NCBI GenBank assembly: GCA_937969495.1 | Contig: CALBVY010000004.1 | Coordinates: 1 to 61,367, forward strand | Origin: an uncultured Verrucomicrobiales bacterium | GTDB taxonomy: Bacteria; Verrucomicrobiota; Verrucomicrobiia; Verrucomicrobiales; Akkermansiaceae | Length of the DNA: 61,367 bases | Direction: 5' to 3' | Part shown: piece after piece, positions 1 to 61,367 of the stretch | Layout: every line of letters begins with the position of its first letter | Position numbering within the stretch: the stretch's first letter is position 1 | Translations under genes and position numbers: made by a program | Notes under the pieces: generated by a model | The model's database searches: none | What the model saw: the letters and a program-made list of their open reading frames with translations, nothing else | What the model was told of the DNA's origin: nothing

Positions 1-15
1 TCAAAGACTTTAATC

Positions 16-77
16 GCAGGAGGGAAACCTCCTGCAAACTTATTAGATCGAGTGTTTTTTTGAGCCATTCGGCTCAA
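16..77. repeat. Two small perfect hairpins
   Basis: Two perfect inverted repeats lie close together. The first (16-35) has 8-bp arms around a GAAA loop; the second (60-77) has 7-bp arms around ATTC. Neither is followed by a T-run on the strand that would need it: the second has T residues before it on the plus strand, which become A residues after it on the minus strand. They lie just beyond the stop of the minus-strand ATPase gene, so a role in 3' end formation or mRNA stability is possible but not shown. Confidence 0.5.
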
Positions 78-166
78 GTATACTAATCTGTTCACTTGTA
101 CAAGGCTGATTTTCTAGCATTTCAAAATGAGGTAGCCCTGGTGTTTTTTCCCTCTCAATCGAGCTT

Positions 167-1690
167 TCATCCTTTTCTACCATAGCGATCGCGGAATTGG
201 CGGAGAAGTTCGTCCACCTTTTCGTGATCGTCGGTGGTGACGCTGTGCGGCTGAGGTGCATCCTCGCTCTGTGACGCGGAAAACGGCTGCGCAATAGGAA
301 GCGGCTCTTCTGACTTAGGCGCTGGCTCGGTATCGATAAAAAACGGGGAATCAAAGTGAGACTCCGCCACAGTAAAGGGCGACGCCTCCTGAGTCATCGG
401 CTCCTGCGTGATTGGCTCCATCTCTGAAGTAAATGGAGAAACCGGCTTCGCTGGAGTTTCTTCAGCATCCACAAGGTCTTCTGCTTCATCAGAGACGGGT
501 TCAGATTCAGATTCTTCTGGCTCCACGGGTATCGTTTTTACCTCCTCAGGCTCTGATGGTTCAGAAAGCTGCGCCACTCCTGACTTTAGCTTAACCCAGG
601 CTCTGGAGGCCTCACGGATCAAACCACGCGCATAGATTTTACCCGTGTCTAAATCGAGATTTTCCAGAATATTTTCTGCATCTGCACCAGCGCGATCTTT
701 AACAAATTCAATAGCCTGAGCTTTGGTCATAGGCTGAAGATCAATCAAAATATCGCACAGCCGATCTTTTAAACCGTATGGCAGGCATGGTAAAAATTTC
801 GATTCCCAAACATCACCGTTCACACTGATGATCACCGCCAGTTTATTACAGGACTGGTGCAGCAAATTCAGAAATGTCGCCACCTGTAATGCCGCATCAG
901 GATGACTTAAGAAGCCCTCCACCTCATCCAGCACAAGCAAAGGAGAGGTTACAAGACCGGTAAGATTCAATAACGCCACCAGCCTTTCATGCATCTCAGC
1001 TTCGCTATCGCTGGAGCCAAAAACAGTTTCAAAAAGCGCGATATTGCGCGTCGTTTGATCAAGAGGAGTAGCACTGTAGCGGAATAGTAACGCCAACCAC
1101 CACGCCACGGGCCGGGAGCCAGCACCCGCACGCTCTGTCAGCTCTGCGGTGAGCCGCGGCCCCAGAAGCTCAAAATTAGCCAGCACCCACTGCGCGGTAA
1201 CCGCCTGTGCATTATGAAAATCCAATGTCTCTACCGGACGTGACTGCAAAGCCTGGAGGGCACTCTCACGATTGTGACTCGGCACCTCACCAGCGCGCAC
1301 CAGAGACTCAAGACCTATTGCTAAAATCTTACGCGCAAGAAGATCTAACATAGTAAGCCCTCCACCCGCAGGCAGAATACGCGAGAAACTGCGTAATACA
1401 GTATCAAGAACCGTAGCTCCATCAAGCTGGCTACCTTTATTCAAATCCAGAGGGATAAACTCATGAGTAGGCGCCACCTGCTGCTGTAATCTCATGAGCA
1501 GATGCGTTTTCCCAAAACCAGCACGGGGCGAACGCAATAACACCATCCGCCCTTTCTCTACAGCTCTTGAAGTCAACGCTTCCGCAAGTGCATCAAGAGC
1601 CTTAGCATGAACGCTCTCCGTGACTATATCGGTAGAGTGCCCCAGCATTTCAAAAGCATGATCAAATGGGTTTGCTGATGTATTTGGCAT
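167..1690 (-). CDS. P-loop ATPase (AAA-like) with long acidic C-terminal tail
   Basis: A 507-residue protein. A P-loop of the form GFGKTH lies near residues 58-63 and a Walker B strand ending in LDEVEG near 250-258; the glycine that usually opens the Walker A motif is a proline. After the ATPase core, roughly residues 380-480 are rich in Glu, Pro and Ser with almost no predicted fold, and the last 20 residues are a charged helix. The ATG at 1690 was chosen over a TTG at 1699. The gene is divergent from the MoxR gene at 1994, across about 300 bases. The layout suggests a regulatory or partner ATPase resembling the ORC/Cdc6-like or STAND side of the superfamily. No substrate can be named. Confidence 0.7.
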   Translation of the reverse strand: MPNTSANPFDHAFEMLGHSTDIVTESVHAKALDALAEALTSRAVEKGRMVLLRSPRAGFGKTHLLMRLQQQVAPTHEFIPLDLNKGSQLDGATVLDTVLRSFSRILPAGGGLTMLDLLARKILAIGLESLVRAGEVPSHNRESALQALQSRPVETLDFHNAQAVTAQWVLANFELLGPRLTAELTERAGAGSRPVAWWLALLFRYSATPLDQTTRNIALFETVFGSSDSEAEMHERLVALLNLTGLVTSPLLVLDEVEGFLSHPDAALQVATFLNLLHQSCNKLAVIISVNGDVWESKFLPCLPYGLKDRLCDILIDLQPMTKAQAIEFVKDRAGADAENILENLDLDTGKIYARGLIREASRAWVKLKSGVAQLSEPSEPEEVKTIPVEPEESESEPVSDEAEDLVDAEETPAKPVSPFTSEMEPITQEPMTQEASPFTVAESHFDSPFFIDTEPAPKSEEPLPIAQPFSASQSEDAPQPHSVTTDDHEKVDELLRQFRDRYGRKG

Positions 1691-1993
1691 ATTAATCAAT
1701 CTTAATTATTTCTACTAGCGTTAGTTTCCCAGCATTGTTCTAGCAAGAAAATAGGCATGTGCACACGTATCAGTCACTTGTAAAATGGATATTTTACTCC
1801 CTCGACAAAATAAATACCACGCCTAGTTTCGCTATAAGATTATCATCATGAGTAGATTTTACACATTACTTATTTGCTAACTCCTCCCCCAAGCCTAGCA
1901 TCCTCATGCATGAAATTTCTATCAGCTCATCAGCCAGCTCAATTTCAATCCCCAGCTTACCTCATTTCACCAACAGATTAACTGAATATATTT
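1691..1993. other. Divergent intergenic region, no gene seen
   Basis: About 300 AT-rich bases separate the minus-strand ATPase from the MoxR operon. It must carry both promoters, but no convincing -35/-10 pair, operator palindrome or small coding frame was found by eye. There is no Shine-Dalgarno sequence before either start. Confidence 0.4.
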
Positions 1994-3034
1994 ATGGAAA
2001 CACCGACCACATCTTTAGAAGAAATCACCGATCATACTAGCACACTACCAGACGATGATGTAGCTGCCATTGATCATCTAGGGAAAGTCTATAAAAACTT
2101 TAAGGAAGAGATCGGCAAGGTAATCATCGGCCAAGAAGAAGTCATTGAGCAGCTCGCAATCTGCCTCTTTTCAAAAGGCCACGGACTGCTAATGGGGGTT
2201 CCTGGTTTGGCCAAAACACTGCTCGTATCTTCTGTCGCAGAAACTCTAGATCTCAGCTTTAATCGTATCCAGTTTACTCCAGATTTGATGCCTGCTGACA
2301 TCACAGGCACAGACATCATTCAAGAAACAGATACTGGCCTCCGTGAGTTTCAATTTATCAAAGGGCCTGTCTTTGCCAATCTCGTTCTCGCTGATGAGAT
2401 CAACCGTGCACCCGCCAAAACACAGTCCGCCATGCTCGAGGCAATGCAGGAAAATATGGTCACAGTTCTGGGGAAAACCTACACACTAGACAAGCCGTTC
2501 TTTGTTCTCGCTACACAAAACCCCGTAGAACAAGAAGGAACATACCCACTACCGGAAGCGCAACTAGACCGCTTTATGTTCCTCATCAATGTAGATTACC
2601 CATCCCATGACGAGGAGCTCCGCATCGCACGCGAGACCACAGGCACGGCAAAGGATGCACTGAACCAGATCCTCAATGGCGAACAAGTCATCGAGTTCCA
2701 ACAACTCGTCCGCCGCGTGCCCGTCCCAGATCATATCTACGATTATGCTGTGGAAATTGTCCGTAAAACTCGCCCCGACACAGAGGCTGCACCAGACTGG
2801 ATTGGTGAATACGTAGGCTGGGGTGCAGGGCCTCGTGCTGTGCAATACCTTATCCTAGGAGCCAAAGCTCGCGCCGCACTCAATGGCTCCTACATGGCGA
2901 GACTCGAAGACATCGAGGCCGTTGCCCGCCCCGTACTTACTCACCGTGTGCTTACCAACTTCGCCGCTGAGTCTCAGGGCATGACCGCTGCCAAGGTGGT
3001 AGACCGCCTAGTAGAAGAAATGAGAGAAGCCTAA
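1994..3034 (+). CDS. MoxR-family AAA+ ATPase
   Basis: A 346-residue MoxR-type AAA+ ATPase. The Walker A motif GVPGLAKT is at residues 68-75 and the Walker B motif LADEINRAP at about 132-140, followed by the family's KTQSAMLEAMQE helix; TQNPVEQEGTYPLPEAQLDR carries the sensor region. Length is typical. MoxR ATPases act as chaperones or assembly factors and are usually next to DUF58 and von Willebrand factor A (vWA) proteins, as here. It is the first gene of a plus-strand series (spacing 63 bases to the DUF58 gene), probably co-transcribed through 8215. The ATG has no clear ribosome-binding sequence. Confidence 0.95.
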   Translation: METPTTSLEEITDHTSTLPDDDVAAIDHLGKVYKNFKEEIGKVIIGQEEVIEQLAICLFSKGHGLLMGVPGLAKTLLVSSVAETLDLSFNRIQFTPDLMPADITGTDIIQETDTGLREFQFIKGPVFANLVLADEINRAPAKTQSAMLEAMQENMVTVLGKTYTLDKPFFVLATQNPVEQEGTYPLPEAQLDRFMFLINVDYPSHDEELRIARETTGTAKDALNQILNGEQVIEFQQLVRRVPVPDHIYDYAVEIVRKTRPDTEAAPDWIGEYVGWGAGPRAVQYLILGAKARAALNGSYMARLEDIEAVARPVLTHRVLTNFAAESQGMTAAKVVDRLVEEMREA

Positions 3035-3097
3035 GTTTTGAGAAATCAGAAGATAAGGAAATAACTTCCAAGCTGATTCTTCACGTTTGATCTTAAT

Positions 3098-3994
3098 ATG
3101 AAATACGACTTCCTCGATCCCGCTGCCCTCTCAAGGCTTGGCGCCATCCCCATGGAGGCGCGACAAGCCATGACGGGTAATATTGCTGGGCGGCACCGCT
3201 CACCACACAGAGGGTCATCAGTCGAATTCGCCGAATACCGGAAATATGTTCAGGGTGATGACACCAGGAGACTGGACTGGAAAGCATTCGCCCGCTCAGA
3301 CCGTTATTACATCAAAGAGTTCGAAGCAGACACCAATCTACGCGCTTACTTCGTGTTAGACGCCAGTGGCTCCATGGGGTTCTCTGCTGAAAATGAAGAA
3401 CGGATCCAGTTCGCCCGTAAGCTAGCCGCTACCCTCTCCTACCTCATCGTCGATCAAGGAGATGCTGCTGGTCTCTCCGTCTGTCAGGAGAAAATCCACA
3501 TTGAAATCCCTCCCACACGCCGCGCCGCAAACTTAAACCACATCTTCGAGGTCCTCTCAAAAACAGAACCCACAGGTGAAACTGGACTGGTAGAGGCGCT
3601 ACACACCATTGCGGAGAAGGTGGCTCAGCGTGCGCTGATTATTATTCTCTCAGATCTATTCTGCGATACCAATGCGCTAGGAGACGCCCTTCAGCACCTC
3701 CGCTACCGGAAACACGATGTCGCAGTTTTCCATATGCTCGATCCGCAAGAAATCGCCTTTAACTTCGAGCGTCCACACCGCTTTGTCGATATGGAAGATA
3801 ACACCTCCATCGTCGCTGAGCCTGCCCTCATCGTGGATGAATACCGTGATGCCATGACTGCATTCATGGCTAAGGTAAAAGGCAAATGCCACGATATTCA
3901 CGCAGATTACCACCTCATTACCACCGATCAGGACTATGAGGAAATCGTGCATGACTTCCTCATTAATCGCCTCACCAAAAAGGGCCGTTCCTGA
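3098..3994 (+). CDS. DUF58 (vWA-like) protein
   Basis: A 298-residue DUF58 protein. The family signature (EFAEYRKYVQGDD.RRLDWKAFARSD) occupies residues about 43-68, and a metal-ion-dependent adhesion site of the form DASGSMG is at 88-94, so the vWA metal site looks intact. There is no signal peptide or membrane span. DUF58 proteins are partners of MoxR ATPases, and the gene order MoxR, DUF58, BatA-like is conserved in many bacteria. The next gene starts 22 bases downstream, implying one transcript. The molecular activity of this family is unknown. Confidence 0.93.
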   Translation: MKYDFLDPAALSRLGAIPMEARQAMTGNIAGRHRSPHRGSSVEFAEYRKYVQGDDTRRLDWKAFARSDRYYIKEFEADTNLRAYFVLDASGSMGFSAENEERIQFARKLAATLSYLIVDQGDAAGLSVCQEKIHIEIPPTRRAANLNHIFEVLSKTEPTGETGLVEALHTIAEKVAQRALIIILSDLFCDTNALGDALQHLRYRKHDVAVFHMLDPQEIAFNFERPHRFVDMEDNTSIVAEPALIVDEYRDAMTAFMAKVKGKCHDIHADYHLITTDQDYEEIVHDFLINRLTKKGRS

Positions 3995-4015
3995 TCCAGA
4001 CTTCTATTTTCCACC

Positions 4016-5971
4016 GTGTCCTTCCTGCAACAATCATTCCTCTGGGGGCTACTAGCCGCAAGTATCCCAGTGATCATTCACCTGCTCAACCGCAGGCGGC
4101 ACCGCACCGTCAGATGGGCAGCCATGGAGTTCCTGCTGAAAGCTACGCGAGAATCCCGTGGAAAAAAGAAACTCAAACACCTCATCATCCTCACTTGTAG
4201 GGCACTAGCAATCGCCGCACTCATCTTTTCGATTGCGCGCCCCCTCGTGGGAGGATTCCTCGGCTGGGGTGGAGGTCAGCTGGATACTGTGATCCTGATT
4301 CTAGACCGCTCCACCAGCATGGAGCAGCAGTCACCTGATAGCCGTGAGAGCAAACGCGCCAGCGCGATCGCAAGTGTTAGAAAATCACTTGAAGAACTCA
4401 ATTCCCCCAAACTAGTCATCATCGATAGCGCCAGCGGCATTGTCCAAGATGTGCCATCACCAGACGCACTGGAAGAGCTTACCACCACCTCTGCCACAGA
4501 CACCAAGGCATCTATCCCCTCACTCATCTCTACCGCTATTGACTATGTTTTAGAACGCTCCACAGGAAAAACAGAAATCTGGGTAGCCTCAGATCTCCAG
4601 CTCTCTGACTGGGCACCCGAAGAAGGCCGCTGGGAAGCCATCCGAACCGGGCTCACCGATCTCCCAAAGAAAACAACACTACGAGTACTCTCACTAGCCT
4701 CTCCACCTCAGGATAATTACTCCATCCGCGTGCTTTCATCGCGCCGCAGCAAGGACATGTTATTACTTGATCTTGAAATTAAGAGAAGTGATGCAGAAGG
4801 CCCTGCCGCTATTCCTATCACTTACAGCCTCAACGGCACTCGCAGCTCGGATAAAGTCACACTCAATGGCCAAACTTACCAGTTCCAGAAGCGTCTACCG
4901 CTAGGGCAGAAACAAGGCACAGGCCATGGCTTTGTCTCCATCCCATCAGATACTAATCTACGAGATAATGTTTCGTATTTTGCCTATGGCGAGGACTCCC
5001 CCTCCAGAACATTTCTCGTCTCAGAAGGAGGTGAATCTCCAGATTGGCTCACACTCGCTGCCGCCCCCCCTGGCTTTGAGCGTAATGAGGCCACACGCAT
5101 CTCGCCGAATAGCGCACACCAGATCGATTGGAACAGCGCCACCCTCATCATCTGGCAAGCCCCCCTTCCTGAAGGTACCATCGCAGAAGAATTCACCCGT
5201 TACCTCGAATCTGGTGGCTCCGCAATGATACTTCCCCCTCGCGGTGAGAACTCTACCAGTTTCCTCGGTCTCAGCTGGGGAGATCAGTCCACCTCACCGA
5301 GGGACCAATATTTTATCGTTGATGAATGGGATCAATCAGACGGCCCACTACGCAATGGCCTAGAGGGCACGCAAGTTCCGGTAAATAAATTCAAGGCCAT
5401 TATCCGCCGTGAAATTCTTGGTGAAGCCACCACCTTGGCGAGCTGGGACGATGATCAACCTTTTTTAGCACGTAAAGTCATCGGTGATGGAAGCGCTATT
5501 TTTATCACCTCACTCCCGGATTACACATGGTCTAACCTTGCTGATGCCGATGTGCTTTTACCCGTCGTGCAGCGTATGATCGCACAAGGAGATATCAGAT
5601 TTGGCTCTGCCTTCGCCGCAATCACCGGTAGCCGAAAAGCCATACCAACCGATGGGGAAATTCGCCGTCGCTTAGATACATACGCACAATCTAATAGCAG
5701 TAATGCCATCTACGAAGCCGGTGTGTGGAAATTAGGAGATCGAGTAGTAGCTACCAATCGTCCAAAATCAGAAGATCAGTGGCAAATCCTAACCACAGCA
5801 TCCTTAAGTAACGTCTTTCAAGACGTACCCTACAAGCTCTTTGAAGATAAGGGAGAATCTGAATCACTTGCGCGTGAAATCTGGCGCGTCTTCCTCATGG
5901 CCATGCTCGTCTTCCTCATCACTGAGGCCATCCTCTGTCTACAACCTAGGCAGAAAAGCTCCGAATCCTAA
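4016..5971 (+). CDS. BatA-like membrane protein with vWA domain
   Basis: A 651-residue protein starting at GTG. The N-terminus matches the BatA N-terminal region: a membrane segment at about 8-23, a basic RRRHRTVRWAAMEFL stretch, and a second membrane segment at about 56-78. A vWA-type metal site DRSTS follows at 97-101. The central region is a periplasmic beta-rich domain. A last membrane helix lies near residue 630. It sits 22 bases after the DUF58 gene and 6 bases before the next gene, so the three form an operon with MoxR. It is probably an inner-membrane partner of the MoxR/DUF58 pair; the function is inferred from context only. Confidence 0.88.
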   Translation: MSFLQQSFLWGLLAASIPVIIHLLNRRRHRTVRWAAMEFLLKATRESRGKKKLKHLIILTCRALAIAALIFSIARPLVGGFLGWGGGQLDTVILILDRSTSMEQQSPDSRESKRASAIASVRKSLEELNSPKLVIIDSASGIVQDVPSPDALEELTTTSATDTKASIPSLISTAIDYVLERSTGKTEIWVASDLQLSDWAPEEGRWEAIRTGLTDLPKKTTLRVLSLASPPQDNYSIRVLSSRRSKDMLLLDLEIKRSDAEGPAAIPITYSLNGTRSSDKVTLNGQTYQFQKRLPLGQKQGTGHGFVSIPSDTNLRDNVSYFAYGEDSPSRTFLVSEGGESPDWLTLAAAPPGFERNEATRISPNSAHQIDWNSATLIIWQAPLPEGTIAEEFTRYLESGGSAMILPPRGENSTSFLGLSWGDQSTSPRDQYFIVDEWDQSDGPLRNGLEGTQVPVNKFKAIIRREILGEATTLASWDDDQPFLARKVIGDGSAIFITSLPDYTWSNLADADVLLPVVQRMIAQGDIRFGSAFAAITGSRKAIPTDGEIRRRLDTYAQSNSSNAIYEAGVWKLGDRVVATNRPKSEDQWQILTTASLSNVFQDVPYKLFEDKGESESLAREIWRVFLMAMLVFLITEAILCLQPRQKSSES

Positions 5972-5977
5972 ATCGCA

Positions 5978-8215
5978 TTGAATTTCTCTATTTCAAATCT
6001 CACCTTCTCACCTACCCTGCCCGCCTTCTGGGTAGGAATCGTGGCGTTATGTGTGATGGCCCTCCTTGGCATCATCGCCATCCGGCGCTCATCACGCCGA
6101 AAACGCACCGGTGCTCTTGAGATACTACGCTTCCTCTGCGCTCTCATCTGCGTGTTGATGCTATGGCAACCAGAGTGGCGCGTGGTGACCTTACCCACTA
6201 CCAAGCCAGAAGTTGCCATTTTGATCGATGGCTCCCGCTCCTCCACAACAGCAGACGCTATCCTTCCCGTGGAATTAAGCGGCAGTCAGGAAGTCGTCAC
6301 TCGCTCTGATTGGATGAAACAAGTTGTCGCTAGTGATTTGTTTGAGCCGCTGAGAACAGATGACCGGAACCGAGTTTTCGAACAACCCTTCGCCACACCA
6401 CCCGAAGATGCTGATCCAGCCACACTTGCACTAGCAGGCACAGACATCAATAGCGCTATCGAAAACCTGCTAGATGAACATGACAACCTCCGAGCCCTCG
6501 TTTTACTAACAGACGGAGACTGGAATATAGGCCAAGCCCCCGTAGCTGCAGCTCAGAAACTACGCCGCCGAAATATTCCCCTCTTCGCCATTCCAGTAGG
6601 TAGTGATAATCGGCTGCCTGATCTTGATATATCTAACATAACAGCCCCTACTTATGGTATTGTTGGAGAAAATGTGCAGATTCCTTTTACCATCCTTTCC
6701 TCCCTAGATCGCGATGTCCGCACGGTCGTGAGACTACGAGATACCAAATCAGGCAAAGAGCTTACCAAGAGCATCACCATACCCGCCGGAGAAGAGTATT
6801 ATGACTCCATCCTGTGGCGGCTCGCCACCGAGGGATCATCCACACTAGAGCTCTCTATTCCTTTTGCCAGCGGCGAGATGGTCGCCAAAAACAACAAACG
6901 CAAGTTTACCATCGCAGGCAAAAAAGAATCTCTCAATGTGCTCGTCATCGAGACATCACCACGCTGGGAATACCGCTTTATCCGTAATGCACTCTATCGG
7001 GATCCAGGCGTCACCGTAGACTGCCTACTCCTACACCCACAACTAGATGTAGGCGATGGCCCAGGCTATATTCAAAGTTTCCCTGATAAGTTAGAAGACC
7101 TACAGAAATACGATGTCGTGTTCTTAGGTGATGTCGGCATTGGAGCTGGCGGTATCACCACCGAACAAGCCGAACTTCTTAAAGGTTTAGTAGAGAGCCA
7201 AGCCAGCGGCATAGTATTTATCCCAGGGAAACAGGGACATCAAAACAGCCTCATAGCCAGCCCATTAGGAGACTTAATTCCTGTTATCTTCGATCAAAAT
7301 CGCAAAGAAGGCATCAGTGAAGGCTCACCATCATCGCTCAACCTAACATCAGATGGCAAAGGTTCTCTACTCACCATGCTGGGTGAAACCGAAGAGGAAA
7401 ACCCCCTCATATGGAAAAGCCTACCAGGTTTCTACTGGCACGCTCCCGTCATCAAGGCCAAGGGCGGCACAGACGTACTTGCTGTGCATGCAAATCGATC
7501 TAACGAATACGGAAGAATCCCCCTTCTCGTCACCAAGACCGCCGGCAATGGCAAGGTCCTTTTCTTAGGGCATGACTCCGCTTGGCGTTGGCGCCGTGGT
7601 GTAGAAGATCTGTATCACTACCGTTTTTGGGGACAGGTTGCCCGATGGATGTCCTACCAGCGTAACATGGCCGCAGGTAAACGTATCCGCCTTTATTTCA
7701 CACCAGATAGACCTAAGCCGGGTGACACCGTAACGCTTAATGCTAACGCCTTTGATCAATATGGAGCACCGCTTAAAACTGGAGAGGTCCTCATAGACAT
7801 CACATCTCCTGACGGCAAAACCCGCCGTATCAGCCTAGATAAAGAAGAGGGCGCCTGGGGCAGTTACACAGGACGGTTTAAGATCGCCCAGCCAGGCGCG
7901 TGGAACATCGAAGCCGCTGTTGGAGAAGATAAAACCCATGGGATAAAAACAACTCTTTTAGCGCAAGGAACTGAGGTGGAAAAAACAGGCATGCCATCAC
8001 GTCCAGATGTATTACAAGAAATGGCTAACGTATCGCGAGGCCGTCTTATCGATGGAGAAAAACTCTCCTCGCTGATCAAAGAAATACAAACTCTGCCAGA
8101 TCCCCAACCTCTGGAAAAACGCACTCCTCTCTGGTCTAACTGGATTACATCTGCTATTCTTATTTTATTGCTTACCATTTTCTGGATAGGCAGAAAACTC
8201 AATGGCACATTTTAA
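5978..8215 (+). CDS. Membrane protein with vWA-like and glutamine-amidotransferase-like domains
   Basis: A 745-residue protein. The likely start is TTG at 5978, since the next ATG falls inside the first membrane helix (about 18-35). A second helix lies at 50-64. A degenerate vWA fold has DGSRS at 84-88, with LVLLTDGDWN further on. A class I glutamine amidotransferase-like Rossmann segment begins near residue 318 (NVLVIETSPRWEYRF) and continues to the DVVFLGDVG strand. A terminal membrane helix is at about 722-738. It lies 6 bases after the BatA-like gene and is probably the last gene of the MoxR operon. Such proteins are common beside MoxR clusters in Planctomycetes and Verrucomicrobia. No catalytic Cys/His pair was identified, so it may be non-enzymatic. 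Confidence 0.82.
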   Translation: MNFSISNLTFSPTLPAFWVGIVALCVMALLGIIAIRRSSRRKRTGALEILRFLCALICVLMLWQPEWRVVTLPTTKPEVAILIDGSRSSTTADAILPVELSGSQEVVTRSDWMKQVVASDLFEPLRTDDRNRVFEQPFATPPEDADPATLALAGTDINSAIENLLDEHDNLRALVLLTDGDWNIGQAPVAAAQKLRRRNIPLFAIPVGSDNRLPDLDISNITAPTYGIVGENVQIPFTILSSLDRDVRTVVRLRDTKSGKELTKSITIPAGEEYYDSILWRLATEGSSTLELSIPFASGEMVAKNNKRKFTIAGKKESLNVLVIETSPRWEYRFIRNALYRDPGVTVDCLLLHPQLDVGDGPGYIQSFPDKLEDLQKYDVVFLGDVGIGAGGITTEQAELLKGLVESQASGIVFIPGKQGHQNSLIASPLGDLIPVIFDQNRKEGISEGSPSSLNLTSDGKGSLLTMLGETEEENPLIWKSLPGFYWHAPVIKAKGGTDVLAVHANRSNEYGRIPLLVTKTAGNGKVLFLGHDSAWRWRRGVEDLYHYRFWGQVARWMSYQRNMAAGKRIRLYFTPDRPKPGDTVTLNANAFDQYGAPLKTGEVLIDITSPDGKTRRISLDKEEGAWGSYTGRFKIAQPGAWNIEAAVGEDKTHGIKTTLLAQGTEVEKTGMPSRPDVLQEMANVSRGRLIDGEKLSSLIKEIQTLPDPQPLEKRTPLWSNWITSAILILLLTIFWIGRKLNGTF

Positions 8216-8216
8216 C

Positions 8217-9626
8217 ATGAAACTTACCATTTTATGCATCCTTGCCCTCATTACTTTCAGCTCCACAAGCTTTGCTAAAAAAACGAGTAATAAACCAAAT
8301 ATCCTACTGATATGTGTTGATGACTTACGCCCTGAGCTAGGCTGCTACGGCAAAGATCACATGCACACCCCCCATATGGATAGCTTGGCTCAACAGGGAA
8401 GATTATTCAGCCGGCATTACGTACAGGCACCCACCTGCGGAATCTCTCGCTTTTCTCTGCTCACAGGAACATATCCGCGAACCCCATCACTCCTGAAGAA
8501 TAGCGTGATGCATAATCTTAGCAAAAAAAATGCCCTCCCCCCTACGCTACCTCAAGTTTTTAAAGAGAATGGCTATACCACCATTGCCGTTGGAAAAATC
8601 AGTCATTACCCAGGAGGATTAGTAGGTAAAGAGTGGAATAACCCCAAACAGGTAGAGCTACTAGGAGCCTGGACGAAAAGTCTTATGCCTTGTGGCGAAT
8701 GGAAAACCCCAAAAAAAGCAATGCACGGAATCGCCGGTGGCATTGCTCGTGTTAGAGGGAAGACCCCAGCGATCGAAATCAAAGAAGGACCAGATACAAT
8801 CTACCCTGATGGCCTCATCACCAATACTGCTGTGGAGCAGCTCAGTGAGCTAGGAGAAGAAAAAAAGCCATGGTTTCTGGCAGTAGGACTCATCAAACCA
8901 CATCTTCCCTTTACCGCGCCAAAAAAATACTGGGATCTCTATGAGGATAAAAAACTACCTGCTATCGCAAACCCTAACAAACCTACACGCAATCTTACCT
9001 GGCATAGAAGTCCTGAATTCTTTGGTTCATACAGCCACAGCGGCAAGAAACGAGGTAAAGATACGGACTACGCTGCACACGTCCGCCGCCATTACTACGC
9101 ATCCGTCAGCTATGCAGATGCCCAAATTGGTAAAATCTTATCCGCTCTTGAACAATCAGGCCAGCAAGAGAACACAATCATCGTCTTGTGGGGCGATCAT
9201 GGCTGGAATCTAGGGGAACGCTCAATCTGGGGTAAACACAACCTTTACGAAGAAGCCTTACATGCCCCCCTCATCATCCGTATGCCGCATATGAAACACG
9301 CTGGTATCCCCGCCAATGCTATCACAGAGACCTGTGATATCTTCCCCACTCTCTGCGAGCTAAGTGGCCTGAAAGCTCCTAAAGGCTTGGATGGAACATC
9401 CTTAACAGCTCAGCTTAAAAAACCAGAGGCACCTACAGATGGATTGGCCGTCTCATTTTGGAGAAATTCTCAATCATTGAGGACGGATCAATATCGTCTA
9501 ACTCGTTACGTAAAAGATGGTAAAACTGATTACAACCTCTTTCTTTTTCCTGAGGATAAAGCACCAGATCAGCAGCAAGTTTTGGAAGTAACCAAGACGT
9601 TATCAGACAAATTTGTAAATCCCTAA
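8217..9626 (+). CDS. Secreted sulfatase, iduronate-2-sulfatase-like
   Basis: A sulfatase of 469 residues. The ATG at 8217 was chosen over one at 8202, because it directly follows the upstream stop and gives a signal peptide (residues 1-20). Alkaline-phosphatase-superfamily metal ligands appear in ICVDDLRPE (33-40) and in GDHGWNLGE further on. The formylglycine site reads CGISR at 74-78, so Cys is present for conversion, but the position usually Pro or Ala is Ile. Secreted sulfatases of this type desulfate marine polysaccharides or glycosaminoglycans. The gene follows the MoxR operon by one base and could be read through from it. No sulfatase-maturation enzyme is in the window. Confidence 0.9.
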   Translation: MKLTILCILALITFSSTSFAKKTSNKPNILLICVDDLRPELGCYGKDHMHTPHMDSLAQQGRLFSRHYVQAPTCGISRFSLLTGTYPRTPSLLKNSVMHNLSKKNALPPTLPQVFKENGYTTIAVGKISHYPGGLVGKEWNNPKQVELLGAWTKSLMPCGEWKTPKKAMHGIAGGIARVRGKTPAIEIKEGPDTIYPDGLITNTAVEQLSELGEEKKPWFLAVGLIKPHLPFTAPKKYWDLYEDKKLPAIANPNKPTRNLTWHRSPEFFGSYSHSGKKRGKDTDYAAHVRRHYYASVSYADAQIGKILSALEQSGQQENTIIVLWGDHGWNLGERSIWGKHNLYEEALHAPLIIRMPHMKHAGIPANAITETCDIFPTLCELSGLKAPKGLDGTSLTAQLKKPEAPTDGLAVSFWRNSQSLRTDQYRLTRYVKDGKTDYNLFLFPEDKAPDQQQVLEVTKTLSDKFVNP

Positions 9627-9733
9627 ACAGGATTGCCTGATGATATACTCCAAGGTTCGTGGCATTCGATCTCTGGATTGAGTGTTAAATAATCACGGCG
9701 GGTAAAATTCACGTAAAATACCTGTTTATTCGG

Positions 9734-11089
9734 CTAAGAGTTTGGGGCTCCTTTTGACAGCACGTCCTCTCCTTCGGTACGGGCAATACAGACAGCAGCA
9801 CAAGAATCACCAAAGACATTCACAGCAGTTCGGCTCATATCTAGCAAACGATCCACTGCTAATAGAGCAACTACCGCCATATTAGCATTAGGAATACCCG
9901 AACTATTGAGAATTAACAAGATCGCCACCAAACTAGCCGAAGGAACACCTGCCACCCCAATACTCGTCAGCAAGGCAGTTACCACCACAGCAAGCTGAGC
10001 CGCCACCCCCATCTCAAAGCCCATGACTTGGGCTACAAAGAGCACCGCCACACACTCATAAAGTGCTGTACCATCCATATTAACTGTCGCCCCCAAAGGC
10101 AGGGTAAAGCTAGTCACTCGCTTAGAGACACCGGAGTTCTTCTGCACACACTGCATGGTCTCAGGTAATGTCGCCGCAGAAGATGCCGTAGAAAATGCCG
10201 TAAGCAAAGCCATCCGCATGGCACGAAAATGCGCCCATGGGCTTACCCTGCCCACAAAATGTAAAATCATCGGCATGATGATAAACATATGGATGGCCAA
10301 AGCTAATAACACAGTGAAAAAATACTTCCCTAAAAGGACAAAGAGCTCTGGCCCAGTGTTATAAATCGTTGGTAAAAGAAGACCAAACACTCCGATAGGA
10401 GCCAAGAGCATAATCCACTCTGTTACCTTAATCATCACCTCATTAATACCCTGCACAGAACCTAACAAAGGGCGCATATGATCTTTGGGTAAGCGTGTCA
10501 TCGCCAGAGCAAAGATGATGGAAAAAAAGATCATGCCAAGCAACTGACCATTCTCAGAGGCTGCCTTAAAAATATTAGGCGGAATCATCTTTTTAAACAA
10601 ATCCGCATAGTCCCCTGCTTGTCTCTCACTGGCAGCCTCTACCTTGGCTTTTTGCTCACTACTTGCAGTATCTGATTGGCTCTCCAGCGCGGCTAAGATC
10701 TTGGCATCAGCGTGACCATTCTCATCCAGTCCAGGTTGGATCGTATTCACCAAAGTTAGCCCTACTAAGACCGCGCAGAGTGAAGTCCCGGTGTAAAAGG
10801 CAAGTGTCTTCATGCCTAAGCGACCAAACCCCTTCATTCCACCAAGGCTAGCTATACCTGCAATGATGGAGCTAACCACCAGCGGCACAATAATCATTTT
10901 TAATGCCTGAATAAAAAGGTTCCCAATAAAACCACACACGGTAATCGCCATCTGGATAAAGCGGTATGCGGTGGAATCATCTGCTACAGTCTGACTGATA
11001 TTGCGAAATACCACGGCCGTTCCTGTGGCCAAAATAAGAGCAATGAGGATCTGCCAGTGGGGAGCTATTTTTTTCTTCTCAGGCTGCAT
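9734..11089 (-). CDS. Dicarboxylate/amino acid:cation symporter (DAACS family)
   Basis: A 451-residue inner-membrane symporter of the DAACS family (GltP/DctA type). Diagnostic features are the serine-rich hairpin motif STASSAATLPETM and the TM7 motif LPLGATVNMDGTALYE, where NMDGT is the cation- and substrate-binding signature. TM8 ends with a second re-entrant loop and the conserved Asp/Asn helix (AVDRLLDMSRTAVNVFGD). A longer hydrophilic loop of about 60 residues lies near residue 130. Substrate is probably glutamate, aspartate or a C4-dicarboxylate; the sequence alone does not decide. The gene is monocistronic and divergent from gltX. Confidence 0.93.
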   Translation of the reverse strand: MQPEKKKIAPHWQILIALILATGTAVVFRNISQTVADDSTAYRFIQMAITVCGFIGNLFIQALKMIIVPLVVSSIIAGIASLGGMKGFGRLGMKTLAFYTGTSLCAVLVGLTLVNTIQPGLDENGHADAKILAALESQSDTASSEQKAKVEAASERQAGDYADLFKKMIPPNIFKAASENGQLLGMIFFSIIFALAMTRLPKDHMRPLLGSVQGINEVMIKVTEWIMLLAPIGVFGLLLPTIYNTGPELFVLLGKYFFTVLLALAIHMFIIMPMILHFVGRVSPWAHFRAMRMALLTAFSTASSAATLPETMQCVQKNSGVSKRVTSFTLPLGATVNMDGTALYECVAVLFVAQVMGFEMGVAAQLAVVVTALLTSIGVAGVPSASLVAILLILNSSGIPNANMAVVALLAVDRLLDMSRTAVNVFGDSCAAVCIARTEGEDVLSKGAPNS

Positions 11090-11268
11090 ACCAGTTATGT
11101 TAATGGCGAAGGCAAGAAAGTGAAGCTTTCAAATGTGATTACTCATCCATCAAACTTCCATACTGGCAGTCAATAATGGCACTCTCACATTCCTCAGTCT
11201 TTTTTTAAAATTTATTTTCTCATGGCTCCATACTTGCGCTGTTCGATCTCTGGCGTTACACCGCGTTT

Positions 11269-12597
11269 ATGAAACCATCTCAAGTGCGCACGCGTTTCGC
11301 GCCTTCTCCTACCGGCTACCTTCACGTGGGTGGAGCTAGAACAGCATTATTCAACTGGCTGCTAGCTCGAAAGCTCGGCGGTGCGTTTATTCTACGTGTA
11401 GAGGATACGGATGAAGCACGTAACACCGAAGAAGCACGGCAAGCAATATTCGATGCCATGCTATGGCTGGGTTTAGATTGGGACGAGGGGCCAAGACCAG
11501 ATGGCACAACGCGTGGAGAATTCGGCCCCTACTATCAGAGCCAACGTCAAGATTCTTATGATAAGTGGTTTCAAAAACTGCTAGATACCGATCGCGTATA
11601 TGAAGACGAGGGAGCATGGCGCTTTAAATTTGAGCGTAAACCTATCACCATGCAGGACATCATCTGCGGTGAAGTCACCATTGATTATCGAGAGGAATCT
11701 AACACGCCAGATATGGTAGTAAAGCGCTCTGATGGCTCATACGTATTTCATTTTGTCAATGTGGTGGATGATCTAGAAATGCAAATCACCCATGCGATCC
11801 GTGGTGAAGACCATCTGATGAACACACCTAAGCACCTCCAGCTTTTTGAAGCATTCGGAGTGGAGCCGCCTCAGTATGGCCATATTCCACTGATTCTTAA
11901 TATGGATGGCTCCAAGATGGGGAAACGTGATCAAGGGGCCGCTGTAGACGGTTACATCAAAGACGGCTTCCTACCAGAAGCGGTGTTCAATTTCCTAGCG
12001 CTATTAGGATGGTCTCCTAAGGATGAAACAGAAATATTCTCCACTGCTGAGATTATTGATCGTTTTAGTCTGGAAGGAATTAATCGATCCCCTGCGAAGT
12101 TTGACTCAGAAAAATGCACTTGGATCAATCAACAGCACCTAATGGCCTTGAGCCCGGATACATTTGCTCAAAAAGCGCAACCATACGTCCTTGCTGCTGG
12201 CTATCAACCACCAGCAAATTACCCCGTGATTGCAGCCTCCGTACAGGAGAAGGTTAAGCTCTTCACTGAAGTGCCAGACGCTATTTCTTTTTATCTGAAT
12301 GAGGATTATCAGTATGATCAATCGGCATTGGAAAAACTTAGTAACCATAGCTCTACTGCAGATTTATTACAAAAGCTGGCCGCTGCTTTCTCCGAACTCA
12401 CAGATTGGTCTACCGCTAAAGAAACCATCGGCACTACCGCCAAGGCTCATGGAGCAAAGCCCGGGCAGCTAATGTTCCCCACTCGTGTGGCTCTCAGTGG
12501 CCAAAGTGGAGGGCCTGATCTTGATGCCATTCTTACGATACTAGGGCAAGACGAGTGCGTGCGCAGGATTCATCGAACATTAGAAAAACTCGTATGA
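11269..12597 (+). CDS. gltX: Glutamyl-tRNA synthetase
   Basis: A class I aminoacyl-tRNA synthetase of 442 residues that charges tRNA with glutamate. The HIGH-like motif occurs in APSPTGYLHVGGARTA near residues 11-25, and the KMSKS-like motif as SKMGKR at about 215-220. The bacterial discriminating core (GEDHLMNTPKHLQLFEAFG) is intact. It is somewhat short in the C-terminal anticodon-binding region compared with the usual 465-490 residues. The stop TGA overlaps the aroE start (ATGA), so aroE is translationally coupled. No second gltX or glutaminyl synthetase is in the window. Confidence 0.96.
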   Translation: MKPSQVRTRFAPSPTGYLHVGGARTALFNWLLARKLGGAFILRVEDTDEARNTEEARQAIFDAMLWLGLDWDEGPRPDGTTRGEFGPYYQSQRQDSYDKWFQKLLDTDRVYEDEGAWRFKFERKPITMQDIICGEVTIDYREESNTPDMVVKRSDGSYVFHFVNVVDDLEMQITHAIRGEDHLMNTPKHLQLFEAFGVEPPQYGHIPLILNMDGSKMGKRDQGAAVDGYIKDGFLPEAVFNFLALLGWSPKDETEIFSTAEIIDRFSLEGINRSPAKFDSEKCTWINQQHLMALSPDTFAQKAQPYVLAAGYQPPANYPVIAASVQEKVKLFTEVPDAISFYLNEDYQYDQSALEKLSNHSSTADLLQKLAAAFSELTDWSTAKETIGTTAKAHGAKPGQLMFPTRVALSGQSGGPDLDAILTILGQDECVRRIHRTLEKLV

Positions 12598-13517
12598 AAG
12601 ACGTCTACCAAATATCCGACCTGAAAGATCGTATCACGCTAGACCATAATGCAGAGAAGCCTGCTCGCTTAGCCGTCATTGGTCACCCTGTTGCCCACTC
12701 AGCATCCCCAGCGATGCATCAGGCCGCGCTGGATGCTCATGACATGGATATGCGCTACATTCGCCTAGAGGTCAAACCAAGCGAGGTAGCAGAAGCATTG
12801 ACACGGATGGTAGAGCTTGGCTTTATAGGATGTAACGTCACCGTGCCACACAAACTCGAAGCCATGGAGTGCTGTGACACACTCAGCCCGGAGGCGCGCG
12901 CTATCGGAGTAGTCAACACTGTGACCTTCGCCAAAGATGATGGCAAAATCAACGGCCATAACACAGATGGACCTGGGCTAGAGCGAGCCATTCGTGAAAA
13001 TTTCCAAGCCGAATTATCCGAGCTCCGTGTCATGATCCTCGGTGTGGGTGGAGGTGCAGGTAAAGCCATCGCAACACAATGCGCAAGAATCGGCTGCCCG
13101 CAGCTATGGTTGGTTAATCGCACACTCGAAAAGGCTCAAGCCACCGCTCGTGAACTACAACCGTATTACCTCGGCTCCAATAAAGAATCACCCACTGCGT
13201 TACCTAATAACCAGAGTGACTTATTAGAAACAGCAGCCCATCAAAGTGATTTAATCATTAATGCCACAAACCTTGGCATGCAGCCAGAGGATGCTCTACC
13301 CATACCCAGCGCATATCTGAAGCGTAGTCATATGGTCTATGATGCTATTTATAAACCTTCTGAAACAAATCTTTTGAAACAGGCAGCATCAGCTGGTGCT
13401 AGAACATCTAATGGACTCTCAATGTTACTTCATCAGGGTGTCCTTGCTTACGAACACTGGTTCCCTGGTCAATGCCCTAGAACAGAAATGGAACAAGGCT
13501 TGAACTCCACACTTTAG
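12594..13517 (+). CDS. aroE: Shikimate dehydrogenase
   Basis: A 307-residue NADPH-dependent shikimate dehydrogenase, which reduces 3-dehydroshikimate in aromatic amino acid synthesis. The substrate-binding segment is IGHPVAHSASPAMHQAA; the catalytic Lys lies in NVTVPHK; NTDGPGL and the Rossmann motif GVGGGAGKA follow. The C-terminal signature NGLSMLLHQG is present. The start at 12594 is preferred because its ATG overlaps the gltX stop. The N-terminus has about 20 residues before the core begins. Its stop codon overlaps that of the convergent gene at 13514 by two bases. Confidence 0.95.
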   Translation: MKDVYQISDLKDRITLDHNAEKPARLAVIGHPVAHSASPAMHQAALDAHDMDMRYIRLEVKPSEVAEALTRMVELGFIGCNVTVPHKLEAMECCDTLSPEARAIGVVNTVTFAKDDGKINGHNTDGPGLERAIRENFQAELSELRVMILGVGGGAGKAIATQCARIGCPQLWLVNRTLEKAQATARELQPYYLGSNKESPTALPNNQSDLLETAAHQSDLIINATNLGMQPEDALPIPSAYLKRSHMVYDAIYKPSETNLLKQAASAGARTSNGLSMLLHQGVLAYEHWFPGQCPRTEMEQGLNSTL

Positions 13518-14653
13518 TCTTCTGCTTCCTGCTCTTCGCTAGCCTTCATCACGCCATCACTATACCAGTGAGTAGCAAGAATGTCTAAGAGCTCAAGACG
13601 CTTCTCTGAACCTTCTTTGTGCAGTTTCATCTTCACGCGCACTCGGTAATAACCGGGAGGATCGAACGCCTTAAGAGAATTTTCAGATTTCTCTTTAGCC
13701 TCTTCGTTGTCTTTTTTTGCGTTGACTAATTGAAGGATTAATCGCCCTGCCTCACTATCAGCAGCAACCTCAACATTAGGTGATGACACAGCCCTAAACT
13801 CTCCTTTTCGAACAATTTCAGGTTTATAAAACGCCACATTAATGACATCTGGATTTGCCCCCATATTGGTGTTCTTAACACGCATATAGAGCCTAAATTC
13901 ACCTTCACCACCATCATTGCCCAATAAGAAAAGTGGCCATGATCTTGAATTAAAACGGACTAATGCCCTCCAATCAATTTTCCACTCTCCTTTAGAGCGA
14001 ATAAAGATTATCTCATAGCTCTCTTTCTTTGGGTTGATAAATCGCACCAGAATGGTCTCTTTGTCAGTATTTTGGAGTAAGATCGCACTCTGTAGTTTCA
14101 ACGAGCCTTCCGAAGCAGCCAAAACTGAATTTCGATTATAATAACGGCTCATTTCTGTCACTATATCTCGCCCTTGGTAAACAAACTGCGCCTTGGCCTC
14201 TGCTGTGGTGGCCTTCATAAAGTCAATGATAAGCTTCTTAATTACAGGCATAGCCTCTTTGATTGTAAGGACGTTACGCTGCTCCCTCTCCAGCTCTCGG
14301 TATAATTTTTTGCGCTCTTCCAGTGCCACCGGATCTTCGATGCTATTGTCTTGTTTAGAAAAATACTTAACTCCAAATACAGTTAGAGCCATTAGCAATA
14401 GCCACACGATAAATATCATGGCGACCACATGCCTTTTTTTTCTCTTCCGCCTCATCTTCTTCTCGGGTTCAACAGGCTGTCCCTCTGGACTATTCCCAGC
14501 ATCTTTATGCAACGGCGAAACGGCGCCAAATTTTTTGCCTGTAGGCGGATTGCCACAGACTTCGCAACGTTGCTTTTCCCGACCTATCACCTGGGCCTCA
14601 AAAAGCGCACCACATTCTTTGCAGTAAAAATACCCTTTAGTTGGAATGGCCAT
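13514..14653 (-). CDS. Zinc-ribbon, single-pass membrane protein (hypothetical)
   Basis: A 379-residue protein. The first 35 residues form a zinc ribbon with Cys at 11, 14, 30 and 33. A basic stretch (RRKRKKRH) is followed by one membrane helix at about 75-95, so the ribbon should be cytoplasmic and the last 280 residues periplasmic. The ectodomain has a motif of the type WKIDWRALVRF...WPLFL that recurs in the gene immediately upstream at 14679 (LKLDWEASTAW...FPDL). The two are therefore diverged paralogues, separated by 25 bases and probably co-transcribed. I recognise no named family; the function is unknown. Confidence 0.75.
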   Translation of the reverse strand: MAIPTKGYFYCKECGALFEAQVIGREKQRCEVCGNPPTGKKFGAVSPLHKDAGNSPEGQPVEPEKKMRRKRKKRHVVAMIFIVWLLLMALTVFGVKYFSKQDNSIEDPVALEERKKLYRELEREQRNVLTIKEAMPVIKKLIIDFMKATTAEAKAQFVYQGRDIVTEMSRYYNRNSVLAASEGSLKLQSAILLQNTDKETILVRFINPKKESYEIIFIRSKGEWKIDWRALVRFNSRSWPLFLLGNDGGEGEFRLYMRVKNTNMGANPDVINVAFYKPEIVRKGEFRAVSSPNVEVAADSEAGRLILQLVNAKKDNEEAKEKSENSLKAFDPPGYYRVRVKMKLHKEGSEKRLELLDILATHWYSDGVMKASEEQEAED

Positions 14654-14678
14654 AGTTAGATGATAGAAAAAACTGCAA

Positions 14679-15887
14679 TCAGGGCTTTACCCACTCGGGA
14701 AACACAAATTCCATCAGTTCTAGCTGTGATGGCAAGGCATCTTTTTGCCCCTTTTTAACCCGTAAAGTCACTGGAATATCTTTTTTTAAATCAACTACAA
14801 AGCTACCATGATCAAGAAGTTTGCGCAACTCGATATCCAGAGCCGAATCACGCTTCGTATAGCCCCAAAAGTAATGCTCTTGATCATACGATGAAATCAT
14901 AAAAGCGGCATGTTCTTCATCATTATACGGCCCAGCGTAGAATTCATTTCTACGACGTAAAAGACCCCTTAGTAAATATGAACGATCACCTGTAGAAGAA
15001 TATTCTTTCTGAGCTAAGCGCTTCTTCAAATCTGGAAATGTATGCGGTGCCCATGCTGTGGAAGCCTCCCAATCAAGCTTCAGCTGCTCACCCTGACGCA
15101 CGAAGTATAATCGCATAGGGAGAAAATTCTGATTCTCTGTCTTTAAAATCAAAAAAGCGGTTTCCCCTGTATGGTCAGCTTCCCATCCATTCATATCGGT
15201 ATGATCTAACCGAGGATTCACTTTAACAGGCCAATCTTGAAACTTACTCAAGAAACCCTCCCGATCCCTAACAAAATCAGCCTTGTCCTCAATAGAAGCA
15301 GCCTCAGTATATTCTTTGAGCAACTGGGTGGCCTGTTTAACGACCTCTCCCCCTTGTTTGCGGAACCATCGTTCTGGGCTACCAGCAAAGGGATCTGTTG
15401 TCGCAGTTTCCAGCTCTGGAGACCCCACTTGTTCCATCGTATTCTTTTCTAAATAACTGCTGAGAACTACCGCAGAAACGAGGATCAACACTAATGCTGC
15501 GCCGCTCGAGACCATCCACCACCCCACCTTTGAAGAACCTTGTGCCCACTGCTGCTCTTTTTTTTCCTCAATGGGGGTATCTTTTTTTTGTTTCTCAAAC
15601 TTGGCCTTATCTGGCCTTTTCCGCATTTTACCCGCCGAATTTCCCTGCTCTAAACGAGTAACTTGCTGCGTTTGCGGCTCAATTACGTGTTCATCTACCT
15701 GTGATAATGACTGCGCATGATTTTGAATTTCACGTGGTTGAGGCCTGATTGGGCTTCTTGTATCTAAACTCTCGTGCTTGTTGATCTTGAGCTTCCGGAC
15801 AGTGGTGCCTTGATCATGTTGTTTTTGATCAGTTGAAGTTCCCCCCCCCTCACCTAAAATTTTATCTTTGCTACTGTCTTGACTCAT
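14679..15887 (-). CDS. Single-pass membrane protein, paralogue of neighbour (hypothetical)
   Basis: A 402-residue protein. Residues 1-118 are polar, rich in Gln, Lys and Glu and probably disordered. One membrane helix lies at about 122-144. The ectodomain of about 255 residues resembles that of the 13514-14653 protein, including the KLDWEAS motif and the RLYF strand before it, but it has no zinc ribbon. It lies in the same minus-strand run as the OmpA-like, HAD and zinc-ribbon genes (gaps of 12 to 33 bases), so it is probably part of one envelope operon. No function can be assigned from sequence. Confidence 0.72.
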   Translation of the reverse strand: MSQDSSKDKILGEGGGTSTDQKQHDQGTTVRKLKINKHESLDTRSPIRPQPREIQNHAQSLSQVDEHVIEPQTQQVTRLEQGNSAGKMRKRPDKAKFEKQKKDTPIEEKKEQQWAQGSSKVGWWMVSSGAALVLILVSAVVLSSYLEKNTMEQVGSPELETATTDPFAGSPERWFRKQGGEVVKQATQLLKEYTEAASIEDKADFVRDREGFLSKFQDWPVKVNPRLDHTDMNGWEADHTGETAFLILKTENQNFLPMRLYFVRQGEQLKLDWEASTAWAPHTFPDLKKRLAQKEYSSTGDRSYLLRGLLRRRNEFYAGPYNDEEHAAFMISSYDQEHYFWGYTKRDSALDIELRKLLDHGSFVVDLKKDIPVTLRVKKGQKDALPSQLELMEFVFPEWVKP

Positions 15888-15920
15888 CGTGCGTGGGCAA
15901 ACAAAAACTGATTTATTGCC

Positions 15921-16790
15921 TTATGACAAGCTATCTGTAGCTCTCAGTACTTCTTTTCCAGTGGAGAAGGTAACACCCAAGGCCTCGATCACCCCCAGAC
16001 CTGCATCTGAATTTGCGATATACCCACCATATTGACCTATTTGCTCTTTCACCTCCTTACACGCATTGGCCGGACAGGCTAGATGTGTAGCAATATCACA
16101 ATCTAACATATCAAGATCATTAAAGCTATCACCTATGGCAAAGGTTCTCTCTGGCGTAAGCCCTACGCGCCGGCTCACCTCTACTAAAGCACTACCTTTG
16201 TGGTAATCTTGGTGACTGAAGCGCAAATAGATCCCATTACGTTGGTAGCTGAGATTTTCTGCCGCTGCGGTTTCCTGTTTCAACCTCAGAGTAATCATAT
16301 CCATTTCCTCAACACTAGAGGCCACCATACCCGCTGGCTCACCTTCCTGCTCACCCCAGACAGTAGAGGTTTCTTTTTCAATCCAATTGCGGATGCGCTT
16401 AAGTAGACGTCTGTGTTTTCGGAAGAGCTTTTTGTGAGCTTTGTCACAGCGGCTGTTCCACTCTTTGACAGGAAGCCATCTCCCAAACTCGTTCGGTGTG
16501 TATATTTCACGTTCACGCGCAATGATGTAATCTGGAAGAAAAGGAAAAGCAGCTTCATGTATTCCCTCCAAAGTCTGCATGAGAGAGCGCCCCGTGTTAA
16601 TCCCCCAAAAAATATGGTGAGATTCCCTTAACGTCCGAATAGTTTGAAAAAAATCATGCGGCACCGGTGGCGACATTTCAGGCGAAGATAAGGTGCCATC
16701 GAAATCAAAGGCTAACAACCAATCAGCATGGGTTAAGAGAGGCAATGTCTTCACAACACAATCAAGTAGAGCTTGCTTTCCACAGAACAA
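15921..16790 (-). CDS. HAD-superfamily phosphatase (Cof / sucrose-phosphatase-like)
   Basis: A 289-residue HAD hydrolase. Motif I is AFDFDGTLSS near residues 27-36, with the nucleophile Asp and acid/base Asp. Motif IV is GDSFNDLDMLD near 218-228, typical of the C2B-cap Cof or sucrose/mannosyl-phosphate phosphatase subgroup. The putative start is TTG at 16790; GTG codons a dozen residues further in are alternatives. It follows the OmpA-like gene by 12 bases. Substrate is unknown; sugar phosphates are usual for the subgroup. Confidence 0.85.
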   Translation of the reverse strand: MFCGKQALLDCVVKTLPLLTHADWLLAFDFDGTLSSPEMSPPVPHDFFQTIRTLRESHHIFWGINTGRSLMQTLEGIHEAAFPFLPDYIIAREREIYTPNEFGRWLPVKEWNSRCDKAHKKLFRKHRRLLKRIRNWIEKETSTVWGEQEGEPAGMVASSVEEMDMITLRLKQETAAAENLSYQRNGIYLRFSHQDYHKGSALVEVSRRVGLTPERTFAIGDSFNDLDMLDCDIATHLACPANACKEVKEQIGQYGGYIANSDAGLGVIEALGVTFSTGKEVLRATDSLS

Positions 16791-16802
16791 ATTTACGCAC
16801 TC

Positions 16803-18002
16803 TTAGCCTTCCTCTGGCACAGGAATCACACGGCGAGGAACAGGAGGCTCTTCATCTTCAGGAATAATTAAGGCTTTGTTAGTAGCAGGCTCCTCTGGTG
16901 CTACGACAGCCTTGGGAGGCTGGCTATCCTCAACAATAATCACCTTTTTGGGTTTAGGAGCAGATTCCACGGTCTTACTAGGTTGTCCCTTGCGCATTTT
17001 TATTTCTACTCGACGGTTAGGGGCCTGCGCTTCTTTACCCCCTTGCTTCACGATGGGTTGAGATTTCCCAAATCCACGCACAGCAATTCTATCTTCACTG
17101 AGTTCCATGGAGTTAATCAACCAGCTCCTCACCGCCATGGCGCGTTCCTTGGAGAGCTTTATATTAGACTCCTCACCACCGATGAGATCGGTATGCCCAT
17201 CGAGCCAGCACACAAGATTTGGGTGCTTATGAATGAGTAACGCTACCTTCATGAGGCTAACACGTGCACTCTGCTTAAGCTCGGCGCTGTTGAACTCAAA
17301 TAGCAAATCACTGCCGATCAATGCCTTAGTGGTAAGTAGACTATTACCATCCATATGAGCCATCTGATCAAGGGAGGTAAAACCTTCTAATAAACCATCT
17401 TCAGATTCTCCAGCCGCACCTTTACGAAGTTGATCGGTATAGGCATCTGGATCATACTCCTCAGCCATTCGTCCACCTGGATCTACGGTCACTTGGGTAT
17501 CGTCAGCCCGTGGGAAGAAATCATCAGTTTCGCCCATCTCCGGGAGCTCAGGGTCGAAGGCTGTAGCCTTCATCGGTTCCTTGGATTCCCCTTCCAGCGC
17601 ACCGATAGCAGCGGTGCTGATTTTGGGTACTTGGATGGTTTCCACATCAGGTGTGATATCGATCTCCATTTCAGGGAGATTTTCTAAAACCTCCAGTTCA
17701 TCTGCGGGGGGAACGACGGCAACGGGCTCTTCTATCTCTGGTTGATCCGGTGCTGTAACCTCTGGCTGTGAATCGCTGGTATCCACTGGATTTACTCGCA
17801 CAACTTGGGTACGGATCTCCTTTTTTTCTACAAATTCAGGCAGTTCAATATTAATACGGCTCAAGCCTATAAGAATTCCTGCATGTGCCAGCACAGCAAG
17901 AAAAATGGCGATCAGGATCCATTTACCCTGACCTTCGCTCTTTGGAAGTCTAAACGAGGAGCTACCTCCTCTGCCTCCATTCCAGCTATATTCATTCTCC
18001 AT
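16803..18002 (-). CDS. OmpA-family protein with TonB-like N-terminus
   Basis: A 399-residue envelope protein. A short cytoplasmic start leads into one uncleaved membrane helix (about 28-48), then a Pro/Glu/Val-rich spacer as in TonB or GspB-like proteins. A C-terminal OmpA peptidoglycan-binding domain (about 215-335) follows: FEFNSAELKQSARVSL, then WLDGHTDLIGGEESNIKLS and RIAVRGFGKSQP with the expected Asp and Arg ligands for diaminopimelate. A Pro-rich tail ends the protein. This inner-membrane-to-peptidoglycan architecture resembles MotB/TolR-like anchors. It is first in the minus-strand operon down to 13514, so the downstream membrane paralogues may act with it. Confidence 0.85.
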   Translation of the reverse strand: MENEYSWNGGRGGSSSFRLPKSEGQGKWILIAIFLAVLAHAGILIGLSRINIELPEFVEKKEIRTQVVRVNPVDTSDSQPEVTAPDQPEIEEPVAVVPPADELEVLENLPEMEIDITPDVETIQVPKISTAAIGALEGESKEPMKATAFDPELPEMGETDDFFPRADDTQVTVDPGGRMAEEYDPDAYTDQLRKGAAGESEDGLLEGFTSLDQMAHMDGNSLLTTKALIGSDLLFEFNSAELKQSARVSLMKVALLIHKHPNLVCWLDGHTDLIGGEESNIKLSKERAMAVRSWLINSMELSEDRIAVRGFGKSQPIVKQGGKEAQAPNRRVEIKMRKGQPSKTVESAPKPKKVIIVEDSQPPKAVVAPEEPATNKALIIPEDEEPPVPRRVIPVPEEG

Positions 18003-18187
18003 TGCTGATATCTTACCTGATCCATAAAAAATGGCAACTGAGTGTTTCGCTCAGAATCAAAACCACTTTGAAAAATAGATGCTTTTGAATAGCATACTCA
18101 AAACATTCATAAAGCTTTCTATTGCAATCATTTTGAGGGTTTCATAAATTTCATTTTCTCTAAAATAAAATCTCCCATCGCATAACA

Positions 18188-21100
18188 ATGCATCATTTAC
18201 AGAACTTCATCTTTCTAGGCTTGGCAGGAATACTTTGTTTTCCCAGCACTCAGGCCATCGTTGATCTTAACGGTAATGGTGTCAGTGATGTCTGGGAATA
18301 TAAATATCATGCTACCTCACTCGTAGCAGATACTACGGCTAAAAATTCTGATGCCGATGCTGACGGACAGAGTAACTACCTAGAGTCTCTCGCCGGCACA
18401 GATCCTCGCGATGCGACTTCTATACATAAGATCGATAGCATTACACGCACAGGTCATACAGTAACGCTCGTCTGCATTACGGAAAAAGGGAAAACCTACC
18501 AGCCATCCATCTCTGATAGCCTCCTTACTGGCTCCTGGTCTCTCCACGGTAGCCCTCAACTAGCGGCGAGTAACTCCATGAACGCCAGCGTCAGCAACCA
18601 ATCCAGCTTAACAAAATTCTACCGTGTCACCGTGAATGACATCGATAGCGATGCTGATGGTATCCCTAACTGGGCCGAGGAGCAGTTGGAGGGCTTTGAT
18701 GCACATCAATCTGACTCCTTTGCCGCTGGCAGCGTCAATCATGACCTAATCGTTCTTAGCGCGAATCTTAATGCCATTAAAAATGGTGACGTAAGCATCG
18801 CGGCCACCACACCGGATGCTTTTGAAAAAGAAGAAACACCGGCTGTTTTCACCATCTCCCGGAGTGGCTCCACTACCTACCCGCTCACTGTTTTTATTCA
18901 TACCAGTGGCGACCCTGATACTACAAAAAGCTCTGCCAGCACTGCGGACTACACACTGAAGGATATCAACGGAGAAGTGATTGATCGGAATATTGTCATT
19001 CCTGCGGGTGCCTCTAGTGTGGAAATTCATTGTCACCCCGTGAATGACAGTCTTATCGAAGTACCAGAGACCCTCACTTGCACGATTGGTGGCAGTAACG
19101 CCAGCGCTAGTGTGCGCATCTGTGATGCTACAAATATTGCTGAGAATAATCGCTTGTTTGTTGCTCAGCTATCACCGGATAGCGGCGTTGGCAGCTCTGG
19201 CTCTGGTTTGGCAACCATTCTTCTCCAGGGAGACAACTCCATCGGTCAGGTAAGCCTCACATTCTATGGGCTTACAGGTACGCAGAACTCAGCACTCATC
19301 CACGTCAAAAGCCCAATCACTGGTCCTGTGGTCAAAGGCTTGCCTAAGGGGCAAGTTGATAACCACAGCTGGCAGCTCGCAGCTGCGCACTTTCTCACCA
19401 CAGACCAAGCAGTCTTAGACAGCCTTCTTGCCAGCCAACTCTACATTGGCATAGCCTCTTCAACATACCCACTAGGAGAACTACGCGGGGATTTCCTACC
19501 ATCTACAGGATCTACCAGCTTAGTAATCCCTGCTGAGCCACCAAGCATCACCAACCTCACAGGTGACGCACTAGATCAAGACATCGCTCGTTTCCTAACA
19601 CAGTCAACCTTCGGCCCCACACCAGCTCTTATCACAGAGTTAAGAACACTGATTCAGTCCGCTCCACATAATGGCGATCGTATCTCAGGATACTCGGCAT
19701 GGTTAGATACACAGGCAGCCATGATCCCCACCAATCTAGAGCCATACTTACACGCTAGTGATGCTCAAAATATTTACCTCTCCAGCATCGTAGGTTCTCC
19801 AGATTACAGTGAAAACTATACCCCAGGTGATAGCGCACGTAGAAACTCATGGTGGACGTTAGCAAGATCAGCGCCTGATCAATACCGCCAACGTGCAGCC
19901 TTTGCCCTGAGCGAAATTTTTGTCGCCTCCTCGACAGAAGGTATCGTGGGAGACAGGCACTATGGCCATGCCCATTATTACGATATGCTCAAGGATGGCG
20001 CGTTCGCATCCTATCGCGATCTGCTAGAAGATGTCTCCACACACCCAATCATGGGGCAGTATCTCTCCCACCTCAGAAACTCGAAAGCTGTCCTCGATAA
20101 CAACGGTGATGTCATCGTCTCCCCAGATGAGAACTATGCCCGCGAAATCATGCAGCTATTTTCCATTGGTCTTGTTCAGCTCCACGAAGACGGCTCACTC
20201 AAATTAGGTTCTTCTGGATTACCACAGCCCACTTATCTTCAAGATGACATCAGTGCAATGGCGCGGGTATTCACTGGCTGGTCTTTTGCTAAAATCAACT
20301 CACCTAGCACATCCACTACGATTATTGACAACACCAATTTTTCCTACGGAAATGGATCACGCTATTACCAGTCTCAGTGGTCGAACCGGATGAAAAACTT
20401 TATCGACTACCACGATACCGAGGAAAAAATCATGCCTACTCTAGGACTTACCATTCTCACTGGTGGAGATGGCGAGAGCGATCTGGATGCTACCATCAAC
20501 TTCTTAGCCACCCACCCTAATACCGCTCCGTTTATTTCCCGGCGCTTAATCCAACGCCTCGTAACTTCCAATCCATCCGCTGGCTATATTTACCGCATCA
20601 GCCAAGTTTGGAAATCAACTAACGGCAATCTTGGCGCGGTGATTAAAGCAATATTGCTAGACTATGAAGCACGCTCACTCTCTGTCACAGAGAGCGTGGG
20701 CTTTGGTAAAAAGAAAGAACCTATTCTACATTTACTCGCTACCCTCAGAGCTCTGGACTCAGAGAGCCAGCTACCACTCGCAGATCTAGACCCTACCGAT
20801 ACATCAGTAGCGGATCTCTCTGGATACAGCTATGCACCGGACAAACTCGCACTTTTCACCTCAGAAATCGCTAAATTCCCAGCAGGCACAAAAAGGGTGC
20901 GCATGCCAAACACTGATAGCACCATAGGCCAGACGCCCCTTCACGCGCCTTCGGTCTTTAACTGGTTTTTACCTGACTACGCGGTGGTAGGCCCCCTTGC
21001 TGACTCTGGCCTGAGGACACCAGAATTTCAGATTGCCACAGAAATCTCCGTGATCACTAACATCAATTTAGTTTACCAACTACTCTACTGGAATAATGGC

Positions 21101-21583
21101 ATAAGTGGCAACACCTTACGTAACCAACAAGCTCAAGACCTGAATGGCGATCCTCACCCTACCTATAACCCTTATGGCTATGATAACAATGATGATCACC
21201 AACACCCTAATCTCTCTAGCACCTCATCATTAAGACTCGCATACCTCAGTGTCATGGATACCAATGCTGATGGCAAAGTCACTTCCGCTGACACCACATT
21301 TGATGACCGCACCAGCATCATAGCTGCCTGTGCCGCATTAGTTGATCACCTTGACCTCCTACTAACATCTGGCCGATTAAAAAGCGACTACGCCTCTGGC
21401 TATATCTCTGACATCGTAAGGGCAGATAATCCACGAGACATCATCATCAACACGGTAGCAAACTACTCACCTTGGCTTGATAATGACGATATTGATGAAA
21501 ACCAAGAAACCGTCTTATTCGAAAGACTCAAACTTGCTGCCTATCTCGTAGCCAGCAGCCCACAGGCCATTATTCAGCGTTAA
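18188..21583 (+). CDS. Secreted DUF1800 protein with Calx-beta and CHRD domains
   Basis: An 1131-residue exported protein with a signal peptide (about 1-23). Calcium-binding-type Asp-rich repeats appear at 26-40 (DLNGNGVSDVWE), 54-75 and 156-172. A Calx-beta-like domain is at about 205-305 and a CHRD-like domain at about 318-430 (ending LGELRGDF). The DUF1800 domain covers roughly 455-1120, with the family strings RFLTQSTFGP, YAREIMQLFSIGL and FTGWSF. DUF1800 is nearly always next to DUF1501, and here that gene starts 20 bases downstream. These pairs are abundant in Verrucomicrobia and Planctomycetes; the function is unknown, presumably cell-surface. Confidence 0.9.
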   Translation: MHHLQNFIFLGLAGILCFPSTQAIVDLNGNGVSDVWEYKYHATSLVADTTAKNSDADADGQSNYLESLAGTDPRDATSIHKIDSITRTGHTVTLVCITEKGKTYQPSISDSLLTGSWSLHGSPQLAASNSMNASVSNQSSLTKFYRVTVNDIDSDADGIPNWAEEQLEGFDAHQSDSFAAGSVNHDLIVLSANLNAIKNGDVSIAATTPDAFEKEETPAVFTISRSGSTTYPLTVFIHTSGDPDTTKSSASTADYTLKDINGEVIDRNIVIPAGASSVEIHCHPVNDSLIEVPETLTCTIGGSNASASVRICDATNIAENNRLFVAQLSPDSGVGSSGSGLATILLQGDNSIGQVSLTFYGLTGTQNSALIHVKSPITGPVVKGLPKGQVDNHSWQLAAAHFLTTDQAVLDSLLASQLYIGIASSTYPLGELRGDFLPSTGSTSLVIPAEPPSITNLTGDALDQDIARFLTQSTFGPTPALITELRTLIQSAPHNGDRISGYSAWLDTQAAMIPTNLEPYLHASDAQNIYLSSIVGSPDYSENYTPGDSARRNSWWTLARSAPDQYRQRAAFALSEIFVASSTEGIVGDRHYGHAHYYDMLKDGAFASYRDLLEDVSTHPIMGQYLSHLRNSKAVLDNNGDVIVSPDENYAREIMQLFSIGLVQLHEDGSLKLGSSGLPQPTYLQDDISAMARVFTGWSFAKINSPSTSTTIIDNTNFSYGNGSRYYQSQWSNRMKNFIDYHDTEEKIMPTLGLTILTGGDGESDLDATINFLATHPNTAPFISRRLIQRLVTSNPSAGYIYRISQVWKSTNGNLGAVIKAILLDYEARSLSVTESVGFGKKKEPILHLLATLRALDSESQLPLADLDPTDTSVADLSGYSYAPDKLALFTSEIAKFPAGTKRVRMPNTDSTIGQTPLHAPSVFNWFLPDYAVVGPLADSGLRTPEFQIATEISVITNINLVYQLLYWNNGISGNTLRNQQAQDLNGDPHPTYNPYGYDNNDDHQHPNLSSTSSLRLAYLSVMDTNADGKVTSADTTFDDRTSIIAACAALVDHLDLLLTSGRLKSDYASGYISDIVRADNPRDIIINTVANYSPWLDNDDIDENQETVLFERLKLAAYLVASSPQAIIQR

Positions 21584-21603
21584 AATAAACACTCGCACTC
21601 GCC

Positions 21604-23178
21604 ATGAAAAAACATCAAAAAGAAGAACTCCACTCACGGCGTGATTTCCTAAGGCAGTCCGCCTGCGCATCTCTAGGCATCACCGGACTCGTTAATGCTC
21701 TCGCTCAAATGCGTCTACTAACAGCATCTGCAGCAGCGAGCGATACTAGTGGAGATTACAAAGCCATCGTATGCCTCTTTCTCAATGGCGGTAACGATGC
21801 TAATAACATGTTAGTCCCCATGGGTGACCCTACCAGTGAGGCGTCACGCGCTGATTACGAGGCAGCGCGTGGTGTGCTTGCTCTCGATCGCACAGCCTTA
21901 CACGCACTCAATATTCCCACCGCAGCAATTGACCCTCCTACCAAAGCATTTGAAAAACATTACGGCGCTACCTTTCAATCCCTTGGTGTACATCCAGATG
22001 CCAAACCTTTGGCTGATTTATTCAATGATGGAGATCTAGCATTTATCAGCAATGTTGGCACTCTCGCTTACCCCATCCCCACCAGAAATGATTATATTAA
22101 TCAAACTGTACCTCTACCTGAGCAACTTTTCTCCCACTCAGATCAACAAACTCAATGGCAATCATCCATTTCAGATAAACCCTTTGCCTCTGGCTGGGGT
22201 GGCCGTGTAGCAGAATTACTCAATGCCTCTTACAACGCTAACAGTAATGTTTCCATGTCTATTTCCCTGGCGGGGATCAACTCTTTTCAAGTAGGCACCG
22301 CTGGTGGAGTCAGCCAATACGTAGTAAACCCATCAGGTAGCGTTTCCCTAACTGGCTATGGCACCAACTACGGCAATGCTTATAATACCCCAGGTGATCC
22401 TTCATCAGGCTACAAAAACACTAATGCCGCGCGCCGGCTAAAGGCTTATGAAGACATCATGAAACTTACCCATGAGAACTTACTCGAAGACCAGTATAAT
22501 AAAATTGTAGAGCGCGCCCGTGAAACTGAGGGAACCATAGGGCTAGCCCTAACTGCCGCCGCAGCTACGGGTGTAGATTTCGACACGCACTTCAGTAATG
22601 CCGAGAGCAAACTAGGTGATCAACTAAAGATGGTCGCCAAGCTCATCGCTGGACGCACGCCACTAGGAAATAATCGGCAAGTCTTCTTTGTGCAAGTAGG
22701 AGGCTATGACACGCATCAGTCCATGCTCAACGATCATAGCAACCTCATGGAAGAGCTTTCCAATGCCCTTCAAGCATTCCGTAATACCCTCAAAGACGCC
22801 TCACTCAATGCCTTTGACAACGTGGTTACATTTACCGCTTCTGACTTTGCCCGCACACTCACCCCCAATGGCGAAAATGCTGCTACAGATGGCTCTGATC
22901 ACGCTTGGGGCAGCCACGCCATTGTCATGGGTGGCCCAGTGAAGGGTAAAAATATCTATGGCCATTACCCACCATTAAAAACTGGCGACACACCTGGCTC
23001 CATTGACTCACACAGCAGCCGAGGAAGACTTATCCCTGACACCTCAGTGGATCAATACTCAGCGGTATTAGCTAACTGGTTTGGTATTGATTCTAACTCC
23101 ATGGAAGCAATTTTTCCTAACTACGGCCGCTTTGACGATCCTCTATCGAGCTCCACAGCAAATATGAATTTCATCTGA
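21604..23178 (+). CDS. DUF1501 protein with Tat signal
   Basis: A 524-residue protein. The N-terminus has a twin-arginine signal (SRRDFLRQSA at about 12-21, followed by a hydrophobic stretch to about 45). The DUF1501 fold, related to alkaline phosphatase/sulfatase proteins, is shown by LFLNGGNDANNMLVP near residue 58, VQVGGYDTH near 363, TASDFARTLTPNG and DHAWGSHAIVMGG. Tat export suggests the protein folds, perhaps with a metal, before export. It pairs with the DUF1800 gene upstream and the small gene 5 bases downstream; the three probably share a transcript. Confidence 0.92.
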   Translation: MKKHQKEELHSRRDFLRQSACASLGITGLVNALAQMRLLTASAAASDTSGDYKAIVCLFLNGGNDANNMLVPMGDPTSEASRADYEAARGVLALDRTALHALNIPTAAIDPPTKAFEKHYGATFQSLGVHPDAKPLADLFNDGDLAFISNVGTLAYPIPTRNDYINQTVPLPEQLFSHSDQQTQWQSSISDKPFASGWGGRVAELLNASYNANSNVSMSISLAGINSFQVGTAGGVSQYVVNPSGSVSLTGYGTNYGNAYNTPGDPSSGYKNTNAARRLKAYEDIMKLTHENLLEDQYNKIVERARETEGTIGLALTAAAATGVDFDTHFSNAESKLGDQLKMVAKLIAGRTPLGNNRQVFFVQVGGYDTHQSMLNDHSNLMEELSNALQAFRNTLKDASLNAFDNVVTFTASDFARTLTPNGENAATDGSDHAWGSHAIVMGGPVKGKNIYGHYPPLKTGDTPGSIDSHSSRGRLIPDTSVDQYSAVLANWFGIDSNSMEAIFPNYGRFDDPLSSSTANMNFI

Positions 23179-23183
23179 TCATC

Positions 23184-23693
23184 ATGCAAAAATATCTGAT
23201 CATTCTGTTAGTTTGTATTTTCTTGGCAATTTTTTGGTGGAGAACCTCTCCTTTTGATAAAGCCACCTCCCAACACCCTCAAAAAGTTCAGCATCAAGCA
23301 CCTCCTCACTCCACTCCGAGCACAGTTCCGTTTCCTGAAAAAATCACACTCATGCCCATTGCAGACTCAACGCGTGTGCTACATGGACGCGATCAATCAC
23401 CAGAGGATGATCTCTCTCTGCTCCAGTCACTACTACGTTTTCACCGCAGAGCGCTAGGGGCTAATCCTATTGGTCTTAATGATGAAATTACTGCCGCACT
23501 CACAGGGCGGAATACTAAAGGCGCCGCTACTTTACCAAAAAATCATTCAGCTATTTCTGAAAATGGAGAATTATTAGATCGCTGGAACACACCCTATCGC
23601 TTTCACGCTTATTCGAAAAAACGCATGGAAATCCACAGTGCCGGACCTGACAAAACGTTTTTTACAGAGGATGACCTGAAGCTCTTAGAGTAA
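23184..23693 (+). CDS. Small membrane-anchored protein with pseudopilin-like C-terminus
   Basis: A 169-residue protein with an N-terminal membrane anchor (about 4-20) and a Pro/His-rich linker. The last 45 residues resemble the C-terminus of type II secretion major pseudopilins (GspG): LDRWNTPYRFHAY followed by IHSAGPDKTFFTEDDL, where the Asp-rich turn is the calcium site in GspG. There is no prepilin peptidase cleavage motif at the start, so it is not a normal pilin. It lies 5 bases after the DUF1501 gene, suggesting a role with the DUF1800/DUF1501 pair. Confidence 0.72.
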   Translation: MQKYLIILLVCIFLAIFWWRTSPFDKATSQHPQKVQHQAPPHSTPSTVPFPEKITLMPIADSTRVLHGRDQSPEDDLSLLQSLLRFHRRALGANPIGLNDEITAALTGRNTKGAATLPKNHSAISENGELLDRWNTPYRFHAYSKKRMEIHSAGPDKTFFTEDDLKLLE

Positions 23694-23695
23694 AG

Positions 23696-24502
23696 TTAGA
23701 GCCATTGAATAGGATCCACATGGTAGTATTTACGAAGCTGCTCATAGACCTCTGGATAATGCTTCTTAAGCTGCTTAGGTTTTTCGTAAAAAGTCTCTGT
23801 AGCTACCGCAAAGAATTCCGCAGGGTTTGTAGCGCCGTAAGGATCGATCACCGTCCGGCGCCCCTTATCTAGTTTACGCTGGAATTTCTCAAAAGCCTTA
23901 CTAAATACCTGAGACCACTCCCGATAAGATCCTTTGCCAGTGAGTAACTCAGGCACTCCATCCCCTGCCCCATCCACTTGATCCAGCTGGTGGGCAAATT
24001 CATGGATAGACACATTAGACCCATCCTCATCATTGCGTCCGCCTGCAACAACACTATCCCATGCTAGCACCACACTCCCAGAGTCCCAGCTCTCTCCCAA
24101 ACGAACGTCTTCTCCACCATGTTCATTCCTGGCTTTATAAGCAGTAGGATAGATGAGGATACTTCTAAGCTTTCGGTAGAAATCATGCTTTCGGTTTACT
24201 AACAAAAGGCATGCCTCTGCAGCGATCACGCGGCGCATATGCCCACTCACCTCCTCCAGACCACCACAGGCTTCAAAATATTTTTCGTTTATAAACACAT
24301 GTATCAGCCCCTCTAACTCCACACGGATATGTTGAGGTAATCTTAAAAAAGTTGGGAAATCTTTACCTAGCTCTTGGCGTTCAGCGTCACTCAGCTGAAG
24401 GCTCAGCCAATGAGCCCTGCGTGCTTTTTTCCGCACTCCAAGAAACACAAAAATCAAAAAGACCCCAGTAGCCACTGATAAAATGACGGCAATTTCATTC
24501 AT
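23696..24502 (-). CDS. mtfA: MtfA-like zinc peptidase (M90 family)
   Basis: A 268-residue protein of the MtfA (Mlc titration factor A) family. The zinc-binding HEFAH motif is at residues 167-171, followed by QLDQVDG, and the third ligand region is NPAEFFAVATETFYE near 232-246. Unlike the E. coli protein, it begins with a membrane helix (about 4-22), which would anchor it. The start ATG overlaps the hisA stop by four bases, so it is coupled to hisA. Its stop is three bases from the convergent gene at 23693. In E. coli MtfA binds the glucose repressor Mlc; no Mlc is visible here. Confidence 0.88.
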   Translation of the reverse strand: MNEIAVILSVATGVFLIFVFLGVRKKARRAHWLSLQLSDAERQELGKDFPTFLRLPQHIRVELEGLIHVFINEKYFEACGGLEEVSGHMRRVIAAEACLLLVNRKHDFYRKLRSILIYPTAYKARNEHGGEDVRLGESWDSGSVVLAWDSVVAGGRNDEDGSNVSIHEFAHQLDQVDGAGDGVPELLTGKGSYREWSQVFSKAFEKFQRKLDKGRRTVIDPYGATNPAEFFAVATETFYEKPKQLKKHYPEVYEQLRKYYHVDPIQWL

Positions 24503-25284
24503 ACAGTCCCCCTACTATTCCAAACTAAGAGTTCATCAAAGGTAACTCCACTGCCGCCAAAAATATCCAGCGCACTGCCTACCGTGACATCTACTTTACC
24601 TTGGCTGGCATCCTGTACCAGCTGCACATCTTCCATCCCCGCCACGCCACCGGCATAGGTCATCGGGATACCACCCCAAGAACCTAACAAACTAGCTAGA
24701 TCAGCATCGATACCTTGACAGAGCCCTTCCACATCAGCGGCATGCACAAGATATTCCGCGCACCATTCCGCAAGAGTTTCTAGAGTGGCAGGGGTAATAT
24801 CCAAGGTGGTTAATGTCTGCCAGCGGTTCATTGCTACCTTCCATTTTATCTTACCGTTATCCTCCACACGGCGGCAGCTCAGATCTACCACAATTTTTTC
24901 TCTCCCTACTTCTCTGGCTAATTCCTTAAGTCTGTCTTCACGGAATTTCCCTTCTTGATCAAAAAGCCATGAGGTGACGATAACTGCTGAAGCCCCAGCT
25001 TCTAACCATTCAACAGCATTGCGGATATTCACCCCACCTCCTATCTGCATACCACCCGGCCATGCCTCCATGGCCTCTCGTGCAGCATCGCTATTTCCTA
25101 CACCTAGTTGAATCACATGCCCCCCCGCTAGATGATGATCACGGTAGAGCTCTGCAAACCACGTAGCCGAGCGATCAGAGACAAAGTTCTCCTTTGGCCC
25201 CGTGCCACTATCCTTTAGTGTGCCACCTACAATTTGTTTTACCTGCCCCTCGTGGAGGTCGATACAGGGGCGAAAGCGTGTCAT
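24499..25284 (-). CDS. hisA: Phosphoribosyl isomerase HisA, eukaryotic (HIS6) type
   Basis: A 261-residue isomerase of histidine synthesis (ProFAR to PRFAR). The N-terminus RFRPCIDLHEGQVKQIVGGT is characteristic of the fungal/plant HIS6-type enzyme rather than the usual bacterial one, and the long inserted segments around FVSDRSATWFAELYR agree. TIM-barrel phosphate-binding glycine motifs appear as QIGGGVN and TYAGGVAG. The gene lies between aat (38-base gap) and mtfA (4-base overlap) rather than in a his operon. Assignment to the eukaryotic-type subfamily is from motif memory and should be confirmed by phylogeny. Confidence 0.88.
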   Translation of the reverse strand: MTRFRPCIDLHEGQVKQIVGGTLKDSGTGPKENFVSDRSATWFAELYRDHHLAGGHVIQLGVGNSDAAREAMEAWPGGMQIGGGVNIRNAVEWLEAGASAVIVTSWLFDQEGKFREDRLKELAREVGREKIVVDLSCRRVEDNGKIKWKVAMNRWQTLTTLDITPATLETLAEWCAEYLVHAADVEGLCQGIDADLASLLGSWGGIPMTYAGGVAGMEDVQLVQDASQGKVDVTVGSALDIFGGSGVTFDELLVWNSRGTV

Positions 25285-25322
25285 TGTCTATCTAAGTGGT
25301 GAGTTAACGTTACTCGTTGTAT

Positions 25323-25898
25323 CTACTCGTCTATTGCCTCGTCTGCAAGAGCTTCGGCAAGTAATTTTAAATACTCTTCCCGTGGGATTTCCATACCCCC
25401 AAACTGGCGGAGATGATCTGTCATCCACTGTGTATCCAAAAGCATATGACCATGCTCACGCATCCACCTCACAAGATCGACCAGAGCAATCTTACTAGCA
25501 TCAGGCTTTCTGGAGAACATACTCTCCCCAAAAAAAGCTTTTCCTAAAGTCACACCATACAGCCCTCCCTGAAGACCCTCTTCATCATAGCATTCCACTG
25601 AATGAGCGAAACCCAGCTCATGGAGCTCGCAGTAACTCTCAAGAATCTGATCATCGATCCAAGTCTCCTCGCGCTCAGCACAGCCTAGCATGGTAGCTCG
25701 AAAGTCCACGTTCCACCTAACATCATAAGGTTTCTTTTTCAGGCTTTTTTGCAACCCATGCGGAATGTGAAACCTGTCATCAGTAGGAATAACACCTCGC
25801 ATCGTAGGTGAAAACCAATAGATCTCACCCTCCTCAGCCATTGGGAATACACCCTCAGTGTAGGCACCTAAAAGTACGTGTGGGGAAATCCGCTCCAT
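25323..25898 (-). CDS. aat: Leucyl/phenylalanyl-tRNA--protein transferase
   Basis: A 191-residue Aat, which adds Leu or Phe to N-terminal Arg or Lys as an N-degron signal for ClpS/ClpAP. Core motifs present are GAYTEGVFPM, YWFSPTMRGVIP, the central ETWIDDQILESYCELHELGFAHSVE, then GLYGVTLGKAFFGESMFSR and LLDTQWMTDHLRQFGG. Length is a little short of the E. coli enzyme (about 230) at the N-terminus. It is the first gene of the probable aat-hisA-mtfA unit. Confidence 0.95.
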   Translation of the reverse strand: MERISPHVLLGAYTEGVFPMAEEGEIYWFSPTMRGVIPTDDRFHIPHGLQKSLKKKPYDVRWNVDFRATMLGCAEREETWIDDQILESYCELHELGFAHSVECYDEEGLQGGLYGVTLGKAFFGESMFSRKPDASKIALVDLVRWMREHGHMLLDTQWMTDHLRQFGGMEIPREEYLKLLAEALADEAIDE

Positions 25899-26116
25899 AG
25901 AAGGTATTCAATATAATGTCCCGATGCTTGGTTTCAGAGTGGGAAAACACATTAGAAAAGCTAGTAATCACCATCACCGAGGTATTTTTTACGTTCAAAA
26001 AGCTAACGCCACGGGCATCTATCTGCAATATCGAATTTCACAGGTAAATCCTGCTTGACTCAGTGCCTAATCCTCCCTATTTCCTGCCACCCGCAATTTT
26101 AACGAAACATTTTCCC

Positions 26117-26593
26117 ATGGCCACCACAGAAGTAATTCTCCGCGAAAAAATTGGCAACCTCGGCGCCGAAGCTGATGTCGTCTCCGTCAAAGCCGGCTTT
26201 GCACGTAACTTCCTCATCCCAGAGGGTAAGGCATACGAGGCTACCAGCGCTAATCTTAAGCACCTTGAATCACTCAAGAGCCAGCGTGTAAAGCGTGAGG
26301 CTGAGGAGTTTGCCGCGGCTCAAGAGACCGCTGCTAAAATCAAAAAGCTTAAGCTCACCTTTACCCTAGAAACAGGACAAGGCGGTAAGGCCTTTGGTTC
26401 AATCACCAGTATTGATATCCATAAGGAGCTTACAGAAAAAGGGATCGACGTTGATCGTCACGCCCTCCAGCTAGATGGCCCAATCAAGACTTCTGGTAAA
26501 AAGGACATCGAAGTCAAAATTCACAGCGAAGTCAGCGCCACCCTCAAAATTACCGTCAAAGTAGACGGTGAAGACGAGGCAGCTTCTAACTAA
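26117..26593 (+). CDS. rplI: 50S ribosomal protein L9
   Basis: A 158-residue ribosomal protein L9. The N-terminal RNA-binding domain has the signature GNLGAEADVVSVKAGFARNF followed by LIPEGKA; a long central helix and the C-terminal domain (GSITSIDIHKELTEKG) follow. The ATG at 26117 gives the normal MATTEVILRE start; an upstream in-frame start at 26063 is rejected. There is no Shine-Dalgarno sequence before it. Unusually, rpsF, ssb and rpsR are not adjacent, and a strong terminator follows, so the gene is monocistronic. Confidence 0.97.
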   Translation: MATTEVILREKIGNLGAEADVVSVKAGFARNFLIPEGKAYEATSANLKHLESLKSQRVKREAEEFAAAQETAAKIKKLKLTFTLETGQGGKAFGSITSIDIHKELTEKGIDVDRHALQLDGPIKTSGKKDIEVKIHSEVSATLKITVKVDGEDEAASN

Positions 26594-26616
26594 GTTTTTT
26601 CTTTATTCATTGTTTT

Positions 26617-26648
26617 CCTCTCTTCTGTTTTCAGAAGAGAGGTTTTTT
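26617..26648 (+). terminator. Rho-independent terminator of rplI
   Basis: A perfect 11-bp stem (26617-26627 with 26632-26642) with a TTTT loop is followed directly by six T residues. It begins 23 bases after the rplI stop and ends just before the stop of the convergent hydrolase gene. Confidence 0.93.
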
Positions 26649-26652
26649 ATGC

Positions 26653-27519
26653 CTATCGCTCAAGTTTCAGGTCATCGATCCATTGCTCCAAGGCCTCAAA
26701 TAAACGGTCTTTGCCCACACCGGAAAAAGGCTCATGCAACATACCCTCTATCTCCAGATAGGTTTTATGTTTACTACCTAACTTATCAAATAACTCCCGT
26801 GTTTTCCACGCAGGGCATACTGGATCATCGCTCCCTTGAGTCATCAATAAGGGTAAATCATGCGGAGTGTAGGAGGCTGTCTGCTCTAGCCACTCACCAG
26901 TTTTGATAAGGAGCATACCCCATACCAGTGAGACACGACGGTGCCAAAGTCTCTGCTCTGGTTTTTTATCTGATATTTTAAGCGTCTGTTGATCATCCAC
27001 CACACGGCACATCGCAGAGGTTACCCCGGTAGAAACAGTGACCCAGGGCAGCACTGGAGCAAGGATGCTTACCATTTTCCGAAACCAAGGCGGTCGCCCT
27101 CCTCCAGGATCAACTAACGGAGAAGAAATCCAACTAAAGGACGGCTTAGGTAGCAGCCCCTTCCCCGCCAACACCAGATGCCGCAGAGCTAATAGACCGC
27201 CCATCGAATGCCCCATCACACCATGTGGGAGCACGCCCACCTCGATCATACTTGAAGCAATCACAGAATCTAACACATCTTCATTACCCGCATGCCCACG
27301 CCGCCCAGGACTCCTTCCATGCCCTGGCAAATCTGTAATAATACAACGGATTCCGCGTCTGGTAAACACCTCGAGCACTTCTGGATAACGTTCCGCATAG
27401 CCACCCTGCCCATGATAGAAAATGGCCACTGCACGGGTAGGCACAGATTGCTCTGGGTGAATGATAAGCCGGTACAGTGAATACCCCTGCACCTTGACTC
27501 GCTGTGATTCCACTCTCAT
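26653..27519 (-). CDS. Alpha/beta hydrolase, monoacylglycerol-lipase-like
   Basis: A 288-residue cytoplasmic alpha/beta hydrolase. An oxyanion-hole strand IFYHGQGGYAERY is at about 33-45; the nucleophile elbow GHSMGG has its Ser near 105. The acid is in QGSDDPVCP near 231 and the His in EGMLHEPF near 259, so the triad is complete. DLPGHGRSPGRRGH is typical of the monoglyceride lipase/lysophospholipase (Hydrolase_4) group. Only 7 bases separate it from the SirB1-like gene upstream, implying co-transcription. The substrate is probably a lipid ester, inferred from family. Confidence 0.87.
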   Translation of the reverse strand: MRVESQRVKVQGYSLYRLIIHPEQSVPTRAVAIFYHGQGGYAERYPEVLEVFTRRGIRCIITDLPGHGRSPGRRGHAGNEDVLDSVIASSMIEVGVLPHGVMGHSMGGLLALRHLVLAGKGLLPKPSFSWISSPLVDPGGGRPPWFRKMVSILAPVLPWVTVSTGVTSAMCRVVDDQQTLKISDKKPEQRLWHRRVSLVWGMLLIKTGEWLEQTASYTPHDLPLLMTQGSDDPVCPAWKTRELFDKLGSKHKTYLEIEGMLHEPFSGVGKDRLFEALEQWIDDLKLER

Positions 27520-27526
27520 GGCTATT

Positions 27527-28360
27527 TCACAATGTGTTTAAGAGTTTTTTGAACAGCTCGGCATCCTCTTGCCTCCCCTTTGCTGCAAGTGTGTATTGAA
27601 GCTCCGTGATATAGCGCACTAAGATTAGACCAAGATGCGCAGGTGCATCCACAGCATTTCTTGCCTGTGGGGAAATTTCAGGGTGCGCCTCAATCAGGGC
27701 ATCAATATCAAACCGTCGCCCCCCATGAAAACAATCCACCAGATAACCAACTCCACCGGAATGAATGCGTGCGAGAAAATGCCCCGGATAATTACACCCC
27801 TCAACTTGTGCTCCGAGACGGCGTCCAAGGAGGATGTAGATAAACCCTAGGCTGGTAGGGTTTCCTTCCATAACATCAATCACTCGGCAGAGGTCAAAGT
27901 TTTGTTCCGCATCTGCCTGTCCGTTCACTCCGCAAAAAGGGCCCTTGTCAAAAAGCCAAATTCGCAGCTCATCCGCAGTAGGGGCTATTAGATCCTCACG
28001 CACTTCATCTGCTAGTAAATCTAAACTATCTGAAAGCGAGGGCCTGAGTGTTATCCCGTCATGAAGAAAATCTGAGATCTGCCGAAGAATCGCCTCAAAG
28101 CCCTCCCAATCTTCTTCCAGCGAAGCGGCGCCACCACTAGGCACCAGCCATTCCTCTCTTAAAGTATCCCTGCGCCCCGGTTCTAATAATTTAACCAATC
28201 GTCTTTTATCTGTGCCGGGAAGCTGTACTCCAAGAGCCGCTAGATCCTGACTAATATCTCCGCCAAAGCTAGAAAACTGCTGTTCAATAACAGGCTGAAC
28301 AGCAGGATCATGATCATCTAAAAGGCGGATCAAAAAAGGGAGATCAGCGGCGGACGGCAT
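27527..28360 (-). CDS. SirB1-family (transglutaminase-like) protein
   Basis: A 277-residue protein. The C-terminal half matches the SirB1/transglutaminase-like family: CRVIDVMEGNPTSLGFIYILLGRRLGA, then EGCNYPGHFLARI. In this motif the Cys usually found in active transglutaminases is not obvious, as in most SirB1 proteins. The N-terminal 100 residues are helical, with HEAT-like features. It is encoded just upstream of the hydrolase gene. The family's activity is not established. Confidence 0.8.
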   Translation of the reverse strand: MPSAADLPFLIRLLDDHDPAVQPVIEQQFSSFGGDISQDLAALGVQLPGTDKRRLVKLLEPGRRDTLREEWLVPSGGAASLEEDWEGFEAILRQISDFLHDGITLRPSLSDSLDLLADEVREDLIAPTADELRIWLFDKGPFCGVNGQADAEQNFDLCRVIDVMEGNPTSLGFIYILLGRRLGAQVEGCNYPGHFLARIHSGGVGYLVDCFHGGRRFDIDALIEAHPEISPQARNAVDAPAHLGLILVRYITELQYTLAAKGRQEDAELFKKLLNTL

Positions 28361-28504
28361 AAGAAATAGTTACCCTATATTCCTAGCTACTACCACTGAT
28401 AATTTCCTTTTCGCATGATCTTCATGGTATCTCAGCCAGGGATTCGCCAGATTACATCCTTATCCAAATAGAATGTTGTCAGCCCACTCCACTGATTAAG
28501 GACC

Positions 28505-28537
28505 AAAAAGCCCCACTCACCATTGGCAAGTAGGGCT
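28505..28537 (-). terminator. Terminator of the kdgK transcription unit
   Basis: A 9-bp stem with one mismatch (28509-28517 with 28529-28537) and an 11-base loop is followed on the minus strand by a TTTTT run. It lies 23 bases beyond the stop of the KDG kinase gene. Confidence 0.78.
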
Positions 28538-28559
28538 GATATATAAAAAGTTACGATAA

Positions 28560-29657
28560 TTATCTATCGACACGCGCTGAACCACCGCCAACGAGTTTAT
28601 CCACTTCTTCCTTAGTCACCATGGTGGTATCTCCTGGCGTTGTCATTGCCAAAGCCCCATGGGCAGCGCCATATTCAACCGCCTGTGCTGGATCATTAAA
28701 CTCCATAAATCCGTAAATCAAACCAGAGGCAAAGGAGTCTCCACCACCTACACGGTCAAAAATTTCACAATGCTCGCGGTTTACCGATGGGTAGAACGCA
28801 CCATCATGCCAGCAGAGAGCGCCCCAATCATTATCAGAAGCGGTGTGCACTTCGCGCAGCGTTGTTGCTGTTGCCTTAAAGTTAGGAAACTCAGCGACAG
28901 CTTGTTCGATCATATTCTTAAAGGAATCCAGCTCAAGACCTGTGATGTTCGTCTCGTCCACACCCTCTACCTCAAAACCAAGACAAGCGGTAAAATCTTC
29001 TTCATTACCAATCATGACATCAACATACTTAGCAATCTCACGGTTAACCTCTTGAGCCTTGGCCTGACCACCTATGGACTTCCAGAGTGACGGACGGTAA
29101 TTAAGATCATAGGAAACGATCGTGCCGTATTTCTTAGCAATCTTACAGGCCTCAATGGTCAGCTGGGCATTCCCCTCTGACAAAGCGGCAAAAATACCAC
29201 CCGTGTGAAACCACCGCACACCTAGAGTGCCAAAAATATGTTCAAAATCAAAATCATCGATCGTCAGCTGAGACGCCGCAGTATGACCACGATCAGAAGT
29301 ACCTTTAGCCGCGCGCAAGCCAAAGCCACGCTCGGTGAAGTTCAGACCATTTCTAGCAGACACTCCTAAGCCATCAAAATCAGCCCACTTAATAAACTGG
29401 GTATCCACTCCACCCTGAAGCACAAGATCTTCCAGTAAGCGGCCCACTTCATTATCTACAAATCCAGTTAACACAGCAGCACGCTTGCCAAAACAGCGGC
29501 GTAACCCGCGCGCTACATTATACTCACCACCACCTTCCCACACTTGGAATTGACGGGTGGTACGAACACGTCCATCACCTGGGTCTAGGCGAAGCATAAT
29601 TTCGCCCATGGAGATGATATCATATTGGCAAGATTCAGAAGATTTAATGTCTAGCAT
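28560..29657 (-). CDS. kdgK: 2-dehydro-3-deoxygluconokinase (PfkB family)
   Basis: A 365-residue PfkB-family sugar kinase. The start MGEIMLRLDPG, the substrate loop VWEGGGEYNVARGLRR and the C-terminal signature FDRVGGGDSFASGLIYG (catalytic Asp in GGGDS) fit 2-keto-3-deoxygluconate kinase. This enzyme phosphorylates KDG to KDPG in uronate or alginate breakdown. It follows the hydroxyacid dehydrogenase gene by 33 bases and is followed by a terminator. A neighbouring sugar-acid dehydrogenase supports a hexuronate role, but no KDPG aldolase or lyase is in the window. Ribokinase-type alternatives are less likely. Confidence 0.86.
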   Translation of the reverse strand: MLDIKSSESCQYDIISMGEIMLRLDPGDGRVRTTRQFQVWEGGGEYNVARGLRRCFGKRAAVLTGFVDNEVGRLLEDLVLQGGVDTQFIKWADFDGLGVSARNGLNFTERGFGLRAAKGTSDRGHTAASQLTIDDFDFEHIFGTLGVRWFHTGGIFAALSEGNAQLTIEACKIAKKYGTIVSYDLNYRPSLWKSIGGQAKAQEVNREIAKYVDVMIGNEEDFTACLGFEVEGVDETNITGLELDSFKNMIEQAVAEFPNFKATATTLREVHTASDNDWGALCWHDGAFYPSVNREHCEIFDRVGGGDSFASGLIYGFMEFNDPAQAVEYGAAHGALAMTTPGDTTMVTKEEVDKLVGGGSARVDR

Positions 29658-29690
29658 GGTATTATTTTGTTTGATGGGTAATTTAAAAAG

Positions 29691-30668
29691 TTAGATCACT
29701 CCGTTAGCACAGAGGATGTCATCGGTTTTATCAAAAAAGTTGATCAGGTTGTGTAAGCTACGGTTTGCCTGTCTTTGAACAGACTCGTGAGTGCGTGATG
29801 CGATATGCGCGGTAATGATACAGTTAGGAGCACTTAAGAGCGGGTGGTCAGCAGGTGGCGGCTCTTCATCAAGCACATCAGTGGCAAAGCCGCCTACCTT
29901 CCCTGAAACAAGAGCTGCCGCAATATCTGCCGTATTTACTACTTCTCCACGTGCGCAGTTAACGATCAATGCTCCGTCCTTAAGACGTGAAATTTGCTCT
30001 GCATTAATTAAATCTCGCGTCTCAGGCGTTAGCGCACAATGCAGTGTAATCACATCGGAAGACTCTAAAACCTCTTGAGCGGTATCAACCCGGCGAATGC
30101 TGTGCTCAGCTGCAAATTCTTCATCAAAATAGCAATCAAAGGCAATAACATCCATACCAAATACCCTTGCGCGAATAGCAACTTCTTTACCGATTCTTCC
30201 TAGGCCAATGATGCCGAGTGTTTTTCCCATGATTTCATTACCAACAGGTTTTTTCCAACCTGCCTGCCACTGGCCAGCGGTGACATCACAGGCATTGCTA
30301 TGGATTTTCTTTGCCATAGAAAGCATGAAGCCCAGCGTGTGCTCCGCTACGGTGGTGTGATTAACACCAGGAGTAAAGAGTACGGGGATTTTTTTCTCCG
30401 TTGCGTAATCGGTATCAATTTTATCCAAGCCGATACCGTATTTAGAAATACACTGAAGTCTGGGCAGACTCTTCTCAATCACCTCTTGAGTAATGGCATC
30501 ATCGCCACATAAAAAGGCATCAAAATCTCCCGCTAGCTCAAGCATACGCTCTTCGCTCAAGGGCCCGCGCTCACGCACAAGCTCCCAGTCCTGAGCATTT
30601 AATAAATCCTGATGGCTACCAGGAGTGTCTTGAAAACTAGTTGTTGTTAGAAGGACTCTTTTACTCAT
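29691..30668 (-). CDS. D-isomer-specific 2-hydroxyacid dehydrogenase (SerA-like)
   Basis: A 325-residue NAD-dependent dehydrogenase. The Rossmann motif is GIIGLGRIGKE; catalytic Arg lies in VNCARGEVV, Glu in DVLDEEPP, and His in ITAHIASRT. The start at 30668 was chosen because an upstream in-frame ATG at 30788 would place 40 residues over the groL terminator hairpin. It is close to the phosphoglycerate dehydrogenase subgroup but lacks the C-terminal ACT domain. Its position just upstream of kdgK suggests a glycerate, gluconate or related sugar-acid substrate rather than serine synthesis; this is inference. Confidence 0.85.
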   Translation of the reverse strand: MSKRVLLTTTSFQDTPGSHQDLLNAQDWELVRERGPLSEERMLELAGDFDAFLCGDDAITQEVIEKSLPRLQCISKYGIGLDKIDTDYATEKKIPVLFTPGVNHTTVAEHTLGFMLSMAKKIHSNACDVTAGQWQAGWKKPVGNEIMGKTLGIIGLGRIGKEVAIRARVFGMDVIAFDCYFDEEFAAEHSIRRVDTAQEVLESSDVITLHCALTPETRDLINAEQISRLKDGALIVNCARGEVVNTADIAAALVSGKVGGFATDVLDEEPPPADHPLLSAPNCIITAHIASRTHESVQRQANRSLHNLINFFDKTDDILCANGVI

Positions 30669-30764
30669 AATATTGATTTTAAACGGGGGCAGTGATAATG
30701 GAATCACTCGTAGCTGACCATACAAAAAAAGAAGAGACGTTTGCCAAATTACGTCAAAATAACA

Positions 30765-30805
30765 TACAAAAAAACCCCTGATTACCATAAGGCAATCAAG
30801 GGTTT
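30765..30805 (-). terminator. Terminator of groL
   Basis: A 12-bp stem with one mismatch (30772-30783 with 30794-30805) and a 10-base loop is followed on the minus strand by a T-run. It begins about 68 bases past the groL stop. Confidence 0.88.
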
Positions 30806-30872
30806 GAATATTTTAACTAAGTCACGCTGACATTGATTTAAAATCAACGTCAACTGCGGACTCAGAGATGGA

Positions 30873-32567
<1,695 letters not shown>

Positions 32568-32858
32568 TTAGCTGATAATACCAAGGATATCTGACTCAGA
32601 GAGGATAAGCATATCTTCTCCGTTTACTTTGACGTCTGTACCGCCGTATTTGGAAATAAGAACTTTGTCGCCTGCTTTAACGGCAAACTCGATCGTATTA
32701 CCATCATCGTCCTTACCACCTGTGCCAAGTGATACGACTTCAGCTTCTTGGGGCTTCTCTTGGGCGGTGTCCGGAAGGACAATACCTCCAGCACTGACTT
32801 CTTCAGCTTCGAGGCGCTTCACAAGGACGCGCTGTCCGATGGGTGTAATGTTTGACAT
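32568..32858 (-). CDS. groS: Co-chaperonin GroES
   Basis: A 96-residue GroES, the heptameric lid of GroEL. ITPIGQRVLVKRLEAEE, the mobile loop SAGGIVLPDTAQEKP and the C-terminal EDMLILSESDILGII are all typical and full length. It is first of the groS-groL pair; dnaK ends 134 bases upstream. No CIRCE operator was found before it; instead the gap holds a CTTGCAA motif that is also found upstream of dnaK. Confidence 0.98.
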   Translation of the reverse strand: MSNITPIGQRVLVKRLEAEEVSAGGIVLPDTAQEKPQEAEVVSLGTGGKDDDGNTIEFAVKAGDKVLISKYGGTDVKVNGEDMLILSESDILGIIS

Positions 32859-32907
32859 AATGTTGTTATATTGTGTTGTTTCGTTTTGGTTATTATTGCT
32901 CGCCCAA

Positions 32908-32931
32908 ATTTGTTAGGTAAGGGCTTGCAAG
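32908..32931 (-). promoter_or_regulatory. groS upstream motif pair shared with dnaK
   Basis: On the minus strand CTTGCAA is followed after 9 bases by TAACAAAT, 50-74 bases before the groS start. The same two words occur upstream of dnaK with a 14-base gap. CTTGCAA resembles the -35 of heat-shock (sigma-32-type) promoters, but no CCCCAT-like -10 was recognised, so the assignment is tentative. Confidence 0.35.
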
Positions 32932-32992
32932 AGTTTTTGGATTTTTGCTTCCACGCTAAAGGGACTAGCGAAGAGAGCTATTTTCCAGAAAT

Positions 32993-34915
32993 TTAGTCTT
33001 CTACGACTTCAGCATCGACAACTTTACCTTTTGCCTTCTTAGGCTCAGATGGTTGTTCTTCAGAGTCGCCTGAATCTGGTGCTTGAGTAGCTCCTGCGGC
33101 GGCTCCTTGTGCAGCCTGGGCTGCTTGCGCTAGTTCTTGTAGAGAGGCTTCGAGATCGGATGTTGTCGCTTTGATCTGATCGAGATCGTCAGCCTTAAGA
33201 GCTTCTTTTACCGCCTCTATTTTAGCTTCAATACCTGACTTAATCTCAGCTGGTAGCTGTTCGCCTAGTTCAGAGAGTTGCTTTTCAACTTGGTTCACAA
33301 GGTTCTCGGCGTTGTTCTTGGTCTCCACAGCTTCGGCTCGTTTTTTATCCTCCTCAGCATGCTCTTCGGCATCGCGTTTGGCCTTTTCAATCTCCTCATC
33401 AGAGAGTCCGCTAGAACCTTCAATGGAAATTTTATTTTCCTTACCAGTATTTTTGTCTTTAGCTGATACGTGCAGGATACCATTGGCATCGATGTCAAAG
33501 GTCACTTCAATCTGAGGTGTACCACGTGGTGCTGGCTCAATGTCTCCAAGGTGGAAGTTTCCAAGGATTTTGTTATCTGCAAACATCTTACGCTCACCTT
33601 GGCAGATACGAATATCTACGCCTGGCTGATTATCCGCCGCTGTAGAGAATGTCTGAGACTTCTTCGCAGGGATGGTGGTATTACGCTCGATCATGGGAGT
33701 GGCGATCTGGCCAGCTGTCTCAATGGAGAGTGTTAGTGGTGCAACATCGAGAAGGAGAACGTCTGAAACATCTCCCTGAAGTACACCACCCTGAATACCG
33801 GCACCAATGGCAACTACCTCATCTGGGTTTACACCTTGGTTAGGCTTTTTACCGGCAAGGGCTTCAGCTGTTTCTACTACTTTGGGCATACGGGTCATGC
33901 CCCCTACGAGGACAAGTTCATCAACTTCGCTGGCAGAGACACCTGCTTGCTCAAGACAATCGAGCACGGGCTTCTTCGTGCGCTCAAAGAGATGATCGGT
34001 AAGCTGCTCCAGCTTAGCTCGTGTGAGTGTCTGCTGAATATGCTTAGGACCTGTTTGATCCATGGTGATAAAGGGAAGACTGAGGTCATAGGTCTGGGCT
34101 GATGACAGAGCAATCTTGGCTTTTTCAGCTTCTTCTTTAATACGTTGAAGCGCGTCTGGCTGCTTGCTAAGGTCCATGCCTTCAGCTGTTTTAAACTCAC
34201 CTACGATCCAATCGATCAGGGCATTATCCCAGTCGTCACCACCCAGCTGGGTGTCACCATCTGTGGCTAACACTTCAAATACACCATCATCGATATCGAG
34301 AACGGAAATATCAAAGGTGCCTCCACCAAGATCGTAAACAGCGACTTTTTCCTCTGATTTTTTATCAATACCATAGGCAAGTGCGGCGGCGGTAGGCTCA
34401 TTAATAATACGGCGCACTTTTAATCCTGCGATCTCACCAGCGGCCTTAGTGGCAGAGCGCTGGGAGTCATTGAAGTATGCAGGCACAGTGATGACCGCTT
34501 CGGTAATCGTTTCGCCAAGTTTCGTCTCAGCGTCTGACTTAAGCTTACCAAGTACCATGGCAGCGATTTCCTGCGGAGAATAGGTTTTCTTTTCACCATC
34601 GATTTCTACTTGAATGTGCGCATCGCCATTGTCTGCTGCCACAATATCGTAGGGCACATTTTTATCCGCATCTGTGAGCTCACTGAACTTGCGTCCGATG
34701 TAGCGTTTCGCAGAGAAAATGGTGTTTTTGGGATTAGTAACAGCTTGGCGTTTAGCAGCCTGCCCTACGAGACGCTCACCGGATTTGGTGAATGCTACGA
34801 TGGAGGGTGTAGTGCGTGCGCCTTCTGAGTTTTCAAGAACAGCGGCTTCACTACCGTCCATCACTGCCATGCAGGAGTTAGTTGTTCCGAGGTCAATTCC
34901 TAGTATTTTTGCCAT
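32993..34915 (-). CDS. dnaK: Chaperone DnaK (Hsp70)
   Basis: A 640-residue Hsp70. The phosphate-1 motif [15 protein letters not shown]-type start, [13 protein letters not shown] and [11 protein letters not shown] of the ATPase domain, the [11 protein letters not shown] linker, the substrate-binding domain and the EVVED end are all intact. It precedes groS on the same strand, an order that brings both major chaperone systems together; grpE and dnaJ are not in the window. Unlike its neighbours it has an AAAGGAAA stretch that could serve as a ribosome-binding site. Confidence 0.98.
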
Positions 34916-34977
34916 CTTATTGGGTTTCCTTTCAGTTTAGAGTTAGGGTTTGTGTCTGTATAAAAGTGGATGTCAGC

Positions 34978-35006
34978 ATTTGTTATGCTATCACCTTCTT
35001 TGCAAG
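34978..35006 (-). promoter_or_regulatory. dnaK upstream motif pair shared with groS
   Basis: On the minus strand CTTGCAA is followed after 14 bases by TAACAAAT, 63-91 bases before the dnaK start. The first word sits within the near-palindrome TTCTTGCAAAGAA. Both words recur before groS with different spacing, so they may be separate binding sites rather than one -35/-10 pair. Confidence 0.35.
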
Positions 35007-35174
35007 AAATGTGCCACAGGTACGCACTCAGAATTAACATAAACATAATCAGTGACTTACGACCAAATCACTGAGCCACCTTCTCCTACCCAATGCAATA
35101 AAGAGACAAAATGACCTACTCCTCTTCCCTAGAAACGGGTCACTTTGACACAGGGTGACAAATTTACCCTTAAT

Positions 35175-35209
35175 AAAAAAGAGCCACCAGGTAATTCCTG
35201 GTGACTCTT
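35175..35209 (-). terminator. Terminator of the 52-residue lipoprotein gene
   Basis: A 12-bp stem with one mismatch (35181-35192 with 35198-35209) and a 5-base loop is followed on the minus strand by a T-run. It lies 27 bases past the stop of the lipoprotein gene. Confidence 0.88.
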
Positions 35210-35236
35210 TGGAGAAATGAATACCTTTACTGGAGA

Positions 35237-35395
35237 TTACTTGGCGTAATCAACAGATGGTGTCTGCACATTCTGGAATTGTGGCAGTGGGCGTAGCTCT
35301 GGCGGACGCTCTTCACCAGTGCAGCAACCGCATGAAGAAAGGGCGACACTACCGAGAGCGGCAGCAAAGATAGCAAGAATACGAAGTGTTTTCAT
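35237..35395 (-). CDS. Mini-lipoprotein, 52 residues
   Basis: A very small predicted lipoprotein. A basic start (MKTLR), a hydrophobic segment and a lipobox ending ALSSC put the lipidated Cys at about residue 22, leaving a mature peptide of about 31 residues that begins CGCCTGEERPPE. The gene has its own terminator. It is one of three consecutive tiny lipoprotein genes on the minus strand with similar signal peptides but different mature parts. In size it recalls entericidin-like peptides; no homology is claimed. Confidence 0.75.
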   Translation of the reverse strand: MKTLRILAIFAAALGSVALSSCGCCTGEERPPELRPLPQFQNVQTPSVDYAK

Positions 35396-35476
35396 AATAT
35401 GTAGTTTTAGGCAAGGATCGTAGTATGGATCACTTTAGTGAAAGTGGTATCGGAAAAATGTGATGCTAAGGCAAGA

Positions 35477-35518
35477 AAAAAGAAAAGGGGTGAATCTTGA
35501 TTAACAAGAATCACCCCT
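35477..35518 (-). terminator. Terminator of the 36-residue lipoprotein gene
   Basis: A 14-bp stem with one mismatch (35486-35499 with 35505-35518) and a 5-base loop is followed on the minus strand by TTTTCTTTTTT. It lies about 30 bases past the stop of the 36-residue lipoprotein. Confidence 0.88.
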
Positions 35519-35548
35519 GAATATCTTCATTATTTGCAGTGATGCAAA

Positions 35549-35659
35549 TTACTTAATTGATTCTGTAATAACAGGAGCAACAGTAGGCTCTGGCTTAGAA
35601 CCACAAGAAGCGCTGAGGGCAATACCTGCAGCAGCGGCTAAAATAAGTGCAATTTTCAT
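35549..35659 (-). CDS. Mini-lipoprotein, 36 residues
   Basis: The start MKIALILAAAAGIALSASC is a compact signal peptide with a lipobox ending LSASC, Cys at residue 19. The mature part is only 18 residues (GSKPEPTVAPVITESIK after the Cys), Pro-rich and uncharged in the middle. It lies 37 bases after the stop of the 40-residue paralogue with no terminator between, so these two are probably co-transcribed, ending at the hairpin at 35477-35518. Confidence 0.72.
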   Translation of the reverse strand: MKIALILAAAAGIALSASCGSKPEPTVAPVITESIK

Positions 35660-35696
35660 AAATATTTTTATGTTGATTGGATATTAAATAAGCAAC

Positions 35697-35819
35697 TTAC
35701 TTACTAGGTGCTTGGTAGACAGGAGGAGCAGTAGTAGCGGCAGGCTTTGAACAGCAAGATGCGCTCACCATGACTCCACAAGCAGCAGCAGCGATAGCAA
35801 TAATTTTTACAATTTTCAT
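35697..35819 (-). CDS. Mini-lipoprotein, 40 residues
   Basis: The start MKIVKIIAIAAAACGVMVSASC gives a lipobox VSASC with the Cys at residue 22. The mature part is CCSKPAATTAPPVYQAPSK, similar in its SKP and Pro/Thr/Ala content to the 36-residue neighbour, so the two are paralogues. The extra Cys directly after the lipidated one recurs in the 52-residue member (CGCC). It is the first gene of a probable two-gene transcript. Confidence 0.72.
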   Translation of the reverse strand: MKIVKIIAIAAAACGVMVSASCCSKPAATTAPPVYQAPSK

Positions 35820-35992
35820 ATTTCAGGTTTTGTTTTATAGTTTGTTTACTTTCACCCTTTTATCACAAGAGGATTCGGTAGAATAACCAATCTGGTTCCA
35901 CAGTTGGAACGATCGATGAGCAGGACTTTATAATCACACTCAAAGCATGCAAGCGGTAAAATAGAAAATCTCTTCTAACTTACCTTCCCTCC

Positions 35993-37441
35993 TTACCTCT
36001 TCTCGATGACGATCAAGGTGATGTCATCCATCTGAGGCTCTTCACCAGCAAAGGAGACTACAGCCTGCTGAATGGCTTCGACAACAGCTTCTGCACCACT
36101 TGGGGCGGTTTCTTGAAAGACTTCCACAAGTTTGGCTTTCCCAAATTCGTCTTCTTGAGAGTTCACAGCTTCACACACACCATCGGTGTAGAGGAGGAGA
36201 CAATCACCCGATTCCATATGAAGGCTAAGGTCTTTAGTGACACGTTCAAAAACTTCTCCTTCATCAATACCAATAGCTAAGCCTGGCGGCTTGATCGTTT
36301 CCACCTCACCAGTTTTAGAGCGAAACATCATGGGCGCATCATGCCCTGCTCGAGATAAGGTAAGATCCCCTTCTCCATGCTGAAGCACCACATAAGCGAG
36401 GCTCACAAACATATCCTCTCTGACATCAGGAAATAGATGGCGGTTTACGAGAGCTAGCACTCCAGAGGGTGTGTGTGCCGTCTTGGCTACGAGACGCAGA
36501 ACACTACGGCACATCACCATCAGCAGACCCGCGGGCACCCCCTTTCCTGTGACATCGGCAATGACAATACCAGATTGATCATTCCCCAAATCAATATAAT
36601 CAAAATAATCACCACTGATCATGCGGGCCGGGGTATTTTTCCCACAGACACGATAGCCTGGTATGTTAGGCTCGCCTGATGGCAGGAGTACGTGCTGTAC
36701 TTCACTAGCCGTTCTGACCTCATCTTCTAATTTGCGTTTTTCTACGAGCTCCCGATGAATCAAGGCATTCCCCATGGCAAATGCAGACTGCTCCGCAGCG
36801 GAGCAAAAAACTTCAAAATCATTAGCGGTAAATGGTCTTGATTGTCTATCTCGCCTCCTAACAATAGCCACCACTCCGAGATCTCTACCTCCATACTTGA
36901 GTGGCGCAAGCAAGGCGGCTATTTCTTCTTCATAACTGACAAAAGCATCGCGGAAAGCATCATGATCTTTCACATTGGGGAGGAGTAGTGATTCACCAGC
37001 ACTCATGACGGCACCAAGCACCCCCTCATCCACGGATACTTTTGCCAGACGCAGGTGGCTTTCCAATGTCCGTGGGTCATACTTTGCACGATTTTTTATT
37101 TCCACTGGCACTCCGACAAGAGGAGGGCAGTCTGAAGAAATAAACTGAGGCGTTAGACTTTGTTCATCCTCACTTAAGAGGTAAAGAGCTCCCCCATCAG
37201 CACTTAAAACTTTGGTAAAACCCTCTACGATTTCCTTATATAGCTGGCGATGGGAAACATCCTTGCCAATAACTTCACCGAGATGGTGGAGAAAATCAAA
37301 CATCCGTAGCTCTTCACTAAGAATGTCATCTTTTTCTTTTTGAGTTTGCTCTAATCGTCTGCCTGTTTTCCTCAGTGCAATCAAACACACGAGTAATAGA
37401 ACAGCCACCAGCACAACAAGCGCATAAATAGAAATACTCAT
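35993..37441 (-). CDS. GAF-domain PP2C/SpoIIE-type phosphatase (RsbU-like)
   Basis: A 482-residue membrane protein. One N-terminal helix (about 4-24) and a short coiled coil lead to a GAF domain (about 45-215), then a SpoIIE/PP2C phosphatase domain (about 245-482). The phosphatase motifs are SGDYFDYIDL, GIVIADVTGKGVPAGLLM, SRAGHDAPMMF, YTDGVCEA and DDITLIVIE; the metal-binding Asp residues are present. It should dephosphorylate an anti-sigma antagonist of STAS type, and a STAS gene lies directly upstream on the same strand (78-base gap). No partner kinase is visible. Confidence 0.9.
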   Translation of the reverse strand: MSISIYALVVLVAVLLLVCLIALRKTGRRLEQTQKEKDDILSEELRMFDFLHHLGEVIGKDVSHRQLYKEIVEGFTKVLSADGGALYLLSEDEQSLTPQFISSDCPPLVGVPVEIKNRAKYDPRTLESHLRLAKVSVDEGVLGAVMSAGESLLLPNVKDHDAFRDAFVSYEEEIAALLAPLKYGGRDLGVVAIVRRRDRQSRPFTANDFEVFCSAAEQSAFAMGNALIHRELVEKRKLEDEVRTASEVQHVLLPSGEPNIPGYRVCGKNTPARMISGDYFDYIDLGNDQSGIVIADVTGKGVPAGLLMVMCRSVLRLVAKTAHTPSGVLALVNRHLFPDVREDMFVSLAYVVLQHGEGDLTLSRAGHDAPMMFRSKTGEVETIKPPGLAIGIDEGEVFERVTKDLSLHMESGDCLLLYTDGVCEAVNSQEDEFGKAKLVEVFQETAPSGAEAVVEAIQQAVVSFAGEEPQMDDITLIVIEKR

Positions 37442-37519
37442 ACTTAAAGCACAACGGAGGCGATGGTGGTTTCAATGGCAATTCCCCTGAGCTGTTTGTG
37501 ATTGAACAACATGGGCTGA

Positions 37520-38047
37520 CTACTTGCGGTTCGTCTTTTTAGAATTGATATCCGCTTCTAAGAAATCCAGCACCGTGGCAAATTTCTTGGTATTTCTACT
37601 GTCCACCTCACAGAGCTTTTTGTGGGCATCAAGGACATGTGGAGCTTTATCCTGCTTAGCGGCTTGATCACTGCAGGGCTTCATTTCCTTCCGCATTTCT
37701 ATTAGCCTTTCATCCCATGAGCCATCTTCAGGGTCAATTTCCATAAGAGAATCAAGCCCAAGATCTTCAAGAGACTGTCGATTACGCTCGCCGGGGCTGG
37801 CGACTTTAAGCTTGGCATCAGGAATTTTCATCAAACGCATAGCAATACCAGCCATAGTGCCCATAAATGTGGAGTCCATACCACTACATTGCTCAAGATC
37901 GATAACAACATTGTTGAAACCAGACTCGATGTCACTCTCGGCCTGTTCCTTCATGGCAGGGCTGTTCTGAAAAGAACCCTTCCCCTCACAGCGAATCCAT
38001 GAGAATTGACCTTCGCGGCATGCTAAAATGGAGGATTCTGTGCTCAC
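37520..38047 (-). CDS. STAS-domain protein (anti-sigma-factor antagonist-like)
   Basis: A 175-residue protein starting with GTG. A STAS domain covers about 1-105: NVVIDLEQCSGMDSTFMGTMAGIAM has the helix-start Ser (DST) that is phosphorylated in SpoIIAA/RsbV proteins. A Lys/Asp-rich C-terminal extension of about 60 residues follows. With the adjacent PP2C phosphatase it forms two of the three parts of a partner-switching module; the serine kinase is absent here. Confidence 0.85.
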   Translation of the reverse strand: MSTESSILACREGQFSWIRCEGKGSFQNSPAMKEQAESDIESGFNNVVIDLEQCSGMDSTFMGTMAGIAMRLMKIPDAKLKVASPGERNRQSLEDLGLDSLMEIDPEDGSWDERLIEMRKEMKPCSDQAAKQDKAPHVLDAHKKLCEVDSRNTKKFATVLDFLEADINSKKTNRK

Positions 38048-38263
38048 TCTAATACAGAGACTTTTTTCATAAGATCGTGCTTATGAAGATACGCTCAGGA
38101 GCCTCGCAGGTCAATCAAACAGAGAACTTATTTTCACCTTTCATGCGGCTCTTTTGAAACGAGCGATTAAATAATCGTTCTATCCAGCATCACCTGTGAG
38201 AAAATCGCATTTTTCCATGATTTGGTATTTTGTTTTTCATCATTCGGTTCTTAAATCAGGGCT

Positions 38264-39670
38264 GTGCTTTTTAACAGTTATGCCTTCTGGCTTTTCTTTG
38301 CCCTTATCTGGGTCATTTACCGCTTTCTACCACACCGAGGGCAGAATCTGATGCTCCTGGTGGCCAGCTACTTTTTCTATAGCTGCTGGGACTGGCGTTT
38401 TCTACCGCTGATCCTAACTACGACATTGATTAACTATTTTACCGCTAGGGGTATTGAGCAGAGTGATAGCCCTAGCAGGCACAAGTGGCTGATTACCGTT
38501 TCTGTTACCGCTTCTCTAGGGATGCTGGCTTTCTTCAAATACTGGGGGTTTTTCACCGAAAGCGCAGCTGAAATGCTAACTTGGTTAGGCTTTCACGCAG
38601 ATATTCAAATGCTTAATATCATTCTCCCGGTGGGAATCTCTTTCTACACCTTTCAGACGATGTCTTACACCATCGATGTCTATCGGGGGAAAATAAAAGC
38701 CACTCGATCTTTCACTGACTTTGCACTTTATGTGGCTTATTTCCCGCAGCTTGTGGCTGGCCCTATTGAGCGTTCCTCTTCGCTCATGCCTCAGATTACC
38801 AACTCACGGAAAAGCCGCCCACAAGGCGACTTTGCAGAAGGCCTCTATCTAGTTATGTTAGGTTTATTTCTCAAAATAGTGGTTGGAGATAACCTTGGCT
38901 TTATCGCCGATGGTATCTTTGCCGAGGATAGAGATAAGCTAACAGGAACGGAGGCCCTGGTAGGGATCTACTGCTTTGCATTTCAGATCTACGGAGACTT
39001 TGCTGGCTATTCATCGATCGCACGCGGTGTCTCCAAGTGGCTAGGTATTGACCTAATGACAAACTTCCGGATGCCTTACCTCGCACGGAATCCATCTGAC
39101 TTTTGGCAGCGTTGGCATATCTCACTGTCATCATGGCTCCGTGACTACCTTTACATTCCTCTAGGGGGGAATCGCGGCAGTAAATTACTCGTCTACCGAA
39201 ACCTCATGATCACCATGTTATTGGGAGGTCTCTGGCATGGCGCTGGATGGACGTTTCTGATTTGGGGTGGCCTCCATGGACTGATTTTGTGTATCTACCG
39301 AGCTTTAGGAAATAGTATCAAGCTTCCTGCACTCTGGGGGCGTATTCTCGCTACGGTCTTCTTTTTCCACCTTGTCTGCCTGACGTGGCTATTCTTCCGT
39401 GCAGAGTCTTTAGCCCAAGCTTGGGAGATGCTGGTGCTGATCTTTACTCATCAGGAAATGACCCCACTGGCAAACTATGGGCTTAGAATGGTTGTTTTCT
39501 TCTGCGCCCCTCTTATGGCATATGAAATATGGTTAGATAAGGCGCATTCATTACGGAGACTGGAAACGGTGCGGTGGGGCTGGCGTGCCGCGGTATACTG
39601 TTACTTTGTCTTTATGCTCATTGTCTTTCCTCCACCAGTCTTCGGGCAGTTTATCTATTTCCAGTTCTAA
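38264..39670 (+). CDS. MBOAT-family O-acyltransferase (AlgI-like)
   Basis: A 468-residue multi-pass membrane protein starting with GTG. The start MLFNSYAFWLF, then VGISFYTFQTMSYTIDVYRG, FPQLVAGPIERSS, DFWQRWHISLSSWLRDYLYIPLGGNRG and GGLWHGAGWTFLIWG are typical of AlgI/PatA-like MBOAT transferases; both conserved His residues are present (the second near 325). These enzymes pass acetyl groups across the inner membrane to exopolysaccharide or peptidoglycan. The SGNH-like protein that would finish transfer is encoded 5 bases downstream. Confidence 0.93.
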   Translation: MLFNSYAFWLFFALIWVIYRFLPHRGQNLMLLVASYFFYSCWDWRFLPLILTTTLINYFTARGIEQSDSPSRHKWLITVSVTASLGMLAFFKYWGFFTESAAEMLTWLGFHADIQMLNIILPVGISFYTFQTMSYTIDVYRGKIKATRSFTDFALYVAYFPQLVAGPIERSSSLMPQITNSRKSRPQGDFAEGLYLVMLGLFLKIVVGDNLGFIADGIFAEDRDKLTGTEALVGIYCFAFQIYGDFAGYSSIARGVSKWLGIDLMTNFRMPYLARNPSDFWQRWHISLSSWLRDYLYIPLGGNRGSKLLVYRNLMITMLLGGLWHGAGWTFLIWGGLHGLILCIYRALGNSIKLPALWGRILATVFFFHLVCLTWLFFRAESLAQAWEMLVLIFTHQEMTPLANYGLRMVVFFCAPLMAYEIWLDKAHSLRRLETVRWGWRAAVYCYFVFMLIVFPPPVFGQFIYFQF

Positions 39671-39675
39671 TTATT

Positions 39676-40689
39676 ATGGCTACTCAACATCACGATTACG
39701 ATGCGCTACCCACTAATAAGTGCGCACCGAGCTGGCTGCAAGAGACACGAGTGATTTTGGTTGTACTGGCATTCATTTTTTTGCTAGAACTCATTGCTCG
39801 GATCATTGCGCCGACTCTCGATTTTGATCGAGAAAATATCTACGCTTTTCCTGAAACGATCTCTCAGCTTGAGGATGCGGCTGAGAGCTCAGGTAAGCCA
39901 AAGGTGGTCTTTTATGGTAACTCGCTGATGCTTCATGGCCTTGATCAAACCTTGGTTAAAGAAGAGCTAAAAGGTCTCAGCGCACCAGACATCGAGTCTG
40001 CCAAGGTAACCCCCGTGGGCACTGCAATGCTAGACTGGGTATATCTCTATCGCCGCTATTTCAGCGCTCAAGATAGCCACCCCGATGTTCTAGTGGTAGG
40101 ATTTGTTGCTCATCACATTCATGACCAAGAGGCCATCAAGCTTCGCCGGCTCTCAAGGCACTTTGTATCCAAGCAGGATCTTCCTCTGCTTTGGAAAACT
40201 GACCTAAAAGACTTTCACCTCATTACTCAATCTGTGCTGTGTAATATCAGTGCTCTGGAGGGAGACCAGCCAGAGCATCAGTTAGGCATTCTCCAAACAC
40301 TTGTAGCTGATTATAAAAAGGGACTCAATAGAAACAATGATCTGGTCTCTGACTGGCAACAACGCCTTGCGCAAGAAGCCGCGCAAGGTAACGAGGACCT
40401 GGCGACTAAGGAAACGGAGGAAACCTATCAGCGGATGCTACGCTTCATCACCGAGTGTAAAAAGCATCAGGTCAAAGTCTACTTTGTGCCGATGCCCCAA
40501 CCAGAAATTTGGGATTTTAACCCTGAAGCACAAAGACTCATCGAAGCCAAAGGTATGAGCGTTCTAGATGCTAGGAGTATACCAGGTATGACACCTGATG
40601 ATTTCTCAGATGGCTACCATCTCGGTGACAGCGGCAAGGTTAAGTTCAGTAAGTGGATGGCTAAACAATTAAGCCAACACCTCCAATAA
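39676..40689 (+). CDS. SGNH-hydrolase-like membrane-anchored protein, MBOAT partner
   Basis: A 337-residue protein with one membrane helix (about 25-45) and a periplasmic SGNH-like domain. The block I-like motif is FYGNSLMLHG, where the Ser follows GN, and the block V Asp/His pair is DGYHLG near the C-terminus. The start at 39676 was chosen over an earlier in-frame ATG inside the MBOAT gene. Together with the adjacent AlgI-like protein this matches the PatA/PatB or DltB/DltD arrangement: O-acetylation of a cell-surface polymer. The target polymer is unknown. Confidence 0.82.
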   Translation: MATQHHDYDALPTNKCAPSWLQETRVILVVLAFIFLLELIARIIAPTLDFDRENIYAFPETISQLEDAAESSGKPKVVFYGNSLMLHGLDQTLVKEELKGLSAPDIESAKVTPVGTAMLDWVYLYRRYFSAQDSHPDVLVVGFVAHHIHDQEAIKLRRLSRHFVSKQDLPLLWKTDLKDFHLITQSVLCNISALEGDQPEHQLGILQTLVADYKKGLNRNNDLVSDWQQRLAQEAAQGNEDLATKETEETYQRMLRFITECKKHQVKVYFVPMPQPEIWDFNPEAQRLIEAKGMSVLDARSIPGMTPDDFSDGYHLGDSGKVKFSKWMAKQLSQHLQ

Positions 40690-40698
40690 CAACAAGAC

Positions 40699-41469
40699 CT
40701 AGAGCGCCAGCTGCTCACTCCAGGACTTGGCTTTCTCAGCAAAGGATTTTTCCATGTCCTTGTAAGTGATCCCCCTGGAGACATTCACCACATCAGGAGC
40801 GGTGCGGTTTTTACCTTCAAGGCTAGCGAGATCTCCACCCTGTGCACCTAAACCTGGGATAAGTAATGGGCTATCAGCAATACGTTCTAGGACTTCCTCA
40901 CTCGCATTGGTAAGCCCAACAACATAACCAACATCCGTGGCGCGTGATTCTGCCTGAGCACGCTTACCAAGCTCCTGCACAAGTTCAAAGACAAAGCGCC
41001 CATCGGCTAGTTTCTGACGTTGAAAATCCGCACTACCAGCATTCGATGTCACCGCAAGGAGATAGATCCCCTTTCCTTCCCAATCAAGAAAAGGCTCAAT
41101 GGAATCATAACCAAGAAATGGATTTAATGTCACCGCATCCACATTCCAGTTTTCAAAGTAAGACTTTGCATAGTATTTCTGAGTCTCACCAATGTCTGAG
41201 CGTTTAGCATCTAAAATCACGGGGACTTCCTCAGGCATTTCTTCTAACATACTTTGTAGAATTTCAATACCACGTAAACCCATTGCTTCAAAATACGCCA
41301 TATTGGGCTTAAATGCAGCAGCATACTCAGCAGTTTCCCCAACAACGCGACGGAGAAACTCTGGCACCTGATCAATACCACCAGAAAGCTCTGGCCGAGG
41401 ATCAATACCTACGCAAAGCTTAGAGCCAACCTGAGAGATTCTGTGCTGTAATTTTTCCGCGTAACGCAT
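40699..41469 (-). CDS. pyrF: Orotidine 5'-phosphate decarboxylase (type 2)
   Basis: A 256-residue OMP decarboxylase, the last step of UMP synthesis. It is of the PyrF type 2 (actinobacterial/myxococcal) form: CVGIDPRP, FKPNMAYFEAMG, and the catalytic block VILDAKRSDIGET with Asp-Lys-x-x-Asp, followed by DAVTLNPFLGYDS. TIM-barrel phosphate binding is at LIPGLGAQGGD. It is convergent with the SGNH gene, 9 bases apart. It is followed upstream on the same strand by the SET gene 37 bases away. Confidence 0.94.
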   Translation of the reverse strand: MRYAEKLQHRISQVGSKLCVGIDPRPELSGGIDQVPEFLRRVVGETAEYAAAFKPNMAYFEAMGLRGIEILQSMLEEMPEEVPVILDAKRSDIGETQKYYAKSYFENWNVDAVTLNPFLGYDSIEPFLDWEGKGIYLLAVTSNAGSADFQRQKLADGRFVFELVQELGKRAQAESRATDVGYVVGLTNASEEVLERIADSPLLIPGLGAQGGDLASLEGKNRTAPDVVNVSRGITYKDMEKSFAEKAKSWSEQLAL

Positions 41470-41506
41470 AACTGGTGTTAATCATGGATCTTCCCGTTGG
41501 CAACCC

Positions 41507-42073
41507 TCAAGCCAAGACTTTTGCCTCTTTTTCAGCAAGTATCCGCCGCAGCTCTGGCCACTGCTCTTGGGTGACGATGTAGCCAATACAGCTATCCTTA
41601 CCACAGCGGCATGGATGATCTTCATAACACTCAATATCAAATCCATAGTCAAAGGTAAGCTCGTCACCTTTTTTAATGTCGGTTAATGAGTAAATTAAAA
41701 TTTTCTGCCCTACAATCCACGCCTCGCAGTTTGGCTCGCAGGAATGATTAATCAGTCGTGCTGTATTCCACGGCACATTCCCATCAATGTCCCACTGCTC
41801 GTTCAGAGTAAAAATATACACCGCTGCATCTCCATGCTCCTCAGCGCGGGCGTATTGATCCCATGCACGATCTTCGCTGACCTCCTTATCAATAGGCTCC
41901 CCAACGTACTCGATAATTTCAGTTTCTTTAGAGATGTTTTTTGTAGCATAAACGCCACGACCATGAATCTCCGAACCTCTAACTTCGCAGTAGTCGCTCT
42001 GCGCCCGTTGATAGAGTTTCCTAAACTTGCGGACTAACTCCGCTTCACGTTCAAGTTTTGTATTTTTAGCCAT
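41507..42073 (-). CDS. SET-domain protein lysine methyltransferase-like
   Basis: A 188-residue cytoplasmic protein that is almost entirely a SET domain. GSEIHGRGVYATKNI starts the domain; the SAM- and pseudoknot-forming motif is ARLINHSCEPNCEAW, with the catalytic Tyr region GDELTFDYGFD. A post-SET Cys cluster, CRCGKDSCIG, follows and would bind zinc with the NHSCxPN cysteine. The protein resembles eukaryotic SET enzymes and those of chlamydiae and some Verrucomicrobia. Candidate substrates are a basic nucleoid or ribosomal protein; none is identified here. Confidence 0.9.
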   Translation of the reverse strand: MAKNTKLEREAELVRKFRKLYQRAQSDYCEVRGSEIHGRGVYATKNISKETEIIEYVGEPIDKEVSEDRAWDQYARAEEHGDAAVYIFTLNEQWDIDGNVPWNTARLINHSCEPNCEAWIVGQKILIYSLTDIKKGDELTFDYGFDIECYEDHPCRCGKDSCIGYIVTQEQWPELRRILAEKEAKVLA

Positions 42074-42106
42074 AAGGGAAAGTATTTATAACAATCGATG
42101 CTCAGA

Positions 42107-42790
42107 TTACTTAATTTCTCTCAGTTTGGAAACAGGAAGACGAAGCGCCTTTTCATCGGCTGGAAGAGAAGGAAAAAGACTACGTAAATCTTGAACCGTA
42201 GGTTTCAAACCAGTCAGGAAATACCATTGGTTACTTCCCTTTTCTGATACAGTAATGGTATAACTACTCTCTTCGACTTCACGGATCATACCACCTCGCT
42301 GATGATCAGGCATACGCACTCGGATAACCGTAGGCACAATAGCCAGCCAATGAGACACAATAGTCGCACGCCCAGTAGCATCCATGAGGGGTTTACCCGT
42401 TTTCGGGTCAATTTTCTTAGCCTTCCAGACGCTAAAAAATGCCGTGGGTTCACCTACCCGATAGCCCACCACATTCATCTGCATCTTCACCTGCTGCTGA
42501 ACAGATTGAGCCAAGGCCGCCTCGAGCTTTTCATTACTCCCTAACCGCTTCGCTAACCTCCTCTTCCAGCGCGGGTATATACGATCAACTCCATGGCGGA
42601 AGTTTCCTTTTATCATCTCGATCCCCAACTTCTGCACAGCAGCTTTCGCCGCATCAGAAATAGCAGGATCAACGGCGACAACACCACTCCCCACCTCCTG
42701 ACTCAAAGCTCGTGGAGACATAAAATAGCTACACATTACTAAAGAAAAACAGACAGTTATAGAGAATTGTTTCGTCATCATCTTGTGCAT
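42107..42790 (-). CDS. Secreted hypothetical protein
   Basis: A 227-residue protein with an N-terminal signal peptide (basic start, hydrophobic segment, cleavage around ALS near residue 30). The mature part is mixed alpha/beta with a long basic helix region (YPRWKRRLAKRLG). I recognise no family. It may lie in the same transcript as the SET gene (34 bases downstream). The protein could be a small periplasmic protein; nothing further can be said. Confidence 0.65.
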   Translation of the reverse strand: MHKMMTKQFSITVCFSLVMCSYFMSPRALSQEVGSGVVAVDPAISDAAKAAVQKLGIEMIKGNFRHGVDRIYPRWKRRLAKRLGSNEKLEAALAQSVQQQVKMQMNVVGYRVGEPTAFFSVWKAKKIDPKTGKPLMDATGRATIVSHWLAIVPTVIRVRMPDHQRGGMIREVEESSYTITVSEKGSNQWYFLTGLKPTVQDLRSLFPSLPADEKALRLPVSKLREIK

Positions 42791-43138
42791 CTATTCATTC
42801 CCACAGCCTCTCAGAAAGTCAAGCTTACCTATTAAATCCCAGATGATGCATAGGACTTGAAGGAAATGTTGTCAGATAAACCAATCGATGTCACCCATCC
42901 GTAAATTAAAAAAATCTGAGGATGGATTTATATTTACAGAGATGTCAGTAGTTTTTTGAAATCTAAGCGTATGTTCTGAGATCAGCAATACATGCCTAAG
43001 AAAACTGACCTTAACAGCCATCACTAAAGCCAAAGCTCAAATCACAGCGATTCAGCTTTGCCTCACCGTCAAATTTTCTTCTCTATTGAGAAAATCAGCT
43101 TTGCAAATCATCCTGAATTCCCCTTAATCTCCCCATCT
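42791..43138. other. Intergenic region upstream of parB, no gene seen
   Basis: About 350 AT-rich bases between the divergent secreted-protein gene and parB. No parS site (TGTTTCACGTGAAACA-like), coding frame, RNA gene or clear promoter was found by eye. An in-frame TTG at 43058 could extend ParB by 27 residues but lacks family support. Confidence 0.4.
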
Positions 43139-44017
43139 ATGGCAAAAAAAGCATTGGGCAAGGGATTAGGAGCGTTAATCAAACCGCAACCAGCGAGCAC
43201 GGAGCCTCCTGAAGCCACCGCTGCGCCCAAAGCCCAGGACTACATCTCTATCAACGAAGTTGTCCCCAGCCCACTCCAGCCACGCAAGCATTTTGCTGAA
43301 GGGCAGCTGGACGAGCTCATGAAGTCTATCAGTCAGCATGGCATCATCCAGCCCCTGATCGTACGCCCCGTCAACGGAAAGATGGAGCTCATCGCAGGTG
43401 AACGTCGCTGGCGTGCCTCCAAGGAGCTTGGCCTCACTGAAGTCCCCATTCGTATCCGCGAGGCCACTGATCATGAAGTGCTTGAAATGGCATTGATTGA
43501 AAATATTCAGCGTAAAGACCTCAACCCCATCGAAGAAGCAGAAGGTTACGTTCGGCTCGCCAAAGAATTTAATATGAAGCAGGAAACCATCGCCGAACGT
43601 GTCGGCAAATCCCGTGCTGCAGTGGCTAACTCCATGCGGCTCATCGAGCTTCATCCAGATATTCAGAACCACGTAGCCCATAGCAAACTCAGCGTAGGTC
43701 ACGCTAAGGCTATTCTTAGTATCAAAGATCACGCCCTCCAATGTCTTGCTGCAGATCAGATTCTGAAAAAAAACCTTACCGTCCGCTCTGCCGAACAGCT
43801 GGCTAAAGAACTCATCAATCCCAAAAAATCATCTTCATCAAAGCCGCATAGCCGAGAGACTGATGCCGTGATCGAACAAATCCAAAATACGCTCCGTGAT
43901 CGATTTGGCACCAAAGTAAAGCTCACTCACACGGCGAAAAAGGGGAAAATCGAGCTCGCCTACTACGGTAATGACGATCTCCAGAGAATCCTTGATTTAC
44001 TAGGAATAGAACTTTAG
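43139..44017 (+). CDS. parB: Chromosome-partitioning protein ParB
   Basis: A 292-residue ParB/Spo0J protein, a CTP-dependent DNA clamp loaded at parS sites. The start AKKALGKGLGALI is the usual ParB N-terminus, supporting the ATG at 43139. The ParB/Srx domain has PSPLQPRKHF and the CTP-binding GERRWRASKELG; ALIENIQRKDLNPIEEA and the helix-turn-helix region follow, then a C-terminal dimerisation part. parA is not adjacent, which is unusual; it may lie outside the window. Confidence 0.95.
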   Translation: MAKKALGKGLGALIKPQPASTEPPEATAAPKAQDYISINEVVPSPLQPRKHFAEGQLDELMKSISQHGIIQPLIVRPVNGKMELIAGERRWRASKELGLTEVPIRIREATDHEVLEMALIENIQRKDLNPIEEAEGYVRLAKEFNMKQETIAERVGKSRAAVANSMRLIELHPDIQNHVAHSKLSVGHAKAILSIKDHALQCLAADQILKKNLTVRSAEQLAKELINPKKSSSSKPHSRETDAVIEQIQNTLRDRFGTKVKLTHTAKKGKIELAYYGNDDLQRILDLLGIEL

Positions 44018-44041
44018 CCGAATACCTCCTTGGTGTGCAGC

Positions 44042-44872
44042 TCACTTGAGTTTCAAAAGACGAATCTCATAGATTTTTGGCCAGCATTTACCAGTTACAT
44101 AGAGTTTCTTAGCCTCAGTATCATAAGCGATGCCATTGAGCACAAATTCAGGATTAAGCCTACCTGCATCAGGGTAAATCCCAGTGAGATCAATAACGCC
44201 AACGACATTGCCATCTACGGGATTAATACGCACGATTTCTTCAGTATGCCATACATTGGCAAAGATCTCCCCCTCGATAAACTCGAGTTCATTTAATCTA
44301 TCCACCGGTTTACCTCCGCGTTTTACAAACACCTCACGCAATACGCGGAATGTCTTTGGATGCAGAAACCGTAATCGATCACTCCCATCGCTCACGATCA
44401 AGGCCTTACCATCTGTGGTCAGCCCCCAGCCTTCACCATTGTAATTAAAGGTCCCCAGCTGCTGCAAACTCTCCGCATCATAGATAAAACCATTCCGGCT
44501 CTCCCACGTAAGCTGGTAAAACTTTCCATCCAGTTCAGCGATCCCTTCCCCAAAGAGATTCTTTTTTAAGGCTTTTTTTAGCAAAATCTTACCTGTCTCT
44601 TTTTCAACACGCCTAATACTAGACATCCCATGCCCACCAGTGCTCTCAATCCAGTTACCATTGGATAGTAATAAACCCTGTGTATAAGCCGTATCATCAT
44701 GCGGCAGCTCCCGCACCACTTCATACCCTGACCGTTGATGCGCTTTCCAGTCTGGAAAATAACTCTCCGTAACCACCACCGCGTGATCGCTCGGTGATGG
44801 AGGCTTTTCTTCGCAAGCCACCACAGACAAAATAAACCAACAGAGAAAAAATATCTTCACGTAAAAAGTCAC
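44042..44872 (-). CDS. Glutaminyl-peptide cyclotransferase, lipoprotein form
   Basis: A 276-residue protein of the plant/bacterial-type glutamine cyclotransferase family, which converts N-terminal Gln to pyroglutamate. It is a five-bladed beta-propeller: AYTQGLLL, ESTGGHGMSSIRRV, LFGEGIAELDGKFYQLTW, and the conserved VDRLNELEFIEGEIFANVW block with the catalytic Glu. The N-terminus has a lipobox (SVVAC), so it is probably tethered in the periplasm. It is convergent with parB. Confidence 0.88.
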   Translation of the reverse strand: MTFYVKIFFLCWFILSVVACEEKPPSPSDHAVVVTESYFPDWKAHQRSGYEVVRELPHDDTAYTQGLLLSNGNWIESTGGHGMSSIRRVEKETGKILLKKALKKNLFGEGIAELDGKFYQLTWESRNGFIYDAESLQQLGTFNYNGEGWGLTTDGKALIVSDGSDRLRFLHPKTFRVLREVFVKRGGKPVDRLNELEFIEGEIFANVWHTEEIVRINPVDGNVVGVIDLTGIYPDAGRLNPEFVLNGIAYDTEAKKLYVTGKCWPKIYEIRLLKLK

Positions 44873-45079
44873 TTATGCAGCGCTATCAGCCACAGAATAC
44901 GCTGCAAGCCATTATTAAAAAGGGTCTAAATATTTTTCAGTAAATTTCCACCATATCGTTATCACAACATGAGTTCGTGAAATAACCACAATTGAGGCTA
45001 TTTTTCTATTGTCATTCCTATCATCTGGAACTACACCGCTCCCGCGCCTCGGCGTAAATTACATTTTAGGCAATGTAAC

Positions 45080-45155
45080 GGCTCCATAGCTCAGTTGGTA
45101 GAGCAGCGGATTGAAAATCCGCGTGTCCTTGGTTCGAATCCGAGTGGAGCCACCA
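45080..45155 (+). tRNA. tRNA-Phe (GAA), CCA encoded
   Basis: A complete cloverleaf: 7-bp acceptor GGCTCCA/TGGAGCC, D arm with AGTTGGTA, anticodon stem GCGGA/TCCGC with loop TTGAAAA (anticodon GAA), T arm TTCGAAT, discriminator A and genomic CCA. Confidence 0.98.
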
Positions 45156-45238
45156 CTTTCCCCTCCCCTTATTTACCCCCCTGTTTGATAAGGATAGCTA
45201 GCTCAATACCCAAAAGTTTACGGACGAGCCAAAAAATC

Positions 45239-45901
45239 ATGAGAAGAATCGCTATTGGAGATATTCACGGCTGTCTTACTGCGCTGGCAACGATATTCAA
45301 AGCAATCAACCCTAGCCTAGATGACGTAATCATAACACTAGGCGATTACGTAGATCGTGGCCCAAACTCAAAGGGCGTTATCGATCACCTCATCGAATTT
45401 CAAAAACACCACCATCTCATCCACCTCATGGGGAACCATGAAATCCAGATGATCCGCGCACTGGAAACACATCAGGATAAAGAACGCTTCCTCAGTGACC
45501 TCTGTGGCGGCAAGGATACGCTAAACTCCTACGGCGGTAGCTTTGATGACATCCCTGAAGATCACTGGGAGTTTATCAGATCAGCCAAGCTCTACCATGA
45601 GCTAGACAAACATATTCTCGTACACGCTGGAATCACCAGCCAAACACCTGTGGACCAGCAAGACCAAGAAACTTATTACTATCAACGCTTCTACAGCCAA
45701 AAACCCCACATCTCAGGAAAAACCATTGTCTGCGGCCACACCATCCAAGGAGATTTACCTAACAATCAAGGCCACGCTATCTGCTTAGACACCTGTGCCT
45801 ACGGAGGCGGTTGGCTAAGTGCCCTTGACATTGATAATGGCCAAATATGGCAAACTAATGAACAAGGCCAAAGCCGCGAAATGTGGCTAAAAGATATTTA
45901 G
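45239..45901 (+). CDS. PPP-family serine/threonine phosphatase-like metallophosphoesterase
   Basis: A 220-residue metallophosphoesterase of the bacterial PPP type. All metal-binding motifs are present: GDIHGC near residues 7-12, GDYVDRGPNSKG near 34-45, and LMGNHE near 61-66; the later His motifs are VHAGI and CGHT. Such proteins dephosphorylate Ser/Thr proteins or diadenosine polyphosphates. The ATG at 45239 is chosen since earlier in-frame codons fall inside the tRNA-Phe. It is monocistronic and convergent with fic. Confidence 0.9.
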   Translation: MRRIAIGDIHGCLTALATIFKAINPSLDDVIITLGDYVDRGPNSKGVIDHLIEFQKHHHLIHLMGNHEIQMIRALETHQDKERFLSDLCGGKDTLNSYGGSFDDIPEDHWEFIRSAKLYHELDKHILVHAGITSQTPVDQQDQETYYYQRFYSQKPHISGKTIVCGHTIQGDLPNNQGHAICLDTCAYGGGWLSALDIDNGQIWQTNEQGQSREMWLKDI

Positions 45902-45914
45902 TTAGTGCATTGGC

Positions 45915-45945
45915 TGAAAAAAGCCCGCTAGTAGCTAGCAGGCTT
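45915..45945 (-). terminator. Terminator between fic and the phosphatase gene
   Basis: An 11-bp stem with one mismatch (45921-45931 with 45935-45945) and a 3-base loop is followed on the minus strand by a T-run, fitting termination of fic. On the plus strand only TTT follows, so termination of the phosphatase gene would be weaker. Confidence 0.82.
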
Positions 45946-45995
45946 TGAGAGAAAAAGAATCTAGCAGATTCATTTTGAGGGGAGCGAATTTTTCT

Positions 45996-46958
45996 CTATT
46001 TCTCCTTAAATTGATAACGAGTAAGAGCTTTCTCACCATGGAAATCTAACATATTTTGATCTACTCCATGTTTAAGGTCTCTGCTAGCCGTAGCTGTGGA
46101 AATGGACTTATGGATACCCATATATTCTTTTCTCGAAAACAAATCTTTTTTAAAATGCCCCTTGGCTTTGTGTAACCGATCAATGGGTAAATCATTCACT
46201 GGACGAAAAATATCCAGAAACTCCTCTAGAGCTTCCAGAATCATCTGGAGAGAGAACTCAATAAATGCGGTCGAACTCCCAGCCTTATCACAGGCTTCAA
46301 GCGCATCATAATAATCTTGCTGGTGCTGTTTGATAATCGACTCGACAGGGATGTATTCAAAGACAGGATGATATTGATAAAGAAGCAATGTGTGCCAGAA
46401 TCTGCCGATACGCCCATTCCCATCAGCGAATGGATGGATAAATTCAAATTCATAGTGAAACACACAGCCTTGAATCAAAGGATGATCTTCACCCTGAAGA
46501 AACGTGAAAAGGTCTTCCATAAGAAATGCCACACGCTCAGAAGGAGGTGCCATATGCGATACTTTATCCCCCTTCAAAATCCCAACATCAGATGTTCTCC
46601 AATTTCCAGCTTCAGCTAGAATATCCTTCATCATGATGCCATGTGCCTGGAGTAAATGATTGGAACGAAACGCATCCAAAGAACCAAGCAACTCATATAC
46701 TTCATTCGCATTAAGGATTTCCAGAATATCATTCTTTGGAGCAAGCACTCTTTTTCCATCGAGCAAAGCTGTGACTTGCTCAAGGTTAAGGGAGTTTCCT
46801 TCGATAGATAAGCTCCCTTGCAGGGTTTTGACTCGATTGGATTTCCTCAGCTGAGGTTGAGGTTTCGGCTGGTCAAAGCTCTCCACACGACCAATCAATC
46901 TTTCAATCTGGCTAATTTGAGAAAGGATTTTGGAAGTAATTGAAAATGGCAGTCGCAT
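45996..46958 (-). CDS. Fic-domain AMP transferase-like protein
   Basis: A 320-residue Fic protein. The catalytic loop HPFADGNGRIGR (near residue 175) matches HPFx(D/E)GNGRxxR completely, so adenylyl transfer should be possible. An N-terminal helix carries a motif SLSIEGNSL of the self-inhibitory (S/T)xxxE(G/N) type, which blocks the ATP site in class II Fic proteins. The C-terminal 80 residues look like a winged helix. A perfect 22-bp palindrome overlaps its leader and suggests repression, perhaps by itself. It adjoins a dead integrase region and may be leftover cargo. Confidence 0.92.
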   Translation of the reverse strand: MRLPFSITSKILSQISQIERLIGRVESFDQPKPQPQLRKSNRVKTLQGSLSIEGNSLNLEQVTALLDGKRVLAPKNDILEILNANEVYELLGSLDAFRSNHLLQAHGIMMKDILAEAGNWRTSDVGILKGDKVSHMAPPSERVAFLMEDLFTFLQGEDHPLIQGCVFHYEFEFIHPFADGNGRIGRFWHTLLLYQYHPVFEYIPVESIIKQHQQDYYDALEACDKAGSSTAFIEFSLQMILEALEEFLDIFRPVNDLPIDRLHKAKGHFKKDLFSRKEYMGIHKSISTATASRDLKHGVDQNMLDFHGEKALTRYQFKEK

Positions 46959-46963
46959 GTGAT

Positions 46964-46985
46964 GATACTATCACATGATAGTATC
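46964..46985. promoter_or_regulatory. Perfect palindrome just upstream of fic
   Basis: Two 10-base arms, GATACTATCA and TGATAGTATC, flank a CA centre. The repeat ends five bases before the fic ATG, where it would cover the leader or the start of transcription. Its length and dyad spacing are those of an operator for a dimeric helix-turn-helix protein. The C-terminal winged helix of Fic itself is one candidate. Confidence 0.6.
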
Positions 46986-47123
46986 TATGTCAAAAGGTGT
47001 TCATCGAATAGAAAATTCATCATTCAGAATATTTTTTGATCAATCTCGGATGAGTTCAGCCATTCATACGCAGTTTCTTTCATGAGGTGGCAATAGATGC
47101 CCAAAACCTAAAATAGAAAACGA

Positions 47124-47327
47124 ATGATGAGAACTGAACCAATACCCAAAGACAGCCTGCTTTAGTTTGCGAAAGTGGGAGAACGATTATCGTTATCCAA
47201 ACGAGCCGTATATCGCCTCATAGCAAAAGGAAACCTACCGAATCCTGTGAAAGTAGGTGGAGCGGTTCGTTTATATGAGAGCGATTTAGAAACCTTTTTT
47301 GAAACCTTGAAAGCCAAAAGAAAATGA
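47124..47327 (+). pseudogene. Excisionase-like HTH gene with amber stop
   Basis: An AlpA/MerR-like DNA-binding excisionase of about 67 codons. The helix-turn-helix and wing read RLSLSKRAVYRLIAKG, then PNPVKVGGAVRLYESDLE, ending in a basic helix. The frame opens at ATG 47124 or 47127 but has an in-frame TAG at 47163-47165, in front of the HTH, so it is broken unless the stop is suppressed. Its stop (TGA at 47325) overlaps the ATG of the next, integrase, reading frame, giving a remnant xis-int pair. Confidence 0.78.
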
Positions 47328-48200
47328 TCTGCCACGTATTTAAGAGAAAAAGAAATGGAGCAATCTGGACTTCTTGCCCCAAAATTAGAGCGTGAGTCCG
47401 CCAGCCGCTCTCTCCCCGACCATGTGAAGTAGTTTATTGATGATCTCAAGATCAAGGGGAGAAATGAGCGTTATTGCAAAGGCGTAAACAGCCATATCCA
47501 AAAGCTCTTGAAAGAATGCAAGTGGAGTTTGCGCAAAGATATTAACGCCTATGATTTCATTTTATGGAGAACCAAGCAGAAGGTTACTCCGAAAACGCTC
47601 AATGAATACCTCGCTTCCATCAACGGCTTTCTGAACTGGATGGAGAAACATGGAAGGATCTCTCATCAACCGCTCAAACTCGTTGAGAAGGGAAATATTC
47701 GTGGGAAACAACAAAAACGGAGAGCTATCACCGACGAAGAGTTTCAGAGACTCTTGGCTGTCTCACAGGATTACAGGCTTTGATATTTAACCGCTGCCTA
47801 CACAGGGCTTCGTCTAGGGGAGCTTTCGAGTCTTGTATGGGCAAATGCTTTACTGGATCACGAGCAGCCTCATGTTCATGTGCCAGCCCATCTCACCAAG
47901 AACCGTGCACAGGCAATTGTTCCTCTACATCCGAAGCTTGTATCGGCATTCAGAGAAGAAAAGAAAGATGCTAAGAAAGCAGACTTCATATTTCCTCACT
48001 ACAAGAACCCAGATCCTAGATTCCAGCGTCATCGCAGAGAGGCTGGTATTAAAACGATTGATGAAACGGGCAGAAAACTCGATTTACCTAACAATAAAAT
48101 TGGGACACACGCAGGGACACAAAATGCAGACATTTCGGGTCATTTTCTGTCACAAACCGACACTGAGGAAAAGGAGGTGAAGGAAACTGTAAACCCTTTA
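47324..48200 (+). pseudogene. Tyrosine recombinase (integrase) remnant
   Basis: The first codons read MICHVFKRKRNGAIWT, a typical integrase arm-binding start; a frame change follows by about 47375. The remaining frame runs on with a SAM-like core-binding domain and the first catalytic block YLTAAYTGLRLGELSSLVW (Arg present), then LTKNRAQAIVPLHP. It is broken by TAG at 47430-47432 and TGA at 47781-47783. The segment that should carry HxxR and the catalytic Tyr is missing: the frame jumps from a GRKLD region to a tail. The element is therefore inactive. It ends beside tRNA-Pro, a common attachment site. Confidence 0.85.
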
Positions 48201-48207
48201 AGTATCA

Positions 48208-48243
48208 AAGAAAAGACCACCGAATCGTTAAATTGCGGTGGTC
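48208..48243 (-). terminator. Terminator of tRNA-Pro
   Basis: An 8-bp perfect stem (48215-48222 with 48236-48243) with a 13-base loop is followed on the minus strand by TTTTCTTTG. It lies 7 bases beyond the encoded CCA of tRNA-Pro. Confidence 0.7.
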
Positions 48244-48246
48244 GTA

Positions 48247-48326
<80 letters not shown>

Positions 48327-48557
48327 TAGCCAAAATAATTTACCGTCAGGGTGGACGGCGGGCAGAAACTCTATGATTCGCGCCCAACGATCAAGATTAA
48401 AGTGATAAATCTTGCGTAAAAAAATCTTTTAGCCACATAGATAAAAGATTTTTCAAAGGAAATGTGACAAAACAAACTTTTTATATTATCTACGCGGTTG
48501 TGCAGACGAAAATATTTAGCACATTATAATAAAACAACAACAAGCCCAAAAATACTC

Positions 48558-49028
48558 ATGAAACTCAAATATATCATTACCCTCGTAGGCGCTGCTGCGA
48601 TGTTCACCTCTTGTGAAAAGACCATCGAAAAAGCCAAGGAAACTGCAGATAAAACAGCAGAAGTAGCCAAAGACGCTGCGGACAAAACTACTGACGTAGT
48701 TAAAGATGCTGCTGAAGCCACTGGCGATGCTGCTGGCTCCGCTGTTGAAACAACCAAAGATGCTGCTGGTGCTGTTGTTGAAAAGACCACAGATGCCGCT
48801 GGCGCTGTTGTTGAAAAAACCACAGACGCTGCTGGCGCTGTCGTTGAAAAGACAACAGATGCTGCTACTGATGCTGCTGCCGCTGCGGTTGAAAAGACCA
48901 AGGATGCCGCCAAGAGCACTACTGATGCTGTAAAAGACGCTGCAAAAGGTGCCACAGACGGTGTCCGTGAAAAAGCCGGTGATGCCCTTAAAAAGGCTGG
49001 TGAAGCTGTTGGTGGAACCAGTGAGTAA
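48558..49028 (+). CDS. Lipoprotein with 11-residue amphipathic repeats (LEA-like)
   Basis: A 156-residue predicted lipoprotein: signal peptide with lipobox MFTSC (Cys 19). The rest is nearly all Ala, Lys, Asp, Glu, Thr and Val in a continuous 11-residue periodicity typical of late-embryogenesis-abundant (LEA group 3) or apolipoprotein-like helices. Three consecutive units of the form TTDAAGAVVEK are almost perfect. Such a protein would be an extended amphipathic helix tethered to a membrane. The ATG at 48558 was chosen because it opens the signal peptide. It is followed by a strong terminator and is monocistronic. Confidence 0.82.
   Translation: MKLKYIITLVGAAAMFTSCEKTIEKAKETADKTAEVAKDAADKTTDVVKDAAEATGDAAGSAVETTKDAAGAVVEKTTDAAGAVVEKTTDAAGAVVEKTTDAATDAAAAAVEKTKDAAKSTTDAVKDAAKGATDGVREKAGDALKKAGEAVGGTSE
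48762..48860 (+). repeat. Three tandem 33-bp repeats
   Basis: Three in-frame 33-base units (48762-48794, 48795-48827, 48828-48860) encode the 11-residue repeat of the LEA-like lipoprotein. Differences are mainly at third codon positions, so the copies are older than a fresh slippage event but are kept at protein level. Confidence 0.9.
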
Positions 49029-49061
49029 CCATCTTATAACCCCCATTTAACCAAATTCAAC

Positions 49062-49092
49062 AACCTCCACCTTATTCAGGGTGGAGGTTTTT
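49062..49092 (+). terminator. Terminator of the LEA-like lipoprotein gene
   Basis: A perfect 10-bp stem (49062-49071 with 49080-49089) and an 8-base loop are followed by a T-run, 33 bases after the stop codon. Confidence 0.92.
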
Positions 49093-49145
49093 CATTTCCC
49101 CTGTGCTTGCAATCTGCAACCAACCTCATAATCTCCGCCTTGTCT

Positions 49146-49937
49146 ATGGAACTTTCTGCCATTATTGAAGCCCTCCTCATTGCATCTGAGGATCCCCTTC
49201 CCAGTTCTGAAATCGCCCGCCTTATCCGCGCCCGCGTGGCTGAGGCAGAAGATGCACTTGCCGCTGATGCCGAAGAGGATAAAGATACAGCCGCTACGTC
49301 AGAACTGCCCGAATACCTCACATCACTCTCTAATATTGACAATGATACCGTCACAGCAGCCATTGCAGAGCTTAATCATAGCTACGAGAGTACACACCGA
49401 GCCTTTATCTGCACTGAGCGAGCTAAAGGTTGGAAAATTTACACCCGTCCGGAGTTTGCGGAATTCGTAAGACAGCTTTTCCCTGGGAAAAAACCGAGCC
49501 GTCTCAGCGGCCCAGCCATGGAGACTCTAGCAATTATTGCCTACCGCCAGCCAGTTACCAAAGCATCACTTGAAGCAGTCCGTGGTGTGTCATGTGATGG
49601 CATGCTACAGAAACTTCTCGATCGTGAACTTGTGAAAATAGGTGGCCGTGCGGAGCTTCCTGGGCGCCCTCTACTATACGAAACCACTGAACTTTTCTTT
49701 GAACACTTTGGCATCAAATCGGTAGAAGAGCTACCTAACTCAAGCGAACTACGCACGGTTAAACTTCCAGAACCAGAAGACACAGCAACGGAAGAAACCG
49801 ATCCCCCATCCAGTGATAGCGATGCATCAGATGATGACACCTTCACCGCTGAGGATATTGAAAAACAACTCGCTCTAACTCCGTCCGGAGTCCCCAAAGC
49901 AGACGATGTCACCCAGACTACCGCCGAAAAAGAGTAA
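49146..49937 (+). CDS. scpB: Segregation and condensation protein B
   Basis: A 263-residue ScpB, the winged-helix kite subunit of the SMC-ScpAB condensin. The core motif LSGPAMETLAIIAYRQPVTK, followed by EAVRGVSCDGMLQKLLDRELVKIGG and GRPLLYETTELFFEHFGI, is diagnostic. An acidic insertion is at about 35-60 and an acidic tail of about 60 residues extends past the usual end. ATG 49146 was chosen over a TTG at 49107. scpA is not adjacent. The pheA gene starts 30 bases downstream. Confidence 0.95.
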   Translation: MELSAIIEALLIASEDPLPSSEIARLIRARVAEAEDALAADAEEDKDTAATSELPEYLTSLSNIDNDTVTAAIAELNHSYESTHRAFICTERAKGWKIYTRPEFAEFVRQLFPGKKPSRLSGPAMETLAIIAYRQPVTKASLEAVRGVSCDGMLQKLLDRELVKIGGRAELPGRPLLYETTELFFEHFGIKSVEELPNSSELRTVKLPEPEDTATEETDPPSSDSDASDDDTFTAEDIEKQLALTPSGVPKADDVTQTTAEKE

Positions 49938-49967
49938 TCCATTATTCAACATTCACCATCTCACAAA

Positions 49968-51038
49968 GTGCCGCTCGATAATATCCGCCAAGACATTGAT
50001 CACATTGACCAGCAGCTACTCGATCTGCTCAACACACGTGCAGACTTAGTACACGAAGTAGGCGAGATCAAAAAAAAGGAAGGTCTCCAAATTTACGCAC
50101 CAGAACGTGAAGACGCACTACTTAAGCGGCTCGCAGCAATGAACCATGGCCGACTACCGGAGAAATCTATCCGCGCAATCTACCGAGAAATTATGTCTGC
50201 CGCTCTGGCACTAGAAGATAATCTAACCGTAGCCTATCTAGGACCAGAGGGAACCTGGACGCATCAGGCAGCGATCAAGAAATTTGGCCACTCTATCCAA
50301 TACAATGCACAACCGAACTTTGCGGATGTTTTTAATCAAGTAGAACGCCGCAAAGCTCACTACGGCGTGGTTCCTATTGAAAATTCCACGGAAGGCGCCG
50401 TATCTCATACGCTGGATCTCTTTGTAGACTCACCATTACAGATCTGCGCTCAAGTTTTACTCCGCATCGAAAACGGCCTCATGGCAAGCATTCCTCGCGA
50501 AGAAATTACAACCCTCTACTCTCATCCACAGGTCTTCGGTCAGTGTAGGAATTGGATCCTACGTCATTTCCCTGAAGCGGATCTAGTAGAAGTCTCCTCC
50601 ACCACCAAAGCCGCACAACTTGCCTACGATAACGCAGCTAATGGCGCGGCGGCAATGGGGGGGAAACTAGCAGCAGAACTTCATGGGCTAACCATGTTAG
50701 AAGAATCTATTCAAGATCGCGCCACCAACACCACCCGCTTTCTCGTCATCGGAGAAAAGACCTGCCCAGCCACCGGTAATGACCGCACATCCATCCTCTT
50801 TTCTGTCCATGATCGCCCTGGCTCGCTGGTCAAAGCCCTACAAGCATTTGATCAACTTAATATTAATATGAGCAAAATCGAATCTCGGCCATCTAAGCAG
50901 CGTGATTGGGAATATATCTTTTATGTCGATCTCGCCGGACACTGCACAAACACGGATGTAGCTGACGCCCTCATTGAACTTGAGAAACACTGCTCACTGG
51001 TGAAAATATTTGGTAGCTACCCAGATGCTGGTGAATAG
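49968..51038 (+). CDS. pheA: Chorismate mutase / prephenate dehydratase (P-protein)
   Basis: A bifunctional 356-residue P-protein of phenylalanine synthesis, starting with GTG. An AroQ chorismate mutase domain (about 1-85; DNIRQDIDHIDQQLLDLLNTR) is followed by prephenate dehydratase (about 88-270; VAYLGPEGTWTHQAA, YGVVPIENSTEGAV, the TTRF motif). An ACT regulatory domain (about 275-350; VHDRPGSLVKAL, then the ESRP Phe-binding motif) ends it, so allosteric inhibition by phenylalanine is expected. It follows scpB closely and precedes tRNA-fMet. Confidence 0.96.
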   Translation: MPLDNIRQDIDHIDQQLLDLLNTRADLVHEVGEIKKKEGLQIYAPEREDALLKRLAAMNHGRLPEKSIRAIYREIMSAALALEDNLTVAYLGPEGTWTHQAAIKKFGHSIQYNAQPNFADVFNQVERRKAHYGVVPIENSTEGAVSHTLDLFVDSPLQICAQVLLRIENGLMASIPREEITTLYSHPQVFGQCRNWILRHFPEADLVEVSSTTKAAQLAYDNAANGAAAMGGKLAAELHGLTMLEESIQDRATNTTRFLVIGEKTCPATGNDRTSILFSVHDRPGSLVKALQAFDQLNINMSKIESRPSKQRDWEYIFYVDLAGHCTNTDVADALIELEKHCSLVKIFGSYPDAGE

Positions 51039-51153
51039 AAGGTGCAGGTTGTAATTTCAAAAACCAGCGAAATAAACCTTGCAATGATCTGCTCTCACCA
51101 TTAGGTTCCGCCCGCACCACCCGAAAGGGTGTTCCACAGCAAAGATTTCTAAT

Positions 51154-51230
<77 letters not shown>

Positions 51231-51235
51231 ATTTA

Positions 51236-51269
51236 AAACCCTGTAAGTCAATAACTTACAGGGTTTTTT
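51236..51269 (+). terminator. Terminator after tRNA-fMet
   Basis: A perfect 13-bp stem (51236-51248 with 51254-51266) and a 5-base loop run straight into a T-run. It starts 6 bases after the tRNA CCA. Confidence 0.95.
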
Positions 51270-51310
51270 CATATATATCCCCTCTAGAAAACACCTGATC
51301 AGAACTGACA

Positions 51311-51344
51311 AAAAAAACGCATCTACCAATCAAGGTAGATACGT
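51311..51344 (-). terminator. Terminator of the 66-residue protein gene
   Basis: An 11-bp stem with one mismatch (51317-51327 with 51334-51344) and a 6-base loop is followed on the minus strand by a T-run, about 43 bases after the stop. Confidence 0.88.
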
Positions 51345-51386
51345 GTAGAAAATTTCCTCTTATCTAAAAAAGGAATATGTCATGAT

Positions 51387-51587
51387 TTAGCCACCAAAGA
51401 GGCCTTTAGCCTTATCGAGTAAGCCATCTGTATCTGGCATCTCACCATTCATCGCGGATTCTACTACTCCTTGCATACTTTCTGGCAGCTTATCCTTCAC
51501 GAAGCCAAGAACCATATCCACAGCTTGTTGACTGATATCTTCACTGAGTCCGAGTTTCTCGGAGAGTTGTTTTTTTATTTCGTCCAT
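51387..51587 (-). CDS. Small helical protein, 66 residues (hypothetical)
   Basis: A 66-residue acidic protein beginning MDEIKKQLSEKLGLSED, helical throughout, with an amphipathic middle (AVDMVLGFVKDKLPE) and a glycine-rich end (DGLLDKAKGLFGG). ATG 51587 is chosen since upstream in-frame codons run into tRNA-Leu, 32 bases away. It has its own terminator. The ending resembles several small DUF proteins with a GLLxKxxGLFG motif, but I cannot name the family. It may be co-transcribed with the tRNA. Confidence 0.72.
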   Translation of the reverse strand: MDEIKKQLSEKLGLSEDISQQAVDMVLGFVKDKLPESMQGVVESAMNGEMPDTDGLLDKAKGLFGG

Positions 51588-51619
51588 AATGTTTTCGCTT
51601 TCTATGCTGGAGTTAAAAG

Positions 51620-51702
51620 TACCGAGAACAGGGGTCGAACCTGCACGCCCTAGGGGCACTAGATCCTAAATCTAGCGTGTCTACCAATTCCACCATCTCG
51701 GC
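51620..51702 (-). tRNA. tRNA-Leu (TAG), no CCA encoded
   Basis: A class II tRNA on the minus strand. Acceptor GCCGAGA/TCTCGGT has a G-T wobble at 1-72; D arm AATTGGTAGAC; anticodon stem CTAGA/TCTAG with loop TTTAGGA (anticodon TAG). A long variable arm with a short stem and T arm TTCGACC follow. The bases after the discriminator are CT rather than CCA, unlike the other tRNAs in this window. Confidence 0.95.
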
Positions 51703-51793
51703 GCGGAATAATTGGACTATAGAAAGACAAATCTATTTGGCAACGGGTTTCTTCACTATATTTCTTAAAATCTTCAATTCACCACTTTTGGAG

Positions 51794-53077
51794 CTAAATT
51801 TTCACCAACGCCGCATCTACTGCTTCCAGCGTAGTATCGATCTCGCTATCCCCATGCGCTACACTAATAAACCCTGTTTCATAAGGACTTGGCGCCATAT
51901 AAACCCCCTGTTCTAACATAGCAGTAAAGAATTTTCTGAAAACTACAGTATCAGCAGTCATAACCGAATCTAAATTAACAATCTCCTCGTTAGTAAAAAA
52001 TAGGCAAAACATAGACCCCACCCGATTAAACTGATACTCCAGCCCTTTCGCTGCCAGTATTTCACGTACACCTACCTCTAATCGCGCACCCATTTTTTCT
52101 AACATACAGTATCCCCCCAGCCTATCCATTTCTCGCAGCTGCGCCAGCCCTGCTGCCATCGCAAGTGGATTCCCACTCAGCGTACCAGCCTGATAAACTG
52201 GCCCATCCGGCGCTAGATAGTTCATAATCTCCGCCTTACCTCCAAATGCCCCCACTGGAAGCCCGCCACCGATCACTTTTCCCATAGCTGTCAAATCGGG
52301 TGTAATCCCCTCTAGCTCTTGCACGCCACCACGCGCTACACGGAAGCCTGTCATAACTTCATCAAAGATAAAAACAGAGCCATACTGCGCCGTTACATCG
52401 CGTAATCCCTGCAAATATCCCTCCTTAGGAAAAATCAATCCAGCATTCGCCGGGTAGCTTTCCACAATCACAGCAGCGATTTGATCCCCCATTTCTGAAA
52501 ACACCGCACGCACTTTTTCGAGATCATTGTAAGGCAGGATAATAGTTTCTGCTGCAAATGCAGACGGCACTCCTGCAGAGTCAGGTTCACCATGTGTTAG
52601 AGCACCAGAGCCAGCTGCCACTAGCAGACTATCGACATGCCCATGATAACAGCCTTCGAACTTGACCACCTTATTTCTACCTGTGTACCCACGTGCTAGG
52701 CGCACCGCACTCATCGTGGCCTCTGTCCCAGAGTTCACCATACGCACTTTCTCCACCGATGGCACCCAGTCTACAATCAGCCCCGCCATCTCCACTTCAT
52801 AGGGATTGGGTATCCCAAATGATACTCCGTCTTTGGCCGCACTTGCAACAGCCTCGAGCACACACTCAGGTGCATGCCCCAAAATCGCAGGCCCCCAAGT
52901 CCCCACGTAATCAATCATCTGATTACCATCCACATCCTCAATCTTGCAACCTTTTGCACGCCGGACAAAAAACGGCTCTCCATCGACATTTTTAAAAGCC
53001 CGCACTGGGGAGTTCACCCCACCAGGGATAGTTTTTTTCGCCGCTTGAAATAACTTATCAGAAAGGTCTCGCTTCAT
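51794..53077 (-). CDS. hemL: Glutamate-1-semialdehyde 2,1-aminomutase
   Basis: A 427-residue PLP enzyme that makes 5-aminolevulinate for heme. The start [25 protein letters not shown] is standard; ATG 53077 is preferred over a TTG at 53115. PLP-site features are [34 protein letters not shown] and the Schiff-base lysine in [17 protein letters not shown]. Length and motifs are complete, indicating C5-pathway tetrapyrrole synthesis. It is divergent from the DUF1080 gene; inverted TTGACG-containing arms lie between them. Confidence 0.96.
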
Positions 53078-53246
53078 ATTAGGTGCTAAGGTGAAAGCCG
53101 AAACCAAATTTGGCAAGCACGAGCCACCATTTCATGCATTTTGATCGTCAAAATAACGAACTCATCAATCCGCCCTATCCAAAAACCGTCGATTTTTATG
53201 TAATTTGACGATGTTACTTGATGTATGCTGTGATATGATCTCAATC

Positions 53247-54023
53247 ATGAGAAATACTCTAGCTATTTTAATTAGCGCTTCCTCTCTTGCATTTGGACAA
53301 AATATGGAAATGTCACCAGCTGAAGACGCGGTCTCTTTATTCGATAGCAAGACCCTCACACAATGGCAGCCAGCCAAGGGAGATGAAGCCTTCTGGTCTG
53401 TCAAAAACGGTGAGATCCTCGGTGGGGATCTCGATAAACCTGTACCACGTAATGTCTGGCTTATTTCTGAGAAGAATTTTGAAAATTTTGAGCTTACCTT
53501 CTCTATCAAATTTACGGATGGAGGTGGGCCGGGGTTAAAAAATTCAGGGGTGCAGGTAAGGAGTTTACCCATGGCGAAAAGCGTCTGTGGCTATCAAATT
53601 GATGCTGGCCCAACTCATGACAAAAAAGTCATTAATGGTGGCCTCGGCTACTGGGGAAACATCTGGGACGAACACCGCAGAGGGCGCCTCGTCACCGCAA
53701 TAAACCAAGACAAACTGAAAGAAAGCATCAAACAGTTCGATGGCTGGAATCACTATAAAATAATCTGCAATGGCACGAATATCAAAACATGGATCAACGG
53801 TATTCTTGTCCACGACTACACTGAAACAAACCTAAAAATAGCAGCCGATGGTATCCTTGCTCTTCAAGCTCACCGTGGAGGAAAGTTCTTAGTTCACTTC
53901 AAAGACATTATGATCAAAGAGCTCCCCGCCACAGCTGGATCACCCAAATGGAGTGACGAAGGTATTATTAAAGGCAAATCCAAGAAGCAGAAAAAAAGAA
54001 AAAAACAAGCTGCTAGAAAATAG
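53247..54023 (+). CDS. Secreted DUF1080 (3-keto-disaccharide hydrolase-like) protein
   Basis: A 258-residue exported protein with a signal peptide (about 1-17, ending SLAFG). The DUF1080 concanavalin-like domain is marked by VSLFDSKTLTQWQPA, FWSVKNGEILGG, VWLISEKNFENFELTFSIKF and the conserved GVQVRSLPMAK, then ILALQAHRGGKF. A basic Lys-rich tail (KSKKQKKRKKQ) ends it. Family members act on 3-keto-glycosides or similar substrates. ATG 53247 gives the best signal peptide. It may be the first gene of a secreted set to 55588. Confidence 0.9.
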   Translation: MRNTLAILISASSLAFGQNMEMSPAEDAVSLFDSKTLTQWQPAKGDEAFWSVKNGEILGGDLDKPVPRNVWLISEKNFENFELTFSIKFTDGGGPGLKNSGVQVRSLPMAKSVCGYQIDAGPTHDKKVINGGLGYWGNIWDEHRRGRLVTAINQDKLKESIKQFDGWNHYKIICNGTNIKTWINGILVHDYTETNLKIAADGILALQAHRGGKFLVHFKDIMIKELPATAGSPKWSDEGIIKGKSKKQKKRKKQAARK

Positions 54024-54083
54024 TAGGTAACCAGTATCTTCACTTGCCTAACCACTCATCTACTAACACTCATTTCACAACGA

Positions 54084-54773
54084 ATGAAACAATTCCTTTT
54101 TTTTCTATCGAGCCTTAGTCTACTGGCCACGGCCCAGGCACGTACTTGGACAAGTGCTGATGGCACAAAGAATTTCTTCGGTATTTATCTCCGCAGTGAT
54201 GACACCTCGGTGACCGTATCCATGGAAGGCAAAGAAGCCACCTTTAAGCTAACGCTACTTTCTGAACCAGACCGCACTTGGGCTAAAACAGAAGAAAAGC
54301 GGCTCACTGATGCAGAACAGAAAGCTACTCCTGAAAAGCCTACACTTGAAACTCAATACATAGGCAAAAAGCTAAAAGGGAAAACATCTAACATACAAAT
54401 GGATCGCTTCAGCCCGATGGACACCCCTAAAGTTCCAGACTATTATTTCTTCTATTACTCGGCTAGCTGGTGAGGCCCCTGCCGCAAACACATTCCACAG
54501 TTAGTGGAGTATTTTTCAGAAAAAATCATCGGCAATGCTAAAGTTGAATTTATTCATGTCAGTCAGGACGAGGATACCAAAGACGCAATTGATTGGGCCA
54601 AAAGCGCTCGATTCCCTTGGCTCACCGTCACTTCCACCAACATCAAGGCAGCAGGCCTTGACACCTATGATGGCGGCACACCCAGCTATGCGCTGGTAAG
54701 CAAACACGGCCGAGTCCTCGCTACCACGGAAGAAAACGCCATAGCTAAAATCAAACAACTCACAGAAAAATAA
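54084..54773 (+). CDS. SHD1-thioredoxin-like protein with in-frame TGA (candidate selenoprotein)
   Basis: A 229-codon frame with signal peptide (about 1-19, ending AQA). A SHD1-like beta domain is at about 20-75 (RTWTSADGTK ... FKLTLLSEPDRTW). A thioredoxin-like domain starts near 112. The only interruption is TGA at codon 130 (54471-54473), between SASW and GPCRKH, exactly where the first Cys of the WCGPC active site belongs. Downstream the frame is intact: PQLVEYF helix, WLTVTS strand, the cis-Pro loop GGTPSYALV and a final helix. It can be read as W-Sec-GPC, or as a gene with a nonsense mutation. No selA, selB or tRNA-Sec is in the window. The two halves should be treated as one gene. Confidence 0.75.
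54492..54510 (+). promoter_or_regulatory. SECIS-like hairpin downstream of the TGA
   Basis: A 7-bp stem (54492-54498 with 54504-54510, one U-G wobble) closes a five-base loop AGUUA. The stem begins 18 bases and the loop 25 bases after the TGA. In my knowledge of bacterial SECIS elements, an apical loop at about 16-37 bases from the UGA with a G among its first two positions is expected; both hold here. Primary-sequence match to a known SECIS was not tested. Confidence 0.45.
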
Positions 54774-54880
54774 ATTTTTTTGAATAAAGATCATGCCCGC
54801 CCCGTCCCAAAACCTATCCCCATGAATTTTATAATTCTCCACTGGCTACACAAAGATTGCTAATTGAACTTTATAGACTA

Positions 54881-55588
54881 ATGAAATTTTACATCTCCCT
54901 AATCTGCCTCGCTGCTACTGTGATTTCAGCTCAGGCGGCTCCCAGAAAATCTCTGCTCAACAATGATCCCAATGTCATCTATCTCAACGAGCATATAGAT
55001 CGTAAAATCTACCTTATGGTCGCTAAAGAAGCTAGCGTCTATAACTCTAAAACAGCCAATCGTAAACTCGGAGTATACCCTGTTAACACCAAATTAGAAC
55101 TCATAGCTATTACCGATAAAGCCTACCAAGTGAAAGGTAAAGCAAAGCACGCAGGCGTTACAGGCTGGGTCAGCCCTAAGCTTCTCGCCTCTACGGATAA
55201 AAACTTCATCGCCAATTTCAAAAAGCTATATGAACGCCAAATGGTGGTTAAAGAGCTCATCGCCAGCAAGGAGGTAGCTATAGGCATGACTCTCGATGAA
55301 GTCACTCAATCCAAAGGAAAACCGACCGAGACCGAGGTCAAACAAACCCGCAAAGGACAATCTGGAAAATGGTCCTACGTCGTTCAAAAAGAACAGAAAC
55401 ACTACCGCACCATTGTCGACTCCCGCACAGGCAACACCTATCGTCAATTCTCCCATATCACCACCGAGGAGAAATCACGTATAACCATAGAATTCGAAAA
55501 CAACACCGTCACCACGATGACCCGCAAGCAGAACAATGGACCAGGTAAAGTGCGTATTATTCCCGCCCCCTTCACCTTCTATTGGTAG
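54881..55588 (+). CDS. Secreted protein with SH3-like and BamE/SmpA-like regions (hypothetical)
   Basis: A 235-residue exported protein with a signal peptide (about 1-19, ending AQA). An SH3-like region lies at about 40-98 (TNTKLELIAITDKAYQV-type strands, then GVTGWVSPKLL). The following segment EVAIGMTLDEVTQSKGKPTE resembles the start of a BamE/SmpA-like fold, which continues in the Lys/Thr-rich C-terminus. ATG 54881 was chosen over TTG 54857 as it opens the signal peptide. It lies 107 bases after the thioredoxin gene, and with it and the DUF1080 gene forms a run of secreted proteins. Confidence 0.7.
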   Translation: MKFYISLICLAATVISAQAAPRKSLLNNDPNVIYLNEHIDRKIYLMVAKEASVYNSKTANRKLGVYPVNTKLELIAITDKAYQVKGKAKHAGVTGWVSPKLLASTDKNFIANFKKLYERQMVVKELIASKEVAIGMTLDEVTQSKGKPTETEVKQTRKGQSGKWSYVVQKEQKHYRTIVDSRTGNTYRQFSHITTEEKSRITIEFENNTVTTMTRKQNNGPGKVRIIPAPFTFYW

Positions 55589-55599
55589 GTTATGGAAAT

Positions 55600-55633
55600 A
55601 CTCTTTTATTACCTTAACTCATTAATAAAGAGT
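55600..55633 (+). terminator. Possible terminator
   Basis: A stem of 11 AT-rich pairs with one bulge (55600-55611 with 55623-55633) follows the 55588 stop by 12 bases. Only TATTT follows, so termination would be weak. Confidence 0.4.
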
Positions 55634-55763
55634 TATTTAAAAAAACTGAAGACCGCCTAATCTATAAAAATAAAATTTTATTCTGGTCCCGCAAAACGGA
55701 GCAAGAGCTTTATTAGTTGAATAGTTTGTTTAGACTGGGTCAAACCAAAGAAAACAGACCCAA

Positions 55764-56083
55764 ATGAGTAAAAGAAAAAGAAGACACCTAACACCTGAGT
55801 TCAAAGCCCGCATCGCCCTTGAAGCACTCCAGGAAGTAAAAACCATCCAGCAATAGCACAAGAGAACGACATTGCCTCTACACAGGTCAGTGCCTTTAAA
55901 AAGGAACTCGAAGAGCGTATGACGGAGATTTTTGAGCGTAAAAACGCCGCTGGGAAAGAAGCTAAAAAGGCAGAACGCTACACCGCTAAAATGGAGCGCA
56001 AGGTGGGGCAACTTGTCATCGAGAAGGAGTTTCTCGAAAAAAAGTGCGAACAGTTGGGGATCGATCTGAGCGAAAGACCATGA
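55764..56083 (+). pseudogene. IS3 orfA, frameshifted
   Basis: The N-terminus reads SKRKRRHLTPEFKARIALEAL, the usual IS3 HTH start. After EVKTIQQ, near 55852, one base is missing; in the next frame the expected continuation appears (IAQENDIASTQVSAFKKEL), then a Lys/Glu-rich coiled coil and stop overlapping orfB at ATGA. Confidence 0.88.
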
Positions 56084-56645
56084 TCGAGAGAAACCACAAG
56101 AGCCTTTCAATTAGCCGTCAATGCAAACTGCTCCAAGTGAATAGAAATCTACTTCAACCCAAGCGCGACAACATCAGCGAGGATGACAAACTCATCATGC
56201 GTGAGATCGACATCATCCACCTCAAAGCACCCTTTTATGGGCAACGGAATATCCGGTGGGAGCTGGCGAAAGTAGACTGAAAAATTGGACGTAACCGAGT
56301 GCGCCGTCTGATGCAGATCATGGGCATCGTCTCATTGGCTCCAATGCCTAACACTAGCAAACCCTGCAAAGCCAATAAAGTTTACCCCTATCTCGTCAAG
56401 AAGGATCAAGTCACAGAGGCCAACCAAGTCTGGTGCACTGATATCACCTATCTACCTATGGAAAAAGGACACGCCTACCTCGTCGCCATCATGGACTGGC
56501 ATAGCCGAGCTATCCTCAGCTGGAAAGTCAGTAACAGTATGGACTCTACCTTTTGTATTCAAGCTCTCCGTGAAGCGATGAAAAAAACAGGCACGACATC
56601 ACCATCAGCATGGACGACAAAGGTCGCTGGGTGGACAACTAATAA
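56080..56645 (+). pseudogene. IS3 orfB transposase, broken and truncated
   Basis: The reading frame begins IERNHKSLSISRQC and carries APFYGQRNIRWEL. An in-frame TGA at 56278-56280 follows. It continues to VWCTDITYLPMEKGHAYLVAIMDWHSRAILSW, with the first catalytic Asp. After EAMKKTGT (about 56597) the frame jumps to sequence encoding ITISMDDKGRWVDN in another frame, so the segment with the second Asp (NTDQGSQF in relatives) is deleted and the Glu is lost. Confidence 0.88.
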
Positions 56646-56838
56646 AACTGACAAAATACTTGCTACAATATCGAGACCACTTCAGTTTTTAGACCGATCT
56701 TTTGTGGTTTCTAATGTAGTTACACGGGGCATTTTCAGTAGTCATTACGGCGCAAATCCCGCGTTTATCCGGCGGAATAGTTGCGACCAGTTGCGATGAA
56801 ACTGCGACCTGACATGAAAAAGGGTGCTTCGGGGGTAC

Positions 56839-56871
56839 AAAAAAAAGCCTCGCGAATCATTGCGAAGCCTT
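56839..56871 (-). terminator. Terminator of tRNA-Val
   Basis: A stem of about nine pairs with one bulge and one wobble, with an 8-base loop, is followed on the minus strand by eight T residues (56839-56846). It lies about 20 bases past the tRNA CCA. Confidence 0.72.
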
Positions 56872-56891
56872 ATGCTTAAAGGGGTTAAGAA

Positions 56892-56966
56892 TGGTGCGCA
56901 ATACAAGATTTGAACTTGTGACCTCTGCCATGTCAAGGCATTGCTCTACCACTGAGCTAATCGCGC
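56892..56966 (-). tRNA. tRNA-Val (GAC), CCA encoded
   Basis: A cloverleaf on the minus strand: acceptor GCGCGAT/ATTGCGC with one G-T wobble, D arm AGTGGTA, anticodon loop TTGACAT (anticodon GAC), T arm TTCAAAT, discriminator A and genomic CCA. The outermost anticodon-stem pair is an A-G mismatch. Confidence 0.95.
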
Positions 56967-57141
56967 ACTTTTGTGACCTGAAGCTACCTTCAAGGCGGAC
57001 GAACGCTATGCTTACTCGCAGTGAGATGCAAGATTTTTTTGTATTCATACACGTGCTATAATAGCGAAACTACTTCACTCATTAAAAATTATCCTTTGGG
57101 ACTTCAAATTCTCTACTTATCTTGATAATTCATGTTTCTCC

Positions 57142-57173
57142 ATAGGTAATATACCTTTTAAGTTATAGGTAAT
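57142..57173. promoter_or_regulatory. Direct repeat upstream of the STAND gene
   Basis: The word ATAGGTAAT occurs at 57142-57150 and again at 57165-57173, 23 bases apart (about two helical turns), 50-80 bases before the STAND start. It is a possible tandem activator or repressor site; no promoter elements were recognised with confidence. Confidence 0.35.
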
Positions 57174-57222
57174 TCACTCATATAAAAATAACTACATAGC
57201 AGTTAACCTTTGAAAGACGAAT

Positions 57223-60075
57223 ATGACCGTACTCTCACCAAAAAATTCTCCTCAGAGTATGATTCAGCTGGTCATTCCACACAACAGCTGGAAGCTTTTT
57301 AGCTTTTTGTTACAAGAATGTGCAGGTGAAGACATCAAACACCAAACAGAAAATCAATTTCATAAGATTCTGTGGCAATCAAGCCACACCGGCGTTAAGG
57401 ATCATATTCGTAAAATCGCGTCTTCGATCACTAGACGTATCGAAGACCTCAGTCCGCATGCCCTTTGGTTAGGAACTATCGATGAAAAGATCCCTCGCCT
57501 AGTATCTGGCTGCGGTTTTATTATCGGAGAACGCGTAGCAGGCATCTTACGAGGCTACTTTCATTGCCCATATATAGGCGAGCTCAGCACGATAGATGAA
57601 TCATCACTGATTCCATTTTATCGTATTCATGACTCCACATCACATAGTCAAACTGTGATGGTTGGACGGGAAAACAAGCTTGAACAGGCCAAGAAATACT
57701 GCCAACGGGGTATTCAATTAAAACAATTCGGTATTATTCATGTCACTGGAGAATCAGGCACAGGCAAAAGCCTTTTTGCGAGGAGCTTATGCAGTGATCT
57801 CATATCTCAAGGATGGAAAGTCTATACCGAGCAGTATCATACAGATGATAGGGGTGGAGATTTTTTCTCTAAGATCAGTGCAAAAGGCCAAGATCCAGGT
57901 ATTCGAATCGCGTCTATCAAAAAACATTTAAGACAGATCAACCAACCCTGTATTTGGCATATTGATGATGGCCATTGGATGCCCAAATCTGATCAGGATT
58001 TCATCAATAACCTTTATAATACTTGCGATTTAAATTGTATTTTTATTATTACAACAAGGTCTACTCAAAAACACTACTTTGACCTTCAACAAGGACTAAA
58101 TCTCCCTCTCAGTAACTTCACCAAAACCGAAACCGCCGCGCTCATCCAGACCATATCTGGCTTTCCTGCATCAACTCGGGCAGCAGAAGAATTACAACAA
58201 GTAACAGAAGGCGCACCACTTGTAACCTCTCAAGTAGTTTCAGGGTGGCTTGACAGCGGGTTACTAACTAATCGAGGTGGCCTCATCGATATAGGCAATC
58301 AAGCCTTACGTCAAAATTCTATTGCAGAGCTAAAAAAGGTCGTTGCCACTCAACTTCTCGAATTTCCCGAGGATCAAGCACAAGCATTATGCGTCATTGC
58401 ATTCATTCGTAGCACCATTGATCTTGATTCACTGGAAACTCTGCTAGAAGACTTTGGTTTTAATTTACAGCTCCATCAAATCCCACTCCATCACTTCTAC
58501 CGTATCCATCAAATTAACGGCATAAAAAAATTAGAATGCCGCCATGAAACGATTCGAGCCGCACTCTTAAGCTTATTAACAATAAGCAAAAAACAATGTC
58601 ATCAAGTAGCCCTAACTTACGAATTAAATAAAAAGAATTGGCCTGAGGCATACTATCACAGTCAATTTCTTGAACATCAAGAGATTCAACATAAAACACT
58701 TCTCAAGGCATACTCTTCTGCGCAACGACTTGGTCAGTTAGAGCAAGTTCGGCTTTTGGGTCAGGCAGTTGCCGCAGCTAAACTTGTTCCAAAATCTGAC
58801 CAAGATTTTCACTACCAGATGGGTAAGACATGCTACCTGCTTGGTGAAATGAAAGAATCTGAAATCTGGATGAGGCGCGTCACATCATCTAAACGCACCC
58901 TCCCCTTTTTAGGGATATTTTCTCATGGCATCAAAGCTATCAGAAAAAACCGCTCTCTATCAAAAACAACTTCTGGGACCAGCTACACCATTGACTCCTA
59001 CCAGCTCCGGGCGGACATTCTGTGGAATAAAAAACATTTTTATCAATCAGCAGGCTGCTTAATAAAAGGATGGCTGGTATCTGGCGTCATGCCCTATCCA
59101 TGTGGTGCGCGCGGTGAAGCGATTGCCGGTATGGCACTAATTACGTCTGCAACACCTTTCATTAACATCAGAAATCGCTTTATTCGTAACAGTTTGAACG
59201 AAAGCCTTGCCGCGCAAGATCCGCAACGCGAAATGCGTGTGAGATTACTTTTGGCGATGACTATGTTAGGAACGGAACGATGGCAACAGGCTTCTAAGAT
59301 GATCTCTCCAGCCCACGTATGGGCAAAGCAGAATAACGATGTGAAGCTACAGCTACAAACTGGGATTGTACTGTGTGCTATCCATATTTTTGCCAACAAT
59401 TTAGAAGAAGGTATTCGCCTATCTCAGGAGATGGTAGAGGTTGCAAAAATCAACACTGATCGATTTTTAGGTGAATTTACACACTGTGTCTGTTCATCAC
59501 TCACTGCCAATTTTCAGTCTAGCGCCCAAGCATTACGCGTGCTGGTTGAAAACCATCAGCCAGCACAACAAATCCCTGAATCTGCTGCCCTTCTCGCAGC
59601 ACTCTACTATTCAGCTGGAGACCTCGATGAATCCTTGAAACAAACTAGACTAGGCATCGATTACTTCTGCCAACATCCTCCCGTTAGCTACGGTATGGTT
59701 CCCCTCCATGAGTATTTATCGCTGGTCTCGCTAGGGCTTTGGGGGCAAGACTTACTTGAATACCGCTATGTTAAAAAATTCATGCAGCATTTTAAAAAAC
59801 AAGCTAAGGCATTCATCACTTCAAGAGCTATTTATTCTGCATGGCAAGCCGTTGCCGACTATTGTGTTCATCAAGATTCTTTGCGTTTTAATCAAACACT
59901 AGATCAAGCATTTCATGAAGCTCAGCAAAATGAATTAGTTGGCCATCAGGCTACCATTTCCACACTCCTTCTCTCGTTTGGCTTCAAGTCTTCCTTTCAA
60001 GGGGCATCAAAACCCGAAGAAGTTAGACGCATAGACCAATTAGTATGTCATCTTAAAAAGAAAATAAAGGTATGA
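57223..60075 (+). CDS. STAND-type ATPase with TPR-like C-terminus (hypothetical regulator)
   Basis: A 950-residue protein. An N-terminal domain of about 140 residues is unrecognised. The nucleotide-binding part begins with VMVGRENKLEQ at 146-156, the usual lead-in to AAA_16/STAND NTPases. The P-loop GESGTGKS is at 176-183, Walker B IWHIDDGH at 245-251 and the sensor strand IFIITTRS at 273-280. A winged-helix-like section follows, then about 480 residues of helical repeats that look like tetratricopeptide repeats, as in MalT-like regulators. There is no C-terminal LuxR-type HTH. It is coupled to the next gene by ATGA, so it may sense a signal for that enzyme or assemble with it. Confidence 0.75.
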   Translation: MTVLSPKNSPQSMIQLVIPHNSWKLFSFLLQECAGEDIKHQTENQFHKILWQSSHTGVKDHIRKIASSITRRIEDLSPHALWLGTIDEKIPRLVSGCGFIIGERVAGILRGYFHCPYIGELSTIDESSLIPFYRIHDSTSHSQTVMVGRENKLEQAKKYCQRGIQLKQFGIIHVTGESGTGKSLFARSLCSDLISQGWKVYTEQYHTDDRGGDFFSKISAKGQDPGIRIASIKKHLRQINQPCIWHIDDGHWMPKSDQDFINNLYNTCDLNCIFIITTRSTQKHYFDLQQGLNLPLSNFTKTETAALIQTISGFPASTRAAEELQQVTEGAPLVTSQVVSGWLDSGLLTNRGGLIDIGNQALRQNSIAELKKVVATQLLEFPEDQAQALCVIAFIRSTIDLDSLETLLEDFGFNLQLHQIPLHHFYRIHQINGIKKLECRHETIRAALLSLLTISKKQCHQVALTYELNKKNWPEAYYHSQFLEHQEIQHKTLLKAYSSAQRLGQLEQVRLLGQAVAAAKLVPKSDQDFHYQMGKTCYLLGEMKESEIWMRRVTSSKRTLPFLGIFSHGIKAIRKNRSLSKTTSGTSYTIDSYQLRADILWNKKHFYQSAGCLIKGWLVSGVMPYPCGARGEAIAGMALITSATPFINIRNRFIRNSLNESLAAQDPQREMRVRLLLAMTMLGTERWQQASKMISPAHVWAKQNNDVKLQLQTGIVLCAIHIFANNLEEGIRLSQEMVEVAKINTDRFLGEFTHCVCSSLTANFQSSAQALRVLVENHQPAQQIPESAALLAALYYSAGDLDESLKQTRLGIDYFCQHPPVSYGMVPLHEYLSLVSLGLWGQDLLEYRYVKKFMQHFKKQAKAFITSRAIYSAWQAVADYCVHQDSLRFNQTLDQAFHEAQQNELVGHQATISTLLLSFGFKSSFQGASKPEEVRRIDQLVCHLKKKIKV

Positions 60076-61367
60076 ACGACAAAAAATCGAAGCAAAAAGT
60101 CATTATTCTCGGCGGTGGAGTCTCTGGGTGCAGTGCAGCATATTGGCTTACATACACACCCGAAATGAGAGAAAAATATGAAATCCATCTTTATCAAAGT
60201 GGATGGAGACTGGGTGGTAAAGGAGCCAGTGGGCGTAACCCAGAAACCAAAAGAAGCTACGAACACGGGCCACATGCTTGGTATGGAGGTTACGAGAACG
60301 GTTTCAGAATGCTCCGCGATGTTTACCAACAATACTTCGAGCGCTTTGGACAACATGGTAAATTTAGTAATTTTTTTGGAACCAGTGATGATGCCGTCTT
60401 TCACCCTGCTACTGAGTCCAGCTATTTCGATCCCCAGTCTTCTGAAGTTTGGAAGTGGTTATTCCCCTCCTATCCCTTGGGTCAAGATGGCGATGGATCA
60501 CCTCCTCCAAGACTATGGGACAGCGTCAAACGAGTTTGGCAACAATTGAAAGATAATCTTTCATCTGAAAACCTAACACATAATTTCGTCATCCCCGTTA
60601 ATACCTTACTTCCAAATCTATCAACGGATAGCAGCGAACCACAAGGAACAGATATCATCAAACTTACAGAAGACGCCATTCATAACGCCATGGAAGGTAG
60701 TGATGATGTTGTGCAGGAGTTCACATCTTCTGGATGGATTTTTAACTTATTCCGAGAGAAGCTCAATGAGGCGCTTGGTGATCCTAATGTGGATCGACGC
60801 ACCGTAGTCATGTTAGATTTTCTTTTTACCTTAACCGTGGGGACTATCAAAGAACTCAAGTTTAATAAGAAAAATATCGATGACCTCAATGGCATGGAAT
60901 TCCAAGAGTGGCTCAAAGAACATGGTGCCAAATACCCCAGTGCTGAGGACTCACCTTATATCAGTACATTGTATGATGCTGCATTTGCTTTCAAAGATGG
61001 CAAGACTCGAGATATGGCGGCCGGAACAGCTTTACGTGTTACCCTGTGGATCTTTTTTGGCTATAAAAGTAACTATATCTACAAGATGCAAGCTGGCATG
61101 GGAGAGGTTGTATTCTCACCGATCTACAAACTCCTCTGCGAGAAAAATGGCACTGCTGAGCCATTGGTAAATGCCCACTTTTTCCAACGTGTTATAGGCT
61201 TAGAGCTCGATGATGAAGGAAAGCGTATCAGTAAAATCAATATGCAACAACAGGCCAAACCTATCGGTGAGTATGACCCTCTAATTGATGCCAAAATGGA
61301 TCACGAAGATCACCCCTTTTGGTGTTGGCCGGATGCTCCGAAATGGGATGATTTAGAAAATGGATCA
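60072..61367 (+). CDS. FAD-dependent oxidoreductase, runs off the right edge
   Basis: A coding frame open to the window end (at least 432 residues, C-terminus missing). The N-terminal dinucleotide-binding fold is VIILGGGVSGCSAAYWL at about 10-26, followed by the glycine-rich GWRLGGKGASGRN. Further on AGMGEVVFSPIYKLLCE, then FWCWPDAPKWDDL, resemble a family of large amine-oxidase/phytoene-dehydrogenase-like flavoproteins of about 650-700 residues. No signal peptide. Its ATG overlaps the STAND gene stop. The substrate is unknown; desaturation of a polyisoprenoid or amine oxidation are family possibilities. Confidence 0.78.
   Translation, partial: MNDKKSKQKVIILGGGVSGCSAAYWLTYTPEMREKYEIHLYQSGWRLGGKGASGRNPETKRSYEHGPHAWYGGYENGFRMLRDVYQQYFERFGQHGKFSNFFGTSDDAVFHPATESSYFDPQSSEVWKWLFPSYPLGQDGDGSPPPRLWDSVKRVWQQLKDNLSSENLTHNFVIPVNTLLPNLSTDSSEPQGTDIIKLTEDAIHNAMEGSDDVVQEFTSSGWIFNLFREKLNEALGDPNVDRRTVVMLDFLFTLTVGTIKELKFNKKNIDDLNGMEFQEWLKEHGAKYPSAEDSPYISTLYDAAFAFKDGKTRDMAAGTALRVTLWIFFGYKSNYIYKMQAGMGEVVFSPIYKLLCEKNGTAEPLVNAHFFQRVIGLELDDEGKRISKINMQQQAKPIGEYDPLIDAKMDHEDHPFWCWPDAPKWDDLENGS

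Follow-up and report, generated by a model that had tools for sequence, protein, structure and literature searches.

Reading frame and domain architecture

The analysed stretch of DNA, hereafter the window, comprises 61,367 nucleotides of a contig from an uncultured Verrucomicrobiales bacterium. On its plus strand we found a frame that starts with ATG, extends over 229 codons to a TAA stop and contains a single internal TGA at codon 130. With UGA translated as selenocysteine (Sec, U), the residues around this codon read ...FFYYSASW-U-GPCRKHIPQLVE... The following features were assigned to the locus:

54084..54773, plus strand: full predicted Sec reading frame, 229 aa with UGA as Sec, TAA stop included
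54084..54140, plus strand: predicted signal peptide MKQFLFFLSSLSLLATAQA, ending before RTWT (hydrophobic start and A-x-A boundary, read from the sequence)
54141..54326, plus strand: SHD1-like N-terminal domain (RTWTSADG...LSEPDRTW) and the following helix (structure model; PF03983 in relatives)
54387..54770, plus strand: thioredoxin-like domain, Thioredoxin_8 (PF13905, PDB sequence matches, fold)
54471..54473, plus strand: TGA, predicted Sec codon, first residue of U-G-P-C (TGA at the same codon in relatives)
54480..54482, plus strand: TGC, Cys 133, second residue of the UxxC pair (invariant in 38 aligned proteins)
54492..54510, plus strand: predicted bacterial SECIS hairpin AUUCCAC-AGUUA-GUGGAGU, 25 nt from UGA to loop (fold and covariation)

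An earlier note on this DNA had placed the TGA at the first Cys of a WCGPC motif and had considered the rest of the frame, including the cis-Pro loop, to be open. Coordinates and reading proved right: the frame runs on to TAA, and the GTPSY loop, which we take to be the cis-Pro loop, is intact, with P200 conserved at 90% or more among the 38 aligned proteins. As the note had also foreseen, the gene is split under translation table 11 into two ORFs (54084-54473 and 54504-54773), and the active site is absent from the second. Homologues spanning the frame with one TGA include L010, the closest relative (69% over residues 1-229), and L011 (56% over residues 13-229). With L010 as the reference for codon-position divergence, we counted 30/26/81 differences at codon positions 1/2/3 over the 129 codons upstream of the TGA and 17/12/41 over the 99 codons downstream, a pattern that looks coding on either side. 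The window contains 13 TGA read-through frames with at least 60 codons before and at least 40 after the TGA, of which, on by-eye reading, only that at 54471-54473 has its TGA inside a redox motif. This, together with the retention of TGA in relatives, agrees with the earlier judgement that a chance stop at exactly this codon is unlikely.

The AlphaFold2 model (38 sequences; pLDDT 92.8) consists of a small N-terminal beta domain and a helix, followed by a thioredoxin fold; its low-pLDDT part is the predicted signal-peptide region. The SHD1-like region is modelled at high pLDDT, with strands at residues 19-24, 30-38, 42-47 and 50-55 and a helix at 61-79. An SHD1 (PF03983) match is not listed by Pfam for the window protein at E ≤ 1, and PF03983 matches 11 of the 38 aligned family members; we therefore use the name SHD1-like. 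Of the SHD1-thioredoxin label given to the gene earlier, the thioredoxin part stands, and the SHD1 part is less firm than it was put, being detected by Pfam in those 11 members and not in the window protein itself. The best Pfam match is PF13905 (33.9 bits vs. a gathering cut-off of 27, residues 119-185), and Thioredoxin_8 is matched in all 38 aligned members at E ≤ 0.01, with PF00085 just below its cut-off in the window protein (23.2 vs. 23.5 bits). None of the 11 NCBIfam families listed exceeds its cut-off, the best being TIGR01068 (21.5 vs. 96.8 bits). By sequence, the leading PDB entries are 2lus ('Thioredoxion', E 1.1e-10) and then tryparedoxin 3s9f (E 1.2e-10). By structure, ResA (1su9_B, E 1.3e-7, TM by target 0.63) occupies the top Foldseek row, and VIA-align places the nematode thioredoxin 4fyu first (Z 14.2) and tryparedoxin 9fov second (Z 13.7, rmsd 2.9, 132 aligned), with tryparedoxins at Z 12.5-13.7; such comparisons speak of fold, not function, and the absence of a family from the VIA-align comparison is uninformative. 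According to simple motif counts, the 62 usable Sec rows of the family (4 rows cut at the 5' end being left out) comprise 46 with an RTWT-like SHD1 start, 8 with a lipobox-like start and 8 with neither.

Conservation of the TGA codon and the selenocysteine pathway

The genes selA, selB, selD and tRNA-Sec, named in the earlier note as those to look for, are all present in the window's own assembly (a 98-contig draft of 2.47 Mb, 96% complete). The tRNA-Sec scores 57.6 bits, over the Rfam cut-off, and is called tRNA-SeC with anticodon tca by ARAGORN; selA (501 bits), selB (308 bits) and selD (377 bits) all exceed curated cut-offs. The set of SelA, SelB, SelD and tRNA-Sec by which a bacterial selenoprotein is judged is hence found here with the best match of each over its cut-off, and since all four sit in this very assembly, absence of Sec machinery is excluded. 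In 14 named control genomes, matches over the cut-off were obtained for selA in 1, selB in 2, selD in 2 and tRNA-Sec in 5. As 5 of 14 controls pass it, the tRNA-Sec model alone is less specific and single matches are no proof; of these five genomes, only E. coli also passes for selA. The SelD frame of the window's genome (L047, minus strand, contig C22) itself carries a TGA, in SCAG-U-ASK, and is a second predicted selenoprotein.

The codon in relatives was examined by a protein search of 58 genomes (the own genome and 57 relatives), in which 27 of the 29 matches at E ≤ 4e-24 have TGA, located at the active-site codon; the two exceptions, L031 and L032, have Cys. When 84,980 species genomes were scanned with a pattern in which the third position of this codon was unconstrained, 62 matches (61 loci) were obtained, 61 with TGA and one with TGC, the latter in a Phycisphaerales MAG. 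The scan pattern fixes part of the hairpin described below; we used that set solely to read the third base and the outer pairs, both left free by the pattern, and kept it out of codon and core-pair claims. Judged by their record titles, the carriers of TGA belong to Verrucomicrobiota (mainly Rubritalea, Roseibacillus, Persicirhabdus, Akkermansiaceae and Verrucomicrobiales MAGs), with the addition of L060, titled only 'Bacterium', and include the named species Rubritalea marina, Rubritalea profundi, Roseibacillus persicicus, Roseibacillus ishigakijimensis and Persicirhabdus sediminis. In a phylum-wide draw of 288 genomes, 59 had a match at E ≤ 1e-30, three of them (G000, G024, G287) with TGA. 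The TGA aligns opposite TGC or TGT in L031, L032, L034-L038 and further relatives, i.e., it is an in-frame UGA aligned with the Cys of homologues, which is a mark of selenoproteins.

In a midpoint-rooted tree of 72 rows, the Sec/Cys labels need two changes. The 63 Sec rows group together with a single Cys row, L031, whose sister is the Sec row L033; the other eight Cys rows cluster outside the Sec group. L031 (G051, minus strand; TGC) has a hairpin, CTCCGC-ATCTG-GCGGAG, at the SECIS place, possibly a fossil SECIS, and selA is still in its genome; the persistence of this hairpin suggests a Sec to Cys reversion. Several copies per genome occur (two in G020, G024, G028 and G034; three in G040). 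The active-site motif is WUPPC in 37 and WUGPC in 26 of 66 rows, with other motifs in the remaining three. L019 and L021 read TUGPC, and L028 reads WUPSA. The last of these (G006, minus strand), which is not among the 38 aligned proteins, has lost the second Cys; tRNA-Sec is present in its genome, no selA was found there, and the gene may be decaying. Duplicates by core sequence (16 of 91 rows, including L025, which equals L024 there) were dropped, and L019, L021 and L028 were added afterwards to the RNA counts.

The distribution of the Sec form follows that of the pathway. Among the 22 relatives that have the Sec form, selA was detected in 20, vs. 10 of 35 others (Fisher p 6e-6), and tRNA-Sec in 18, vs. 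12 of 35 (Fisher p 9e-4), genomes being treated as independent in both tests and the selA of G009 being counted as found though it lies in two pieces below the cut-off. In spite of a Sec gene, selA was not found in G006 and G010, nor tRNA-Sec in G010, both being many-contig drafts. Two genomes with weak protein matches, G050 and G056, carry the TGA form (WUGAC in L125, WUGGC in L126) together with selA and tRNA-Sec; as they were counted among the others, the contrast is understated. These two aside, eight of the 35 others have selA with no Sec gene found, so this selenoprotein gene is not the sole reason to keep the pathway.

The hairpin downstream of the TGA codon

A 24-nt piece of the window that contains the hairpin (54489-54512) folds with -8.1 kcal/mol (z -4.8; an energy this low in 0 of 200 shuffles), and a 54-nt piece with -12.5 kcal/mol (z -2.1; 7 of 200). 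In the description of bacterial SECIS elements given in PMC13188914, the apical loop has 3-9 nt and the upper stem 4-16 bp (legend to its Fig 2A), a G stands first or second in the loop, frequently with a G or U after it, the distance from UGA to loop is 16-37 nt, and the minimum free energy is -7.5 kcal/mol or lower. The window hairpin agrees on each count, with a 5-nt loop on 7 bp, the loop AGUUA, a spacing of 25 nt and both of the above energies. An Rfam search of the region returned two chance-level matches, none over the cut-off. Most family members share the consensus CUCCAC-AGUUR-GUGGAG, which starts 22 bases downstream of the T of the TGA codon.

Covariation was assessed in a set that was not selected for the hairpin, i.e., the 23 Sec genes of the 58-genome protein search plus nine copies (32 sequences, 31 distinct). 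Loop positions G30 and T32 (the second loop U) are invariant in the 32 sequences. All six stem pairs show at least one two-sided change (11 cells in all), and 89.8% of cells are paired vs. 29.6-60.2% in slid versions; with the 31 distinct genes treated as independent, no shuffle out of 500 attains the observed value on the five measures. In a larger, partly pattern-chosen set of 69 sequences (64 distinct), no more than 2 of 500 shuffles equal the observed value on four measures, and 133 of 500 do so for the fifth, further pair types. The pair formed by columns 25 and 37 is mismatched in 8 of the 31 distinct genes, mostly as C-A. A strict scan (at least 4 unbroken pairs, spacing 25, 5-nt loop) recovers the hairpin in 16 of 23 protein-search genes and 29 of 46 pattern genes, and in 54-nt minimum-energy folds, judged by eye, 19 of the 21 Sec rows have the inner pairs, L016 and L029 being the exceptions. 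In some relatives the 24-nt fold is weaker (L130 -4.6, L126 -5.7 kcal/mol), and the hairpins of L130 and L131 are absent from the 54-nt minimum-energy fold and show up in that of the 24-nt piece. A 5-nt G-loop hairpin at SECIS spacing was found in none of the nine Cys homologues.

Could the hairpin be a by-product of conserved codons (CCA CAG TTR GTG) for a PQLV helix, with no SECIS involved? The conservation of PQLV in most Sec members speaks for this, as does the weak RNAalifold energy (-1.55 kcal/mol, only three inner pairs being retained by that program on its own). Yet the hairpin is kept where the residues are altered: L126 forms CGAAAC-AGUUA-GUUUCG (protein TKQLV), L127 CUCCAG-AGUUG-CUGGAG (APELL), L019 and L021 pair CCG with GCG, with Val changed to Ala (PQLA), and L131 has a shifted stem, GACACC-CGGGUU-GGUGUC (TPGLV), in the 24-nt fold only. 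L130 is a further example of a changed hairpin sequence. Codon choice points the same way. At codons +8 to +11 the 23 protein-search Sec genes have CCA/CCG (22), CAG (23), TTR (22) and GTG (21) or GCG (2), so that CAG encodes Gln in 23/23, TTR Leu in 22/22 and GTG Val in 21/21 cases, compared with CAG for 49% of Gln, TTR for 14% of Leu and GTG for 24% of Val elsewhere in 20 of these genes. The probability of TTR in 22/22 would be about 1.6e-19 if the genes were independent, a value that is overstated, the genes being related. The Cys homologues read TPKLV in 6 of 9 cases and use CAG in one, the pattern-selected Phycisphaerales row. We consider a pure codon effect very unlikely. Judging from codon usage, the hairpin RNA also constrains the protein sequence in the PQLV stretch, since its Leu is encoded by TTR in every case and by TTR in only about one case in seven elsewhere.

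A full-length product would be expected too if UGA were reassigned, or decoded by near-cognate Trp, Cys or Arg tRNA, with no selenium involved. TGA terminates 9 of the 38 long non-overlapping ORFs (at least 200 aa) of the window and is therefore a normal stop; moreover, the TGA copies co-occur with selA and tRNA-Sec, the codon stands at the position of a redox Cys, and the hairpin covaries, all of which make such decoding extremely improbable. We assign a similarly slight probability to UGA being a true stop that separates a short secreted SHD1-like protein from a C-terminal piece starting at GTG 54504. Both pieces are indeed ORFs under table 11, and at low selenium a certain amount of truncated protein would be made; against this, the second ORF begins past the active site and, read by eye, lacks a signal peptide, and the stretch from the stop to GTG 54504 is conserved both as protein and as RNA. 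That a Cys codon mutated once to TGA or was misread in this assembly has a next to negligible probability: a single base would turn TGC or TGT into TGA, and the assembly is a draft in 98 contigs, but many other genomes, those of named strains included, have TGA at the same codon, divergence is of the coding type on either side of it, and the hairpin covaries. The sharing of the codon by other genomes and the covariation of the hairpin likewise make it very unlikely that resequencing would read TGC or TGT at 54471-54473.

Proposed function and relation to known thioredoxin-like proteins

The gene very probably encodes an exported selenoprotein in which UGA at codon 130 is read as Sec by means of SelB and the hairpin. 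The replacement of the first active-site Cys by Sec, put forward in the earlier note as a candidate, thus appears strongly supported by the machinery, the conserved TGA and the covarying SECIS. From these sequence data, our confidence is high that the protein is a selenoprotein and low as regards its substrate. SelA, SelD and tRNA-Sec would make Sec-tRNA, and SelB would bind the hairpin, with its loop 25 nt after the UGA, and deliver Sec at codon 130, allowing the ribosome to pass the UGA and complete the 229-residue protein. The predicted signal peptide would then carry the protein out of the cytoplasm. As family membership suggests, Sec130 would act as the nucleophile and Cys133 would resolve the mixed bond, within a thioredoxin domain joined to the SHD1-like domain. 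The most likely role would be that of a fast thiol-disulfide reductase for extracytoplasmic proteins; electrons might be supplied by the DsbD-like protein of the genome, in which one DsbD_TM protein was found. If Sec were not delivered, a 129-residue SHD1-like protein lacking the redox centre would presumably result.

Sec thioredoxins and thioredoxin-like UxxC selenoproteins are already known (PMC9312934, PMC13188914, PMC1088965, PMC2398784), and the Verrucomicrobiales protein is a lineage-restricted member of this group. The nearest family listed, by description, is the thiol-disulfide isomerase-like selenoprotein of the Sargasso Sea, a UxxC protein assigned to pfam13905 in PMC9312934 and to cd02966 in PMC13188914, and given with 4 sequences from marine metagenome data in PMC1088965; the likeness, drawn from the descriptions in these sources, lies in UxxC and the Thioredoxin_8 model. 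MAK15852.1 and MGB1650493.1 are sequences of that family. The Sec-containing Trx (pfam00085, UxxC; PMC9312934, PMC13188914) likewise has Sec for the first Cys of a WCGPC-type site. In contrast to it, the Verrucomicrobiales protein has a predicted signal peptide and mostly an SHD1-like domain, and fits Thioredoxin_8 best, with PF00085 just missed. With the extracytoplasmic thiol-disulfide oxidoreductases of the ResA/TlpA/StoA types it shares an exported thioredoxin fold, ResA being the top Foldseek row, but Sec replaces Cys, an SHD1-like domain is present, and none of the NCBIfam models of these types reaches its cut-off on the window protein.

Tryparedoxins, the cytosolic Cys proteins of protists with the motif WCPPC, resemble it in fold and by detectable sequence kinship with those of trypanosomatids, and comparable scores are obtained with other proteins of the thioredoxin fold. 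WUPPC, the motif seen most often in the Verrucomicrobiales family (37/66 rows), resembles WCPPC; to our knowledge, tryparedoxins carry neither a signal peptide nor SHD1.

Among the literature matches listed, no title or abstract opening deals with this selenoprotein in Verrucomicrobia; the main texts of PMC9312934 and PMC13188914 contain no mention of 'Verrucomicrob', and SHD1 is absent from that of the latter. To a broader proposal we give an even chance, namely that these proteins form an undescribed family of extracytoplasmic SHD1-linked seleno-tryparedoxins with a single Verrucomicrobiales origin, followed by spread and duplication, in which PQLV is fixed by the SECIS and the protein follows the RNA. 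If this is true, these bacteria would carry out some of their selenium chemistry outside the cytoplasm. Under the standard code TGA terminates the frame, so that in many Verrucomicrobiales annotation would break an exported redox enzyme into pieces. The family also provides a natural case of an intragenic RNA signal, with six covarying stem pairs, that shapes both codons and amino acids.

The neighbouring genes gave no functional clue, either in the window or in the relatives' loci, which are of limited length. A gene read as hemL (51794-53116, minus strand) is also a neighbour of the Sec gene in four further genomes of the genus (loci L010/L057, L011, L012/L067 and L014/L103, of limited length). 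Two further neighbours, likewise named by reading, are found near it in one other genome each: a DUF1080-like gene (53205-54023; L010 and L057) and an SH3-like gene (54857-55588). A tyrosine recombinase/integrase-like ORF (47508-48329, by reading) has a TGA at 47781 and looks decayed rather than Sec-containing. A transposase-like ORF (56299-56799, by reading of VWCTDITYLPME...) follows the selenoprotein gene at a distance of about 1.5 kb.
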